Below are positions 1 to 64,000 of a stretch of DNA of 64,000 nt, in pieces. The stretch covers positions 2,115,501 to 2,179,500 of the forward strand of contig NC_134962.1 of the NCBI RefSeq assembly GCF_965638725.1, given 5' to 3'. The number at the start of each line of letters is the position of its first letter. The stretch's first letter is position 1. Both the position numbers and the translations under genes were made by a program. The notes beneath the pieces are model-generated. The model had not been told where the DNA came from, searched no databases, and worked only from the letters and a program-made list of their open reading frames with translations. Source of the DNA: Aptenodytes patagonicus. Lineage: Eukaryota > Chordata > Aves > Sphenisciformes > Spheniscidae.

Positions 1-2390
1 CTGGGTGGCTGGGGCTAGCCCGGGTGCCACCAGGAGCTGCTCTATCAATAATGGTGATTTCCCTTATCTCCTCGTATTTGCTGGAGGATTAGAGCCGAGG
101 AAGAGATTAGCTTCCCCTGCCAGGCGGAGCAGGCTGTGACCGTCCTGCACCCACGCTTCCCCTGGCTGCCTCTTCCCTGCCAGCCCTCCCGTGGGAAGGG
201 ATGTGCCTAATCCCAGCGCTGCCCTGCCTGCCTGTAGCTTGCTGCTGCGGGGATGGGAGCAAGGGGAGAAGGAATAACCCCAAATCAGCCGCTGAACTTA
301 TCTTCCTCCATCCTGAAGGGTGGGAAGCAATGGCTGGGACTGGGGTTTGCCGGCTTCGTCTCTCCCCCGCATCCCTCTCTTGTCACCGCTGCTTCCCTGC
401 TCTCTGCGGGGGTGGTGGGAAGCACCCTCTGAGCTCCTCTCCCGGCTGCTCGCTGAGCTTTTTTAACTGCAGGCTGCGCTTCCTCCCGTGCGGACTGAGA
501 GTCCAGTGCCAGGCTCGGCTGCCTGGAAATGCTGTAAATGGGGTGATTTCTCCTGGAATTTGGTCCCAGTTGTTTAATAAGCCACTTCAGGGAAGTCATT
601 TCCAGTTTAATGGTAAAATCGCATGGCCTTGTCTTCCTGGCGGCGGAGGCTTCCTGAGAGCAACCCTTAGACTTTGGACAGGGTGTCTTCATGGAAGCAG
701 CGCTCTCCTTTGGTGCCCCTGAGGATTATACCCTTGGCTCTCTGCTGAATCACCTCTGGGGTGAGATCTCTCTGTGGGTCTGCAGAGAGCAAAGCCAGCA
801 GCACGGGGAGGCTCTTTCCTCCGTGGAAGGCGTGTGGTGATTAAGGAAGCTGAAGAGCCCAGTGGGATTTGTACTGGTTGCACGTGGATTTGCTCATCTC
901 CTCGCATGCGTTTCTGCTCCAAGGTGCGCCTGTGTCCCTGGGTTCCCAGACTTGCGGCGTGTTGGGCTTCACCTTGTGTCAAGCTGCCATCGCTCCTGCT
1001 GAGCTGTGGGAGCGGGAGAGCGAGGAAAGTTTTCCTTGCCCTTTTGGAGCCGGGTCCAGCCCTTTATGGAGCGGGGAGCGCGGAGCAGATGCAGGTTTTA
1101 CAAACAAACCCTCCAGGTTCCCACCGAAGGGCAGGAGGGATGGTGTCTGCCTGGGCTCGGACTTCAGCAAGGGAACTTCTTCCTTCTGGCTTCTCTGAGC
1201 AAAAAGCCAAGCCCGAGAGGCAGACGTGGCTGGGACAGCAGTGAACCTGCTGAGATGTGAGCTGGGGCTCGGGGCAGGCAGACGCTGGCAGCAGGCAGAG
1301 CTGCCTGCCCCTTCCTCCTCGTGCGCTTTGGCCGCAGCACAGGGGTTGCATATTTGGAAGGAGCTGAGCTGCTTTCTGCCTGCCCAGACCTGACGCCCAG
1401 AGAGGGGGGGATGGGGGGGATTTTTGGGGGGGCTTTTCCTGCAAACAGGAGATGATAGGAATGCCCCGATGCCAGGATGGGGCTGCAGTGCTGTGCCATC
1501 TCTCAGCGATGCGAAGACGTGGAGGGCCGTCGGGCTCCTTTCCTGGCAGATGCTGTGCGTGTATTGGGCTTCCCATCCTCGCCGCGCTGCTGTGGGACTG
1601 CTCAAATATCCCCGGTCCCGGTCACCTGAGGTTGCGCTGGCTTTTCTTCAAATCCTTGGGACTCATCCCTCGGAGGGTCCGGCCGCCCCCTCCCTGTGCT
1701 CCCCTGCCAGCTCAGATGTCAGCACTTGGGTTTCCCCTCTCTGCCGGGGCCGGCTCGGGGCTGCCGGGAAGGCTTGGAGCTGGGAGGCTCGGAGGCAGCC
1801 TGGACGCGCTGGCGAGAGCAGGCGCTTGTGCTGCTTTTATCTGGCTCTTGAGTGAGGGCACCCGAGCCCGGGATGAGTGGGGGCTGCGTGGGAGCCGGGA
1901 AAATGCTGAATAACTGCGTCTGTGCTGCGGGGCTTGCGGAGTTGCAGAGAGCATTCTTCCGAGGGTGCCTGAAACCATTCATGTCCAGGCGTGGAGGTTT
2001 CCTGGCAGGGAACCAGGCAGCTCCCTGCCTCCTGCTCCTCTCCAAAGAGCAGGGCACATCCCTTTCTGCTCCCCTTGATTTTTGGTGGTTGAGCGCCTGG
2101 GCTTGAAATGCCACAAGCTGGGGAGGTACTGGGGACCCTGTTGGGGCAGAGAGCTTGGGGACAGATCCTATAGACCTACAAAGGTCCCTGCCACACTTTG
2201 CTCCAAGAGGAGACAGTTGGGCTGGGGGGACGTCCTCTGGGAGAGGAGGCAGGTGCTTTCCCTCCTGCACACGCTGCGCCTCCAGAGGGGGGAACAGGTC
2301 TGATGGAGGCTTGTGGTGAGGGGCTGAAGGCAGAGTCCGGCGCATCCCTTTATCCCCGGCTTCCCCCTGGCTGACACCGGGCCCTTCCCT
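1..2390. other. Upstream region with no recognisable coding exon
   Basis: GC-rich sequence with only short open frames of low-complexity Ala/Pro/Ser/Gly/Arg composition on both strands, typical of random translation of GC-rich DNA. The 5-prime exon and promoter of the plus-strand gene that begins to be recognisable at 2397 probably lie here or left of the window. In the frame of that gene a stop (TGA, 2301-2303) lies upstream and no ATG occurs between it and the acceptor at 2395-2396, so the start codon must come from a separate exon that I cannot identify with confidence. Confidence 0.5.
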
Positions 2391-2396
2391 GCGCAG

Positions 2397-2531
2397 ATTC
2401 TCCCCCGGGCGCTGTCCTGCACTGTTCTGCTCCTCCTGCTCGTCGCTGTGCTGAGCAGAGGGAAGAGGTGCAGCATTGCCAAAATCCTCCGGCAGTACCA
2501 CGCTGTCATCTTCCACGAGATCCAGAACCTG
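2397..2531 (+). CDS. C20orf204: C20orf204-like exon with signal peptide and helix A
   Basis: The acceptor is a pyrimidine-rich run ending GCGCAG at 2391-2396 and the donor is CTG|GTGAGT at 2531/2532. The 45 codons encode a Leu/Val-rich secretory signal, the sequence SRGKRC at the likely mature N terminus, and a first amphipathic helix. It opens in phase 0 with no Met, so an upstream exon must supply the start codon. Confidence 0.78.
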
Positions 2532-4135
2532 GTGAGTGGGGGGGGGGGGTGGTGTGTGTCTGCTCGGGGCCCCGGCTCTCCACTCTGGGGGATGCTGCCG
2601 AGCTGGATGCAGCCCCGCTGTGGGATGTGGGTGGGGAGGGATGAGCCTGGAAAGCTTAGTATGGGGTTGGCAGCTTTGCTGGCGTTTCTGGGGAGAGCGC
2701 TGTGTTTAAATGGGGGATTCCTGCCCCACATGGGAGGCATGGATGCTTTAGGGTGCCTGATCTCCTCCTTGCTTTATTTCTCCAGAAAAACCTGAGTGGG
2801 TCGGAGGACAGGGGCGGAAGGGCCGGACCGGCTTGTCGTTCGGACAAGGTGAGCACCAAGGGACCCGGGGCTGGGGCGTCGTGTGGGCTGAGCTCCCGTG
2901 GAGCCGTCGAGCCTGCCCTCCCCGCCCGGGGCCACGTGCTTCTCTCCTCTCCAGGACCAGAAGATCCTGCTCTCCATCTACAACATCAGCATGTCCCTGC
3001 GGGAGGTGGCGGCTGGCACCCTGCGCGGCCCCGAGGAGCTGGCGGTGTGGAAGGTGGCCAGAAACACTGACTTCGTGCTCAGGGAGAACTGCAGGAAAAT
3101 CAGCAAGGTGGGAGCCCTGCCCCTTCCCAGTCATGCCAGTGGCTCCCAGTTCCCCATCCTGGGGGGTGAAGGTCTGTGCTGGGTTTGTGGCTGAGGGATG
3201 CTGACGGCACGTCCCGGTGAGCTTTAAACTGGCCGGGGAGGGAAGTCCGGCTGTGGCAGCGTGGGACAGGCTGGTGGGTTTTTTTTTTACCACCAGCTCC
3301 CAAGCAGGTTTGTCTGCCTGTGCCGCGATGCCATGGCTGATGGGAACACAGAGCCTCATCCCGGTGGGATGCTTGCCCGGTGGGTGGGCACACCCAGCCC
3401 TGCTCTTGCACCCGGGTGCTCGTAGGCAGGAACTGGGATTTCTCCCCAAAGGGCTGGTCTGGGCTCCCCCGGCATCTCCGGGGCTTTGCTGGGGAAACCC
3501 CGGCCAGGAGGATCCCCTATGGCAGCCGGCAGCAACTCATTAACTAGTGGGGAAACCCCGGTGCAGCGGAGCGCCGGCTCCCCGGCTCCGACCTGGCACG
3601 GTGCTGGGGTCGTCCTCCCTGCCATCACCAGGGAAATCAGCTGGGGGGGTTGCTGGTGTGGGATGGAGGTGCTGCTGGTCTGGAAAGCCACCTGCAGACC
3701 CAACCTGGCCGTCTGCCCTACCCGTGGATGTGCCGTGGGATGCGTGCTGCCGGCTCGGGGCAGGGATGGCCAGCTCTGGGGACCTGAGAGCACATCCTTG
3801 CTGCGGCCACGGGCGGTTTGGCCACCCCAACCCGCAGCTTTGCCCACGCAAACCCCATGTGTGTGGGGTGTGATGTCCCAGGCGCATCCTCGGTGCTGGG
3901 GCAGTGGCTTTTGTCCCCCTGATTAACGCCTGTGTGGTGGTGGTGGGGTGTTTCTGCTCCCTTGGCACGCTGACCGCAGAGCCCGCCGCGCATCCCGGCA
4001 CAGCCCCGGCGCAGGGGACCCGGCCGCAGGAGGAAGCAGCTGCGGGAGATCGGGAGGAAGGTGGAGAGGCTGGCGACCTGCTGGGAGAAGCTCTACGCCC
4101 TGCACACACCCCACCGCGCCCCGCGGGACTCGTAG
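2397..4135 (+). CDS. C20orf204: C20orf204-like small secreted helical protein (four coding exons, start exon not found)
   Basis: Coding exons are 2397-2531, 2786-2848, 2955-3107 and 3980-4135 (stop TAG 4133-4135). All internal junctions have AG/GT borders and all introns are phase 0, giving 168 visible codons. The N terminus is a hydrophobic signal-peptide core (TVLLLLLVAVL, about visible residues 10-20), followed by four predicted amphipathic helices, about one per exon apart from short exon 2: IAKILRQYHAVIFHEIQNL, KILLSIYNISMSLREV, a helix around ELAVWKVARNTDFVLRENC, and QLREIGRKVERLATCWEKLY. Four cysteines follow the signal peptide. N-glycosylation sequons are NLS in exon 2 and NIS in exon 3. 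The ending TCWEKLYALH and the Cys pattern match my memory of human C20orf204 (TCWEKLFAL), which lies between PRPF6 and SOX18, the same order as here. Secretion is inferred; no receptor or function is known to me for birds. A human product has been linked to hepatocellular carcinoma, but that says little about native function. Confidence 0.8.
2786..2848 (+). CDS. C20orf204: C20orf204-like short linker exon
   Basis: The acceptor TTTCTCCAG ends at 2785 and the donor AAG|GTGAGC is at 2848/2849. The 21 codons are Gly/Arg/Ser-rich, with an N-glycosylation sequon (NLS) near the start and one Cys. This fits a flexible A-B loop of a helical bundle. The human protein, as I recall it, also has a sequon at this point. 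Confidence 0.75.
2955..3107 (+). CDS. C20orf204: C20orf204-like exon with helices B and C
   Basis: The acceptor CTCTCCAG ends at 2954 and the donor AAG|GTGGGA is at 3107/3108. The 51 codons have heptad-like spacing of Leu/Ile/Val and carry an NIS sequon and one Cys (RENCRK). A Gly/Pro-containing turn (GTLRGPEE) separates two predicted helices. Confidence 0.78.
3980..4135 (+). CDS. C20orf204: C20orf204-like last coding exon, helix D
   Basis: The acceptor GACCGCAG ends at 3979. The 51 codons and TAG encode a very basic stretch (RRRGPGRRRKQ, a possible dibasic processing or heparin-binding site) and then the most conserved segment, with TCWEKLYALH. I saw no AATAAA or ATTAAA close downstream (the first AATAAA noticed is at 7181), so the mRNA end is undetermined. 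Confidence 0.8.
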   Translation, partial: SPPRIPAQPRRRGPGRRRKQLREIGRKVERLATCWEKLYALHTPHRAPRDS

Positions 4136-6483
4136 GGACGCTCTTGCCACGTGCCGGAGGGATGCACTGCTCTTGCACTGTGGCTGCCGGCGTCTTGTTT
4201 GGAAACCCGGGGCAAATCCAACCCTGAAGGCAGCAGAGTTGCTACCGGTGGGTGCCCGAGTTGAATTCGTCCTCCTGTTTCAAACGGTACCCGGGGACCG
4301 GCCCCTCGCACTTGGTGGGGGCTGGCAGGTTGGTTTGCCGTGGGATGGCTGCGGCTGGAAGCTGGAACACCAGAAACGTGGGGGAGAAGGGGAAGAGCTG
4401 AAGAAGAAAGGAGGCGAGGCACTGGATTTCTGTGATGCTCCTGGCCCTGCATCACCTGCTGCTTTCTTGGGGACAATGGTTGCTTTTCAGGGCAGAAAGA
4501 GGACACGTGGGGCCACGGCTCGGAGGACTCTGCTGGAAGCGGGACTGCTGTGCATCCACAAGGCTCTGAGCGTGGCCGGGCTGCGGAGAGGGATATGTGT
4601 CCCTAGTGCACTTCTGGGACAGGCGGAGCAGCTGGGCACCCACCGTGGACAAGGAAACCTGGGTGCATCACTGGGTGCCCAGGGAAGCCGGGGGAGCGCT
4701 GGTGCCCGCCGATAAACGGCAAAACCCCAGGCAGCTGTGGGGGCTCGAGACCAAGGCTCGGCCTCTGTAACGGGCAGCACCACAGAGAGACCCGGCTGCC
4801 CCGGCACTGCGGGTGCCAGGGGTGCCCTGGCACCCCCTGGCAAGCTGAGCCTGGAGGGACGTGGGGTTCGGTGAGATGAGGAGCAGTCCTCCCTCATCCC
4901 CGCGCTCTGCCAGTGCCTTGGCCGGGGTCCCCGCTCCCCCGTTGGCTGGCAAACAGACTCTGGGAAGCCAGAAGTAAAACCTCTCCTTCCCTGGAAGCCT
5001 TTTGGGTGCTTTATCTGGTGACCCAGGGGCTCTTGTGCTGTGGATGGGGCTGACACGGTGCAGGGTCCGGGTACGGGGCAGGGTCCAGGCACGGCGCAGG
5101 GGCCATGCAAACCCGGGAAGGAGCAGGCAGCGGGCACCGTGGCATCCTGCCTCTGCCCAGCGTGCCTGCATCCCCGGCCCACGGGGCCCCAGCCTGCACG
5201 CTTACGCTGGTCCACGGGCGGTGGAAGATGGGGCTCTGCTGCAGGAGCTGCTTTTCTGGGAGGCCATTCCCCATCCCCGAGCTGCGGGCAGGGCTGGAGC
5301 AGCGGCAGGGGAGGGAGGGCTCACGTTGTGCCCCTGCCTCAGTTTCCCCAGCCCCTCTCCACCCGGGAGGACGCTGTCACCACCGTGAGCGGGGCCAGCC
5401 CGGGCTGTGTGGCTGTGGGGACATCTGTTGAGGACACGAGATGGCAGCAGTGGGCTGTGCGTGCTGAGTGGAACCGGACGGCTGCCCACGGCTGTGTGTC
5501 CCTGCGGCCTGGGCCACGTGGCCGCCTGGACCACAGCCACGGCTCCCACCTGGACCACGGCCATGCCAGCATCCCCAGGCCCCGTCCCCACGGGGGCCTT
5601 GGCCACCATCCCCAGTCCGGGCAGGGCTCTGGCCCGGGGGGAGCAATGGGTGCTGCCGATGAGTGGGACCCCAACCCCTGTGCCTTGGAGGGGATGGGGG
5701 ACACCTTTTCCTGGGGGTTTCTCTGGGGGTTCAAGCAGCCGGCTGGGGCGGGGGGATGCGGGGAGGGGAGGGCAGGGGATGCTCGGGGGGTCCTTGCCCA
5801 CCTCCTGCCTCTGGGACCTGGGCTGGGAGAGAAGCCTGGGGCCGGGGGGGGGATCTGCATTGCCGGGGATGGGTAGGAGAGGCCCCCCCCGGGCACACTG
5901 GGGCCCCTGGGGTTTAGCAGGGTGCAGGATGGGCCCCCTGGTTTGATGGGGCAGGACAAGGATCCTGGTTTGGGGGTGGGAGCAGAGGGGTGCAGGCTGG
6001 GGATGCTGCTCTTGTGGGGTCCCGCCAGGGCCCATGGGTGATTAGCAGGATCAGGCTTGTGGGCCCCGGCAGACGCCGTCTGCATGGCATTGGGGCAGGC
6101 TGGCGCCGGCGGCGGGGCCCATCCAGGGAGCCGCGGTTCGGCACATCCCGATGCCGGAGGCCTCCCGGAGCTGCACCATGCTGCCGCTGGTGCCACGCTC
6201 CTCCCCGGCCAGCCCCACCGTGCCTGGACTCCTTCCTCCCAGCTCCATCCTCCTCCTCGGGGTGCCCGGAGGGCGGGGACCAGGCTCAAACTCTGCCTTC
6301 TTTTCCTCCTGCCCTTTCTGCCACCTCTACAGGAGGGGTTTGCACTGGTTTGGATTCGAGTTTTCTTTCTTATCCCCCCCCCCTCATCCCAACCACCACC
6401 CCCAAATATAACAAACCCCCCCGCATCCCGCCAGCATCCCAAAATAGCCCTATTGATGCTTGTTTCCCTACGGATGGGGCTGG

Positions 6484-6580
6484 GGGTCCCACCGGGGCAT
6501 TGCGGTCGGCACGGCCGTGCCGTGCCATGGTTCCTGCGGCACAGCACGGCTGTGCCGACCGCAACGCCCCGGTGGGACCC
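6484..6580. repeat. Near-perfect 43-bp inverted repeat (hairpin, 11-nt loop)
   Basis: The left arm is 6484-6526 and the right arm 6538-6580, with an 11-nt spacer (atggttcctgc). Aligning the left arm to the reverse complement of the right gives 40 of 43 identical positions. Of the three differences, one is a G-U wobble if the plus strand is transcribed and two are wobbles if the minus strand is transcribed. Each arm also contains a smaller palindrome (GGCACGGCCGTGCC in the left). No flanking target-site duplication or coding capacity was seen. It could be a hairpin RNA precursor, a small palindromic element or a cruciform-forming site. Confidence 0.85.
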
Positions 6581-8749
6581 GGTGGCTCGTGCACCAGCGC
6601 GAGCGGGACGGTGGCTTGGGACAGGGTGACTCACTGCCTTTTTCTGCGTCAAGGCTGGAGCAAAGTCCCCCCCCCCTTTTCCACCAACCCGTCAGCACCT
6701 TCCCAGATAAAACAGAGCAATAACCGGCCCCGTTCGTTACCCTTCCCTCGCAGGCAGCAACAGGGGAGGGCAGTTGCTGCCGAGCCGGGAAACCACCGTG
6801 TGCTGCCTGTGCACCCCCCCCGGCATCTCGCCCCGGCTGCCTCTGCAGGCAGGGAATAGGGGGGGTTGTGCCTGGTGCTGCCGGTTCGGCATCTGAGTGG
6901 TGGTGGGAGGTGAGCACTGGCGTTTACGGTGTTCACGGGGGTTTACAAGGCATTGGCATGCTCACCGCGAGCTTGCCACGAGCTCACCGTGAGCTTGCCG
7001 TGAGCACCGGCTGCCGGGTGGGGGTAGAGGGAGCCCGGTGCAGCGGCAGGAATGAGCGCATGGAAAGGAAGGAAAGAGTGAAGGAAGAGGCAAAAGGGAG
7101 GGAGGGGAAAAGCGAGGTCGAAGCAACGGTGGAATCACAGCAAAAACAGCCGGAAAAAGGAAACAGGCCCTGAAAAGTCAAATAAAAATAGCAGCGAGGC
7201 GAACCCAAGTGTGCAGCACATGGGAGTGAGCGCATTTCCTTCGAGGGCAGCACCACACGCTCCCGGCTGCTCCGGGGGGGCCGCTCTGATGTGGCTCCAG
7301 CAGCCGCTGCCGCCGTGGCCCCCCCGTGCCGTGCCAGCCGCTTGGCAGCCGGTCGGCTCCCCGCCAGCCCCCACCTTGCCCGCGGTCCAAGCGGGCGAGG
7401 CGGACGCGGGGGATGCCTTGGGCGCGCTACGGGGCAGGACGTGGCACGCGTGCAAAGGCTGCACACGCGTGTGTTAGAGCACGAGGGGATGCGCGGGGTG
7501 GGGGACTCGCTCGCCGTGCCCTTGCCCCCTGCACGGTGCCATGTGCCGCTGGCTGATCGCCTTGCCAGATGCATCCGAGCGCCGTGCAAACAGCGCAATC
7601 ACGGCTTCCTCCCCTCGCCGCTTGTTTTGCAATCACGGCAGGGGCCCGCCGGGAGATGGGGGCCGGTGGCGAGTGCTGCTGGGGCTGCGGGGATGGGGAC
7701 GGCGGTGGGGACAGGGATGGGGACTGGTGCTCCTTACCAGGACCAGCGTGCTGTGCCCCAACCCGGCTGCAGGCTGAGCTCGGAGGCAGCAGCAGACCCC
7801 GGCATGCCAGGGCACCGTGCCGGGGGACCATGCCCAGGGTACAGTGGCTGCCGTATTTCCGCAGAGCCGATGCCGGAGGCACGTTTCGCCCCTTTGCGCC
7901 ATCACTGTCTCACCGAAACATAGCTGCCCCTGGACTGGAGCAGAGCCGTCACCATCCTGGGGTGCCAGCAGCCCCCCTGGCCAGTGTCCGGGGGGGGCCC
8001 TCACTCACACGAGCCCTCTGCTTCGGTCCTCGTCCCCCTCACAAGCGGGGCTGGGGGCCCATCCCCTGGCAGCCCCAGCGCTGGGGGCACTGGCACACGC
8101 AGGCTGTGTCTGACGAAGCAGAGCAGTGTTTTGTTCTCTCCCATCTCCCTGCAGCATCGTAAAGCTGTTGAAAGCCCAGATTTACAGTGTGATAAACGCT
8201 AGGGGCTCTGCTGAATATTTTACTGCTCCATCCTTTGGAGAGCGGCTGGTTTGGAGGAGCGGGGAGAGCCAGGCGTGGGGCGGCACACCCAGCGGCATCG
8301 CTGCCCGGCTCCAGCTGGAGGTCGGCGGGTCCCAGGGGACGGGGACGGCCGTGAGTGGGGCCACATGGAGCCATGCCACGGCCCAGGTGGGTCCTGGCAC
8401 CCCCAGCCGTGGGCTGCCGGGTGCCTGAGCCCCTCCGGGCAGCGGGAAAGTGCTGACCCTCCCAGTTTCCTGGGTCCGTTGCTGGTTTTGGAGGCATCTG
8501 CCGACCAGATTGTGCCACAGCGTGCCGGGGTGCCTGTGCCAGGACATGCCAGCTGAGAGGTGGGGTGCGTCCAGGCCCAGCTCCGGGTGCTGTCCCTCCC
8601 CACGCCCCCATCGCCCGCTCCCCCGCTGGGTGCTGCAGGCTGCTCAGCGGGAGGCTGCGTCCTCGCTGGGAAGGGCTGGGCGATGCTGGAAAGCAGCTCT
8701 GCCCTGCTCCACCACCTCCTCGGCCAGCAAGAGGTTTGCAGCCTTGGGG

Positions 8750-8930
8750 CTGCGTGTGCATGCGCGTGCGTGTGCGTGCGAGCGCTTGGTTGTGTGCGTG
8801 CACGCATGTTTATGTCAGTGCATGTACGTGCACGCACGCACGTGTGTCTGCGTGTGTGTACGGGCGTGTGCATGTGATTCTCTGTGTGCGCATGCACGTG
8901 CCTGTGCGTGCATGGGTGTGCGCACGTGAT
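8750..8930. repeat. Alternating purine-pyrimidine (GT/GC/AT) tract
   Basis: About 180 bp of degenerate (TG)n mixed with CG and CATG steps. It is a candidate Z-DNA-forming microsatellite. Open frames through it are artefacts of the repeat. Confidence 0.8.
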
Positions 8931-9439
8931 TCCCTTCCACGGCTGCTTCCCGAGGGGGTGGCTGCAGCCCCCGGCACCGCCAGCCCTGTGCACCCTCCTC
9001 CCCGCCACCGGAGCCGGAGCTGGAGCTGGGTGTTGGAGCCAGCAGGCCTCAGCACGGGGGGAAGCCAGCAGGACCGGGATGCCGGGCTCAGCAGGAGTGC
9101 CGGCTCGCGCCGAGGCTGGATGCTGCCAATATGGGCCCTGATGGTATCGCGGCTCCCCAGGCGGGCGCTGGCTCCGGCAGCTCTTGACGCCCAGCGGGAG
9201 CCAGGCAGAGGCGAGGGGCCCGGCCAGACCCTGCTCCCCCTCCGTGCCGGCCAGCGGGTGCGCGATGGCTCCAACACCAGCACGGGGCACGTCCACACCA
9301 AGCCGCCGAGAAGCCGGGGGGCTGCCGGGGCTCGGCTGTGGGCCGGGGGGGACCGGGCTGCCTCCCGCCGTCGTGGCCCCCGGCCCCGCTGCTCGGCCCG
9401 CGGCATCCTGCGCCGGGGCCCATTGTTCGGCCGCGCTGG

Positions 9440-9545
9440 GCTGCGGGGCAGGATTCCTTTGTCAGAGCTCGGCAATATTTTATTCTAACAATTAACCAAA
9501 CACGCCCGGGCTCCCGAGCCTGTTTGTGATTATTGGAGGGCAAAT
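9440..9545. promoter_or_regulatory. AT-rich unique island, candidate conserved non-coding element
   Basis: A short AT-rich segment inside very GC-rich DNA, containing CCTTTGTC, CAATATTTTATT, AACAATTAACCAAACAC and TGTGATTATTGG. These resemble SOX, forkhead and CCAAT/homeodomain cores. Regulatory status is inferred only from composition and motifs. Confidence 0.3.
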
Positions 9546-10786
9546 TCCCCAGCCTCGCTCCCTCTTGGTGTCGGCTCCGCCTGGGGCCGCGCCGAGCGGT
9601 GGGGATCCAGCCCCGCTCCCTCCGGCTTAGGGTTGGGGACCCCCAACCGTGCCAAGAGCCCCCCGCTCCTGCGGCCGGTGCTGGGGGGGGTTTGGTTGCC
9701 TCGACCCCCTCGGGAGCCCGCAAGCATCGCCGACATTGTCTCCGCAGCAGCAGGATCCGTGGCGGCGCAGGGGCAGCGGTGACTCATGGAGGGGGGGGAT
9801 GTGAATCACAGCCCTCGCTCTCTGGGCAGGATGCGGCCCCGCACTCGCAGCTTGCCGCATGCCAGGGATGGACCGCAGGCTTTGTCCTCCGCGGGGTGGA
9901 AGCAGTTCGCTGCCCGGGGCGGGATGAGACGGGGCCGCTGCTCTTCCTCGGGGGCCCCCAGCATCCCGGGATGCCGACGCAGCTTTCCCGGCCCCAGCTT
10001 TGGGGTGGGATGAGGGTACTGTGGGGTGCGGGTGCCTCCTGCATCCTGGCTCTCTCCGAGGCTCCTCGCCATGCTTGGGCTGCGTCCTCATCGCTGCTTG
10101 CTGCACCGGTGGTAAAAAGAGCTGGCACCTCCCTTTGCAAACTATCCTGGAGAGTAGATTGCCCGGCGCGGGTTACCAAATCCCTGTAAAATCCCTCGCT
10201 TGGGGCCAGCTCAGCTCATCTCACCTCACCCCGCTGCTGCGTTTCCACCTTCCAGGCAGTGGATGCTGAGTCCCCAGCCTGGTGCCGTGGCCAGAGCCGG
10301 CAGCGAGCCGGCAGCCCTCACCGGGTGCTGCCCACCGTGGGCAGGGGAGTCCCAAGCGGGAGCTGGAGCTGAGGCTCAAGGCGGGCACCGTGGGTGATGC
10401 CGCCTGCCAAGAGCAAAGCAGCCGGCGCCGGTGCTGGTGCCCTGCGGTGGGGCTGTCCAGGTTAGCTGGTGGTTATTAGCCGTTCCGGGGGGAGACACCC
10501 TGAGCAGGTTGTTTCTCCGGTTACTGCCGGGGATGGAGGGATCCTGGGAGCGGCTGGGGCAGAGGAGGGGGTTCGCAGCCACAGGGTGCGAGGACGGAGG
10601 AGGGACCGGTGCCGCGGTCCTGCCCCAGCCCTGCCAGCATCCTCGGAGGCCGGAGCCGGGCATGGGGCAGGGAGCGGGCGCAGGCAGCGTCTCCTGCCCA
10701 CTGCTCCCCGCGGGTGATGGGGGCAGAAAGGTACAGCCCCTGAGCCGGTCCCCTGGCCCTCGCCGTGGCTGCACACATGCCAGTGC

Positions 10787-12181
10787 CTAAACCCGCTCCT
10801 TCAGAGCCAGAGCTTCTTCCTCGGCGGTGCTGCCTGACCCTGGGCTCTCAGCCTGATCCTGGATGTTAAAATACAGCGAGTCGTCGAAGCAGAGCTGCTC
10901 AGGAGGCCGGGCCAGGCAGGGCAGCCGGAGCACGGCACCGGCGAGCAGCCCGGCGAGCAGCGAGCCGCCGATGGCCACCGCCAGCCCTGCGGCCTGGCAC
11001 AGCGCCTGCCTGCCCGCCCCGCGGTCCCCCCACCGTCCCCCCGCCGCCTCGCTGGCATTGCCCCCGACGGGGGACATCTGGGAGAAGGGGGACCCAGAGG
11101 TGTCCTCGGATGCCACCAGGATGGCCACGGCGCTAGCTGCGGCGCCGAGGATGCCGGGCAAGCCATGGAGGTTGTGGATGCCGCACTGGTCCTGGAGCGT
11201 GAGCTTCCTCGCCAGGAATGGGGTGAGGAACCTGAAGCCAAGGACGCATGCCACAGCTGAGAGGCTGCCCAGGGCAAGAGCGGCCACCGGTGGCACGGCC
11301 ATGTCAGCCACCGCGCCGATGGCCACCCCACCGGCCAGGCTGCCGTTCTGCAGGTGGCCGGGGCTGAGCTTACCGTCCCTCTCCAGCAGGCTGGAGGCCA
11401 CCACAGTGGTCACGGCGCTGGCGCTCATGGCCAGGAGAGTGTTCAGGATGGCGCGATGCTGGGCAACTCCTGGTTGGCAGAGGACGGCCACGAAGCTGGG
11501 CCAGAAAACCCAGAGGATGAGTGTCCCCACGAGGGACAGGAGGTCGGAGCGGGGTGTTGGGGTCTCCTTGGGGTGCACTGGCTGCCGCGCCGCCCCAAAC
11601 AGAGCCTTGGACACGCCAAGGCCGAAATAGCAGGAGAAGACGTGGATCGTGATGGTGCCCCCCACGTCGAGGACACCCAGACGGGTGACGATGGCCCACT
11701 CGCTGGCAAGGTAGATGGGGACTTCACAGGTGGCCACAACGAGGAGCTGGCAGGGGCTGGTCCTCCCCAGGATGGCCCCCACGGAGATGAGCACTGTAAC
11801 GGCAGCGAACTCGGCGGTGAGGAGGTTGTGGAGGTCCAGGTGTACCTGGCCGTGGTGGAAGTGATGGAGCAAGCCCTGCAGCACCAGCGCCCATTGCGTG
11901 GAGAAGTTGAGCAGAAGGAAGTTGTGGGCGATGGCGCTGAGCCCGTAGAGGGGCAGGAACGTCAGCAAGAGCCCCAGCCCCACCACCAGCATCACCTGGA
12001 TGTCCTGGAAGAGGGGGAAGATGCCGTAGAGCTGGTTGGCCACCAAGTTGCCATCCTCCGCCCGCGCCGAGGGCTCGTCGTAGGTGACGAAGATGGCGAA
12101 GAAGAGGAGCAGGGCGCCCTGGAAGAGCCCCAGGGAGAGGGGCAGGAGGCGGTGGGGGCGGGTGGGGGGTGGCGCGGCCAT
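10787..12181 (-). CDS. Rh-type ammonium transporter, single-exon gene
   Basis: 464 codons, ATG at 12181-12179 and stop TAG at 10789-10787, with no intron; classical Rh glycoprotein genes have about ten exons. A polytopic membrane protein with about 12 hydrophobic segments. Rh-family hallmarks include GGTITIHVFSCYFGL (pore His in the Amt/Rh signature), LWVFWPSF, AILNTLLAMSAS, QNGSLAGGVAIGA, FLTPFLARKLTLQDQCG, CGIHNLHGLPGILG (second pore His) and LRLPC near the C terminus. Both pore histidines and the Asp two residues before the GG of the first signature are kept, so it probably conducts NH3/NH4+ and perhaps CO2. The N-glycosylation sequon of the first extracellular loop, common in RHBG/RHCG, is missing. 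The frame stays open 117 codons further upstream, but ATG 12181 has a good context (G at -3 and +4) and sits where family proteins begin. It could be the non-mammalian Rhp lineage or a retrocopy of RHBG/RHCG. Confidence 0.88.
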   Translation of the reverse strand: MAAPPPTRPHRLLPLSLGLFQGALLLFFAIFVTYDEPSARAEDGNLVANQLYGIFPLFQDIQVMLVVGLGLLLTFLPLYGLSAIAHNFLLLNFSTQWALVLQGLLHHFHHGQVHLDLHNLLTAEFAAVTVLISVGAILGRTSPCQLLVVATCEVPIYLASEWAIVTRLGVLDVGGTITIHVFSCYFGLGVSKALFGAARQPVHPKETPTPRSDLLSLVGTLILWVFWPSFVAVLCQPGVAQHRAILNTLLAMSASAVTTVVASSLLERDGKLSPGHLQNGSLAGGVAIGAVADMAVPPVAALALGSLSAVACVLGFRFLTPFLARKLTLQDQCGIHNLHGLPGILGAAASAVAILVASEDTSGSPFSQMSPVGGNASEAAGGRWGDRGAGRQALCQAAGLAVAIGGSLLAGLLAGAVLRLPCLARPPEQLCFDDSLYFNIQDQAESPGSGSTAEEEALALKERV

Positions 12182-12254
12182 CCCAGAGCGGACAGGAGGG
12201 GACGGTGACCGGCAGGGCGGCTGGGCGTGGGGCGTCAGCTGGGCAGCACTCGCG

Positions 12255-12315
12255 GGGTGAGCTCTGCTCACTCCTACCTCGGGGGTTTTATGGCCACGGT
12301 TAATTTTTAACTGAA
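12255..12315 (-). promoter_or_regulatory. Putative promoter of the Rh-type gene: TATA-like box and HNF1-like palindrome
   Basis: On the minus strand, CATAAAAC (12292-12285) lies about 105 bases upstream of the ATG and would place initiation near 12255-12262. Just upstream, 12299-12311 reads GTTAATTTTTAAC, which differs from the HNF1 consensus GTTAATNATTAAC at one position. HNF1 factors drive kidney, liver and gut genes, which would suit an ammonia transporter. The motifs are seen; promoter use is inferred. Confidence 0.45.
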
Positions 12316-12699
12316 GATATATGTGCCAGAAAAGGAGTTTTTTTCCCCCTCCCTTCTTTAAACACAATGCCCATAAATCACCCACGTGCTCTTGTTTGGC
12401 CGCCATAAAAAGTGAGGGGACGGGTATGATTTTGAAGGGAAACAAGAGAAACCTGCCATGAGGCAGAGTGTGGAGAAGGATGACCTGCGAGGAGCCGCCC
12501 AGGGACGAGGGTACCACGGCACGCACCCCCATTTAACCCATCCCCATTCCCGGGAGCAGCGACCGCGCTGCTGAAGCCCCCAGAGTGATGCTGGGAGCTC
12601 AGACTCCCCCAGCTCCCGGCCTGGCTCTGCCGCATCCCACCCGGGGGTGGCTCCGGCACCACCACCCCACGCTGCGGGATGATGCGCGTTTTGCTCGGC

Positions 12700-13140
12700 A
12701 ACTGCCCGGATTTTGCAAAGCGCCATAAAGCTCCGAAATCGGGGCCGAAAAGATCGTTTTCTCACAGGTTTGCGTTGGCTTGAATGGCTGGAAATTCATT
12801 AACAATTAGTGAGCGAGAAAAACAAAGCCCAGAGCAGCCAAGCAGCTACCCCGAAGTTTCTGGGTTGCTGCTTAGTGTGACATTTTGCCAGTGAATGTCT
12901 GGAAAAAAAAAAAATATATGAGAACCACAAGAACAAAAGGCAGAAGGGTTGGTAAATATTTGTTCCAGAGAGAAGATATTTTTGTGCTGTCCCTGATCTC
13001 AACACCCCTGCCGCGGGCGCTGGCTCCGTGCCGCTCTTCGTCATTGTTACTGGAGGATGAGGCAGGCGAGGGCGCAAAATGGGAAACAATTGTTGAATAA
13101 TCTGCGCGAGACTCCTCTGCCAAACCCTCCACGGCCATTT
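12700..13140. promoter_or_regulatory. AT-rich candidate regulatory element with several SOX-like cores
   Basis: A unique AT-rich sequence carrying ATTAACAATTAG, AAACAAAGC, AGAACAAAAGG, TATTTGTTCC, TCATTGTTAC and the palindrome AACAATTGTT (13085-13094). It lies just upstream of the minus-strand Rh-type gene and far downstream of SOX18, so it may serve either. Confidence 0.35.
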
Positions 13141-15199
13141 TTCAACCCAAAGACACTGGAAATGGGGGCAATGTATAGGAGGAGGAGGTGCTGCTTTGAA
13201 GGCAGCGCCTCTGGGGGTTGAGGAGGGGTTGCGTTGCGCCCAAGCCGTGGCCAACAGCAGCGGAGGGGTGGTGAGAGCTGCAGGGGTTTACGTGATGGGA
13301 CCCAGGATGCTTTGTCTGCCCGTAACGTGTCCCTGCCGCATGGCCGGTGCCGCTAATGGCAGTGGATGCTCCCACAGGGATCCCTTCCCCAAGGAAGTGT
13401 GGGTCTGGGGTCTCCGCGGTGCCGTACGGCTCTCTCCGGTGTCCCCGGGGTGGCTGAGGACGGGGTGGGATGGGTGGGCAGGATGATCCCATTGCTCCTG
13501 CCCGTGCCCGTACTGGGGCACAGCCCGACCCACCGCCCGCGGCTGCTGCCGGCTCCCACCTCCACCAGGAGCAGGGACGAGGGACGAGGGGATGCAGGTG
13601 AAGCCTCCCCCACCCCTTGCTGGTATAAAAAAGGCAAAGAAAGGCGATTTAAAGCCCCCCGACCCCTCACCTGTAACCCTTCGCATGCCACACTAGCTCG
13701 CCAAAGGGATTTTCAAGGGGAGAGCCTGGAGCAGTAAAACCTCTTTGGCTGATGGCAGGTGACATAAAACCCCAGGGTGATCCTTGGAGCAGGCAGCGCT
13801 CCTGAAATGGAGGAGCCGGGCTGCTCGTAAAGAGCTGGGAGAAGCATTTTGGCACCGGCTGAGCAAGGGAGCCGCATGTGAGCAAGGGTAGGGCTCACCC
13901 CGGCGTGCCGGACGCCGGAGTGCTCGCTGCTGCGTGCTTGGCGCTGCACGCTCGCTCCTCTCCTGCTGCCCTGCAGCGGCTCAGCCCTCCCCTTCCTACT
14001 TCGGTTTGAAGCTTTTTTAAGGTGAGGTTAAATAAAATGCTAAAAGAAAAAAGCTTTTGAACAGGTCTTTTAAAAAGCAGAGTGCTTCGAAGATTTCAAG
14101 GTTATGGCACAGTGCCTCCTGCAACAGAAGGAGGAAGATACTGGAGGAGACGCGTCCTCCTGGAGCATCCCAGCGCTGCCAGGTCTGCTGGAGCGGACAA
14201 GCATCATGTTGGAAGGTTTGGGGTGTAAAAGCCCTCCTGGATCCGGCTGTCACCTCTGGCAAGGGGCGGAGGCGCGGGGATGCCGGGAGGTTGGGGTGCC
14301 CTCACCGGACTTGGCTTGCCGGGTCAATAGGCGCTGTGCGGGGGCACACGGGGAAGCGGCAGCGTGGGGTCGGGCTGCCGGCCTCGGTGCTTGGGGACAG
14401 GGACGTTTTGGGAGGTGACACGGCTCCTTATCTCGGTCGGTGGGTGACAGGGAGTTGCAGGGTCAGCGGGATGTCCCTGGACACGTGCTCTTTTTCCACC
14501 TGGAAGTTTTGCCCTGGCAGCACTCGGGGATTTGGGATGCTTATCTGGGCTCCCAGAGGGACAGAAGCCAACGGAGGGGCTCCCCTGCAACCCGCAGCCC
14601 CTCGCATCCCTCCCGCTAGCATCCCCGGACCTGCTGCATCCAACGCGGGCCTGAGCCGTGCCGGCACATGGGCACACGCAGAGACCGGGGCCAACCACCA
14701 CCACGCTCCTTTGCCAAGCCGTTGGGTACCACCATCCCCTTCCCCTGGGAAAAAGGCCTTCCCGTTTAGCCTCCCCGCTTCCCAAACCAGACGAGGTGCA
14801 AAGAGCAGCGATGCCCAAGTGCTCCCCGGGCCAAAGACCCCACTGCAGAGAGGGGGGAAACCCTGCCGGGGTGAAGATTAAACTATAACCTTTATGGCAC
14901 CCATAAAAGAAGGTCGAAGTTTCAAGAGGTCGCTGGGAAGGTGAAAGTCCCCCCTGGCCCTGGAGAACCCCCGAGGGCAGCGAATGATTAACCCTGCGGT
15001 GCAGGGTGCACCGGTGGGCTGCCACGGTCCTTGCGGGGAGGACCCGGCACCGGGGGGAAGGTCCGGTCCCTCCAGTAACATTTTCCAGGCACGGAGAGTT
15101 TTCTTTCGGCACCGAAGGAGCGGGGATGGAGGAAGCATCTGGTGAGGGCTGGGGCGGCGGGGAGGGGACCATTGAATTCCACCCCCCACGTCCCCCTTT

Positions 15200-15620
15200 C
15201 ACTGTGTGGGCAGTTGTTTTATGACAGGAGGACTGGGGAACCATTTTAGCGTGATCCACGCTGAGACTGCTAGAGGAGTTCCCCGCTGAGGGCTGGATAC
15301 AAAGAAAAGCTGAATTAACCGAGGGTCATATAAGGCAACAGGATCTGACAGATCCGAGCCAATATATGCTGGCAACAGCCAGTCCATGGCACTGTGAGAA
15401 AACACTCCTGCAAATTTAACAAATCCCTATGGTCTAGAAAGTCATGTACAAGAAATTACTAATGAAGGGATCTAGTCATATCTGGATTTCCAGACGTTGG
15501 TCATGCTCCCACCGCGTTTTGCAGGCCATATAAGTACATGGATCTGAATCCCGGGTGCTGGAGACCGGGAAGATTGTTCCGATCGTCTTGTCTGACCTCC
15601 TGCGTCAGACGAGGGCTCCC
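15200..15620. other. AT-richer segment, possibly ancient repeat or conserved element
   Basis: A sharp drop in GC relative to both flanks, with unique-looking sequence. It includes the small hairpin GGATCTGACAGATCC (15341-15355). Its right end (about 15555-15610, with TTGTCTGACCTCCTG) resembles the conserved segment of old amniote CR1/L3-type LINEs. No coding frame is convincing. Confidence 0.3.
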
Positions 15621-16409
15621 GGCGAGGAGGGGATGCTCAGCCCAGCCGGGCGGTGGCGGCCGGATCCTGCAGCCGTGCCAGGCTGGGGTTGGCCGGAGAA
15701 GGTTTGGGAATGCCGTAGTGGCACTGGGGTGGCTGGGTGCCCCCACCCCGTGGCGATGCGCTGGCGCCCGGGGATGGGTGCTGGGGACCCGCTGCCAGGC
15801 AGGAGGGAGCAGGAGCTCCAGCCTCACCCCCATGGGGCTGCGAGCGGACGCCCGGCCGAGGCACCGCGCGGTGGGAAGGGACTGCCGACGGCACCCCCAG
15901 CCTCGGCATCGCTCCTCTCCCCAGCCGCTCTCCCGAGCCCGGAGCACCCCAAAAACCTCCGTTCCCTAAAGATCCTGCCAGCAAGCCGGGCTGCCCACGG
16001 AGCTGCGCCTGGTTTCTGCTCTGGCCCCTCTGTAGGTCCTACATAAACACCCGCCTGGTGTCTAAGCGAGCCGGGAGTGAGCACCACGAGCGTTTTAAGA
16101 GCCCCGGTCCGGCTTTGACCCCAAGAGCCTCAGTGCCGGCTGTCAGGCAGCGGACGGGGGGCCAGCCCCCCCCCCCCCCCGCCTCCAGCCCCTCGCAGCC
16201 GGGTCCTACCGGGGGGGGACGACGACAAAGCCGAACAGACGTCACAGCGGCATCACGTGGGCCGAGTGGCCTTCTCCATCTTGTTAGCACATTGTGTAAC
16301 ACAACATGTGGAGGCGCTGGGACCGCACACACATGCACTCCCCGACAGCCCAACCGGGGGGAAAAGGAGGAGGAGGGGGGGGGGGGGGGGGGGAGAAAAA
16401 GAAAAAGAA

Positions 16410-16690
16410 AAAGAAAAAAAAGGAAGCAATTTAAGCTTTGAATCTTTCTCTTTAAAATGTTCTCATGGCTTCATTAGAATTTGCAGCCACAGAGGCTTTG
16501 AAGAGCATGGTATAAGGAGTGAAACATCTGGAAAAATTAGGATTAATGAAAACATAATTCCCAAGACTAAAGGAAAGATTAATCCTGCGTTACCACTTGT
16601 GTGTTCCACAGCTTTTCCCCAGCTCGTAACGCTGAACTTATTAAATCGCCCTGAGCTGAGTTTTCCTTTTTCTCTCTCCCTCCCCTATTG
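16410..16690. promoter_or_regulatory. AT-rich candidate enhancer with inverted bicoid-type homeobox sites
   Basis: A unique AT-rich block directly after a poly-G/(GAAAAA) tract. AGGATTAAT (16539-16547) and ATTAATCCT (16578-16586) form a perfect 9-nt inverted repeat, 30 nt apart. GGATTA is the core bound by OTX/PITX/GSC homeodomains. No coding potential was seen. Confidence 0.35.
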
Positions 16691-17064
16691 AGCCCAATGG
16701 AAGCGACTGATGCCAAATGTAACGATAACCAACTGTGCCGAGCGGCGCGGGCGCGAGCGCGCCGCCCGCCCCCCCCGCGCCCAGGTGGGCACCCCCCACG
16801 GGTGGGGGTCCTTGGGTGGGGGTGCCGTGGGGTGGGGGTCCTGCGGGTGCTGGGGGGGTGCTGTACCCCGGCGGGGCTGCACCTGCTCCTGTGTGCTCCT
16901 GAGCAGGATGGGGCCCGATAGGCTTGTGAGGTGGGGGGGGCGATGCTATTAAAGAATGAATAAGGAATAAACCGCCCTGCTCTGCTTTCAAATGCTCGTT
17001 TGGGTTGAGACCGAAGCGGCCCCGAGGTGCTGGCGTCGCTGGGTGACATTTCTGCAAGCGTGAG

Positions 17065-17165
17065 GCTTGCGCTGGTGCTGTCCTGTGCCGTGCCATGCTG
17101 TGCCGAGCCATGCGGTGCATGCTGTGCCGTGCCATGCCGTGCATGCCATGCCGCACGCTGTGCCC
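17065..17165. repeat. Degenerate (GTGCCATGC)n tract
   Basis: Repeated variants of TGTGCCGTGCCATGC and GTGCATGC, giving frames rich in Met, Cys, Arg and Ala on both strands. A low-complexity tandem repeat with no gene. Confidence 0.7.
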
Positions 17166-18609
17166 GCATTGGCACCACAGCTGGGCTTTGAGCAGGGCGC
17201 TGGGACACGCCAGCCCCGTGCCAGCTTGCTCTGCTGGGCTCTGGGGGCTGCAGAGGGGCTACGGCATGCCACGGCACCGGAGAGTACCGGGGGACTCGCG
17301 CCGGCTGTGCCAACCCCTGCTCGAGCCCCCTGGGCAGGGCTGGCCTGGGGTTTCGGGTGGCTCCGGAGAGGAGCTTGGCCATGTGGAGGGACCAGCTGGG
17401 GAAGATGCTCTTGGGTGACAGATGCTTTGTCCCTGTAAAATACCACAGCAAATTCCTCTTTATTTGGGACAGTGATGCCACCAGCAAGTAGCACGTGAGT
17501 GCCAGTGTTGGGTTTGGGGGGTCACATCAAATGTTTGTCCCTGCAGCTTCGTCACTGCGGACGCTAATTTGCAAAAACGGATGGAGTCGGGGTCAGAGCA
17601 TGTCTCTCCCCGGATCAAACGGCAGCGCAGCGCTCTATAGTGTGGTGCTTCTCGAGAAGAATGAAAGAATGCAGATTTCACTTCACTACATCTTCATCCA
17701 TCCCACGCTGGGCACGGGGAGGCTGGGCAGTGCCGGTCCTGTGCCGAGGCCAGCTCCGCCGAGCAGCCCCGCGCAGCTCTCCCGGCAGCCGGAGCCGGCA
17801 AACAGCTGCTCCAGCTGGCTGCCGGTGCCGGCCCCGTGCCGCTGCAGCCCCCCGTGGGGACTGGGATAAGCCGGAGGGCCGGAGGAGCCGCACGGGATGG
17901 GGACAGGGAGCAGCACCCACTCTACGAGTCCCTGCTGGGGTTTGGGTGGGCTCTTGCCTGCTGGGTGCTCCCCACGACCTTGGGGTGGGCAGGGAATCAG
18001 ACGTGGTCTGCACCCCCTCCTTGCCTGCTGCCCCTGCTGCGGTCAGGGCTGCAGCTGGCCAGGGCCGAAGGCGTTTGCCCCACGCACGGGGGAAAAGGGC
18101 TCGTTTGCCCCACGCACAGGGTCGAAGGAAGGGGGCGGAGTGCCCTGGCCACCCCCCGAGAAGGGGAGGCTCCCAGGGGGCTCGACAGGACCCCGCTCCC
18201 TCCTTCCCACGCTGCCACCCCGCTCGGCGCTCCCGCTTGTTTTCCTGAGAGGAAACCGGCAACCTTGCTATTTTTTTTTTTTTCTATTTTTTTTCCCCCC
18301 CTGTGCATGTGTGGCGCGGCGGGGCCCAGCTGGGGGGCAGCGGCGGCGGTGCCGGGTGCCGGCGGGCGCCAGGTGCCGGCGGGGCGGCGCGGGAGGTGCC
18401 CGTCGGCCACGGGGGGACAATGCCGGCGACGGCCCGCGGCGCTCACGGCCGTATTGTGTGAGCGAGGAGGAGATGGATGAAGGTCACATCCTGCCACTCT
18501 TCCGATGCCCGGCACCAGGAAAAAGCTGCGCTTTGTAAATATAAAAATAAACAACAAACTCTTCCCCCCATTTACCACCTTCCCCCCACCCTGAAGAAAA
18601 CAACAACAG

Positions 18610-18725
18610 CCCCGGCGGTATCGCAGCCACCTGCTCAGGGAAGTGATTTTTCATATAGGCAGGAAACGGGGGGTCTAATTAAATCTGGGGTCAAGAACAT
18701 AAAGGGAGAACGAAGTTTATTTAGG
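18610..18725. promoter_or_regulatory. Small AT-rich unique island
   Basis: Contains TCATATAGG, TCTAATTAAATC and AGTTTATTTAGG inside GC-rich DNA. It is a candidate non-coding conserved element by composition alone. Confidence 0.22.
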
Positions 18726-19968
18726 AGTCCTCGAGCGGGGCCGGAGGGGCGGGAGGGGGATGCTCAGCGGGGCTGTGGGTGCACATGACTCCATGGGACG
18801 GTGTTTCGGTGGGGCTGGGGGGTGGCCAGCGGGTATTTTGGCCCCAGGGTGGGTTGCAGGGCATTGGTTTCCTCCCACTATCGGGTCACCCCTGGTCCCC
18901 TCCTCCTGGTGCTGCCGGGGATGGCGGTGGCAGCTCAGTCCTCGCCAGGGCAGGGATGCACGGGAGGAGTCCTCGCCGTCCCTGTTCCCCGCGGGTGGAG
19001 AAAGGAGCCTGGGGAGCGTCACGCTTAGACCTACAAGAGTGTCCCCAGCCTTCAGCGAGATCATATGAGGTTCCTGTTTCACAAGACGGAGGTTGGCATT
19101 TCCATTGTGCTCGCCGGAGATGTGTTGCAACGGGGCAGCCGCTTCCATCCTTTGTCCTCCTCCCCACAGAGGAGGAGTCTCAGCCTCTGCCAGGGTGACC
19201 TGGCAGGTCACACCCTGCCCCCCCCCCCCCAGCTACCAAATTCGGCTCCGCTGGCAGCAGCAGCCTTCCCCAGCGGGTCCTGGCCGCGGGCATCGCCCCC
19301 ACTGCCAGCGCTCTCCGGCTCCAAAGGTGCCTCCTTGCTGCCATCACGCTGGGTGCCCTCGGCTGGGGGGTCCCCGCCAGGTGTGGGGACACTCTGCAAA
19401 GGCGATGCCCCGTCTTGAGCCGCTCCCGGTGCTGACCCCGGGGTGCCCCAGCTGCCTCTGCTGCCCGCTGCGGTGCTCCTGCCTGATTTTCACAATCCGT
19501 TAACAAACGAGGGGCTGACCCCACCAAAGTCGAACTGTGGATCCCTGGGCGCTGGTGGCAGTCCTGGCTCCTCTGGGATGATGTTACCGTCCCGGCCCCG
19601 CTCCCCTGCCCGCAGCGGGCAGCTGCCGGCTTTTAGGAAGCGCTGCAGAAACCTTCACCTTGGGTCGGGTGCTCCCAGCCCAGACCCGCTTTCTATTCCC
19701 CAGCCAGGCCCAACGCACTGCATATAAAGTAACACAGCATTGTTATGAAAAATAATTAAAACCCAACAAAAAGGCAAGCGGCAGCTGGAAGGGCTGAATC
19801 GGAGCAAGCGGGGCTGGCCGTAACCCTTTGCGGGCAGGCGGTGCGGCGTGCGGGGCCACGGGGCGGGCGGAGAAGGCAGGTCGGGCGGGGGACTGGCACC
19901 CTGCATCCCAGCTCTGCCGTCGGTGCCCGCGGGAGCGGAGGGGGAGGTGACGGGCTCGAGGCGTCCCT

Positions 19969-20056
19969 GTGCAGACCATGGGCAGGACCGGGGGGCAGAC
20001 TGTGGGCAGGATGGGGGCAGACTGCGGGCAGGACGGGGGCAGACTGCGGGCAGGAC
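19969..20056. repeat. 22-bp tandem repeat, four copies
   Basis: Three near-identical copies of a 22-bp unit (GGGGGCAGACTGCGGGCAGG plus two bases) at 19991-20012, 20013-20034 and 20035-20056, preceded by a diverged copy from 19969. The G-run spacing could support quadruplex structure. Confidence 0.8.
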
Positions 20057-21837
20057 GGGGAACGGTTCCCTGTGGGCAAGGGGTGGGGGGGCTCGTGCCC
20101 TGGGGGCTTATAAACCAACGGGATTTTTGCCCAGGCTTTAGGGATGCTGGGGAGTGCCCCGGTCCCCAAGTCCATGATGAAGGGTGGGACATGCAACCTG
20201 GGGACCGCTCAGCCCGGTGGCAGCCCATCCCCATGCCCACCCCGCAGCAAGGCATCATGTCCCTTCTGCCACCACCAAAGGGATGCAGGTGCCACCCACC
20301 GTGCCGGGCGGGTGTCCCCTCCCCGCCACCAGCATCCCACCACCGAGCTGGGTACCAGGGGCGGCGGCACGGGGACGAGGACGCGTCCCCGGCCGTGGGC
20401 CTCGCTCCAGCTGGGCGCTGTTTTGTAAGGACTCCTGGGCCTCTGCGGCGCAGAGATAAGCCCAAGAATTCGCCGTCGGTTCCAAATATCCCGTCCGCTT
20501 CCTCCCGCCGTCCTCGCCGCCGCTCCAGCCCGCTTGTCTCATTTCCGCAGCAGCGCGCTGGGGAGAGCTTCCTGTTTTCCCCCCGGCCCCGGGGCGGCGG
20601 CGGGGGGCTGCGGGGCGCGGGGAGGAAGGGCAGGACAATGGGCGCAGGCAGGGACGGGCAGCTGCCCACCTCCCGGGACGGGGGTCTGCGCTCTGTGTGT
20701 GGGTGTGGGTGTGGGTGGGGGTGTTTCCTCGGTGGCCCGGGATGGGGCTGGGAGGGAGGGGGTAGGAGGGTGGCAGCGGGGCTGGCAGGTGGCAGCGGTG
20801 GGGATGCGGGTCCTGGGCTGAGCTGAGATTGCGGATGGGGTTTCTTTCCTTTCCTTTTATTATTTCTTTTTTTCTTTAAGGGTTTTACTGTAAATCAACT
20901 CAAGCTCCCTCCGGAGCATCCTTTCTGCACCGCGGTGGGTGACACCGGCTGGAGGAGCCCCCCCCTCCACCTGGGCATCACCCCAGCGTGAGAACAGGGA
21001 TGGAGCCAGGTACCACCGCTCAGCCCAGATGCGGTGGAGCAAAGCCCTGGGTGGGGGGACCCTGCCCTCCCCGGAGAGATGAACCCCCCACCCAGAGGCA
21101 CTTTTTAGGGTCCCTCCAGTAAAACCACCTGCCACAAACCCCCCCCCAGCCGCTGCGTGGGAGAGCAGCATCCCCACGGGACTGCCACCTCCCAGGAGCC
21201 GTGCCGCGGGGCCGGGGGCCGGGATGCTGCTCCCCCATCCCAAACCGCAGCCGCGGGAAAAGAGGGATCCGCGTTCGGGCTTTGCTCGCTCTGAGCCCAG
21301 CATCCTCCCGCCGCAGGTGGGACCGGCTAGTGGGCAGCTCCGCGTCCCCCTGGTTTCGGGGAGGGGAGAAGGCTTTTGCCCCCTGGCTCCCGGACAGAGT
21401 GTGAGTGTTTACTCGGCGCCTTTCTCACCGCTCGCAGCGTGGCAGGAGTTATTCAAAGGCGGGCGGAAGCGAGCGCAGCAACTGAAACAACAATGAAAAG
21501 GAAACGGAGCTTGAAAAATTCTCCGTTCATAAATCAACTGAACTGCAGGTGATCCCCGGGCAGGAGCGAGCCGAGGAAAAGACACGGCTCGGCACGGCCG
21601 GCAGCTGGGCGGACCCCGGCCCTGCAGGCAGGGATGGGGGGGAAGGCCGGGATGCTCTGGGGTGTTCTGGGTGATGCTGGTGTCGGTGTTCTTGTTCCCG
21701 GAGTTGCACGTCGGGGGCTTTGGGGCAGGTGAGGTGGAAGTATCACTGGGTTATTTTTTATTATATATAAGCAAATCTGGGTGAGAGGGGCAAAGCTGTG
21801 CCGGGTGGATCTGCTTTCCGTGGCAGGGCCGGTGTTG

Positions 21838-21906
21838 CACGCACACGCACACGCACACACGCGCACACGCACACGCACACACACACGCGCGCACATACAC
21901 ACGCCT
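21838..21906. repeat. (CA/CG)n microsatellite
   Basis: About 70 bp of CACACG/CACACA repeats, a candidate Z-DNA-forming site. Confidence 0.85.
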
Positions 21907-22719
21907 GCCTCCCAGGCCAGGGAAACACACAGGAACGCAGCCAGCCCGGGGATGGGATGGGGCACAGAGTCCGTGCCGCAGCCGTGCTGCAGCCATGCTG
22001 TGGCTCCTCGGGGCTGGCGGAGTGGGGAGACGGGGTTATCGGGGTGCTCGAGGGGGTGCAGAGCAGCCCCTCAGCTCTCTCATCACCTCCTCCGCAGCTT
22101 CCTGCCTGCCTTTTGGGGTGAAACACATGACTTTTGAAGCAGTCAAGCCAACGGGGTGCGGGCGTGCATGGCTCCAAGCTGCGGCCGTGCCGTGGGAGAT
22201 GCTGGGGTTAACGGGAGACAATCCGGGGCTCTCAGAGGCATCGGGCCACGGCTCCTCGCTGGGATCTCGTAAAGGGTTTTTCCTCCTTAGGAAAAGGAGC
22301 TGCCGTCTTGGGACGGGCTCCTCAGTGCTGGCAGCATCCCTGTACGGGCAGGGGGTGGCCACGGGCAGAAAACATCTCCCCCTCCTCGCCAGGTCCTGCA
22401 GCATCTGGCTGCGGGTGAGATGGGGACCGGTTTGGACAAAGCCAGGTGTCCCCTCCTTGCTGTCCCCTCTCTGCCAGCTCCCGTGAGCTGAGACCCAACC
22501 TCAGGGACACCGAAAAGGGGCTCATGCCTTTGGGACCGGTGGATGGCCCCAAGGACCAGGCTGGTGGCAGCAGGCTGAGCCTTACAGCAGAGGAAAGGAT
22601 CCGGTCATGGTCCCCGTCCTGGGAAAGCCAGGCGGGATCGCATGTCCCCCTCTGTCGCTATCCATCCCCCCCTTCTGCTGTTTCCCTGTCATCTTGTCTT
22701 TCAGCAGAGCTGGAAAACC

Positions 22720-23015
22720 GGGAGACCACCGTAAATAAATCCTGTGTCTTTAAGCCATTTTGTACAGTACAAGAAAACGCACTCGTTGAATTACAGCTTT
22801 TTAATCAAATACATGTAACCATGTCACTTAAAGTGCTCGCGAAAAGCAGGGGGAAAAAAAAAAACAACCCAACACAATTGGAAGAGCACGATATTAAAAC
22901 CAGCTGCTTGCTTACCCCCACCACAGTTAATAGTTTTTGAATGTTCTGAATGAGAGAGAAACCAGAGCCAAGCTCCACTTTTATGTCCATCTTTCTGATC
23001 AAGCCCTGTCAGACG
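22720..23015. promoter_or_regulatory. AT-rich unique island, candidate conserved element
   Basis: A 300-bp AT-rich block with TAAATAAATCC, the palindromic TGTACAGTACA, TTTAATCAAATACATG and CACAATTGG, flanked by GC-rich DNA. No coding frame. A regulatory role is inferred from composition. Confidence 0.28.
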
Positions 23016-23584
23016 GGGGGAGCCGGGCAGCCTGGCACAGCGGCGGGGGACGCGGGGGATGCGGGAGGGCTGCGCTCGCCTCTCCTGCTGCTTCTCCCGT
23101 CCTCTCAGGCTTTCTCCCCACGGTGATGGGGTTGTGGGAGCCCGTGGTCTTCCTGCAGGCAAAGCAGCGCAGCCCGGCTGGGACCCAGCCTGGAGATGCG
23201 AGCGCAGGTTGCCCAAGCCCTGTGGCAGCAAGGGATGCTGCCTTGGGACATCACCGTCGCGTCATGTCCCCCACCACTGACTTCAACCCAACTCCACCTC
23301 CTGATGCTTCTTCCTGCAAGTTGGCATCGCAGCTCATCCCCCATGGGTGCTGAGGCGCTGCGGTGCCCGCAGCATCCCTTCCTCTGAGCATGCTGGCGCG
23401 GTCCCCTGTGCCACGTCCCCCTGCCCCGTCCCCTCAGGGCACACGTGCCGGGACCACCTCGACGTTTACCTCCGGCCTTGCTGGCCACCGACCGCCCTCC
23501 AGCACAGCCTGCCAACCACCCCGAGCTGTGCGGTTCCCCCGTAACGTGGACCAACGCTCATTAAGCGTGAGGCAGAGACCACCA

Positions 23585-23830
23585 AATATGTCAAAACACA
23601 CTTAAAATTTATTGTTTCATACCATACGTTTGAGTCTCTTGAACGCCGGCCAGTGTTTCTCCCTCTCTGCGATGGGGCCTATCTGCTGTCACCGATGCTT
23701 CGCATATATGTATAGCCCTCTTGCTTTCTGGTTTTTTTTTTTGCTTCCCCCCCCTTCTTTCTTTAAATGAAAAATACAAACAATTGATGGAAAATGTACA
23801 TTTGTTCCATATGGGACGGTCGGAGTGTGG
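23585..23830. promoter_or_regulatory. AT-rich unique island, candidate conserved element
   Basis: Contains TTAAAATTTATTGTTTC, ATATATGTATAG, AAACAATTGATGG and TTGTTCCATATGGG between GC-rich flanks, split by a poly-T/poly-C run. Several ATTGT/ACAAT cores are present. Confidence 0.28.
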
Positions 23831-24136
23831 AGAGGAGCCAGGAGAGTCATTTTTAGGCAGACTCCTCTCTCCAGCGGATGGCTGGATGGCTTCCCAGAAC
23901 GGCCCCGCGCGGCCTGGCCTGACTCTCCTGACGAGCCTCAGACAGTCTGTGACGCTCCCGCGCCGGCGGGGGGGGGGAACGTGATTCAGCTCCCTGCCGG
24001 GCTCACCCCCCCGGGAGCTGCTGAGCACGGGAGGAGGGAGAGCTTTCCACGAAGACCCCTGCAACGTCCCAGAAGGGCTGAGCTTGGCTGCGCGGGAGGC
24101 GATGGGGAGACTTGCTTTGCATGGGAGGTTGAGTGA

Positions 24137-24435
24137 GACTGGTTGGGTTGGGTTGGCTTGGGTTAGGTAGGCTAGGTTGAGTTGGTTGTGTTGTGTTGGG
24201 CTAGGTTGGGCTAGGTTGGTTGGATTGTGTTGGGTACGGTTGGTTAGGATGGGTTAGGTTGGTTGCGTTGGTTAGGCTAGGTTGGGTTGCCTTCAGTTGG
24301 GTTGGCTTGCCGTCGGTTGGGTTGGCTTATTTTGGGTTGGGTTGGCTGGGTTGGGTTATATTGGGTTGTGCTGGGTTGGGTTGGGCTGGGTTGCGTTGTA
24401 TCGGTTGCGTTGGTTGTATTGGGTTGAGTTAGGTG
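24137..24435. repeat. Degenerate (GGTTGGGTT)n / (TTGGG)n repeat
   Basis: About 300 bp of G/T-rich tandem sequence built from GGTTGGGTTGGCTT-like and GGTTAGG-like units on the plus strand. It resembles, but is not, the vertebrate telomere repeat TTAGGG, and the many G-triplets could form quadruplexes. It runs directly into a short CR1-like 3-prime tail. Confidence 0.85.
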
Positions 24436-24480
24436 ACCTCTGGAGAGCACTTCCAGCCCTTCTATGACCCTTTGGCCTCT
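24433..24480 (+). mobile_element. CR1-like LINE 3-prime-end fragment
   Basis: GGTGACCTCTGGAGAGCACT followed by TCCAGCCCTTCTATGACC resembles the conserved 3-prime end of avian CR1 elements (GGT...CCTTCCAGCCC...ATGA). Only about 45 bp are recognisable. Confidence 0.45.
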
Positions 24481-25169
24481 GGGTGCATCACAGCACTGCT
24501 GGCTCAGCTCAGAAGAGGAGCACAAAGTGGCTCTGGTGGATGTCTGTGGGGCTCAGCTCGGCTGAGAGCCAGTGGGGAGAACAAACCCCCAAACTCCCCC
24601 ATGACTCATGCAATGAGGACCAAACCTGCCTCCCTTATGGTCCGAAGGGAACCCCAGCATGGTGTTGGGTGAGCGGATGGATGGTGTGGGGCCGGGGGCT
24701 GTGGGGCCAGGGGCTGGTGGTGGCCCCAAGGCAGGGGAAGGAATGCGAGGGCTGGTGGGGGCAATGCCGGGAGCTGGGGGACCACAGCCAGAGCTCCACT
24801 GGTGATGGAGAGGCTGAACTTCGCAGCAAAGGAAATACTAAAATAAAAAAGAGTTTCAGGCTGCGCAGACTTTCCAGGGCACATTAGGGACTCCTTGCTG
24901 GCTTATTTTCCTTCTCTTTCGCAAAAGCTGTAATATTTACGATACCACGGCCCCAAGTCCCTGCAGGCAGCTGCCCTCCTCTGCCTGCGGCAGCCGGCGG
25001 AGCAGTGCTCGGTGTGCCTGCCAGCCCCGGGCAGCCCCGCTGCTCCGCTGCTGGGAAACTTCTCGGGGGCAGAGCTGTGGGGGGAGCATCCATCATCACC
25101 CCGCGCTTCTCTGCCGCCCGGCCGGCCGCTCTGGGCACGGCCGCAGAGGAAATGGTGCCTTTCCTGTCC

Positions 25170-25500
25170 CGCAAGGAGTGTTGAGATTTTCACACATTTC
25201 CTTTCCCAAACTGGGCTGCAAAACAGAAAGTTGGGGAAGGTTTGGGAACTTTTCTTCAGCTCGGTCAGGAAAGGTTGCGCTGGGAACATTTGAAACCTTT
25301 CTTTGCGTTTCAACCTTTTCCCTTTGGTTAACCTCTACAACATATAATGCAGTTACATCTCTAAATGGTTTGCCTCCCATCTAAAAAAAACTGGAAACTT
25401 TTTTTTTTTCCCAGTGCTCTTTTTCTCGACTCAGGAAATGTTTTGGAGCCGTTTGCCACAAACAGGTTTGGTTTTGATAAATCTTCATTACTTTTTTTTT
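25170..25500. other. AT-rich segment with no coding exon
   Basis: Lower GC than its surroundings, with several TTTCC/GGAAA motifs and TTGGTTAACC, ending in poly-T runs. No coding exon is seen; it could be regulatory or old repeat sequence. Confidence 0.22.
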
Positions 25501-25884
25501 TCGGTGGAAGGGGGGGGGGGAAATCCCATCACTAGCTCTAGAGCAGCTGCCGGGTGCCGCGGGGGGGGGGCCAGTACCGGCAGCATCTTTCCGTTCCCAC
25601 CGATGTCCCCACCGCAGGGATGCGTGGTGGTGAGCACCCAAAATACATGGACCAGGAGGCTCTAATTCCCCCTTAACATCCCAGCTGGGATGACTTCATC
25701 CAGGCTGCATGTCCACGGGCGTGTGTCGGCGTTCCCTCCCCTCCCGGCACACTCCAGGCCAGGACGGCTCGGGCTGCCCCGGAGCTGCCGCCGGCCGCCC
25801 CGGCGGGGCCCCGCTCGCCCCCAGCTCTGCCGCAGCTTCGGCCTCAGGAGCGGCGAGCCTGGAGCTGCGTATCGCCGGGCCGGG

Positions 25885-25985
25885 CCGGCTAACACATGCT
25901 GTTTTAATATTTGAGTGATGTCATCGAGCACTCTATAATGCCATAAAAAAACCAGAACGTCTATAAACCTGACTAGTGAACCTCC
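25885..25985. promoter_or_regulatory. Small element with CRE-like site
   Basis: TGATGTCA (25916-25923) is one base from the CREB/ATF palindrome TGACGTCA. It is followed by TCTATAATGCCATAAAAAAACC. It sits immediately left of the long CA-rich minisatellite. Confidence 0.25.
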
Positions 25986-25989
25986 GGCA

Positions 25990-26585
25990 GAACACACACG
26001 CGCATGGGTGTGCACACGGATGCACACGCACGGATACACGCACACCTGCATGCAGTGCACATGGACACACACACACACACACGTGCATGCAGACAGATGC
26101 ACACACACGTGCGTGCACACGGATGCACACATGCATGGAGATGCACGCATGCACACGGATGGACACACGTGGATGCACACACACAGACATGGATGTACAC
26201 GCATATGCACATGTGGATACACACGTGCACGTACACACAGATGCACACACACACACGGTTGTATATATGGACGCATACAGATGCACACGTGGATGCACAT
26301 GCAGACACGCACATGCAGATACGCATGCATGCACACAGATGCGCACACACACAAGTGCACACATGTGGCTACACACGCACACACTCAGATGCATGCACAC
26401 GCGCACAGTGATGCATATAGACAGGGCTGCACACATGCTCGCAGACGCACACATGTTGATATACACAAATGCACACATAGGCGTTTGCACACAGACACAT
26501 TGGGACACGCACAGAGGTGCGCACACATGGATGCACACGCGGATGCACGCACACACACGGATGGGCGCGCACACACACTCTCCGT
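25990..26585. repeat. About 600-bp CA-rich minisatellite
   Basis: Long degenerate array of ACACAC, GGATGCACAC and CATGCACAC units, almost entirely alternating purine and pyrimidine. It yields overlapping His/Thr- and Val/Cys-rich frames that are not genes. A strong candidate for Z-DNA and for length polymorphism. Confidence 0.9.
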
Positions 26586-29099
26586 GCCAGCCCGCCCCTC
26601 TCCCTGGTGTGCAGCACGGTGACAGCTGTGGCGTGCAGCACGGGAAGGGCAGGGCGGGTCCGCACGGTGCACACGCCGCCCCGGGGCCGGTGGCCCTCAC
26701 ACGTCTCACGGCATGTGGGGACCTCTGCAGAAGCAGCCCCGGTGCGTGGGGCAGCGAGCCCCGGGGGGATCCACTGCCCCACATCCCCAGGGGACGCGGA
26801 GCAGATGCCACCTGCCCATAAAGCCCAGGCAGGAGCTGGCAGCGCCTCCCCCTCTCCCTGCCCTGGCAGCCATCCCGGGGAAGCCGGCAGGATGGGCCTG
26901 TCAGGTTTTACATATACCTGTCAAATACCTTCTCCATATTTCTGCCGTAACGACCTGCTAAGAGCCCCTCGCTCCTCCTCCCCAGCCCAAAACCATCAGG
27001 CCCCGAGCTTTGGAGAGATTAAGTCATAAAAATCGGAAGGGGCTGCGTAGTAACAGCCCCGGCCTGAGCCATAACGGCAGTGAAATCATCCCCAAACTAT
27101 TTCAGCCCCGTCCATTTCCAGTCCCACGTCACACCTGAGCCACCGGCACGCAGCGAAATAAAACGCTGGTGGATGGTTTCCTGGCCCCAGCGCGGCTGTC
27201 CGGGGATGGGGGCAGGGAAAGGAGGTGTTGTTAAAAATAAAAAGGCTCTCCCGGTGCTCGGGGCTTGCCGCCTCTGCCTGGTCCCGGTGCCTGAGCGGTG
27301 CAGGATGTGTCCCAGCCGGGCAGAGGGACTGCTGAGCTCCCGCGGGCACGGCTGGAGCAGCCCGTCCCATCCCCAGCTGGGTTTTCTGACCTGTGGTTCG
27401 CACTAACTAACCCCGAGCTGAGCAAACCCACACGGCCAAATAGCCAAAGCCAAGGGAACCAGGGAGATAGCGGATTGAGCATCAAATCGAACACAGCTAG
27501 CTAGCAGCGTGGTTGAAGCTCATCAAGGAGCCAGCAGCATCCCTTGAAGTGTCTGCCTAGCTCTCTGCCCTCCTGACGGAGATGGACCAGCCCCGGTGTC
27601 GACCAGCCCAGCCAAACCCTGGCTTTGGGGAGGGCCAAATCCTGTCCTGGCCATGGGTAAAACGTGATGCTGCAAATCCGACGCTGTGGGAAGGTGCCTG
27701 CCGGCTCGGTACCAGCCACACGCTGCCTGCTCGGAGGTGAGGCTGGAGGAACGGCCCCGGTTTGGGACGCTTCTTGATTAATTTAACGTCAAAACGGCGA
27801 GTTTAGGTGAAAAAGGCTGTGCAAAACACTGAGTGATGGGGGGAGGCGGCATCCCCCGGGGTCTGGCACGGGTCCTTCTGCCTGCTGTTATCTGACCCAA
27901 ACCCGCACTCCTGTTTTCTTCCTCTCTCCTTTTCCTTCTTTCTCATTTCCCTGTGACCTGGGGTAGGGCTGGCCAGCGAGACGGGGCAGCCGCGCATTGT
28001 TCACGGCCTCGATTGCAATTACGCTTTATTATTAATAAAAACACCCCGGGCTGAGTTAGGCAGGAGGGTTGGCAGGGCCCTGCCTGCTTGTTTGCAAGCC
28101 AGGGCTTTGCTGGCAAACGCCGCACGGTGTTAGAGTGATGCAGACCCGGGGAGCTGAAATCTGGTGCTGGGTCTCGGTGACCCATGGGTCTCGGTGTCCC
28201 GGTCCCAGGGATGGGTGGGCACGGCAGGTCCCTGCAAATCGCCCCGGCACCGCTCGGTGCTTTCGCAGTGATGCAGCAGCCGTGGTTGCAACACGGTGCA
28301 TCCCCGGTGCATTTATGGATGGAAGTGACCATCCATCACCCCAGGGTTTTCAGTCCGGGTACCCACAGTACCCGTCCCAGCCCTGCAGCAGCATCCTTGG
28401 GCACGAAGCGAGGAGACCCCCGCTCCCCGCACAGCAAAGGTACATTTTCAACAGTTTTGCAGTGTAGGTACTTTGGGAAAGCTCCTGTTCATGCCCAGCC
28501 CTGCCACCGCCATGGGCGAGCACCCGAAACCAGGGCACACCGGACCCAAATTGCTCCAGAGCAAGGAACTGCAGCCAAAAAAACCACCCCAAGGATTTCT
28601 AGCCATCCTCTGAGATCAGAGGCGAGCTGGCACGGCCCAGGCTGTGGGGAAAGAAGGGAATTTCTGCTGCAGAAAAATGACTTAACGTTTCCTCTGTGAT
28701 GTGATCCGCTGCCGGCTTCCCCCAGCACGGCGGGGCAGCTGGGCGAGGGCCGGCGCGCGCATCGCTTCTTTGAACCGCAGGAAGTGATTGCATCCTCACC
28801 TGGAAGGTACCTGGAAGCTGGGGGCTGGAAAATAAGTCAGGGCTTTCTTCCCCCCCCCCCCCCGCCTCCCTCCTCCATCTCCTTCCTCCCAGGCCGCTTC
28901 GGGGAGCGGAGCGGGACGGAGCCTATAGACGGCTGCTTCCTTTCATAGTCATCGGCGGCGGCACAGGATGCTTCTCATTTGGTGTTGTGTTTGTTTGCTG
29001 CAGCGCGGGTTCTGGCACCCGCCGGGCGCCCGCCAGCCCTCCCGTGTAGGTAGTGAGGTCATTTTTCCATGTATTCCCCCTTTTTACATACTGTATATG

Positions 29100-29420
29100 G
29101 AAAGACAATGAAGCGCCTTTCTGGTGTTTAATGGGAACACATCGCCAGCCCCCAAAGTGGTCCCGTTTATTAGCGCTTCACATTAAACAACAAAAAAAAA
29201 AGTGAGTCAGGATTTAGTCCTGTTAACACTAATGTGAATTTAATTTAGGAGAAGCTTGAAAATTAATGTCATTTGTTAAATATCCATTTCCCCTAAAAGG
29301 CAATTCTTTGCCAACAACAACAACAAAAAAACCCTTCTTCTATTCAATTTTTTTTTTTTTAATAGCCTTTTTTGGCGATATCAGCCTGGTTTAAATCACT
29401 CGGCGTTCAAGGAACGGATG
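29100..29420. promoter_or_regulatory. AT-rich unique block downstream of SOX18, candidate regulatory element
   Basis: Contains TGTTTAATGGGAACA, GGATTTAGTCC, GTTAACACTAATGTG, AATTAATGTCATTTG and TTAAATATCC with no frame. It lies 1.5-2 kb 3-prime of the SOX18 stop. A distal SOX18 element or an extended 3-prime transcript are both possible. Confidence 0.33.
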
Positions 29421-30230
29421 CCACTGGGGTTTTATGCAACAGATTGTTGTTTCTCCTTTTCGAATTGAACAAAAAAATACTGTAAATCATAAAGTGATTC
29501 GCGGGAGGGGGATGAAGCTCCGGCAAAGCACCGGCGGCTCCGAGCAGGGTCTGGCCGGGCACAACGATGGCTGCCGGAGCCGGGAAAGAGCCTGTGAGGG
29601 CCGGGAGGTGGAAGGGCTCTGGCACACGGGCTTTTCTTCCAGCTCGGAGGACTGGAGCGAAGGCGTCGGAGCAGCCGGGCTCTATTTTTGGGGGGTTTTA
29701 ACGGGAAAATGGGGTGAGCCTTGGGGACCACGCACCGATGCGCTGGCAAAAGAATAACCACACCAAGGCTCGTTTCGGAGGAGGATATCACATGTTTTAT
29801 TATATTTTAATCTGAGAGCAGCTGCTTTTCCTGCAGAGCACATCTCCGGGCGGCACGACATGGTGCCGTGGGGTGGCCGCCAGCATCCCATCCCGCTGCC
29901 GGCACTGCCGGAGCCGCCGTCCCGCGCCGAGCTGAGCCGCGCTCGCGGAGCCCGAGGCGGCTGACGGGGCGGGCGGGCGGGCGGCAGCCTGGAAATTAAT
30001 ACATTTGCCAGGTTGTCAAAACATTAATCAACGGATACAAAAATCTGGAAATGGTTGGGACAACATGTATTTGCGGAAAATATGTGTTCACACAACAAGC
30101 ACACAAGATGGGAACAATTATATGAAGATGTTTTAATAATTAACCAGTATAAAACAGTTTGCTCTCCATACAGTTCTAGACAATAAAAGTGTTTGCAGTC
30201 ATATTTTTCTTTTGTACAAAATTCCAGTCA

Positions 30231-30254
30231 ATTGTTCCACAATATTTACATTGT
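30231..30254. promoter_or_regulatory. Cluster of three SOX core motifs
   Basis: ATTGT (30231-30235), ACAAT (30239-30243) and ATTGT (30250-30254) lie in alternating orientation within 24 bases, with spacers of 3 and 6. They sit just 3-prime of the candidate SOX18 poly(A) signal, in an AT-rich unique block (about 30000-30480). Confidence 0.4.
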
Positions 30255-30356
30255 CATTCCCTTTTCACAAAATATCTCCTTTCCCCCCCCCCCCTTTTTT
30301 AAAAAAAAATCCAGCTTTGCTACATAAATGCTTTAGATCTCATGGATATCCCTTGA

Positions 30357-30362
30357 TTTATT
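30357..30362 (-). terminator. Candidate SOX18 polyadenylation signal
   Basis: TTTATT on the plus strand reads AATAAA on the minus strand, about 620 bases past the SOX18 stop. A weaker ATTAAA (plus-strand TTTAAT) near 30131-30136 could end a longer transcript. The intervening 3-prime UTR has four ATTTA pentamers on the minus strand, suggesting an unstable mRNA. Confidence 0.45.
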
Positions 30363-30980
30363 TTTTAAAAGTCTAATAAAAAAACCCCAAAAGACATTAA
30401 ATACCATTTTATATATAAAAATGCTTAGTAAAAATATAGTTTTGTTGCCCAATTAAAATATATTGCTGAGAATACAGTAAAACTGTCCTAAAGCCCACCC
30501 CTAACGGGCGCCGACTCTTTAACGGCCCCGGCAAAGTCTTCCTAAAAGTATCCCCCCCTCCCCCCCGCAAGTTTGCCTGCCCTTGGGTTAAATACTGGGG
30601 GCAGGTCGCTTCGGCTCGTCCTGGTGGTGGTTGTTTCAGGCAGGAATTATTGGAATTGGCTTAAAAATGCCCCTTCGAGCTGGTGGAAGCTACAGCTACG
30701 CCCTGCCGAGGGCTGGAGCGGGGAGCGCAGCAGGCAGGCTAGTGCTTGGGAAAGGCGTCTATCTGTGTTATATAGTTATACGGTATATCAGTGAGTTCAG
30801 CATGTTTTTTTCTCTAAAAAAAAAAAAAAAAGAACCAAAATAAAAAACAAACAAAAGAAAGCGATGCATTTAATGAGATACTCTAAATATTATGGAGCTC
30901 GTGGTTAAAGGAGGATGGCTTTATGTTTTTAACGGAGAGCCGGGGCTCTCCCGGTGAGAGCATCGGACGGTGGGGCCAAC

Positions 30981-31831
30981 CTAACCGGTGATGCAGGGGC
31001 TATAGTAAACAGCGCTGCTGGCATCGGACAAGGCGGATATCAAGCTGCTCTCCTCGCAGGAGATGCTTCTAGGAGTCACTTTGGACAAGGAGACATGGTA
31101 AGGGAGTCCCGAGGCTTCGGGACGAGTCCTGCTCATGTTCAAATACTGGTCAAACTCATTGCGGTCAACGTCTGTCCACAGCTCGGTTTGGTTCAAGTGA
31201 TCCACGCTCTCCATGTGGTGGGCTTCGGGTGGGGGCGAGAGCTGGCCCAGGTGGGCGGAAAGCCCGTTCTGAGTTCCCGAGCACATCTGGTTGTAGTATA
31301 TGCTGGAGGGATGGGGAGTCCTCATGGCGTCGGCCAAGTGCGATGGGGTCTGCGCATAGGGCACTGCCACGTCCCGCCCCATGCACTTCTCCTGGGGAAA
31401 GTCCATCTGGTGATGGTGGTGGTAGCCACGAAAGGGCATCATGTTGCAGTCATCCTGCATGTGCGGAGGGAAAAACGCCGGCTCGGTCTGTTCCAAGACA
31501 TCCAAGGGAGACATCTCAGGAGTTGGCAAGCCATAGTTTTCAATATCCGACCCCATGGAGTGGAGTTCTCTGAAGTGGTTAAGTGGGGGAGGCTGGGGGT
31601 GGCCCGGCTGGCTGCCGCCATGGTGACTCATGCTGAAGTTGTCACTGCAAGGCTGGGAAAGGTTATGCAGGAGGATATTGGGTTCCATCCTCTTGATTTT
31701 CTTGGCTTGCTTCTTTCTCCTTGGGCGGTACTTGTAGTTGGGGTGATCCTGGAGATGCTGGATTCGCAGCCGCTCTGCCTCTTCCACGAAGGGACGCTTG
31801 TCGCTGGCGCTCAGCGCTTTCCACGACTGGC
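30981..31831 (-). CDS. SOX18: SOX18 exon 2 (coding part)
   Basis: The acceptor is TTCCAG|GCCAGTCG on the minus strand (31831). It completes the HMG box ([20 protein letters not shown]) and encodes the transactivation and SOX-C region, ending CITG* (stop TAG 30983-30981). Confidence 0.95.
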
Positions 31832-33977
31832 CTGGAAGGGGAAAGTGAAGCTCTGTGACACTGGCTCGGCCGCCCGGCGCTGGCTGGGGCACGGGGGCAC
31901 CCGGGGAGAGGGCACCCCTGGGGTGGGAAGGGCTCCCTCGGCTGGTTCGGCACCTGAGCGGGGTCCTGGTGCTGGCAGGAGGAGGGGTTGGGGAATGGGA
32001 GCCCAAGCAGGGCTGTCCCAGCAGCAGGCTCGGGCTGTGCCCAGCGCTTCGGCACAGTGGGAGAATGGGGGTGCAAAGCCTCGGGGGGGGCCACGGGAAC
32101 CCCTTTGCCAGGGCAGGGGATTCTGCCTCCCACTGGTCCCCGGGGTGCCTGCTTCCCTGCATCCCACATCCACAGCCCCGCTCCTCTGCGGCCCCAATCA
32201 CCCATCCCCAAACCCCGCACCCCGCAGCCCCATATCCTGAATCCCGTGTCCCCGCACCCCGCAGCCCCATGTCTCCGCATCCTGCTGCCCCGTCTGGCCA
32301 TATCCTGCTTCCCGTAGTCCCGCATCCTGCAACTCCGTCTACCCATATCCTGCTTCCCGTGTTCCCACATCCCGCATCCTACAGCCACGTATCCCGCATC
32401 CTGCAGCCCTGTGTTCCCATATCCTGCATCCCCGCAGCTGTGTACCCCACAGCCCGGTATCTCTGCATCCCACAGCCTTGTTTCCCTGCATCTTGCGTAC
32501 GTGTAGCTCTGTATCCTCACATCCCGCAACCCACAGCCCCGTATTCCCGCATCCTCTAACGCCATATCCCACAGCCCTGTAGCGCTGCACCCCGCAGCCC
32601 TTGATCCCACAGCCCTGCATCCTTACAGCCCATGTCCCCGCAGCCCTGCAGCCTTGCAGCCCATGTCCCTGCAGCCCTGCAGCCTTGCAGCCCATGTCCC
32701 CGCAGCCCTGCAGCCTTGCAGCCCATGTCCCCGCAGCCCTGCAGCCTTGCAGCCCATGTCCCCGCAGCCCTGCAGCCTTGCAGCCCATGTCCCCGCAGCC
32801 CTGCAGCCTTACAGCCCATGTCCCCGCAGCCCTGCAGCCTTGCAGCCCATGTCCCCGCAGCCCTGCAGCCTTGCAGCCTGCATCCTTTGGTCCCATATCC
32901 TTACAGCTTGCATCCCGCAGCCCTCTAACCTTGCAGCCCACAGCCCTGCATCCCCCAGCCCCGTATCCCGCAGCACCCTGTCCCTGCCTCCTGCAGCACC
33001 CCATCCTTGTAACCCAGTTCCTGCACCCCCATATCCTCGCAGTCTGCGTCCCGCAGCCCTGTACCCTTGCAGCCTGGCTAGCACAGCCCCGTATCCTTGC
33101 ATCCCATGTCCCACTGCCTCATATCCTCGCAGCCTGCATCTCACAGCCCCGTACCCTTGCAGCGCACATCCCAATGCCCCGTACCCCTTCATCCCGCACT
33201 CCCAGCCCTGCATCCCTGCACCCCATACCCCTGCAACCCACGTCCCCAGTCCTGTATCCCTGCATCCCGCTGCCCCGTACCCCTGCAGCGTATATCCCCA
33301 GCCCTGTAACTCTACACCCCGCTGCCCCGTACCCCTGCAGCCCACATCTCCAGCCCTGTATCCCTGCATCCCGCTGCCCTGGACCCCTGTAGCCCGCATC
33401 CCCAGCCCCACAACTGCCTATCCCTGCATCCCCAGCCCCACACCCCCACATCCCTGCATCCCCAGCCCCGTACCCCCGTATCCCACAGCCCTGCGCTCTT
33501 GCAGCCCGCATCCCCAGCCCCGTACCCCCCGCACCCCTCCTCCCGCAGCCCGTCCCGCTCACCCAGCATCTTGCTGAGCACGGCGTTGTGCAGGTCGGGG
33601 TTCTGCTGCGCCAGCCGCTTGCGCTCATCCTTCGCCCAGACCATGAAGGCGTTCATGGGCCGGCGGATGCGGGAGTCCTCGCCGGCCTTGCCCTCGGCGC
33701 GGCCCGCCGGGGGGCTGTATCCATAGCCCGGCTCCGGGCTGGGCGTGCGGCTGGGGGCCGCGCCGGGGGCCGCGCCGGGGGCCGCGCCGCCGGGGCCGGG
33801 GCCGAAGGCGAAGCCGGGCTCGGGGCTGGGCGTGCGGCTGGCGGGGGAGGCGGCTCCCGGGGGGCGCGGGAAGGCGAGCCCGGGCTCAGCGGCCGGCACG
33901 GCGGCGGTGACCCATGAACAGTCGCCCCGGGGTTGCGATATCTCCTCTCGGCAGTAGTTAGACTCAGATATATTCAT
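30981..33977 (-). CDS. SOX18: Transcription factor SOX18 (SOXF group), two exons
   Basis: Exon 1 CDS is 33977-33563 and exon 2 is 31831-30981; the GT-AG intron splits the HMG box after KMLG. The product is 421 residues. The HMG box (about residues 103-181) has [20 protein letters not shown] and [12 protein letters not shown] with the usual basic tail. The C-terminal SOXF region keeps EFDQYLN, the beta-catenin-binding-type motif, and the ending [19 protein letters not shown]. The human protein ends almost identically. SOX18 is a nuclear regulator of endothelial, lymphatic and feather/hair development and is known to bind ACAAT-type sites and MEF2C/RBPJ partners. The start MNISESNY has a purine at -3, and residues RGDCSW match a short conserved N-terminal patch. 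Position left of TCEA2 and in opposite orientation fits SOX18 rather than SOX7 or SOX17. Confidence 0.95.
32150..33540. repeat. Minisatellite filling the SOX18 intron
   Basis: Most of the 1.7-kb intron is a degenerate array of short C-rich units (CCCGCATCC, CAGCCC, CCTGCAGCC). At 32641-32878 it resolves into eight near-identical 31-bp copies starting CAGCCCTGCAGCCTTGCAGC at 32641, 32672, 32703, 32734, 32765, 32796, 32827 and 32858. Because 31 is not a multiple of 3, frames here show a 31-residue period. These frames are not genes. Confidence 0.92.
33563..33977 (-). CDS. SOX18: SOX18 exon 1 (coding part)
   Basis: Starts at ATG 33977-33975 and ends at the donor CTGG|GTGAGC (33563/33562). Encodes an Ala/Pro-rich N-terminal region and the first half of the HMG box. 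The motif SRTPSPEPG occurs twice, about 30 residues apart, separated by [13 protein letters not shown]. Only one SPEPG is expected from the mammalian protein as I recall it. Confidence 0.93.
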
Positions 33978-34204
33978 TCCAGCTGGACAGCACTTTGTGT
34001 CCGACCCGACCGGGTGCCGGAGAGAGAACCGGGTCCCGCCGCGTCCCACCGGGTCCAGCAGCCGCCGAGCAGCAGCCCCGCCGCTCGCCTCCCTCGCCTG
34101 CGCTTCTGGGGGATTTGGGGTCGGCTTGTTATGTTTTGGTTTCTTTTCTTTTTTTTCCTCTTTTATTTTTTTTTTCCCCCCCTTTCCCCCCAAAAAAAAC
34201 TTTT

Positions 34205-34264
34205 GGGATGATGCTGGGCTGGAAGGGGCAAAATATAGCCGGGCTGGACCAATCAGCGGGGCGG
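34205..34264 (-). promoter_or_regulatory. SOX18: SOX18 core promoter
   Basis: Read on the minus strand, the order is a GC box (34264-34258), an inverted CCAAT box (CCAAT on plus at 34249-34253) and a TATA box TATATTTT (34237-34230). This spacing places initiation near 34200-34210, giving a 5-prime UTR of about 230 bases that begins in an A/G-rich run. Confidence 0.6.
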
Positions 34265-34433
34265 AGGGGAGGAGGAGGAGGAGGAGGAGGACGACGACGA
34301 CGACGACGACGACGAGAGGGAGAGGGAGAGGAGGAGGAGGAGGAGGAGGAGATGAGGGGGAGGAGGAGGAGGAGGAGGAGGAGGAGGAGGAGGAGGAGGA
34401 GGAGGAGGAGGAGGAGGAGGAGGAGGAAGGGGG
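34265..34433. repeat. (GAG)n/(GAC)n polypurine tract upstream of SOX18
   Basis: About 170 bp of GAG/GGA triplets with an inner run of eight GAC units. It abuts the SOX18 GC box. A homopurine tract of this length can form triplex or quadruplex DNA. Glu-, Ser- and Pro-homopolymer frames through it are artefacts. Confidence 0.92.
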
Positions 34434-34545
34434 TCGTCCCCAGGCACCAGCAGGAAAAGCCACCCGGGGAGGGCCGGGCTGGGACCGGTGTGGACGCTGC
34501 TGCCCAGTTCCCTTCCTTCCAAGGAGGAGGGTTATTAATTTTTTC

Positions 34546-34610
34546 TCTGTCTTCTTTTCCTTCCTTCTTTTCTTTCTTTTCTTTCTTTTCTTTCTTTTCT
34601 TTCTTTGCAA
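34546..34610. repeat. (TTTTC)n microsatellite
   Basis: About 60 bp of TTTTC/TTTC units on the plus strand, upstream of the SOX18 promoter purine tract. Confidence 0.85.
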
Positions 34611-35187
34611 GCCCCTTTCCTGGCTACTTGCGATCTGCCCGTGCCTCCCGCAGCCCTGCCGAGCCGAGGGAGGGAAGTGTTTAGATTTGCCTGCCAGGCT
34701 GCCTGTTTGCAGGCAGACAGGGATGCTTGGGGCTTCGCGTTTATTTTTCTTATGACTTATTTCATGTGTGTGTTTTGGCCAGCGTTCCCCGTCCGGGGTC
34801 GGGAGCAGCCCTGGGGTGAAGGCAAGGGTGAGCCCTCTTCCCCCGGCAATTTTCTGGTGGGAATTTCAGTGCCGGGGGGAGAAACGGCTCCTTGCTTTTA
34901 AGCACTGTTCACATGAAAAGAAATGTGTTGCCAGCCTGTCAGCCTAGGGACTGTTGAGGAATGGTGGGTTCACCGGCAGCCGGGTGATTGCAGCTAAAAC
35001 CTGCCTCCCGAGCTGCACTGCTGGGGCTGGCGCGGCCGTGCCGTTGCCGCACACGCCATGGGCACGGCAGCGTACCCACGGCACGCTGCCATCGGCGGCC
35101 GTGGAGAAGCAGCACGTCCCCCCAGTGCCAGGTCACTGCTCCGCTCGCTCGGCTGCCGTCCAGCAGAGATTTGCAGTGCCAAGAGCC

Positions 35188-35245
35188 AGGCTAGGTGGTC
35201 TGAAGGTCCTTCCTGCCTTTGGCATGGAGGAGTTATGAACTCCAC
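35188..35245 (+). mobile_element. Possible CR1-like 3-prime tail
   Basis: GGCTAGGTGGTCTGAAGGTC followed by CTTCCTGCC...TTATGAAC resembles the CR1 3-prime terminus. It is too short and diverged to be certain. Confidence 0.33.
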
Positions 35246-36688
35246 GGGACCCGTTCGCAAGCAAGGAGATCTGCTTGCACACTCCCTGCTCCCTGACACC
35301 CCCCCAGGCAATTGGGTTGACGTGTGAAAGATGCCCCAGCTCCGGGTATCTGCCTCCAAGCCCCCTCCGGCTGCGGACATGCCTGAGACCCCAGCCTGAA
35401 ATGTGAACCTCAGCGTTAGGAAGACTTGGGGCACCGGGTTGCGCAAGAGCCCCGCTCCCAGCCTCCTCACAGCGGTGGGGTATTGCATGCCATGGTTTCT
35501 GTGTGTCTGGAAGTGATTTGAAAAAGCCGATCTGCTGTTAACCCTAAACAAAACAAAGGCCTTAAAAAAAAAAAAAAAAAAAAAAGTCTCACTTATTCTT
35601 CAATCGCTAGCCAGGAGCAACAGAGGTTTCAGGCTAGATTTCCTTCACGTTCCCGGAGCCTCTTAATATTTTGCAAGAGCAAATCAGCACCAGTCCACAG
35701 GAGAGCCCGTACAGCTGCAAGGAGCCTCCTCTCCGCTCTCCCCTGTCCTGCCCCGGCTATACAGCCGAGGAGGGTGCCAGAGCATCGCCACGCCAGAGGA
35801 GCAGCCGTGTGCCACTGCCCGGAGCTGAGCCCCTGAGCCACTGGAGGCTTTGGCTCTTTGCCCCTGCCCCAGGAGCAGCAAGGTGGGTGCTGGGGCGGAG
35901 CTGGGGGCCCCCAGCCCAGGGCCCATGGCTGCTTGTGGGCTAAAGTGAGCAGCCTTTGGGGCAGTTGGACTGGGCAGCTGCTGGGGACATCCCCAGGAAC
36001 ATCCCCCCTGCTGCCGATCCTGGCCCTTCTCCCAAGCACGTGGCGCTTTCCCTGGCCGCATCCACCCCGTGGCCTCCCACGTGGCCCCATCAGCATCCTT
36101 GGCCTCTGGGCGGGCCCAGAACTGGACTGGAGCCAGGGCTGGACCTGGTGCCACCAGTTGGCATTTGGGACGTGGTGGGGATGAGCTGCAGCGGGGTGAG
36201 AAAGGGGGCAGCTCAGATTTTTCCAGCCCTGGAAATGATGCTAAGAGCTGGGGCAAACCCTCCCAGGGGGAGGCAGATGCAGAGCTTCGTGCCCTCCACG
36301 CTTGCTCCGTGCGACCGCTCCAAGCGTGGCCCTCCTCCGCACGGGATGGCAGTGGGCTCGCGATGCTTTCCTTACGCAGGGGCAGCGCAGGGCGGGGGAT
36401 CAGAGCGGTGCTGCTGTCCCTGTAGCGCTGGGGTAGTTTGGGATCTCCTCTGCCCACGGAGCAAAGCCGGGCGCTTCGACCCCAGAGCATGCATGCGGTG
36501 CAAACCCTGCCTTGCAGCGCGTCTGCAAACCCTGCCTTGCATTGCCATCGGTGCCGTGTCCCAGTGCAAGGAAGAGCCAAGGAGGGTGGCGGAGGGGGAA
36601 AGGAAGGGTACGGCTGCTGGAGGAGGAGGGATGAGAACTGTGAAGCAGGGAGAGGGGAAGGAGAGCTGCAAGGGGGGATGGAGCAGCG

Positions 36689-36755
36689 TGCAAAGCACCC
36701 AAAAATGCCTGGGTCCAAAGATGCCTGGGTGCAAAGCACCCGAAAATGCCTGGAC
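36689..36755. repeat. 40-bp direct duplication
   Basis: GTGCAAAGCACCC followed by AAAATGCCTGG occurs at 36689 and again at 36729 with one or two changes. Confidence 0.75.
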
Positions 36756-37924
36756 TGCCGAGGAGGGATATGGGGGGCCCCGCTGCCTGGCCATGTGGGC
36801 GATGCCGCACCGCTTCACTCCTCCTCCCCACAGCCAGCATCTGCCCTGGAGAGGGAAGGCACCCACGCCCAGCCGGGCTGCGGGGTGAAGCGCGCAGGGT
36901 CTGTGCCTAGTTCAGCTTTCCTGGAGGGGGCCACACACAAACCCCCCGCAGCACAACCCCTCCTTTCGCACCGCTGCCCCAGGGACATGGCGATGCGGCA
37001 CGGGATGCTGGTGAACCCCCGGCCCCGGCTCCTCACCGGCCGCATCTGCGGCGGCGCATGGGGAGGAAGCGCTGGACATCCCTGGGCAGAGATAAGATCG
37101 GTGTGCACGCCAGCTGGGTGACCTCTCCCCGCGCCCTCCTCGCCGGGCCTGGCGTCGGGTGAGCTGGACCCCGGCCCGGCACACAGCCTCAGGAGTTGTA
37201 TATTATTTTTTTTTTCTTTTTTCTCCCCCCCCCCCCCCAGTTTTATTGGGCTGGTGGCTCACTGCCCCCACCCCGGCCCCCGGTTTCCCTTCCTAGCATC
37301 CCACGCAGCCCAGCACCACACCTAACAGAGGAAGCGTGGTGGGGACGGCAGCCTCCGCTCCCCAGCACAAAGGCATTTTCCCTCCCCGCCCCCAGCCCGC
37401 GCCTCTCGCCGCCGGTTATTCCTCCCAGCCAGGTCCGACGCCGAGCTCCCACCCACCTAAAAATAGATGCGGCACCACCTGGATCATCCCAAGGGGTTTT
37501 GGGGGTTTGAAGGGGGGGTGGTGGGGATGGCAAGAAGGTAAGACCGAGCGTTGCTGGCTGAGCCTGATGGTTATTTCTGCTGCTGATGGCTGCGGGTGGG
37601 TGCAGGAGCCCCAGGCTGAGCTAGGGGCTGTGCAACCAAATCCAAGGGATTTACCCCCAGAATTTGCATCCAGGTTACAGAGGCAGTGGGTGGATGGTGG
37701 CAGGGCTGCCGCAGCACAGCAGCAGCAAAGCCCCGAACCGTGGTGGGAAAATGGCTTTTTATTCTCATTTTGCAGAGGGTGCAAGGTGCAAGGTGCAAGG
37801 GGAGCAGTCAGTGGGGCAGGGGCAGGAGCAGGATCCGTCCCCGGGCCTGGGTGCGGGCACTGCACCCTCCTGCAGTGGCCAGCGCCTTCTTCGCTCACTT
37901 ACATGGACCAGCCTTGCTTCTGGA

Positions 37925-38070
37925 TGTGTTCACACCGCTAATGGATTAATCACCATGCAATTACCGGCGTGGGGCTGGTGCTGTGGTGTGTCCAATTGGA
38001 TGAATGAGGTAATTCACAGGAAGAGATTCCTTGTTAATTACAGCTAATAATTATCTTTAGGCCACACCGC
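37925..38070. promoter_or_regulatory. AT-rich candidate enhancer with paired ETS-like sites
   Basis: Contains CTAATGGATTAATCACC, TGCAATTACC, TCCAATTGGATGAATG, CACAGGAAGAGATTCCTTGTT and TTAATTACAGCTAATAATTATC. The inverted CAGGAA...TTCCTTG pair (about 38017-38033) fits back-to-back ETS sites. ETS factors are typical of endothelial enhancers and SOX18 is an endothelial gene about 4 kb away. Confidence 0.4.
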
Positions 38071-38979
38071 ACAGGTACCTGGAGCGGTGCGGCCAGGCAG
38101 GATGGATGTGACCTACAGCCGCTTCTTCATCCCGAAGGAGATGCCCTTTACCAGGGACGGCCGAGGGGAGCGGGGTGACCCACGCAGGGCTGCTCGGTGC
38201 CACCGTGGGACGCCCGGACCAGCGGCTCCCCCGGCGCCCCGAGAGGTGCCCCTGTGCTGGCGGGTCCCGGGGGCTCCCCTGGGGCCGGGGCTGCTGCAGC
38301 CTTGCTGGAACAAAGGCTTCCCAAAGAAAGGCGCTTCCTGGAGAGCAAAGGACTCGGGGCCAGGGCTGTGTGTGAGCCCTGCCGCGAGGCTGAAGTCATC
38401 TGCTGGGAAACGCTCTGTGTCTCGCCGGAGCCTCCCTTTTTCCAGGGCCCAGCTCAGCGCCTGGTTTCCTTGTGGACAAATAGTTCAGTGGGTCAGGCAG
38501 AGCTGGCAAGCACCGAGCAAGCCAGCCGGGGGCTGCCGGGCGCCGGCAGCTGTGGTACGGCATCTGTGTTAGGAGCATCCCGGCAGCAGCTACGTGCCCG
38601 TGCAAGGGTGACATGTCCCCTGTGTCCCCAGCCGGGGACTGGACTCTTTCCCACCCGAGTCGGGGCGGCGGGTGGAGAACGGGTGGTCGCGGTCAGCCCC
38701 AGCCCCGGGAACGGCCAACTCAGCTGTTTTCTGCTCATTTGCTCTTTTTCTTGGCTTCCATCTCTATCTGACAAGTGAAGGGCACCGGGGACAGTGGAAA
38801 GGTGCCCTGGGCCACAGTGGCTCTCTGCCCCGAGAACGTGCCAGCCTGGGTGATTGCTGCCACTCTGCCCCGCTGTCACCCATGCCGGCAGGTCCCCGAC
38901 GGCTGCAGGGTTGAGCTGGGAGCGTGGTGCGGACTGTGCCGGCCAAGCCCAACAATCAGGCACCGCATCCGAGGAAGCG

Positions 38980-39125
38980 GAGAAAGTTGCCTTTCTTTTT
39001 CAGCTCTTTTCAATAACCAGAGGTCAGCCTTGTTTATACAGGATTATAACTGGAACGACAACAGCAATACTCATTGTGCGAGCAGCGAAACCCACAGCTA
39101 ACCTGAAAAATCTGTTTGCTCCTCA
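38980..39125. promoter_or_regulatory. AT-rich candidate regulatory element
   Basis: Contains CCTTTCTTTTTC, TCAATAACC, CCTTGTTTATAC, CAGCAATACTCATTGTG and CTGTTTGC, i.e. forkhead-like (TTGTTTA) and SOX-like (ATTGT) cores. No coding frame. Confidence 0.3.
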
Positions 39126-39554
39126 CAGGCACAGTCATCGCAGCCTCCCGGGTGGTGGCCAGAGCCCTTGGTCCTCACCGGGGCCGTCCTGCCTCCCCTA
39201 CCTCTGCCTTTGCCCTGCCACGGCCCCTTCTTGCACAGCCCTGCCTCTCCGGTGATGGTCCCACCAGCTCGGGGTGCCGCACTTCCAGCCACATCACCCT
39301 GTGTTTGCTCCCTGACCCGCTCCCCCTGAAACCCGGGGTGCAGCCCCCACGTCCCGAGCGTGAGTGAAGCTGCTGCAAATCCCACCCACAGTGCTTACAG
39401 CCAGGCTAATGCCGGGGAAAGGCTTTGGCTCGGCACGGTGCGGTGCACAAGGAGGGCTGAGCATGCCGGGGCGCATGGGGCGGGTGTGCTCAGGGCACGC
39501 ATGCGTGCACTGGCTGCAGTCGCTTCCCCGGCAGCTGATTGCGGCAGCAGTCGT

Positions 39555-39800
39555 TGCTTTAATACTCGGTTCCCATCACAGAGAGAGCCCAGGCTTTTAG
39601 GAAGGAAAGTCTTACACTTCTACCAATCATTTCAAGACTCCCATAAACACATTTTTGGTTTGGCATTAATGAATTACCTCAATGCAGAGCTACTCATGCC
39701 AAATACATGAATACAGAGTGTAGAAAAGCCGCCGAGAAGCAGATTTGGCTGCCATTCAGCTGCTCCGATCGGCACAATTTCTTTTCTCGATTATAGCAAG
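39555..39800. promoter_or_regulatory. AT-rich candidate regulatory element
   Basis: Unique sequence with TTTAATACTCGG, ACCAATCATTTC, CATAAACACATTTTTGG, GGCATTAATGAATTACC and a GGAAGGAAAG ETS-like motif. Composition contrasts with both flanks. Confidence 0.33.
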
Positions 39801-40985
39801 AAAATGCACTCTGCCTGTGGCACCGCATCCTCCCAGGAACAAGCAGCTGGCCGACAGTTGGGCTGTGCAGAGCCTGGGCACGCCAGGGTTATTCGCTTCT
39901 TCCATCACTCGAATTGGCAGAAAATGCTGCTCGCTGGTGTCTGTGCAGGAGATGCAGCCAAGAGCCGGGATCCTGCTCTTTCTGCATGCTCAGGCTCGCT
40001 GCTCTGGGTTGCCTGACCTCCTCTGGGTTGCTGGGGAAAGAAAAGGAAAACTGCAATTAGGAGGATTTCTGAGCCTGGCTTTTTTAGGGAGGTGGTTCGG
40101 GGCTGCCCGTCTGTGGCCCTGCAGCCACGCGTGCCCACGAGCACCATGGCTGGGTACAGCTCCACCGTGGCCCCTCTCCATGGAGCAGTGAACCCTCACC
40201 CGCAGCCTCAGCGACCGTGTCCCCTGCTTTCCTCCAACAGCCATGGCCCTGCCACGCTGGGGACTGCCAGGAGATGATGTGCCCCCCAGGAAAAGTGCAG
40301 CCCCCCTTTTGCAGAAGCCTTTCTCGCCAGGGCTCTGCTCTCTGGGTTCCTGACCTCCGCGCCCCACCGGGTGTTTGCTCGTCCCTTGCTCTTTGAGCAT
40401 CATTTGACTGAAAGTACCACCGATAAATCCTCATCCTCATGGATGAGGATGCCACTTTCAAGCAGGGGAGAGGAGGGGAATTGAGGAAGGCAACACGGCG
40501 ATCACACCTCGACTGCTTTGCGTCTCAGTCCTCAGGAGCTCGTCAGCAAGGGCTGAGCTGGTAATTGCCTCTCTGCTCCCTAAAATGAAGCTCCGGCGAC
40601 AGGCGAGCAGGGGAGAGGGGCTGGCTGGCTGCACTCCTGCACCCACCGAGCCCCGCGGCTAGCAGCAGGAGGGTCGCCCGTCCTCTCCCTCACCGGGAGG
40701 GCTGATGCAGCAGCGCAGGACATCTCCATCTGGGAAAGGTTTGCTGTTCTCAAGAGCTGCTGAGGCTCCCGACATGTTTTAACTTAGCGCGAGGCATTAC
40801 CTCACCGGCCTGCCCAGATGGCAGATGGCTGCTGGCTGCGCTGTGCTCCTCTCTCCCCTTTCCCCGCTTCGTCTGCAGCCCCTGAACCCAGCGCTTTCCG
40901 CTCGGGTTCTCCATGCACTGGCCAGTTTGCTCACAGGATCCCCGGAAGGCAGTCGCCTGTTTCGTGAGCATCACCCCAGCCAGGC

Positions 40986-41073
40986 CTGGAGGAAGAGGAG
41001 CCCTTTGCATCACCCCTGGAGGAAGGGGAACACTGCAGCATCCCTGGAGGAAGGGGAGCCCTTTGCAGCATCC
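40986..41073. repeat. About 30-bp tandem repeat, three copies
   Basis: Units starting CTGGAGGAAG at 40986, 41016 and 41044, with CCTTTGCA inside two of them. Confidence 0.78.
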
Positions 41074-42304
41074 CTGGCAACGACAACCTTTGCCGAAGCT
41101 CGCAGCCCGCCTCCTGGCACACAGGGTCTCGTGGCTACTTCTCTGCTTCACCAAGGCTTTCACCGCCCAGCAGCAGGGATGAGGATGTTGCTGAGAGCAA
41201 CCTCACCTTCACATAGACAGGGAAACCCTCAGTGCAAAACCCAAGTGCAAGAGAGGGGTTTTGGCTCAGAGAGGGGTAGACACTGCCGTGGCTCTGTGCC
41301 TCAGTTTCCCCACGCGCTGTGCAGTGCACGGGGCCACCCAGCCCCTCCTTGGGCCCTTTAGAGACAACAGTCTCCCCAGCAAAGGGCAGGATGTATCAGG
41401 GTAATTTTGACAGAGTGCTTCTTTCCTGAGAGAGAACAATAATAATAATTACAATACTAATACTAAGAACAAAGAAAAAGGCCTGAGAGCTTTCCCTCCC
41501 TGCAAGCAGAGGAACAACTTTTGCTTTTCGGTGCTGTATTGGGGACTTTAAGGGAAGGGAAATGAGCATTTGCAGCTCAAAACCCCAAGAACTGTGACAT
41601 CCCCCCCATAAATTGGCCTAAAAATGAGATTTAAAAGCTTGCCACAGGCAGCATCTTTTTCTTCACTTTCTGATTTCAGAGCATCCTTTGTGCTGCAGCT
41701 CAGGGAAAATGGCAGCAAAATCCCCCAGCAGCAGAGCTGGGGCTTGCGGATGCTGCGAGCGGCCGCGGGGGAGTTTGGTGCAGGGATGCAGGCTGGGAGG
41801 AGGAGGACGGCGCGGACCCCCAGGGATGAAGGCTGCACCGATGCCAGGGGATCCCCGCAGCTGGTGGGGCGCAGGGGGCCGGGGGCAGGACGGAGGCAGC
41901 AGGGAAGGTCTCTAAGGGAAAGGCTTTGTTCGCAGGCCAGCCGGCAGAGTGCGAGGGCCTCCGGGTTCCAGCATTTCTCCTCCACTTCGCTCCTGCTGTG
42001 CACGGGAGCCGGGCCAAGGTGGAGCACAGCGGGGTGGAGCGGGTCCCCGAGGAAGGCAGGGGACGGCCACGCATTTAGCCCTTAAATTGCCTGGGAAAGC
42101 GTCTCTATCTTTCCATCTCCCTCCAGGGCTCTTCTCTCACCCAAGCGGAGGCTGTTTCCCAGGCTGCTCGTCCCGAACACCTCCACCTCTGCCCTCCTCC
42201 TAACGAGCCCTCTTGCTTGGCCCGTTCAACCTTGCTCGGACCTGAAAGCGCTCGGGAAGGATAAGCAAAGGCTCACGACAGAACAGCCCTTCGTGGCGTG
42301 CTTG

Positions 42305-42560
42305 AGCTGGAGAAATAAGGTTAAAGGCTCTTATCTGATGGAGCCACAGCCTTGCCAAAGCCTGTTGCTATCAGCTCGGGACACATGTGCTATTGGCAAA
42401 GCTTCGGGGACACAATAATACAAACAGTTTTCATTGTCGAGTCAACAATGATGGGAGAAGGAGCCTGGTGCTATTACCGGTATAAAAGGCGCACTGTAGG
42501 AAAGCTCAGGACAGGAGGATGCAGTCGGAATCAACAGCGGGGTTTAGCAGATTACAGTTA
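42305..42560. promoter_or_regulatory. Candidate enhancer with palindromic SOX sites and a GATA-like site
   Basis: Contains CTCTTATCTGATGG (GATA-like), ACACAATAATACAAAC and CATTGT (42432-42437) facing ACAATG (42445-42450) across 7 bases, followed by GGTATAAAAGGCGC, a TATA-like sequence. The combination would suit a SOX-responsive element or a promoter of an unannotated transcript running rightward from about 42510. Confidence 0.38.
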
Positions 42561-45500
42561 TATTTGTATTCGGGAAGGAGAAACCTTCCATCCCCAGTGG
42601 GCTGGAGCCAGAAGGATGGAGCCGGGGGGGTTTAGGCTGCAAGTAAAAACTCTTAGAGCAGTGCTGGAAGCAGCTGCAGCAAAGTGCTGATGGCAGTGGG
42701 TTTGAGCAAGGGCAGGAGGCAGGTTTGCAGCGTGTCAGCCTGAGGTCGTGCTCTGCCAGCGTGTGAGAAGTCGCCCAGGGAAAAAACTCATGGCTGTACA
42801 TGACTGCGGGGGGCTGCAGGGCGAGGGAGGCTGCCGCAGTGACAACCGGAGGCTTGCAGGATCCCTCTACACCCTCTCACTACAAAGCCTGTCTATTTGA
42901 AAAAGTTCACACTGGTGTGTGCGGGGCGAATGGGCGATTCGGCACATGCTGCACCCAGTCCCTGCTGTCATTTGGGCAGATACGAGGACGGTGGGGAGAA
43001 GGTCGGTGTCTCCGCGCCGGCCGGGGCTGGTGCACAGGGGCTGTGCAGTAGGTGCGTTTTGCAGGGGGAAGTATCCTTCCAACACCCGTGTCGCATCCCC
43101 CCACACTCTTCCTCCTCAGCCTTCCTGGGCCCCTGTCAATCCAAACGGGGGATTTTTGGAGAACACACACTCCCAGGCTGGGTTGGGTGTGCAGGTGGAT
43201 GAGTAGGATGGGAGGATGAGTGGGATGGGGGCACTGTCCTGCCCAGGGCAGCAGCCCCTCCGAAGCGGCGCCCGTGGGGCTGCCACATGCCCGTGGCTCT
43301 GCCTGCCCCAGCCCCAGTGCTGTGCTGTGCCCCTGGGACCCAGGCAAGGTCCTGATCCGTGATGCCACCCACCGGCGAGGGTACGGAAAGGGTGCTTAAG
43401 GGATGCAGGACCCGAAGCGCAAGACAGAGGGTCTCCAGCCACCCAGCTCGCAGAGGGCAGGGAAGGGGTGGTCAGCAGATGGGGCACCGGGACCGAGGCA
43501 TAGTGCCATCCTGCACCCTCGGAGGCGGATGGCGAGGTGATGGGGAGCATCGCCTCGGCCGTGCCCATGGTGGTGAGGAAGAGGACGCAGGTTTGCCAGC
43601 TGTCGTGCCATGGTGGCAGGGGGACAGTGAGCACAAAAGCCCCCACACCATGGAGGGGCTGGACAGGGCTGGAAAGCCAGGCAGGAGGTCAGGAACTTAT
43701 CGGCTGCTGTCAGGGGCTGAGTGGGGCCGGGGCAGCCATTCCCACTGGGAGCAATGATGTCAGGCGGCGGTCGTGGCCAGGAGGCAGGAAGCCCGACGCA
43801 GCCAGCGAGTCTGTCCTCCTCAGCCTTCCCCATGTGTTTTCGTGAACAATGCACCCCCTGGCAGGGACGCTGTGAGGCTGGCCATCCTGTGTCAAGGACA
43901 CCGCGAGGCTGGCCGTCCCGCGCCGCTGGCAGCACCACGTGGCTGCCTTGCACCCGTGCTGGCACTCCGGCCGCTGCGCCATGTTGGGTGCTGCTCCCCA
44001 TCCACGTGGGCTGCAGGACGATACAACGCCGGGTTGCACCTTTTGCATGGGGATTTGGCGTGTCTGCTGCATCGCTGCGAGATCTGGAGGGAGGAAAACC
44101 CTGGCGTGCATTGGCCACAGCCTGCACCGCTCCGGCACGGCTGTGCTCTCATGCCCCTGCCTGCGCAGGCAGGGCTGCCTCTGCACCTCCCTAGATGGCA
44201 CATCTGGCCCTGGCAAGACACATGTGCTGGGCAGACAGGCTGGCGAGCCCCAGAGGAAGCCCTTGGAGAAAGGACAGCCGTGCCAGCTGCTGGCCTGGCC
44301 CTCTCCCACTCCCAGCTCAGCTGGGGCAGGGTAAATACCCGCCTCGAGCATCCAGCCGTGCCTGCCTGGGTGTCCAAATATTCCATCTGGAAGCAGCAAC
44401 AGTGATTACTCAAATGTGCCGAGGGAAAGCTCCGGCAGACTGAGGCGCTCAGTGATGCTGAGAGATGCAGAAGAGCCTCTCCTGGCTGGGGGTTCGCTGG
44501 GGCAAGGAGAGCCACGAGCCCTGTCTCTACCCTCCCAGTCCGGGCAGCCGGGGCTTGGTTTTGCCTCCTGGCCCCATGAGCAGCCTTTGTGAACCCAGCG
44601 GGCATTTGGAGCAGGCAGGGTGACGGCAGCCAAGCGGGGGGCTGCTAACGGGGTGGCTGGAACAGGGCAAGATGCCTGGTCACGCATGCCCGGAGGGAGA
44701 GGGACTTCCTGAGCACATCCAGCTAAAGGATGGCCCCAAGGACTCCAGCTCAGCCTCTCCCTCCGCTCCCTCCACCCCACCCAGCACACCCTTGTTTTCG
44801 CAGAGGTGCCTCCGCGCTGAGGACGCAGCAGGCTGCGTTTGCCAGCGGCTGGCAGCGATGTCCGTGCTGGTGCCGACAGACCGGCTGGCATGTTTTCCCC
44901 CAGGGAGGCTTTAGCAGGAGGCTGTGCATTTCTGGGAATTGTGTCGGGCAGGGAAGGAGGTTATTGTTCGAGCTGCAAGTGTGCGGCGTGCTGATGAGAT
45001 CAGGGCTCGGTGCTCAGTGGTGGGGCAGCTGAGCTGTCTGCAGCACTGCTGATGGGGCGATAAGCGGGAGAAGGCTCTTATCTGTGGTCCCATCGCTGTG
45101 GGGAGAGCTGGAGAGCAGAGGGCATGGCAAAGCCCCGGTGACCTGGCTCTGCGTTGCCTCGCTGCGCAGTTAGCATGGGGCAAGGGTGTGTCCGGGGGGT
45201 TTCAAAGGGAGTGATGAAGGCAGTGAGCACGCTGCCTTCGCCCTCCGGCACGCTGTGGTGCAGCCAACCGCCCTGCTGACTTCAGCCATGCAGACTCTTC
45301 CTCCCAGTCCTCCCAGTTCACCCAGCAGCCCCCTCAGGTACATGAACCCAGACCCGGCCCTAGGAGCTCCGACAGCTTTTATATCATGGGCGTCCTCGCT
45401 GTGCCCCGCACGGCTCCCTGCAGCCGTGCCAAAGCACCTTTTGCTCCAGCCATGGATGGAGGAGGCCAAACACTGCCTGTTCGCCGCCTGGATTTCACCC

Positions 45501-46599
45501 TCTGCCTCGCTGGTGGGCAGCAGGAGGTGGGTATCTGTGCAGCCACTGTGTGGGCACCGTCCTTGTGTCCCTGTGGTGGTGGTGATGGAGGGACCGCCGC
45601 GGCCCCCAGCCCACGGCCGAAACACCGAGGGCCTTGTGCTTTGGCAGGGCAGCTCAGGGGAGGGTATTTCTGATAAAAGGCCCCTCTGTGCTGCCCCAGC
45701 CCTCCTCGCTGAGCCTCTCCTTCCTCCCTTTCTGCCAGTCGATCCCCATCTCCTCAGACCCTCTGAGGTCTCGGTCCCAGCCCTGGCTGCCCTGCCATGT
45801 GCTTGCGCCTTGGCAGGCAGGACACAGGTCCCGTCGATCCCAAACTCTGTGGGAGACAATATCAGAGCTCTGTTTGTACAACTGCTGCGAGGAAGGGGCT
45901 GGGGGGTCAAAGCCCTTTGCAGTCCTTTGCTGTGGGTGAGCTGAGGGGTGCCACATTAGCCCATGAGAAGCTAACCATCCCCCTCCTCCTCCTTAGGAGG
46001 ATGCCTCTCTCCAGGCGCCGCAGCTTTTGACACAGAGCAAGTCACGAGAGCCCGAGGAGGACAGACCTGCTGCCATGGAGGGGCACCGCCACCCGGAGAG
46101 CTTCCCCACCACCCTGGTCTGGAGATCGCGCTGGCGAGCAGGGACAGCATAGGAAATGCTACATGGGAAAGCCCTGTGTGAGAGCCCAGGAGCCCCTGCC
46201 TTCCCACAGAAGACTTATCAAGGCACCAGTTCAGAGTGGCGCTTTCCATGGGCCAAAAGGGAAGTGCATACACACCAGACTTCTCGGGGTCAAGGATGCT
46301 GGGCAAGCAGCGAGCCGAGAGGCTGCAGGGGGCAAGGGAGGGAACCGGGGCGTGGGGAGGGAGACACAAATAGCAAAATGAATGGCTTGAACTTCCTATG
46401 TTTTATGAAGGCGAATAAAAGGAGACAGAGAGGGGGAGAGAAAGGAGACCTGAGCGCTTGCACACGCTCTCACGCACACACAGGCCAGCCCAGACCCCAG
46501 AGCCCGTTGGCGGCCAGTGTGGCACGGCAGCCTGCACCCACTTGGCTGGCACGGCTCTGGGCCAGCTGCTTGTCTGGCCCAGCATCCCCTGAGAACACC

Positions 46600-46710
46600 T
46601 CGCAAAGCGTGATAGGCTGCTGCTTCGTGCTTATTCCTCCCCCATCATTATTATTTTGAACAGCAGCCAGTATAATTAAAATCATTAGAAGGAGGAGATT
46701 TAGGGAACAT
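46600..46710. promoter_or_regulatory. Small AT-rich unique island
   Basis: Contains CATCATTATTATTTTGAACAG and ATAATTAAAATCATTAG in otherwise GC-rich DNA. No frame. Candidate element by composition only. Confidence 0.22.
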
Positions 46711-49700
46711 CCAAAGTGTCTCGGAAGAGCATCTGCAAAGCTGGAGGTCCAAACTCCACCCCGGTGCTCGCAATGAGCAGGGCCCGGGGGAACCGTCATC
46801 TCCTCCACGTCCTCCCTTCCGTGCTCCCCATTTCGCAGGGTGGCAGAGGTTGGGCTACCACGCGGGGTGGTCCTGGCCACGTTCCCCTCCGCGGCTGCTG
46901 CCCACTGCAGCCAAATCCTGCAGCCCTTCCTGGTGCAGGACTTGTCTCAGGAGGTCCAGATGGCAGTGTCCCCAGGCACAGGCTGCTCACCAGCAGCTCC
47001 GGGACAGATGCAGTGGGAGGTTGTGGGGAGCAGAGGACATGCAGCCTCTGTGGGCTGCTCTGCCGGAGCAGCACGGATGGAGACTGCGGTATCTCCTGGG
47101 AGCAATGCTGGTTTCTGTTGTGTTAGGAGGGCCTGTGCCATGAGATGAGGTGTGGAGAGGTCCCTTGGCTCCTCAGAGGACAAAAAAGGACGGTCTGCAA
47201 GACAGAAATGCAAGTCACAATTTGGGCCAAATTCGCCAGGTTTCTTAAGTGTTTGGATGGAGCATTTTGACCTCCAGGGTCAAATGTCCCTGGTGCCAGG
47301 GCTAGGAGCCTAAGGACATCAGACAACGGCAGCAAAGAGGGGGACAACAGGCAGATCCTCGCCTCTATTCTGGGGCTGGCACAAGCTCATGTCTAGGGGA
47401 TTGGCTCCACTGTCTCTCTTTTCCTTCTCTCCCAGATTTGAGGTGCCCTGGGCTCAGGGAGGAACAGCAAAGTAACCATCCTCAGGGAGGTCAGTGCTGG
47501 GAATGGCTTGACCAACAGTGCAGGAGGGTGGCTGACTGCGGGCATCCTCGCCAGCGATGCGTGCAAGGCAGCAGGAGCCCCGCTGTGGTGGCTGCCATGC
47601 CAGGTGGAGACAGCCGAGAGCCGAAAGCGAACCACCCAGCAGAGCCAGGAGCCCTCCGCTGCCGCCAAGGCAGGCTCATGAGGGTGAAAAGGAGGAGAGA
47701 CGCGTCAAAACCCCTCCCCAAAATCAGTGCTGCTCTGGCAAAGCCTACGGCAGCTGCTCCCATCTCCTGGCTGGCGTTCATGGTGCTGGGCAAGAGCTCC
47801 GGGTCTAGCAGCTACTTATTATACGTCGTTCCCTGGATGGGGGTGCCTCGCTACCGGCTCAGAGCCCAGCATGTCGCCCAGGGACAGCCAACCTTCCTGT
47901 CCCTACAAGCCGTGACCCCAAGGCTGAGATCCTGGAGACCTGGGCACACCTGAAGTTATGGGTTGTCTCAGGACAGAGCTTCCCCGGGGGTCTCATGGTG
48001 GGTAGGTGGGCAAGGCTGGGCCCAGGAGGGTCTCTCGTCTCTGTCTTCTCCAAAAGTGGACCAGATTGAGCCTCCGGTGGCTGGGAGCAAGAGAAAGGGT
48101 GGGGTTTGGTGGCTGATCTCCAAACGAATGACGGTGACTTGAATCTGCTGGGGATACTGGAAGCAAGGAAAGCTCATCCGACTTGATCCAGCCCATCCAC
48201 CGGGTCCAAATCATCTGAGAGTCACTTGGGAAACACTGTAGCCCAGTGGGAAAACCAGGTGAGATTTTGTGGGGTTTTATTTTGCAACAAACTTCTCCTG
48301 GCTCCACCAGCTCTGCCCGCCGAGGGGAGCTGCCAGCAAGGCACCATGTACAGAGACTTCCATGGTGCCTCTCAGTGTGCAGGGGTCAGCTAAAGCCCCC
48401 TCCCAACCTCTCCCCCAAGCCCAGCTCCAGCAACACGCTCGCCCCTGCTCTGTTTTTAGCACATTCAAGTAGCTGCTTTCACAAGAGGTAAAAGAAAGTT
48501 CATGGATCCGTTGACAGATGAGCCCAAGCGGGAATTTCTCTGGGAATTCCTGCAATAGCAGGTTGGCTCCCGCGGAGGTGGAGTTTCCTCTGGATCTACC
48601 TCCACCCAGGCTTGGGGAGCGCTCCAGCCGCTACCGGCTCCACGCTCGGGGGGCTGGGCTGAGCCACACCACCACCGCTTCCCAGCCAAGGTCAGCCAGA
48701 AACCCTCCCCGCTCTGCAAACGCCTGTCCTGTTAACCCTTGGGAAGAGCGGAGCAGCAGGCTGGCAGGGTTAGGCTGCAGAGCTGGCCTGTGCCCGCGGG
48801 CACGCAGGGGCAGGGGGCATTTTCCTCTCCTGCCCAGCAGGCAGCGGATGGGGCTGCAGGCGTGAGGATTTCATGCCGTTATGTTCCTCGGGGGCTCGCT
48901 GCCAACCAGGCAGTCGTGGGGCCTGGGCGAGAACGGTCTGCCGCGGCAGGAGGCCGGCGTTGGCGGGGTGACGGGTTTCTCGCTCGGAGGCAGGGAGCGA
49001 CGGGGTGACGGCGCTCGGCATCGGTGACTGTGCGCTCTGGAATCTGAGACACGTCCCCGGCCATACTTGTGGTCAGGAACCATCTTTGCGTTGCAGTGAT
49101 ACAAACCACATTCACAGTGGCAGCAGTGCCGCTCAAGCGCGCCTCTGACGCCAAGGACCGGTGTGACCCGACCCCACACACGGGACAGGCAGCTGCCTGC
49201 TTCCAAGGACCTCCAGAAGGTCCCCTTGTTGGGACTTGCTTCCTCCTCCCTCGCAGAGGTGGGCCTCTCCAAAATGGCACCCCCTCACTTCACGGCCAGA
49301 CCCTGCCAAGGTATGGAGGCTTTCCAGATGCTGCAGAGGCTCCAGACGGCGGGTTGGAGGGAACACGCATTCACAAACATGGGGCCAAGCCAAGAAATTT
49401 CAAGGTAGCTCCAAGTGTCATGCCAGGGAGAGGGTCTGGAGCTCAGGTTTGGTCTGGGGCCACCTCTGCTGGTTTGGGGATGAACTGAAACGTGTCTCGC
49501 GCATCTGGGGAGCAGCTCTTCCTCGAGGGGATCCCAGAGGTCTGTCCAACTTCGTGCAAGCTGCCATAAAGAATAGCAAGCTGGCAGTTTTAGGTGCCTA
49601 ACAGGCAGTTTGGGGGACAGCCACCCAGGAGAGGTTTGGCACCGATCTGTTCAATACCCCCCCACCTTTGTGTGCTGGTAAAGCTTAACTCTGCCCCCAG

Positions 49701-50659
49701 TGACTCGGTTGCCACAGGACAGAGTGGGGTTGGAGCTGAGCTCAGGGAGCCCTGGTTCCCAACACCTAATTCTGCAGCCTGAGGCCACCCATAGCACATT
49801 CCCATGCTTCTGATTGATCCGTGGCCCCGCTGGGGCAGGACATGGCCACTCTTTACCAGCACGGTCAGGGCCCTCTCCGAAACATCCGTGCTTGGCGAGG
49901 GCTGCGAAGCTGGCTGTGCAGGAGGCATCGACGTTTTCCCCCTGCCAGGAACCAGCTGGAGAGAGCAACAATATTCAGCAGCGAGTCCCAGGAGCAGACA
50001 TTGCACAGCTCCCGGGGGACGAACCGCCCTCGCACAGTGTACGAGTGCCACCTACAGGGGGGCTCCACGCTCCGGCCTGGGCACCCCCAAACCATCCGTC
50101 CCCTCTCCACCCTTCTGTTAATTAGTGTCATGTCCCTAAGGCCGCGCTGGACCGGCTGCGTGGCTCCACGTTTCGGTTTAGCCAGGCAGCAGGGCTAACT
50201 GCGGCGCTGAGGGCGACCTGCCGTGGGATTGCAGCCACGGCCGATATTCCTGCGCTGCTCGATCGCTGCTGAAGCCGCTTCTCCGGCCCCGAGAACCACA
50301 GGGCTGCTGACTCCAGCCGTCTTTCAGGCGGTGCTGCTGCCTGGGCTGCAGCGGCTCCATCGGGATCGGCTCACCTGGGGCTGGTGGAGGGGGAGAAGCA
50401 GGGCCCACCTGTGGCAGAGGCTGGGCAGGTTATAAAGGGCACGGCTCCCCACTCCCTGCTCCCACCCAGGCTGGGTGTGTACAGGGTGTAGCGTGCTCAG
50501 GCCTCCCTGATGGGGAGCCACCCGGGGCCCGGCTCAGTGAGCCCTCGAGGGGGATCCCTGAGGGGGATGGGGCAGCCTCCACCCGGGGGATGCTGCCCTA
50601 GGCTGAAGGGGCGGTGGCCTGGCTCAGCCACCGGTGCCCCACGACAACAGATTGGGACA

Positions 50660-51052
50660 CGCGTGTAGTCTCTGCTGGCTCGGGAGAGACCCTGAAACGG
50701 CACCGCGGGGGAGACCGCGGGAGCGAGCGACCACGGGGCTCCCCCTCCGCGCTCTGTTGCCGGGCCGTCAGGGCGGCGGCCTGCGGCTCCTGAGGGGACG
50801 GACTACATCTCCCACAGTGCCCCGCGGCGGGGCAGGGCGGGCGCGGGGCACGCTGGGAGCTGTAGTTCCGCCGCTCGGCCGCGCGCCGGGAAGAGGCGGG
50901 CGGGCGCCTGGAGGACTACGAGTCCCGTCGCGCCCCGCGCGCCGCCCGCCCGGATTGCGGTACCGGGGGCTGTGGTGGTGGGCACCGGGCAGCCGCCGCC
51001 AGCCCCCCGCCCCGTCCGGCCCCCGGGACCGGCAGCCGCGGGAAGCGGCGCG
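50660..51052 (+). promoter_or_regulatory. TCEA2: TCEA2 CpG-rich, TATA-less promoter with three ZNF143/THAP11-type motifs
   Basis: Very CpG-dense DNA ending at the TCEA2 start codon. ACTACATCTCCCACAGTGCC (from 50802), the reverse-oriented copy ending AGCTGTAGTTCC (50845-50869) and ACTACGAGTCCCGTCGCGCC (50915-50934) all fit the ACTACAAYTCCCAGnrTGC family. A GC box AGGCGGG lies at 50894-50900. No TATA box was seen. Such motifs are typical of housekeeping and often bidirectional promoters. Confidence 0.6.
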
Positions 51053-63674
<12,622 letters not shown>

Positions 63675-64000
63675 ATATCCTTACTGTACGGGGCTTCCTC
63701 AAGGGTCTGCATGCCTCCAGGCCATGAAATGAATGTGCTCGGAGGAAAAATGGGGACTGTCTTTCTTTGCATAAATGTTCTGCTGCAACTCTGCTTGTCA
63801 GGGCTCTGGGTCTGGTTCCAGCTCTGCTTGGCTGAGTCCTGGGTCACTAACGAACCACTGGTGTGGTGTTGGGAGCTCAGGGCAGACCCCTTGCTGGTGT
63901 GATGGACACGGTTATTTCCTTCCTGTTCATGCCATAATGGACTGTAATCCCCAGGTTGTCTTTCCCATCAAAATCCTATTTCCTGTTCTCAGCTCTGCTT
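63675..64000 (+). other. TCEA2: TCEA2 intron 6, start of a U12-type AT-AC intron (continues beyond window)
   Basis: Opens with ATATCCTTAC. No U12 branch-point match (TTCCTTRAY) followed closely by AC is seen before the edge, so the 3-prime splice site lies outside. Ordinary intronic composition otherwise. Confidence 0.8.

Follow-up and report, generated by a model that had tools for sequence, protein, structure and literature searches.

The Bird C20orf204 Gene as a Probable Short-Chain Class I Cytokine Gene Related to IL-7 and TSLP

Introduction

Short-chain class I cytokines generally have four exons separated by phase-0 introns, which carry helix A, the AB loop, helices B and C, and helix D. 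IL-7 and TSLP form a small group that governs lymphocyte development and allergy, and their receptors are drug targets. Mammalian IL-7 has six conserved cysteines (PMC4063794), and the tryptophan of its helix D is buried in the core (PMC7396566). TSLP has the disulfides C34-C110 and C90-C137, plus C69-C75 (PMC5382266).

The human C20orf204 / LINC00176 product is treated in the literature as a lncRNA-derived nucleolar cancer protein (PMC7969625). For its bird counterpart, found in a 64,000-nucleotide stretch of Aptenodytes patagonicus DNA (the window, C14:2115501-2179500), a first-pass annotation suggested a helical cytokine or growth factor that has diverged. This suggestion is supported by the exon layout, by the cysteines, and by a likeness to IL-7 and TSLP that exceeds the likeness to the other cytokines tried, and sequence comparison indicates that it can be sharpened: C20orf204 is probably a short-chain class I helical cytokine gene and a paralogue of IL-7 and TSLP. 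The literature searched, which takes in few subscription papers, contains no assignment of C20orf204 to IL-7 or TSLP, and an earlier description is possible. What this analysis adds is the placement in the IL-7/TSLP branch, the agreement with IL-7 at the level of introns, a likely start exon, and the reasoning on the cysteines.

Gene structure of the bird C20orf204 gene

In the bird gene, three visible phase-0 introns separate four visible exons, whose borders follow the GT/AG rule. The joined exons (2397-2531, 2786-2848, 2955-3107, and 3980-4135) give 168 visible residues followed by a TAG stop. Of the five cysteines in this chain, residue 8 falls within the putative signal peptide, and the other four (residues 25, 62, 112, and 151) belong to the mature protein. 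N-x-S/T sequons occur at two positions, residues 47 and 76. Intron phases, chain length, mature cysteines, and sequons all agree with what the first-pass annotation had described. In the following list and below, a slash after a sequence marks an exon end, and "provisional" refers to the human C20orf204 sequence used in all bird-human comparisons, a working version rather than a database record.

2397..2531, plus strand: exon 2, 135 bp, flanked by phase-0 introns; remainder of the putative signal peptide and helix A; ends YHAVIFHEIQNL/gt
2397..2456, plus strand: putative hydrophobic signal-peptide stretch ILPRALSCTVLLLLLVAVLS, read from the sequence
2469..2531, plus strand: predicted helix A, CSIAKILRQYHAVIFHEIQNL, from homology only (alignments to IL-7 and TSLP)
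2469..2471, plus strand: first mature Cys (residue 25), where helix A starts, from the sequence
2786..2848, plus strand: exon 3 (AB-loop exon), 63 bp, phase 0; ends C-RSDK/gt
2789..2797, plus strand: N-glycosylation sequon NLS, common to the provisional human NLT at 72-74 (human site published, PMC7969625)
2834..2836, plus strand: second mature Cys (residue 62), which precedes intron 3 by four residues, from the sequence
2955..3107, plus strand: exon 4, helices B and C, 153 bp, phase 0
2958..3011, plus strand: predicted helix B (residues 2-19 of the exon), from the AlphaFold2 single-exon model
2982..2990, plus strand: second sequon NIS, within helix B, from the sequence and the AlphaFold2 exon model
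3030..3104, plus strand: predicted helix C (residues 26-50 of the exon), from the AlphaFold2 single-exon model
3090..3092, plus strand: third mature Cys (residue 112), where helix C ends, from the sequence and the AlphaFold2 exon model
3980..4135, plus strand: last exon, CD loop and helix D, 156 bp including TAG
4007..4036, plus strand: polybasic RRRGPGRRRK, CD loop and start of helix D, from the sequence; the human counterpart is arginine-rich too
4022..4105, plus strand: predicted helix D (residues 15-42 of the exon), from the AlphaFold2 single-exon model
4079..4084, plus strand: fourth mature Cys (residue 151) with the adjoining Trp 152 in ATCWEKLYAL, from the sequence; KTCWNKIL in human IL-7 and RSCWNKF in the bird's own IL-7

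The N terminus is hydrophobic in both the bird and the provisional human sequences, as judged by eye. The start codon is probably all that an upstream exon contributes. The candidate for this exon is ATG/gtgagt at L008:9314-9316 (C14:2114814-2114816), 687 bases upstream of window base 1, which would give M-ILPRALSCTVLLLLLVAVLSRGKRC.... We preferred this site because it has the best donor (10.2) of the five candidates scoring >7 in the 12.4 kb searched, because it sits in a GC-rich stretch (a 500-base bin with 83% GC and a CpG ratio of 0.79), and because the resulting start is in register with the provisional human N terminus. An alternative inside the window, with its ATG at 906-923 (MRFCSK/gt; donor score, 7.7), was passed over. 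The region just upstream of the window that holds the proposed exon 1 (L008:8670-9909) is GC rich and has long open frames on both strands, which are probably a by-product of composition.

A SOX18-like gene (Pfam Sox17_18_mid within 30981-32378, minus strand) is found near C20orf204, as at human 20q13.33. The SOX18-like gene spans 30981-34865 on the minus strand, with its HMG box split over two open stretches and followed by the Sox17/18 central domain; the sequence between its parts (32001-34000) is strongly skewed and repetitive looking, with a GC skew of -0.31. Elsewhere in the window, an uninterrupted 581-codon frame at 10787-12532 (minus strand) matches PF00909, the Pfam family of ammonium transporters and Rh proteins, over residues 141-538 (E = 2.2e-54). 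Since Rh genes usually carry many introns, this frame looks like a single-exon copy. GC content falls from about 60% to 43 to 48% over 52001-64000.

Orthology with the human protein

The provisional human sequence agrees with the published length of 189 residues and with the sequon at 72-74, and it has 31 arginines versus the 32 reported (PMC7969625). Aligned with it, the mature bird chain scored 253, compared with a maximum of 70 in 5,000 shuffles, and identity was 45%; the likeness between the bird and the provisional human proteins is therefore beyond chance. The two chains have in common, in register, all four mature cysteines, one sequon (KNLS in the bird and KNLT in the human), and ATCWEKL[YF]AL, and the human AB loop is about 22 residues longer. 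Judging by this alignment, the human C20orf204 / LINC00176 product is the orthologue of the bird gene. Lack of cysteine conservation had been named as evidence against the cytokine reading, and the four cysteines match in this comparison of two sequences, one of them provisional.

Predicted helices

AlphaFold2 was applied to single contiguous exons, covering helices B, C, and D. The exon at 2955-3107 alone gave two helices (residues 2-19 and 26-50) with a six-residue loop between them (mean pLDDT, 93.4; pTM, 0.68), and 3980-4132 alone gave a single long helix at residues 15-42 (mean pLDDT, 79.9; pTM, 0.46). The modelled helices are short, at about 18, 25, and 28 residues. Three of the four helices first proposed (B, C, and D) are present in the exon models, and helix A is predicted from sequence and homology. 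The short BC loop and the longer AB and CD segments fit an up-up-down-down bundle.

The IL-7 gene of the same genome

The genome's own IL-7 gene lies at C2:33423822-33435208 (L010, L011). It was first seen as a weak match to human IL-7 in a genome search (E = 1.24), reading FFRSIFRVLPLLLVLSPVNSSSCAMGNRTTEIRVKYENILSHDIDEL/gt, and its remaining exons were located downstream. Its first coding exon is tiny (MFH+1, which was preferred to two other candidates), and exons of 143, 87, 153, and 153 bp follow; the joined protein matches the Pfam IL7 family (PF01415) at 1.3e-23 over residues 22-173.

C20orf204 has the four-exon phase-0 layout of short-chain class I cytokines, as does this IL-7 gene, and the likeness extends to intron positions. 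In both genes intron 2 lies 11 residues past the helix-A tyrosine (YENILSHDIDEL/ in IL-7 and YHAVIFHEIQNL/ in C20orf204). Intron 3 lies four residues past the cysteine preceding helix B in both (C-NDTQ/ versus C-RSDK/), an agreement partly selected for, as IL-7 exon 3 was chosen as the top-scoring of seven partly overlapping open segments ending C-x2-8/gt. The chosen segment agrees with human CDANK and mouse CDDTK, which supports the choice. The B/C exon is 153 bp in both genes, and the last exons are 153 bp (IL-7) and 156 bp (C20orf204). The genes differ in the AB-loop exon, which is shorter in C20orf204 (63 versus 87 bp), and in intron 1, which is in phase 0 in C20orf204 and in phase 1 in IL-7.

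Profile and sequence comparisons with cytokines

In sequence and profile comparisons, C20orf204 was closer to IL-7 and TSLP than to any of the other cytokines tried, and TSLP gave the second-best profile. The profile test found no likeness between IL-7 and TSLP themselves (11.6), whereas both matched C20orf204. One shuffle reached 25.6 against IL-21, and adding the bird's own IL-7 (without exon 3) to the profile lowered the score from 25.5 to 23.8. With TCWEK masked, single-sequence P values rose to 0.027 (bird) and 0.31 (human), and all likeness of mouse IL-7 to C20orf204 was gone once cysteines and tryptophans were masked. Exon by exon against the bird's own IL-7, neither the B/C exon alone (499/2000) nor the AB-loop exon (66-378 of 1000) was above chance, and human TSLP was at noise level against C20orf204 in single-sequence alignment. 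No Pfam family, IL7 included, fits the bird or the provisional human C20orf204, and neither phmmer nor a two-row profile picked out a cytokine in the PDB at E values of up to 10. Human TSLP as a query against the genome gave only noise (best E, 0.498), which is no evidence that TSLP is absent, because the bird's own IL-7 surfaced only at E = 1.24.

Alternative readings

The exon layout is general to short-chain class I cytokines, and the TCW motif could be convergent or inherited from an older ancestor, so that C20orf204 might belong to this class without special kinship to IL-7 and TSLP. We regard this as unlikely. A still less probable reading is that of a long-chain helical cytokine or hormone (growth hormone or EPO/TPO), which draws on the likeness of human C20orf204 to the somatotropin (growth hormone) helical bundle reported with PROST in 2023 (PMC9992864). 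However, likeness to this class was not above background in our profiles, with growth hormone at 11.6 and EPO at 10.0, both close to 11, the mean that shuffled sequences gave with four other families; moreover, the modelled helices are short, and the exon positions match those of IL-7.

We give the least weight to the reading published for the human liver cancer protein, in which a nuclear or nucleolar protein regulates nucleolin and rRNA; it has in its favor nucleolar staining, nucleolin and rRNA binding, and increased 47S rRNA on overexpression (PMC7969625). Against it, the N terminus is signal peptide-like in the bird and the provisional human proteins. That paper also reports EndoH-sensitive bands and some endoplasmic reticulum costaining, and neither "signal peptide" nor "secret..." occurs in its main text. 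An arginine-rich CD loop would explain RNA binding by a missorted or glutathione S-transferase (GST)-fused protein, and the nucleolar behavior of the human protein would then be a property of this loop in a protein that missed the secretory route.

Proposed mechanism and significance

In the favored reading, C20orf204 would be secreted as a glycosylated protein. An up-up-down-down bundle puts the starts of helices A and B and the ends of C and D at one pole; the four mature cysteines (where A begins, directly ahead of B, where C ends, and late in D) would therefore lie together there, and they may pair A start with C end and pre-B with D, as in TSLP. The helix-D tryptophan would be packed in the core, as in IL-7, and the polybasic CD loop may hold the protein near its source.

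The ligand would be expected to bridge two class I receptor chains. From kinship with IL-7 and TSLP alone, the likeliest pair may be IL-7R-alpha with either the common gamma chain or CRLF2, driving JAK/STAT5, an assignment that we offer tentatively. IL7R-like exons are present in the genome (E = 2.1e-8 and 1.6e-5). The region at C34:14249492-14254162 has three matches to the human IL-7R-alpha ectodomain, of which the third is weak and has an internal stop. It is conceivable, although we would not presume it, that in birds and humans the IL-7 receptor-alpha axis has, beside IL-7 and TSLP, a third ligand in C20orf204. In zebrafish, loss of IL-7 is mild whereas loss of IL-7R-alpha is severe (PMC9465101), and such a ligand, if also present in fishes, could explain part of this gap. 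If the cytokine reading is right, what is now described as a human lncRNA-derived nucleolar cancer protein should be reread as a ligand that cells secrete, which would open its receptor, tissue of origin, and role to direct tests.

Comparison with IL-7 and TSLP

With IL-7, C20orf204 shares cysteines at the start of helix A, before helix B, at the end of helix C, and in helix D, the last with its tryptophan in the common helix-D motif [T/S]CWxK (TCWEK in C20orf204). It has four mature cysteines rather than the six of mammalian IL-7, lacking the two that IL-7 has within the AB loop and where helix D begins, and its polybasic CD loop is unlike IL-7. TSLP also has a basic stretch in the CD loop, and its helix A resembles that of C20orf204 (mouse TSLP CNFTSITKIYCNIIFHDL versus bird C20orf204 CSIAKILRQYHAVIFHEI). 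The A-start/C-end and pre-B/D cysteine positions are common to TSLP and C20orf204, although the helix-D cysteine is placed differently and C20orf204 is without the AB-loop pair C69-C75 of TSLP. If the cytokine reading is right, C20orf204 may also link IL-7 and TSLP.
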